This document shows positions 1 to 10,493 of a DNA stretch of 10,493 bases, one piece after another. The DNA comes from Longimicrobium sp. (lineage in GTDB: Bacteria; Gemmatimonadota; Gemmatimonadetes; Longimicrobiales; Longimicrobiaceae). Location of the stretch: positions 3,728 to 14,220 of the forward strand of contig JAUJMI010000042.1 of NCBI GenBank assembly GCA_030446945.1, read 5' to 3'. The stretch's first letter is position 1; each line of letters starts with the position of its first letter. A program made the position numbers and the translations under genes. Under the pieces are notes generated by a model. That model did not search any database. It saw only the letters and a program-made list of their open reading frames with translations, and had not been told where the DNA came from.

Positions 1-1301
1 GCGGCGGGCAGACGTACGTGGGCGGGATGCTGAGCTCCGTGAACCGCTCGCTCGAATCGGAGGAGCTGCGCGCCGTCTTCCCGGCCGCCGCCGTGACCGG
101 CGGGGTCGACTTCGTCCACCAGTTCGCCAGCCGCAAGTGGTCCCTCTCCGGCTTCGCGGCCATGGGCGGCGTGCGCGGCGACACGCTGGCCGTGGCGCGC
201 ACGCAGCGGCGCCCGTGGAGGTACTTCCAGCGGCCGGACGCGGACCACCTGGAGCTGGACCCCGGGCGCGACGCGCTGGCCGGCGTAGCGGGGGAGCTGC
301 GGCTGCGCAAGCAGGCCGGGGCGCACTGGCGCGGCGGCCTGGCCGCGGCCACCATCTCGCCGGAGTTCGAGAGCTCGGACCTGGGATCGCAGCGCCGCGG
401 CGACCGCTTCGACGTCTCGGGCGATCTCGTCTACGTGCAGCAGAAGCCCGGCCCGGTCTTCCGCTTTTACCAGGTGAACAGCAGCCTGCGCCGGGAGGTG
501 AACTACGACGGCGACCACATCCTGACCTCGCTATTCCTGGGCTCGTACGCGCAGCTCCGCAGCTACTGGAGCTTCAACGCCAACTTCGGCGCGCAGCCCC
601 GCTCCTTCGACGACCGGCTGACGCGCGGCGGGCCCCTCGCCATCCGTCCGGCGAACTGGCGCGTCTTCGGGGCGATCAACTCGGACCAGCGCAAGCCGCT
701 CACGGTGAACGCGGGTTCCTTTTACCTCCGGGAGGACGCCGGCGGCTACGTCGTGGACGCCTTCGCGGGGCTGCAGGTAAAGGTGTCGCCGCGCTGGAAC
801 CTGTCGCTGTCGCCCAATTACAGCCGCGGCGTCGCGCCCGCCCAGTACCTGTCGTCGGTCGCGGACAGCACGGCAAGCGGGCTCTTCGGCCGGCGCTACG
901 TCTTCGCGGGGCTGGACCAGACCACGTTCTCCATCAACACCCGCTTCAACTACACCTTCAATCCCGACCTGACGCTGGAGGTGTACGCGCAGCCCTTCGT
1001 CTCGGCCGCCGACTTCGGCGAGGCGAAGTACCTGGTGGCGGCGCGCACCTTCGACTTTGCGCCGGACACCACCGGCCGGGTCTCCGCCAAGGACTTCAAC
1101 ATCCGCTCGCTGCGCGGCAACGCCGTGCTGCGCTGGGAGTGGCGGCCGGGCACCACGCTGTACCTGGCCTGGCAGCAGCAGCGCGAGAGCTTCGCCGCCG
1201 ATCTGGGCGACTTCAGCTTCGGCCGCGACCGCTCCGCTCTCTTTGGCGCCCGGCCGGACAACGTGTTCGTGATCAAGATGAACTACTGGCTGAACCCGTA
1301 G
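1..1301 (+). CDS. DUF5916-family outer-membrane protein, C-terminal part (5' end outside window)
   Basis: The reading frame is already open at base 3 and stops with TAG at 1299-1301, so this is the last ~432 residues of a longer protein; the GTG at 18 is only an internal valine. Alternating polar/aromatic strands run to the end (finishing KMNYWLNP), as expected of a beta-barrel. It aligns along its whole length with the C-terminal half of the complete protein at 4180-6867: shared landmarks are YFQRPDAD/YFLRPDAD, QKPGPVFR/GKPGPVFR, DRLTRGGPLA, GRRYVFA/GRRFVFA and LRGNAVLRWE. DUF5916 proteins normally carry an N-terminal carbohydrate-binding-module-9-like domain followed by a barrel in the outer membrane; their substrate is unknown. 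Relative to the paralogue, the loop before LRGNAVLRWE is about 20 residues shorter. A repeat hairpin begins at the stop codon. Family call is firm by paralogy; function is not known. Confidence 0.85.
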   Translation, partial: GGQTYVGGMLSSVNRSLESEELRAVFPAAAVTGGVDFVHQFASRKWSLSGFAAMGGVRGDTLAVARTQRRPWRYFQRPDADHLELDPGRDALAGVAGELRLRKQAGAHWRGGLAAATISPEFESSDLGSQRRGDRFDVSGDLVYVQQKPGPVFRFYQVNSSLRREVNYDGDHILTSLFLGSYAQLRSYWSFNANFGAQPRSFDDRLTRGGPLAIRPANWRVFGAINSDQRKPLTVNAGSFYLREDAGGYVVDAFAGLQVKVSPRWNLSLSPNYSRGVAPAQYLSSVADSTASGLFGRRYVFAGLDQTTFSINTRFNYTFNPDLTLEVYAQPFVSAADFGEAKYLVAARTFDFAPDTTGRVSAKDFNIRSLRGNAVLRWEWRPGTTLYLAWQQQRESFAADLGDFSFGRDRSALFGARPDNVFVIKMNYWLNP

Positions 1302-1365
1302 GGCCCTTTCACCCAGCGTCGCTCCGCGACGCGTCCCCCTCCCCCCAAATTGCCTGGGGGAGGGG
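1301..1365 (-). repeat. Dispersed hairpin repeat unit A1 (reverse orientation)
   Basis: A perfect 10-bp inverted repeat, CCCCTCCCCC (1336-1345) and GGGGGAGGGG (1356-1365), has a 10-nt loop whose reverse complement (AGGCAATTTG) resembles the AGGTCGTTTT loop of the other units. On the - strand the tail ends GAAAGGGCCC at 1301-1310, matching GAGAGGGCCC in the forward units, though the middle of the tail has diverged. The unit starts at the last base of the upstream stop codon. It may act as a terminator for the DUF5916 gene, but there is no T-tract. Confidence 0.7.
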
Positions 1366-1472
1366 CGCTTGCGCCGAACCGTGCGCGCTGGCCGGCATAC
1401 AGGCACGCGGCCTTTGTTTCGGGCGTCGTGTGGAACGGCGCGGTTGGCGGGAGGCGGTGTGGGGGAGGGCAC

Positions 1473-1496
1473 GGGCGCGATAAATCGCGCCCCTAC
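1473..1496 (-). repeat. GTAGGGGCGCGAT palindrome, copy A
   Basis: A perfect 9-bp inverted repeat, GGGCGCGAT (1473-1481) and ATCGCGCCC (1484-1492), with a 2-nt loop, is followed by CTAC. Read on the - strand it is GTAGGGGCGCGAT, 2 nt, ATCGCGCCC, identical except for the loop to the copy at 3885-3908. It sits between the two hairpin units of composite A. Similar GTAGGGGCG... motifs are dispersed in several bacterial phyla; no function is visible here. Confidence 0.75.
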
Positions 1497-1531
1497 GAGA
1501 TCTGTGTGTTAGGTGCAGATGCGCGCGTGCG

Positions 1532-1599
1532 CCCCTCCCCAGGTTGTTTTTGGGGGAGGGGCAGCGAGGTGACGAGCGCGGAGAGGGCCCGCGATGCCC
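1532..1599 (+). repeat. Dispersed hairpin repeat unit A2 (forward orientation)
   Basis: The stem is CCCCTCCCC (1532-1540) paired with GGGGAGGGG (1553-1561). A conserved tail GCAGCGAGG..ACGAGCG.GGAGAGGGCCC..GATGCC follows (1561-1599). The stem and tail match unit B2 at 4039-4103 with only a few differences. The tail ends 5 bases before the stop codon of the sigma-factor remnant on the other strand. Confidence 0.8.
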
Positions 1600-1604
1600 G
1601 GCCC

Positions 1605-1772
1605 CTACAGCTCCGCCAACCGCCGCGCGAGGAAGCGGCGCTCCGGCTCCTGGCGCGCGAGGGCGAGGGCGCGCTCGAAGCCGGCGCGGTTCAGCTTCAC
1701 CACGGGCGAGGGATCGGCGCGGGCGAGCACGTCGAAAACGTGAGCACCCCGTAGTCGCTCGGGGATCGCCGA
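1605..1772 (-). pseudogene. Remnant of an ECF sigma factor (DUF6596-type C-terminus), internally deleted
   Basis: On the - strand, ending at TAG (1605-1607), the translation contains two blocks recognisable from the C-terminal helical region of DUF6596-containing ECF sigma factors (the ECF42-like group). They are FDVLARADPSPVVKLNRA (roughly 1739-1683), resembling the family's YDxLxxADPSPVVxLNRA block, and FERALALARQEPERRFLARR.. (to the stop), resembling the family's extreme C-terminus. In intact proteins these blocks are separated by several dozen residues; here they are joined directly, which implies an in-frame internal deletion. Upstream (to about 1772) the match fades into unrelated sequence, and no sigma-2 or sigma-4 domain is present, so the gene cannot be functional. 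There is no start codon or ribosome site for a short product. The family call is from memory of the motif and is moderately sure; the decayed state is sure if the family is right. Confidence 0.6.
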
Positions 1773-1938
1773 ATTCGACAACACGTCCGCGAGGCCGTCA
1801 AATGGATTCGCGCTGGTCAACCGAGCAGCTTGTGGAAGCGCTTTCCCGCGGGGTGGCGGCGCCGAAAAGGTACGATGCTTGCCCCGAGTTGGCCTCCCCG
1901 ACGCAGACAGCAACCCACGTGAGGCTGGAGGAGGAACG

Positions 1939-2208
1939 ATGGGCAAGAGCATGGAAGGGAGCGAGGAACAGAAGCAGAAGCTTGCGCGCGAGGCCAAGAA
2001 GGAAGGGAAGAGCGCGAGCGAGGTCGGCGCCACCACCGGCGGGAGCAAGCAGCGGGCGCGTGCCGACAACGACGACTCGCACCAGAAGCGCCTCGACCAG
2101 AAGCACGAGGGGAAGCAGGACGATCTCACTCAAAGGCAGGACGAGGAAGCACGCCCCGGCGCGAGGGACAGCGATACGCCGGACAAGGAGCGGCATCCGA
2201 GGTTGTAG
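1939..2208 (+). CDS. Small hydrophilic, highly charged protein (89 aa), hypothetical
   Basis: ATG at 1939 follows a strong ribosome site GGAGGAGG (1927-1934) with a 4-nt spacer, which decides this start over an upstream ATG at 1879. The 89-residue product is almost devoid of hydrophobic residues and is dominated by K, E, R, D, Q and G, so it is predicted to be largely disordered. Residues 8-40 (EEQKQKLAREAKKEGKSASE followed by VGATTGGSKQR) resemble a recurrent motif of small uncharacterised bacterial proteins in which an amphipathic helix is followed by a 'SEVGATxGxSKQR'-like turn. It has no membrane segment and no cysteines. The composition recalls stress or desiccation-type hydrophilins or nucleic-acid-associated basic peptides, but nothing in the sequence proves either. 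It stands alone, with no co-oriented gene adjacent. I do not recognise a named family. Confidence 0.75.
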   Translation: MGKSMEGSEEQKQKLAREAKKEGKSASEVGATTGGSKQRARADNDDSHQKRLDQKHEGKQDDLTQRQDEEARPGARDSDTPDKERHPRL

Positions 2209-2520
2209 GAAATGGGGAACGGGGAACGGCGGGGGGACAGGGGACAGGGACGGAAGGCAGGGCGTTACCACGCTACCCCCATTTGTCATCCTGAAGTGAA
2301 GCGCCTCTCCGTCCTCACCCGTGCTCCATGGTGTGGCGCGGAGCGAAGGATCTACTGTGCGATGCGAGGGGCCGGCCTGCCGCGCCGGCCCCTTGCTTCG
2401 CCGGCTAGATCCTTCGGTCGCCGCACAGCATCCGTGGGGGGCCTCACGTTTCGGCGAGGGCGGCTCCCTCAGGGTGCCAAACTGGGGGTCCGCACTCACG
2501 CACTCACGTACTTCTTTTCT
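2209..2520. other. Intergenic spacer with short tandem and inverted repeats
   Basis: No convincing gene lies in these 312 bases. They hold tandem heptads GGGGAAC x2 (2214-2227) and GGGGACA x2 (2233-2246), a TGTCATCCTGA-like motif (2285-2295), the inverted repeat annotated separately at 2344-2416, and a tandem CACTCACG x2 (2493-2508) ending 12 bases from the stop of the leftward L,D-transpeptidase gene. Both flanking genes end here (convergent 3' ends). Confidence 0.6.
2344..2416. repeat. Nested inverted repeat (CGAAGGATCTA ... TAGATCCTTCG)
   Basis: Outer arms CGAAGGATCTA (2344-2354) and TAGATCCTTCG (2406-2416) are perfect 11-bp complements. Inner arms AGGGGCCGGC (2367-2376) and GCCGGCCCCT (2384-2393) are perfect 10-bp complements around a 7-nt loop. 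The GAGCGAAGGATCTA sequence is the core of a repeat dispersed in many bacterial genomes (often after TGTCATCCTGAG). Between convergent genes it could form a transcript-end hairpin on either strand. Confidence 0.7.
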
Positions 2521-3681
2521 CTACCGCCCCGCCGCCACGCGCGAATCCCGGTACTCCTGCTCCGACACGTGCAGCGCATCCCAGGCGCGCTGCGAGCGGG
2601 GGTCGAGGACGGTGCGGGGCGCGCGTTTGGTGGGCCAGGGGAGGCGCGGGTCGTCCGTCGTGCCGGGGTAGAGCCCGACCGTGGAGGCGACGATGGCGCC
2701 GGCGACGGTGGAGCGGAGGCTCCGGTCCATGCGGCCCAGCACCGCCAGCGCGCGGAGCGGGCCCTGCACGAAGGCGTCGGAGAGGAAGGTGGCGTACTCG
2801 TCGCGCAGAGTGCCGGGGCCGATCTCGTCCAGGCTCGCGAAGAGGCCGCCGAGCGCCTCGTCGTCGCCATCCTTGACGCCACGGAAGAGGAGGACGCTCG
2901 CCACCCGCGGCCAGCCGGGTCCGCTCCCTCCGAACGCGGTGGAGAAGAGCTCCGCTTCGAGGCGCTCCAGAAGCGCGCCGGTCTCCTCCCGCTCCAGCGA
3001 TACCACCACCGGGTCGCGCGGCGGCGGGGTGCCGGCGGGACGCGTGGAGGTGCTGGTGCGCCTGCGCGCGGCCGGCGTGGCCTCCACATTGGCCCCGCCG
3101 ACCACGACGATCTCCGTCCCCACCTGCACGTTGTGGTAAAGGCGCAGCGCATCCGCGTCCGAGAGGCGGATGCAGCCGTGCGAGACGCGCTGGCCCAGGA
3201 GCTCGGGCTTGTCGGTGCCGTGGATGGCGAGGCCGTGGCCCAGGTACACCGCCGCCGCGCCTAGCCCGCGCGGGAAGCGGCGCTTGGGGCTGTTCTCGGG
3301 CGGCACGGGAAGGTCGTGCTCCAGGAAGTACCAGTCGGGCGCGATCCAGTCCGGCTCGCGCGCCTTGTAGGTGACGTGGAAGGTGCCGTTGGGCGTGTGG
3401 AAGTTCCACGCGTCGCGATCGGTCTCCAGGCGCAGCCCGGTGCCCGTGCCCACCGGTGCGGACCAGAGGACGCGGCTCCCCTTGGTGAAGAGCAGGCGGT
3501 TGCTGTCCAGGTCGATCACCACCACGTGCCGCCCGCGCGCGACCGCCTCGGAGCGCACGCGCACCCCGCTCGCCGCCGCCCTCCGCGCCGGCGCCTGCGC
3601 CTCGGCCGGAAGCGCATCGGCCAGCGCGGCGCCCGTCAGCATCAGCGCCGCCGCGGTCCTCATCCAGGTCGTGCTTCGCAT
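2521..3681 (-). CDS. Secreted L,D-transpeptidase (YkuD domain) with a C-terminal extension
   Basis: The 386-residue product has an N-terminal signal peptide (hydrophobic AAALMLTGAALADAL, probable cleavage near residue 30 after AEAQA). The YkuD catalytic domain spans about residues 50-195. It shows the family signature: GHGLAIHG with His154, then SHGCIR with Ser167, His168, Gly169, the catalytic Cys170 and Arg172. L,D-transpeptidases form 3-3 peptidoglycan cross-links or attach proteins to the wall in the periplasm. After a low-complexity linker (about 203-224, Arg/Thr/Pro-rich) comes a ~160-residue alpha-helical-looking extension that I do not recognise. The ATG at 3681 has no clear ribosome site; the ATG at 3663 (Met7) would also give a good signal peptide. 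The gene is not in an obvious operon: the upstream neighbour on this strand is separated by the composite repeat at 3784-4103. Confidence 0.9.
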   Translation of the reverse strand: MRSTTWMRTAAALMLTGAALADALPAEAQAPARRAAASGVRVRSEAVARGRHVVVIDLDSNRLLFTKGSRVLWSAPVGTGTGLRLETDRDAWNFHTPNGTFHVTYKAREPDWIAPDWYFLEHDLPVPPENSPKRRFPRGLGAAAVYLGHGLAIHGTDKPELLGQRVSHGCIRLSDADALRLYHNVQVGTEIVVVGGANVEATPAARRRTSTSTRPAGTPPPRDPVVVSLEREETGALLERLEAELFSTAFGGSGPGWPRVASVLLFRGVKDGDDEALGGLFASLDEIGPGTLRDEYATFLSDAFVQGPLRALAVLGRMDRSLRSTVAGAIVASTVGLYPGTTDDPRLPWPTKRAPRTVLDPRSQRAWDALHVSEQEYRDSRVAAGR

Positions 3682-3783
3682 GGTATCCAGCGGTACAGCG
3701 GATCGTGGTCCGCGCGATGGTCGCGCGGCGCCCGGTTAGGGGCGCAATCAGCGTACCCGGTCGGGCGGGGGGAGTTTCAGGGG

Positions 3784-3850
3784 CGGGGCAGGCCCCCTCC
3801 CCCGCTCGTCACCTCGCAGCCCCTCCCCCAATAACGACCTGGGGGAGGGG
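3784..3850 (-). repeat. Dispersed hairpin repeat unit B1 (reverse orientation)
   Basis: The stem is CCCCTCCCCC (3820-3829) paired with GGGGGAGGGG (3841-3850), with loop AATAACGACCT, whose reverse complement is close to the AGGTCGTTTT loop of unit B2. The flank 3803-3830 is the reverse complement of the conserved tail seen at 1551-1578 with one mismatch. It lies about 100 bp upstream of the L,D-transpeptidase start. Confidence 0.8.
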
Positions 3851-3884
3851 CGCACGCATGGATCTCGCGGGGTGCACGGATCCC

Positions 3885-3908
3885 GTAGGGGCGCGATTCA
3901 TCGCGCCC
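3885..3908 (+). repeat. GTAGGGGCGCGAT palindrome, copy B
   Basis: GGGCGCGAT (3889-3897) and ATCGCGCCC (3900-3908) form a perfect 9-bp inverted repeat with loop TC, preceded by GTAG (3885-3888). It is the same element as 1473-1496 in the opposite orientation, and again lies between two inverted hairpin units. Confidence 0.75.
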
Positions 3909-4038
3909 GCGGCCGACGATGCTCCAACCCCTGCCTCGCCACGCTAACCTCGTAGGCGCGGATCTGCGTGCACCTGCGTGTCCGCCAGCATCCTCCGCGC
4001 ACCGGCCCGCGGGCACGCACACGGATGCATGCGTTCCG

Positions 4039-4103
4039 CCCCTCCCCCAGGTCGTTTTGGGGGAGGGGCAGCGAGGAACGAGCGGGGAGAGGGCCCGCGA
4101 TGC
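4039..4103 (+). repeat. Dispersed hairpin repeat unit B2 (forward orientation)
   Basis: A perfect 10-bp stem, CCCCTCCCCC (4039-4048) and GGGGGAGGGG (4059-4068), encloses loop AGGTCGTTTT. The conserved tail GCAGCGAGGAACGAGCGGGG and GAGAGGGCCCGCGATGCC follows to 4103. It lies 76 bp past the stop codon of the leftward DUF5916 gene and could serve as its transcript-end hairpin. Confidence 0.8.
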
Positions 4104-4179
4104 CTGCACCCCGCACAGAGATCCACACGCGCGCCTCTCCGCGTCTCGGCGGCGCCGCGTGAGCCCGCCGTTCAGCCGT

Positions 4180-6867
4180 TCATCGCCCGATCCAGTACGT
4201 CGCCTTTACCAGGAAAACATTGCGCGCGGGGACCTCGAAGAGACCGGACGCATCGCGGCCGACGTCGAAGTCTCCGAAGCCCTCCTGGCCGCTCCGCTCC
4301 TGCTGCCATACGAAGAAGAGCGTGGAGCCCGGCCGGTACTCCCAGCGCAGCACCGCGTTTCCGCGCAAGTTGCGGAAGTTGTAGTCGGGGCGGCGGAGCT
4401 GGAAGCAGCGGGCGGCGCCGGCGGCGCCGTCCGGGTCGATGGTGTAGCGCTGTGGATCGGCCGCGGAGGTGCCGCACGCGGTGTTCAGCGCGATGGTGCC
4501 CGCGTCGCTGCCGTACTCGGTGAAGCGGTAGCTGTTCGGCGCCGCCAGCTCCTTGAACCCGTCGTACTCCCCCGCGGAGAGGAAGGGGCGGGCGTAGAGC
4601 TGCAGCGAGAGGCGCGGCGTAAAGGTCCAGTCCAGGCGCGTGCTCAGCGCCACCGTCGTCTGCTCCAGTGTGGCGAAGACGAAGCGGCGGCCGTACGTGT
4701 CCGCCGCCAGCGGGTCGGCCTGGGTGCGGACGTACTGCGCGTCGGTGCGGTCAGTCTCCCACACCGGGCCCACGCTCACCTGCACGTTGGTGGCGGGGCG
4801 CGCGGACACGGAGGCGGCCAGCACGCGGAAGTGGCCGCCCGCGTCGTCTCTGGACGAGTAGCCGTCCACGTATACGGAGGCGCGCTTGCGCGGGTCCGTC
4901 CCCGCGCCGGCGGAGAAGGCGAGCGACGACGGCGTGCGGGCCAGCGGTCCGCCGCGCGTCAGGCGGTCGCTGGTCACGCGCGGGGCGTACTCCGCCGTCG
5001 CCGTGGCGCTCCACAGGTTCTTGAACGTCCCGTTGCCGCGCACCGCGTAGGTGCTCCCCGTCCGGTCACCGCCGAAGTTCCACGACCGGGTGGTGAACGC
5101 GCGCACGAACCACTCGCGGAAGACCGGCCCCGGCTTCCCCTGCCGCCGCCCAAAGAGCGCGGCGAGGGAGCGGCTGTCCGCGCGGCTCTGGAAACCCAGG
5201 TCGTTGGTCTCGAATCCGGGGCTGACCTGCTGCATCCAGAGCGAGCCGCGCCAGTCGCCGCCCTTCCTCAGCGCCGCACCCATCGCATAGCCTTCCAGGG
5301 AGGTGCGGGTCGCGTCGTAGGCCAGGTAGTCCGCGTCCGGGCGGAGGAAGTAGCGTGCGCTGGAGCGCTGCGTGGCGGCGATGGCGTCCGCGCTCCCCGC
5401 CACTCGCGACCCGGACGCGAAGCCGCTCACCGACCACATGCGGCTGGGGCCCCACGAGTGCTCGCCGTCCACTCCGGCAACGTACGCGTCGGAGCGCAGC
5501 ATGGGGTCGAACACGGAATCTTTCTGGCTGCGATGGGTGGCGGTGGCGATGGCGCCGAGCACCGTGCGCCCGCCGTTGAGGTCGCGCCGCACGCGGCCTA
5601 CCAGGTAATTGCTGAGCGGCTCGATCGCTTCCTCGCGCGTGACGCCGTCCGACACCAGGACGCGCCCCCGCTCGCCCGCCGTCACCGCGTCCAGCACGCC
5701 GACCGACCACCCGCTGGCCGTCTTGCCGCTCAGCTTGGCGGCGCCCAGGATGGTGGTGCTCTGCGGCGCGTCGAAGTACTGGAACGACCCGGCGAGCTGC
5801 CGCTGCGGCGTCCGCCCGATGCGCCGCGTGTAAAAGAACTGCGGCGCGGTCAGGCTGATGTGCGACAGCAGGCTGCCGAAGCGGAAGATGTCCGTCCCCT
5901 CGCTGAAGAAGGGGCGCCGCTCCGGGAGCTGGGTCTCGAAGGCGCTGAGGTTCACGAACGCCGGGTCCACCTCCACCTGTCCGAAGTCGGGGTTGATGGC
6001 CGCGCTCAGCGTGAGGCCGGAGGGGAGCCCCCAGCGCACGTCCGCCCCCACCGATGCATCCGCGTCGGACGAGCGGTAGAAGGGATTTCCCGGCTGGTCG
6101 GGCGCACGGGTGAGCCGGGCGACGGTGTACGGCTGCGCCTCCAGCCGGCTCGGCGCGCGGATGCCCTGGAGCCCCTTGAGGCGACCGAAGCGCGAGACGA
6201 AGCCGTTGTCGTTGCGGTTCCACGGCGACCAGACGAAGCGCGTGTCGAAGCGCGCCACGTCGCGCGTGAGCTGCAGCCCCCACTCGCGCCCGCCCGCCGG
6301 CTCGCTCCGCCCGAAGCGGAGCTGCGAGAGCGGGATGCGGAACTCCGCCGTCCACCCGGCCGAGTCCACCAGCGTCGCCACCTCCCACACGGCGTCCCAC
6401 CCGGAGTCCTCGTTGGCGTCGTTGAAGAGGTAGATGTCGCGCTTCACCCCGCGCGGGTTCACGCTGAAGGCGAAGGCGGTGCGGCCGTCGGCGTAGCTGT
6501 CGATCATCACCTGCGCCCAATCCGAGTACAGCCCGCCCGCGTCGCGGCGCGCCAGCTGCGCGGCGATGGAGTCGGGCCGCGGGTCGGCCATCCGCATCCC
6601 CACGTACAGCGCGTCGTCCGCGTACAGTACCCGCGCCTCCGTGCTGAAGCGGGCCGGCGCCCCGGCGTTGGGGTAGCTCTCGGTGAAGTTGCCCGCCACC
6701 TCGGCCGCGGCCCACGACGCATCGTCCAGCCGCCCGTCGATGCGCACGGCCCCGGCGGCGCGGGCCGCCTGGAGAACCGGGGTGGGGCGCGTGCCGGGCG
6801 CCGCGGGCGTCTGCGCGGCGAGAAGGCCGGGGGCCAGTAAAAGGGCGAAGAGCGCTCGGCAGATCAT
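4180..6867 (-). CDS. DUF5916-family outer-membrane protein with N-terminal CBM9-like domain (895 aa)
   Basis: A signal peptide (MICRALFALLLAPGLLAAQT) is followed by a carbohydrate-binding-module-9-like domain (about residues 38-200: VRIDGRLDDASWAAAE, DDALYVGMRMAD, FSVNPRGVKRD, GWTAEFRIPLSQLRF). Then comes the DUF5916 barrel, with the hallmark INPDFGQVEVDP (291-302), NLSAFETQLPERRPFFSEG (306-324) and FYTRRIG (345-351). Length and layout are typical of the family, which is thought to sit in the outer membrane; no transported substrate is established. A C-terminal loop (about 790-825) carries two cysteines, C798 and C821, which the paralogue at 1-1301 lacks; a surface disulfide is possible. The start ATG at 6867 has no strong ribosome site but is immediately followed by the signal peptide. 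The gene is divergent from the LysR-type gene, with 93 bp between them. Family call is firm. Confidence 0.93.
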   Translation of the reverse strand: MICRALFALLLAPGLLAAQTPAAPGTRPTPVLQAARAAGAVRIDGRLDDASWAAAEVAGNFTESYPNAGAPARFSTEARVLYADDALYVGMRMADPRPDSIAAQLARRDAGGLYSDWAQVMIDSYADGRTAFAFSVNPRGVKRDIYLFNDANEDSGWDAVWEVATLVDSAGWTAEFRIPLSQLRFGRSEPAGGREWGLQLTRDVARFDTRFVWSPWNRNDNGFVSRFGRLKGLQGIRAPSRLEAQPYTVARLTRAPDQPGNPFYRSSDADASVGADVRWGLPSGLTLSAAINPDFGQVEVDPAFVNLSAFETQLPERRPFFSEGTDIFRFGSLLSHISLTAPQFFYTRRIGRTPQRQLAGSFQYFDAPQSTTILGAAKLSGKTASGWSVGVLDAVTAGERGRVLVSDGVTREEAIEPLSNYLVGRVRRDLNGGRTVLGAIATATHRSQKDSVFDPMLRSDAYVAGVDGEHSWGPSRMWSVSGFASGSRVAGSADAIAATQRSSARYFLRPDADYLAYDATRTSLEGYAMGAALRKGGDWRGSLWMQQVSPGFETNDLGFQSRADSRSLAALFGRRQGKPGPVFREWFVRAFTTRSWNFGGDRTGSTYAVRGNGTFKNLWSATATAEYAPRVTSDRLTRGGPLARTPSSLAFSAGAGTDPRKRASVYVDGYSSRDDAGGHFRVLAASVSARPATNVQVSVGPVWETDRTDAQYVRTQADPLAADTYGRRFVFATLEQTTVALSTRLDWTFTPRLSLQLYARPFLSAGEYDGFKELAAPNSYRFTEYGSDAGTIALNTACGTSAADPQRYTIDPDGAAGAARCFQLRRPDYNFRNLRGNAVLRWEYRPGSTLFFVWQQERSGQEGFGDFDVGRDASGLFEVPARNVFLVKATYWIGR

Positions 6868-6960
6868 CAGAAAGGCGGCTCGGGGAGTGGACAGTACGTC
6901 TGCAAGGATGTTAAATCTTTAGCATGGATACGTCCAATACCAATAACGTGTGATCCTGAT
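6868..6960. promoter_or_regulatory. Divergent promoter region with an 18-bp palindrome (candidate LysR-type operator)
   Basis: ATGTTAAATCTTTAGCAT (6908-6925) is an imperfect dyad: arms ATGTTAAA and TTTAGCAT match at 7 of 8 positions. It contains a T-N11-A (T6912, A6924), the usual core of LysR-type sites, but not centred on the dyad axis. It is the only AT-rich patch in this stretch. On the - strand a possible promoter TTGGAC, 17 nt, TTAACA overlaps the dyad, so a protein bound there would touch the -10 region of the DUF5916 gene. A direct repeat CCAATA CCAATA lies at 6934-6945. All assignments are inference from sequence. Confidence 0.4.
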
Positions 6961-7899
6961 ATGATTCACGTATCGTCCGCGCCCGAGCTGCGCCTCCCGG
7001 AATCGGTGGAGCTGCGCCACCTGCGCTACTTCGTCGCCGTGGCGGAGGAGCTGCACTTCGGGCGCGCGGCCAGGCGGCTGCACATGGCGCAGCCGCCGCT
7101 CAGCCAGCAGATCGCGCGGCTGGAGTCGCTGGTGGGGTATCCGCTGTTCGAGCGCAGGCCGCGCGTGGCGCTCACCGAGCCGGGGAAGGTGCTGCTGGCG
7201 GTGGCGCGCCGCACGCTCGCGCAGGTGGCGCAGGGGATCGACTCCACCCGCCGCGCCGGCCGCGGTGAGAGCGGCGTGCTCACCATCGGCTTCGCCGCGT
7301 CGGCCATGCTGACGGCGATGCCGCGGGTCTTCCACGCCTTCCGCGCCCGCTACCCGGCCGTGGAGCTGCGGCTTCGCGAGATGTCCACCAGCGCGCAGCG
7401 CGACGCCGTCGTGGCGGGTTTCCTGGACGCCGGCTTCCTGCGCGAGCCCGCCGCCGACGCATCGCTCCTGGCCGAGCCGGTGGTGCGGGAGCCGTTCGTG
7501 GCCGTCCTCCCGCCCGGCCATGCGCGCGCGGTCGATGAGGTGCTCCCCCTGCAGGCGCTGGCGGACGAACCGTTCGTCCTCTTCCCCCGCACCGTGGCGC
7601 CCACCCTGTACGACCAGGTGTTGGGCCTCTGCCGTGACGCGGGCTTCCACCCCAAGCAGGTGCAGGAAGCGCAGGAGTGGCTCACCATCGTCGCGCTGGT
7701 CGATGCGGGGCTGGGCGTCTCGCTGGTCCCCGCGTCGTTCCGGCGCCTGGGGTGGGGCGGCGTGTCGTACCACCCGCTGGACCGCGACGGAGGCCGCACC
7801 ACCATCGCCCTCGTGCGCCGCCGCGAGGAGCCACCGCCCGTCCTCGCCGCCTTCATCGACATCGCCCACGAGCACTTCGGTGAAGGCGCGGGCCAATAG
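6961..7899 (+). CDS. LysR-family transcriptional regulator
   Basis: The 312-residue protein has the LysR N-terminal winged helix-turn-helix (about residues 16-75: VELRHLRYFVAVAEELHFGR, then AARRLHMAQPPLSQQIARLE, then PLFERRPRVALTEPGKVLL). The recognition helix lies around PPLSQQIARLE. The effector-binding domain (about 100-300) starts GVLTIGFAASAML and contains the two-lobed periplasmic-binding fold elements (LREMSTSAQRDAVVAGFLDA, GLGVSLVPASF). The HTH resembles the CatM/BenM/CbnR branch, whose effectors are often aromatic acids, but the ligand cannot be read from sequence. Starting at ATG 6961 gives a 15-residue extension before the usual family start; GTG at 7006 would give VELRHLRYF as the N-terminus, and neither has a strong ribosome site. 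By the usual rule for LysR proteins it should control the divergent DUF5916 gene and itself. Confidence 0.92.
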   Translation: MIHVSSAPELRLPESVELRHLRYFVAVAEELHFGRAARRLHMAQPPLSQQIARLESLVGYPLFERRPRVALTEPGKVLLAVARRTLAQVAQGIDSTRRAGRGESGVLTIGFAASAMLTAMPRVFHAFRARYPAVELRLREMSTSAQRDAVVAGFLDAGFLREPAADASLLAEPVVREPFVAVLPPGHARAVDEVLPLQALADEPFVLFPRTVAPTLYDQVLGLCRDAGFHPKQVQEAQEWLTIVALVDAGLGVSLVPASFRRLGWGGVSYHPLDRDGGRTTIALVRRREEPPPVLAAFIDIAHEHFGEGAGQ

Positions 7900-7968
7900 C
7901 CCCCCGGGTTCGCACACCGGGGTGCGTCCAGGGAGTTTCTCCCGGGCCGGAGTCGTTGCAGAACGCAA

Positions 7969-7997
7969 AGCGGCCGGGGCTCGGAGCCCCGGCCGCT
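7969..7997. terminator. Strong bidirectional hairpin terminator
   Basis: AGCGGCCGGGGCT (7969-7981) and AGCCCCGGCCGCT (7985-7997) form a perfect 13-bp stem with a CGG loop. It lies between the convergent LysR gene (stop 7899) and lipoprotein gene (stop 8023). On the - strand the stem is followed by TTTGCGTT, a weak T-rich tail; on the + strand by CTCTACGTG. It therefore serves best as the lipoprotein terminator and possibly both. Confidence 0.75.
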
Positions 7998-8022
7998 CTA
8001 CGTGTAACGTTCCAGCGCGCGG

Positions 8023-8658
8023 TCAGCGCATCACGCGCACCTGCACGTTGCTGTTGTCCGGGGCGAAGTCGGCGATCTGGCTGTTCTGACCGACGCCCGT
8101 ACGCGGCCACAGGTTCACGGTGAAGCGCTCCTGGCTGAAACCCCTCGAAGGCAGGAGGCTGGCCGGAACGGTCGCCCGCAGCGTGTTCCCCGTGAAGGTG
8201 ACATTGCCCGCGGGCAGGTTCTGCGGGGTGCCGCCGGGGGTCAGGTCGCGCACGGTGCTGGTTCCACCCGGCTGCAGAACCACCACCACGTCGAAGTGCA
8301 CCCGGGTGGCGAGGTCGCCGAAGCGCGCGATTCCCTGCCCGCGGTCCACGCCCCACACGAAGAGCGCGCCGGGGGTGGTTCCGATCGCACCCGCGGACGT
8401 GCTCTCGAAGACGAAGTTGGTGCCGTCGAAGGTCACCTCCGCCCGCGCGACGTCCAGGTCCGGGTTCCTGGGGCCCGTGAAGGTGGGCAGGAAGTCGTTC
8501 CGTGAATCGCTGATCGCGGACGGCCGGCTGGCCCCGGTCACGTCATCGTCGCCGTCGCAGGCCTGCAGGCCGAACGCCGCCGACAAAACCAGCGCCGCCG
8601 AACGAGCGGCCGCGCGCCGGGTGCGGCCCGCGGGCAGGAACGTACGCGTCCTCTTCAT
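8023..8658 (-). CDS. Probable lipoprotein with a secreted beta-sandwich-like domain, function unknown (211 aa)
   Basis: ATG at 8658 is chosen because AAGGAG (8666-8671) lies 7 nt upstream; the open frame extends farther but without such a site. The N-terminus is Arg-rich, then hydrophobic (SAALVLSAAFGLQA), then Cys34 in a lipobox-like LQAC, followed by an acidic DGDDD. This is consistent with a signal-peptidase-II lipoprotein; Gln at -2 is slightly unusual. The mature part (about 55-211) is rich in short beta strands: DLDVARAEVTFDGTNFVFES, GTTPGALFVWGVDRG, FDVVVVLQPGGTSTV, NVTFTGNTLRATVP, FTVNLWPRTG and a terminal IADFAPDNSNVQVRV. This pattern resembles an uncharacterised extracellular domain also seen in PEP-CTERM-type secreted proteins. 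No enzyme motif is visible. The gene is alone, ends at the hairpin 7969-7997 and is divergent from the small-gene cluster to its right. Confidence 0.8.
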   Translation of the reverse strand: MKRTRTFLPAGRTRRAAARSAALVLSAAFGLQACDGDDDVTGASRPSAISDSRNDFLPTFTGPRNPDLDVARAEVTFDGTNFVFESTSAGAIGTTPGALFVWGVDRGQGIARFGDLATRVHFDVVVVLQPGGTSTVRDLTPGGTPQNLPAGNVTFTGNTLRATVPASLLPSRGFSQERFTVNLWPRTGVGQNSQIADFAPDNSNVQVRVMR

Positions 8659-8770
8659 CGTCGATCTCCTTCGGGTAGGGTGCACGACCTTCCGGGGCAG
8701 AGTGCGCCCGGGGGTCCGTCCTGGTACGGCCGAGCGCACACGGCCTGCCGGTGCCGTTTCACGCTTCCCA

Positions 8771-8793
8771 GCGACCCCCGCCGTCGGGGTCGC
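8771..8793. repeat. 8-bp inverted repeat just upstream of the promoter at 8802
   Basis: GCGACCCC (8771-8778) and GGGGTCGC (8786-8793) are perfect complements with a 7-nt spacer. The dyad ends 8 bases before the -35 box. It could be an operator for the rightward genes, or a leader hairpin in the leftward lipoprotein transcript if that transcript starts to its right. Confidence 0.4.
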
Positions 8794-8801
8794 ACGGGGC
8801 G

Positions 8802-8829
8802 TTGACACGCCGAACTTTTAAGCTATTCT
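8802..8829 (+). promoter_or_regulatory. Sigma-70-like promoter for the small-protein cluster
   Basis: TTGACA (8802-8807) is a perfect -35 box, followed after 16 nt by TATTCT (8824-8829) as the -10. The surrounding stretch CGAACTTTTAAGCTATTCTAAA is strikingly AT-rich for this window. A start near 8836 would give a leader of about 60 nt before the ATG at 8896. Confidence 0.6.
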
Positions 8830-8895
8830 AAACCCCATTTTGCGGCAACCTCGCTGACGGTTGAGCGAGACAATCCACCAGAACCGCGGAGGACC

Positions 8896-9078
8896 ATGTC
8901 ACGGCCGGCTCCGGATCAACTCCGGCCCGCGCGCGGCCGCATCGATCTGCTTTGGGTGATCGTGCTCGGGATGGTCCTGGTGATGCTGACGGGCACCCTG
9001 TTAGCCGCGGTCGACGGAGTCGTCCGGGGCCAGGAACGGAGCTTGGCGGAGCGGAATCCTCGGCTCCACTCCGGGTGA
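8896..9078 (+). CDS. Small single-pass membrane protein (60 aa)
   Basis: ATG at 8896 follows GCGGAGG (8886-8892) with a short spacer and lies ~66 bases after a good promoter. The 60-residue product has a basic N-terminus (RPARGR), one clear transmembrane helix (about residues 17-39, IDLLWVIVLGMVLVMLTGTL and following), and a short charged tail (RGQERSLAERNPR). By the positive-inside rule the N-terminus is probably cytoplasmic. No family is recognised. It is first in a rightward run of small genes ending in an HMA-domain protein, separated from the next by 114 bases. Its role is unknown; helper or scaffold of a membrane complex is conjecture. Confidence 0.65.
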   Translation: MSRPAPDQLRPARGRIDLLWVIVLGMVLVMLTGTLLAAVDGVVRGQERSLAERNPRLHSG

Positions 9079-9192
9079 GCCGTCGCCGTTCGCGCCGCCG
9101 CTTCGCCGCCGCGCGTGAACGGCACGGGAATCGCGGCGCGCGGCGCTCCGCAAGGGGCGGGCGCTCGATATTCTCTCTCTGGAGGTCCGGGT

Positions 9193-9624
9193 ATGGCGAG
9201 CGAAGGTTCGGAGAAGGAAGGGGAGGAAAAGAAGGAGCGCCGGGGCGGGATGGGCAGCTCGGCCAAGATGGCGGCCACCGCCATCGTAACCGCCACCGTC
9301 CTTTCACCCCAGCTTCGCTCGATTCTGCGCCAGGGCGCGGTCCGCGGGCTGGCGGGGGTGCTCGTGCTCGGTGACGCCCTTGCCTCTTTCGCGCGCGGAG
9401 TCGGCCGTGGGATCCAGGACGCCGGCGGGGCGGAGCCCGCGTCGTCGGCCGCCGCGGATGCCGCGGTTGCGGCCGCGCAGGAGGCGGCCCGGACCGCCCA
9501 GGAGGCGGCGCTCGCGGCACAGGCGGCGGCGCAGGCCGCGCACGAGGCCTCGTCGACACCGCGCCGCAAGCCCGGGCGGCCACGCCCCCCTGCCCCGGAC
9601 GGAGGTGGCGACGCCAATGGATGA
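9193..9624 (+). CDS. Small protein with a hydrophobic segment, Ala-rich helix and AT-hook-like tail (143 aa)
   Basis: ATG at 9193 follows GGAGG (9181-9185) with a 7-nt gap, preferred over an upstream GTG at 9115. Layout: charged N-terminus (1-20, E/K/R-rich); a hydrophobic and Gly-rich stretch (about 26-75, including AVRGLAGVLVLGDALASFAR); a long Ala/Gln/Glu helix (84-119, with AAAQEAART and QEAALAAQAAAQ repeats); then a basic, Pro-rich end, RRKPGRPRPP (124-133), that resembles an AT-hook core. The hydrophobic-then-Ala/Glu-helix layout recalls PacL (DUF1490) helpers of mycobacterial metal-efflux P-type ATPases and DUF5132-like partners; phasins share the Ala-rich tail. Its 3' end overlaps the next gene by 8 bases (ATGGATGA), implying translational coupling. 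The family assignment is inference only. Confidence 0.7.
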   Translation: MASEGSEKEGEEKKERRGGMGSSAKMAATAIVTATVLSPQLRSILRQGAVRGLAGVLVLGDALASFARGVGRGIQDAGGAEPASSAAADAAVAAAQEAARTAQEAALAAQAAAQAAHEASSTPRRKPGRPRPPAPDGGGDANG

Positions 9625-9937
9625 GACGCCCGCCGCGACGCAGCGCGCAGAGGAGATCGTGGGACGGATGGGTGAGTGGCTCGGCGGGCTCGTGCTCGGC
9701 ACCCTGCGGGGTGTGGAGCGCGCAGCCACGGGCACGCCGCCGGAATCGCCCCTGGATACCCCGGCCGCTCCGGCGGCGGTCACGCGCGCCGAACAGGTGC
9801 TGGACGGCGCGGGGGAGCGGCTGGGCCACTTCGCGGCACTCGCGGGCCAGCGTCTCCGCACGGCGGCCGCGCTGGCCCGGGAGGAGGCGGAGGACCTGTG
9901 GGCCGAGGCGCAGCACCTCCGCGACCAGGGGCGGTGA
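9617..9937 (+). CDS. Small protein with Gly-rich hydrophobic motif and charged helical tail (106 aa)
   Basis: ATG at 9617 overlaps the TGA of the preceding gene (9622-9624), so expression is probably coupled; GGAGG at 9601-9605 is 11 nt upstream. Residues 12-36 (EEIVGRMGEWLGGLVLGTLR and onward GVERA) contain a short hydrophobic motif that resembles the VRGLAGVLVLGDAL...RGVGRG stretch of the preceding protein (common pattern LxGxLVLG...RGV). A Pro/Ala linker (about 40-55) leads to an amphipathic helix (56-103) ending LAREEAEDLWAEAQHLRDQ, rich in Ala and Glu. The hydrophobic motif is short for a full transmembrane span, so membrane association is possible rather than certain. The gene lies directly upstream of, and in the same reading frame as, the HMA-domain gene. 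No named family is recognised. Confidence 0.7.
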   Translation: MDETPAATQRAEEIVGRMGEWLGGLVLGTLRGVERAATGTPPESPLDTPAAPAAVTRAEQVLDGAGERLGHFAALAGQRLRTAAALAREEAEDLWAEAQHLRDQGR

Positions 9938-9982
9938 ACCCTCCCATGCCGGAGCGGCTCCCCTTCGCCAGGCGCCGGTGAG

Positions 9983-10493
9983 ATGATCGCCGTCGCGCCG
10001 CGCCCGCGTGTCGTCCGTTCCCTGCCGGGGCGCCTTCGGATCCACCTTCCCGCCTGGCCGGGGACCAACGGCAGCGCCCTGGAAGCACACCTGCGCCGGA
10101 TGAAGGGGGTGCGGCGGGTGCAGGCAAACCCGCTCACGCGCAACGTGCTGGTGGAGTTCGATGCCGGAGCGACCGACGAGCCCACCCTCCTGGGCTCGCT
10201 ACGGCAGCTCCCGCTGGACGTGCTCGCGGGGCCGCGGGAGGAGCCCGTCGCGCCCGCCGCTCCCCGCCGGGTACGGATCACGGTACCGAGGCTGCGGGAG
10301 GACCCGGCGCTGGCCGCGCGCGTCGTGGAGCAGCTCCAGCGGCACCCGGGGGTACGCGCCACCGCCAGCACCCTCACGGGCCGGGTGCTCGTGGAGCTCG
10401 CCGAAGGCGACGCCACCGCGGCCGAGCGCCGCCGCGACCTGGCGCGCCTGTCCTCGCCCACGCCCGAGCACGGCGCGCCGCGAGACGAGCGGC
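9983..10493 (+). CDS. Protein with two tandem HMA-like repeats lacking CxxC; probable N-terminus of a metal P-type ATPase (3' end outside window)
   Basis: The frame from ATG 9983 is open to the last base (170 codons), with no internal stop. Two repeats of a ferredoxin-like beta-alpha-beta unit are visible. Repeat 1 covers residues 15-66: GRLRIHLPAW, then a helix LEAHLRRMKGVRRVQANPLT, then NVLVEFD. Repeat 2 covers 94-146: RRVRITVPRL, then AARVVEQLQRHPGV, then STLTGRVLVELAEG. Both keep the GV..V..... LT..VLVE pattern of heavy-metal-associated domains, but neither has the CxxC metal site; the first 170 residues contain no cysteine. Such degenerate HMA domains (often labelled HMA2) are known as stand-alone proteins and at the N-terminus of some cation P-type ATPases, e.g. 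the mycobacterial CtpI-like group. The ATPase core (DKTG, CPx or related) would lie beyond the window. No good ribosome site precedes the ATG (GGTGAG abuts it), so reinitiation after the upstream gene is plausible. Confidence 0.75.
   Translation, partial: MIAVAPRPRVVRSLPGRLRIHLPAWPGTNGSALEAHLRRMKGVRRVQANPLTRNVLVEFDAGATDEPTLLGSLRQLPLDVLAGPREEPVAPAAPRRVRITVPRLREDPALAARVVEQLQRHPGVRATASTLTGRVLVELAEGDATAAERRRDLARLSSPTPEHGAPRDER

Follow-up and report, generated by a model that had tools for sequence, protein, structure and literature searches.

Two small conserved genes directly precede a double-length P-type ATPase, a putative divalent-metal efflux pump, in three bacterial phyla

Mycobacterial metal efflux involves PacL (DUF1490), a small protein in which a Gly-containing hydrophobic segment is combined with a Glu/Ala helix; its gene directly precedes that of a pump with an HMA-type N terminus, and it forms an effluxosome with CtpC, CtpG, or CtpV. 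The Glu/Ala region of PacL reportedly makes contact with CtpC-type pumps at their N-terminal domain (PMC13043812). DUF6110 (PacL-like) proteins form comparable pairs with heavy-metal ATPases of the P1B6 type (PMC9374683). A second relevant group is FUPA 24 (TC 3.A.3.24), which includes the mycobacterial pumps CtpH and CtpI. PMC3573892 describes these pumps as double-length proteins with C-terminal functional motifs and a large N-terminal extension and reports PEGL in TM4 of CtpI, and a 2023 review lists CtpH and CtpI as uncharacterized pumps that perhaps represent a unique family (PMC10654040). Here we describe a locus that shares features with both groups, at the end of a 10,493-nucleotide stretch of a Longimicrobium sp. 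contig (the window). Our best explanation, which as a whole we give about an even chance of being correct, is that this locus represents the 5' portion of a module of three genes (helper 1, helper 2, and a double-length P-type ATPase), which would encode an efflux pump for a divalent metal (Mn2+ or Ca2+) together with two accessory proteins dedicated to it.

Helper 1, helper 2, and the ATPase frame run in the same direction and are tightly packed, with the ATG of helper 2 overlapping the stop codon of helper 1 (ATGGATGA; Table 1). An earlier note had read a co-directional set of four genes here, and all four open reading frames (ORFs), including the 60-aa one, show coding-type codon-position G+C. 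The three packed genes were confirmed as a set, whereas the 60-aa ORF was not conserved. This ORF contains a strongly hydrophobic run of 17 residues (mean hydropathy of 2.57) and had been counted as a helper. No homolog was detected in the other loci compared, including those of the same-genus genome G004 and the same-family genomes G010 and G013. It therefore lies outside the conserved set, which has two helpers and not three, and we rejected it as a helper. The promoter claimed ahead of the cluster was recovered as a consensus match: the window holds one TTGACA-16-TATTCT site (mean of 0.0 in shuffles). When the surroundings of the module were searched for known RNA families, in the window and in five other loci, nothing but tRNAs came up, in L127.

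Table 1. Features of the locus, in window coordinates
Feature	Position	Strand	Remark
Sigma-70-like promoter match TTGACA-16-TATTCT	8802..8829	+	Consensus only; upstream of cluster
60-aa hydrophobic ORF ahead of helper 1	8896..9078	+	No homolog found; probably outside the module
Helper 1, 143 aa	9193..9624	+	ORF; homologs adjoin the ATPase in relatives
Helper 2, 106 aa	9617..9937	+	ORF; homologs adjoin the ATPase in relatives
Double-length P-type ATPase, 5' end, 170 aa	9983..10492	+	Two HMA-like domains without CxxC

Predicted homologs of both helpers are regular neighbors of the ATPase in relatives. They lie directly upstream of it in 28 of 31 nonredundant loci from Gemmatimonadota, Actinomycetota, and Chloroflexota, which bears out the proposed conservation of small genes beside the HMA protein for helpers 1 and 2, though not for the 60-aa ORF. 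The 31 loci include L031, despite its broken ATPase, and leave out L095 (with just 287 nt of upstream sequence), repeat views of the same locus, the helper 1 gene of G004, whose ATPase lies past the contig end, and L090, L091, and L103, which are weak matches with another architecture and no helpers. A complete module was recovered independently from Thermomicrobium roseum DSM 5159 (TRD_RS11375 to TRD_RS11365), which provides a cultivated organism carrying it. The helper profiles were trained on the window, L013, and L014, with L015 added for helper 1 alone, and the helper search of 49 control loci (259 kb) returned nothing below an E value of 0.1.

Three loci (L084, L086, and L104) have the ATPase without helpers, two of them being second copies in genomes G646 and G402. 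Together with the small size and Ala-rich composition of the helpers, these loci would fit a reading in which the two genes are merely inherited neighbors that serve the membrane or envelope in some unrelated way. We regard this reading as improbable, given that gene order and spacing are constant across three phyla even as the genes around the module vary, that three genomes (G403, G154, and G974) keep helper pairs at both of their ATPase copies, and that 10 of 11 strong helper 1 matches in whole-genome searches (E value of ≤1e-10) adjoin the ATPase, the eleventh, in G004, being at a contig edge. The tallies from the genome searches count the seed genomes G402, G403, and G405 and are lower bounds, with the top two to four candidates scored per genome.

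The ATPase frame of the window stays open for 170 aa and then runs off the contig. Window and contig end at the same position, so the window does not include the ATPase core, and the remainder was not found on any contig of the same genome (86% complete), where the sole other match was to a different P-type ATPase and was weak. The earlier reading that this frame opens with two HMA-like repeats lacking CxxC and, going by relatives, begins a P-type ATPase nevertheless held up: the 170-aa start matches HMA_2 (PF19991; E value of 1.6e-12), the strand/helix pattern in the predicted model of a close relative fits two HMA folds, and the core is present in relatives. CxxC was absent from the first 200 codons of all 28 open frames scanned, including that of the window (in L118, about 100 of the 200 codons precede the protein). 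Two degenerate HMA domains occur in most relatives and one in L014 and L030. In the relatives, the ATPase has approximately 1,600 residues, with the HMA domains followed by a half that is P1B-like and then by one that is Ca2+-ATPase-like and intact; in 16 uninterrupted relatives, the open frames span 1559 to 1716 codons, with DKTGT at codons 1041 to 1176 where located.

Judged from predicted structure and alignment, the N-terminal half of the relatives is a P1B-type half that has kept its fold and lost its catalytic motifs. The predicted model has the fold of Zn/Cu P1B ATPases, in a comparison whose rows cover model residues 179 to 745 and leave the HMA domains outside. DKTGT, TGE, CPC, HP, and GDGxND, all present in four CtpC-like references, are kept in none of the 26 aligned N-terminal halves. 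The KTGT part is gone in all 26, the Asp of DKTGT persists in 21, and a TGD-like stretch persists in some; because of these remnants, the loss of activity is something that we only infer. No helper-bearing locus showed an active P1B pump, and we rejected the idea that the helpers precede an ordinary P1B pump of the CtpC type. The earlier note had likened the pump to CtpC; in relatives it is a P-type ATPase as proposed, but one of double length, whose P1B half is degenerate and whose P2A (Ca2+-type) half is intact. Within the DUF1490-bearing family, some DUF1490 genes adjoin CtpC-like pumps, and the A4 profile returned CtpC-like and other P-type ATPases from 21 genomes of this family.

By sequence, the C-terminal half of the relatives is P2A-type: no catalytic motif is missing, and TM4, TM5, and TM6 carry SERCA-like residues. 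DKTGT, TGE, and PEG occur in 20 of the 20 sequences that reach each motif, as do GDGxND, the N and E of TM5, and the N and (T/S)D of TM6 in 17 of 17. Among proteins of solved structure, its closest relative is LMCA1, a Ca2+-ATPase from Listeria (E value of 1.2e-106 over approximately 700 aligned residues). The half resembles LMCA1/PMR1-type P2A Ca2+ (Mn2+) ATPases in its intact catalytic motifs and ion-site residues, whereas LMCA1 is single-length (880 residues), lacks an HMA or pseudo-P1B half, and, in this alignment, reads GNLGA in TM5 where the C-terminal half of the module has GNLGE. For the truncated L013 protein, the top-scoring NCBIfam models are the Ca2+-ATPases TIGR01522 and TIGR01116, at scores under the equivalog cutoffs (e.g., 179.7 versus 798.3 bits for TIGR01522). 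The overall build is that of FUPA 24, a likeness drawn from description only, and PEGL in TM4 is common to the relatives and to CtpI as reported in PMC3573892. Beyond that description, this family of CtpH/CtpI-like build has two conserved helper genes ahead of the ATPase gene, and its large N-terminal half is identified here as a P1B ATPase that has degenerated and that bears HMA domains.

Each helper had been described as a hydrophobic motif joined to an Ala/Glu-rich helix. The genes and helices stand, but hydrophobicity is marginal for a membrane helix in helper 1 (hydropathy of 1.53) and weaker in helper 2 (1.08). The conserved core of helper 1 (SPqlR..lRqGAVrGLAGVL..GDA) is Gly-rich and marginally hydrophobic and is followed by an Ala/Glu-rich helix; when compared with the PacL-type layout of membrane segment and Glu/Ala helix, both GAVxGLAG and the helix are present, at marginal hydropathy. 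Its predicted model consists of three helices (mean pLDDT of 71), with low confidence at the putative membrane segment, and this low-confidence model had no match at an E value of ≤10 in the fold search. Helper 1 of the window matched no Pfam family (E value of ≤1), the profile-profile comparison of helper 1 with PacL/DUF6110 gave no match, and helper 1 of L124 had no tblastn match in plasmids. Helper 2 ends in a conserved acidic helix (REEAED.WAEAQ..R), and the window's copy likewise had no Pfam match at an E value of ≤1. DUF1490 (PF07371) was unmatched by the two helpers of the window and the two of T. roseum (E value of ≤1), by four helpers of G010 and G013 (≤0.5), and by nine further helper proteins (≤1). 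The C termini of the DUF1490 proteins compared are His-rich motifs, which neither window helper has (helper 1 ends in DGGGDANG and helper 2 in LRDQGR). We rejected direct PacL/DUF1490 membership of the helpers on the lack of Pfam matches and of a profile match for helper 1. The module further differs from the PacL effluxosome in that it has two small proteins instead of one, its pump is P2A-type and carries a degenerate P1B half, and it occurs outside Actinobacteria. The proposal that the layout is PacL-like while the ancestry perhaps is not agrees with these results.

The helpers do resemble PacL/DUF6110 faintly, in one helix of helper 2 only. A profile of PacL and DUF6110 together gave a faint, short match to helper 2 (E value of 0.0012; probability of 20%), which scored 22.1, whereas none of 40 column shuffles exceeded 13.2. 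Scores were barely above the shuffle maxima for PacL alone (18.7 versus 18.2) and DUF6110 alone (22.0 versus 19.7), and a four-sequence DUF6110-type profile gave an E value of 0.0011 (probability of 20%). In this last helix, AREEAEDxWAEA stands against ARaEvDDIvAEA of DUF6110, and the gene order matches that of DUF6110-ATPase pairs (Deinococcus plasmids); however, the similarity is subthreshold, covers about 12 to 50 columns, and comes with a different pump.

It is on this helix, in register with that of PacL/DUF6110, that one could build a case for the helpers being true but diverged members of that family, derived by the splitting of one ancestor, with the known effluxosome family extending beyond Actinobacteria. 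The case gains from the shared gene position, immediately ahead of a pump whose N terminus is HMA-type, from the similar ingredients (Gly-rich hydrophobic segment and Ala/Glu helix), and from a few weak matches: helper 2 of L127, the best match to DUF6110 (PF19605; E value of 0.2; 12.2 bits, below the cutoff of 26), helper 2 of L087 to DUF5132 (E value of 0.23), and the iterated helper 2 profile, which among the 49 control loci picked only the DUF6110-type L043 (E value of 0.12) and L044 (0.76). We nonetheless consider such membership unlikely, as every match falls under curated thresholds, the window's helper 2 matches no Pfam family, helper 1, the expected carrier of the PacL membrane segment, matches nothing, the His-rich C terminus is missing from the window proteins, and the pump class differs.

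If the module is an efflux pump with two dedicated accessory proteins, the C-terminal half would export a divalent cation, most likely Mn2+ and next Ca2+, and the degenerate half with its HMA domains would be a regulatory or docking platform instead of a second pump. Helper 1 would lie at or in the membrane and cluster or stabilize the pump, the acidic helix of helper 2 would dock onto the HMA/pseudo-P1B half, and the pair would act as a PacL split over two proteins. A more far-reaching conjecture, which we put forward tentatively and regard as rather doubtful, is that FUPA 24-type pumps outside mycobacteria form a second kind of effluxosome for Mn2+ export in three phyla, with a split scaffold: a live P2A pump, a dead P1B platform for sensing or docking, a membrane helper 1, and an HMA-binding helper 2 of PacL/DUF6110 stock. 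Should helper 2 share the PacL helix, the scaffolding of pumps by Glu/Ala small proteins would be wider than the described DUF1490/DUF6110 set. We found no description of the two partner genes in the literature, and the two conserved partner proteins seem to be undescribed.

Of the 22 loci whose gene neighborhoods were mapped, 5 have MntR-type regulators or Mn/Zn transporters close to the module; these loci belong to two phyla, four of them to Actinomycetota. They comprise MntR/DtxR-type regulators (L040, L127, and L129), a TroA/MntC-type ABC uptake operon upstream of the module (L124), and ZIP genes downstream (L123 and L124). For the binding protein of L124, a zinc model (AztC) gives the highest score, and the NCBIfam scores listed for seven neighbors are all under the curated cutoffs (for the ABC ATPase, this covers the best 25 of 189 scores). 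Neighbors were chosen by eye among ORFs of ≥80 codons, and 10 and then 2 more were scanned with Pfam; no transition-metal neighbor was seen in the window. The substrate may instead be Ca2+ (or another alkaline-earth ion), with the Mn/Zn genes in some genomes being coincidental, a possibility that we take seriously while holding it to be the less probable. It accords with LMCA1 as the nearest solved relative, with the Ca2+-ATPase models of L013, and with N and E both in TM5, as at the SERCA positions of two-site Ca2+ pumps, but less well with transition-metal genes in two phyla. Because PMR1/SPCA-class Ca2+ pumps also transport Mn2+, the two ions are not separable by sequence alone; a PDB entry titled SPCA1a in the E1-Mn state was among the fold-comparison listings. 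Manganese is the substrate to test first. On the opposite strand in L020, there is also a CNNM/CorC gene.

The helper-ATPase pair at the right-hand end of the window belongs to a recurrent gene module. Both helpers, two small proteins, were encoded directly upstream of and co-directionally with a P-type ATPase in 28 of 31 nonredundant ATPase loci for which 700 nt or more is available upstream (iterated profiles seeded with the window and close relatives). The earlier note, which proposed a membrane metal-transport locus with three PacL-like helpers ahead of a CxxC-less tandem heavy-metal-associated (HMA) protein, guessed the right kind of gene cluster, and two of its small genes are conserved beside the HMA protein in relatives, including Thermomicrobium roseum. 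The helpers number two rather than three: the 60-aa open reading frame (ORF) was rejected as a member since none of the other loci fetched for comparison contains a homologue of it, and the order helper 1, helper 2, ATPase is kept in relatives. In the window, the helper frames overlap as ATGGATGA, neither helper has a Pfam match at an E value of ≤1, and the ATPase start, which runs to the contig end at the last base of the window (G000:C523:3728-14220), matches HMA_2 (PF19991; E, 1.6e-12).

Features of the window and of related loci (window positions unless a locus, L, is given)
Feature	Location	Strand	Description
Lipoprotein-like protein	8023-8808	-	adjoins module; no Pfam match
Sigma-70-like match	8802-8829	+	consensus match, ahead of 60-aa ORF
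60-aa ORF	8896-9078	+	upstream of helpers
Helper 1	9193-9624	+	143-aa ORF
Helper 2	9617-9937	+	106-aa ORF
ATPase start	ATG at 9983	+	170 aa, open to contig end; 45 nt past helper 2
Helper 2 with E3_binding	L124:9348-9737		PF02817
Helper 2 with E3_binding	L127:5841-6221		PF02817
Helper 2 with E3_binding	L099:3884-4279		PF02817
Helper 2 with E3_binding	L038:6390-6887		PF02817
Lipoprotein-like homologue, G013	L014:11293-12099	-	50% identical; 1.2 kb from module
Rieske-type and membrane-like proteins, G010	L013:4800-5807		upstream of module
Rieske-type and membrane-like proteins, G013	L014:12721-13759		upstream of module
DUF4331 protein	L128:2457-4022		downstream of module
DUF4331 protein	L020:11416-13095		downstream of module
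Second module copy, G154	L031:8208-9275		ATPase reduced to 356-codon frame
Distant double-length ATPase, Chloroflexota	L131:3895-8490		1,532 codons; no helpers
HMA-P2A fusion, Chromatiales	L024:7935-10973		1,012 aa

Across the 28 loci, uniterated profiles, with training rows included, scored helper 1 at E values of 1.7e-49 to 4.9e-10. For helper 2, the values were 3.6e-57 to 7.3e-8, save one locus (L022) at 0.016. Profiles built without the T. roseum DSM 5159 helpers recovered them at 1.3e-6 and 7e-6 (helpers 1 and 2, uniterated) and at 5e-16 and 8e-11 (iterated); nothing scored below an E value of 0.1 in 49 control loci. That module comprises TRD_RS11375 and TRD_RS11370, both annotated as "hypothetical," and TRD_RS11365, a "HAD-IC family P-type ATPase." The three ATPases lacking helpers were L086 and two second copies (L084 and L104) in genomes with a complete module elsewhere. 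The distance from the helper 2 stop to the ATPase start was 3 to 212 nt, with some starts approximate. The helper 1 model contains helices at residues 22 to 37, 39 to 76, and 85 to 120, with high confidence for the last only. By hydropathy, helper 1 has a borderline membrane segment and helper 2 scores lower, so that a membrane location is putative. In Rubrobacter-like Actinomycetota, the C terminus of helper 2 bears a peripheral subunit-binding domain (E3_binding; 4/4 scanned; E, 9e-12 to 1e-9), and the helper 2 sequences of L097, L098, L101, and L102 look similar by eye. Dihydrolipoyl dehydrogenase is the usual E3; in T. roseum, its gene (lpdA) lies upstream of helper 1, with its end 3.3 kb away.

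The earlier note suggested looking for an ATPase core in frame with the HMA repeats; relatives do have one, of a stranger build than proposed. The homologue in G010, a genome of the same family, is a single frame of 1,339 codons that runs off its contig; Pfam and NCBIfam assign its P-type ATPase core to the second half. In the sixteen members that are uninterrupted, the open frame spans 1,559 to 1,716 codons. The first half begins with two HMA-like domains (a single one in L014 and L030), with CxxC absent from the N-terminal region in all 28 frames, and continues as a P1B-type ATPase (profile match to ATP7B; E, 2.2e-23); its model (mean pLDDT, 83) matches ZntA structures. In an alignment with four CtpC-like pumps, TGE, CPC, KTGT, HP, and GDGxND are lost from every one of the 26 first halves, and the phosphorylation-loop Asp is still present in 21. 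From these sequences, we read the first half as a probable pseudo-ATPase. The second half matches a Listeria Ca2+-ATPase over ~700 residues (E, 1.2e-106) and is intact: DKTGT, TGE, and PEG occur in 20/20 sequences reaching those places, and GDGxND, N and E of TM5, and N and (T/S)D of TM6 occur in 17/17. We take these transmembrane residues to be the Ca2+-binding positions of SERCA. A more distant double-length ATPase of Chloroflexota (L131) and a fragment from Actinomycetota (L132) lack the helpers and may belong nearer to CtpH and CtpI. A Chromatiales protein has a single HMA-like domain fused straight to a P2A-type ATPase, with no pseudo-P1B half.

The P2A-type cation site, together with neighboring metal genes, suggests Mn2+ as the leading candidate substrate, followed by Ca2+. 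A transition-metal gene lies close to the module in 5 of the 22 loci laid out, several of which are cut by contig ends. Fe/Mn-dependent repressors occur in L040, L127, and L129, with MntR (NF047407) as the best NCBIfam model in 3/3, below its cutoff. In L124, a TroA-like binding protein, an ABC ATPase, and two ABC-3 permeases end 246 nt before helper 1; ZIP genes lie downstream of the ATPase in L124 and L123. In addition to these five loci, L020 has a CNNM/CorC gene on the opposite strand. Zn2+ is retained as a candidate because a zinc model gives the top score for the L124 binding protein. The direction would be export, judging from P2A pumps in general.

According to two papers (PMC9374683 and PMC13043812), DUF1490 (PacL) proteins are exclusive to Actinobacteria, are encoded with P1B pumps, and have transmembrane glycines, a metal-binding end, and Glu/Ala repeats contacting the pump's N-terminal domain; the related DUF6110 set lies beside P1B6 pumps. 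Unlike PacL, the window's helpers have no His-rich end. Sequence likeness to PacL is faint and confined to helper 2. The DUF1490 profile matched neither helper, and hhalign, which recovered the expected link between PacL and DUF6110 (E, 1.1e-5 and 3.8e-5), found nothing for helper 1 against these profiles. Helper 2 matched PacL plus DUF6110 at an E value of 0.0012 (score, 22.1; maximum of 40 column shuffles, 13.2), DUF6110 alone with a score of 22.0 (shuffle maximum, 19.7), and PacL alone with a score of 18.7 (shuffle maximum, 18.2). This similarity is a lead rather than proof, and descent of the helpers from PacL is unproven. The pump build agrees with the description of FUPA 24 in PMC3573892, and a 2023 review lists CtpI and CtpH as uncharacterized (PMC10654040). 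No description of the helpers was found in the accessible open literature on FUPA 24, CtpI/CtpH, PacL-like/DUF6110/DUF5132 proteins, and P-type ATPase accessory proteins, with subscription journals and preprints outside the scope.

The 170-aa ATPase start and helper 1 each found matches in 4 of 61 related genomes, the window's own included, the ATPase match in G003 being weak (E, 7.6e-4). G010 and G013 (same family) have all three genes in the window's order, and G004 (same genus) has helper 1 at a contig edge beside a LysR gene, as in the window (identities, 86% for helper 1 and 85% for LysR). Scanning a contig collection yielded eight related loci, including Rubrobacter, Thermomicrobiales, Chloroflexia, and Solirubrobacter records. 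With seed genomes included and the best two to four candidates scored per genome, the ATPase profile matched (E ≤ 1e-20) at least 15 of 251 Chloroflexota, at least 10 of 346 Actinomycetota, and at least 2 of 395 Gemmatimonadota genomes; three of these matches (L090, L091, and L103) have other architectures. Several contigs of draft genomes stop within the module (the window, L013, L015, L039, L040, and L115), so that counting in such genomes probably underestimates how often it is present. In a tree of 27 first halves, clustering by phylum exceeded that of shuffled labels (4 changes; minimum possible, 2), forks between phyla were mostly unresolved, and the three Gemmatimonadota rows grouped only weakly. 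The module's scattered occurrence among Gemmatimonadota hints at transfer.

A second module copy in G154 retains both helpers. The lipoprotein-like gene beside the window's module has a homologue in G013 in a different orientation relative to the module. In G010 and G013, a Rieske-type 2Fe-2S protein and a membrane-like protein of 163 to 167 aa are encoded nearby. The DUF4331 genes, from one Actinomycetota and one Thermomicrobiales genome, are each followed by a gene for a TPR-like protein (by eye).
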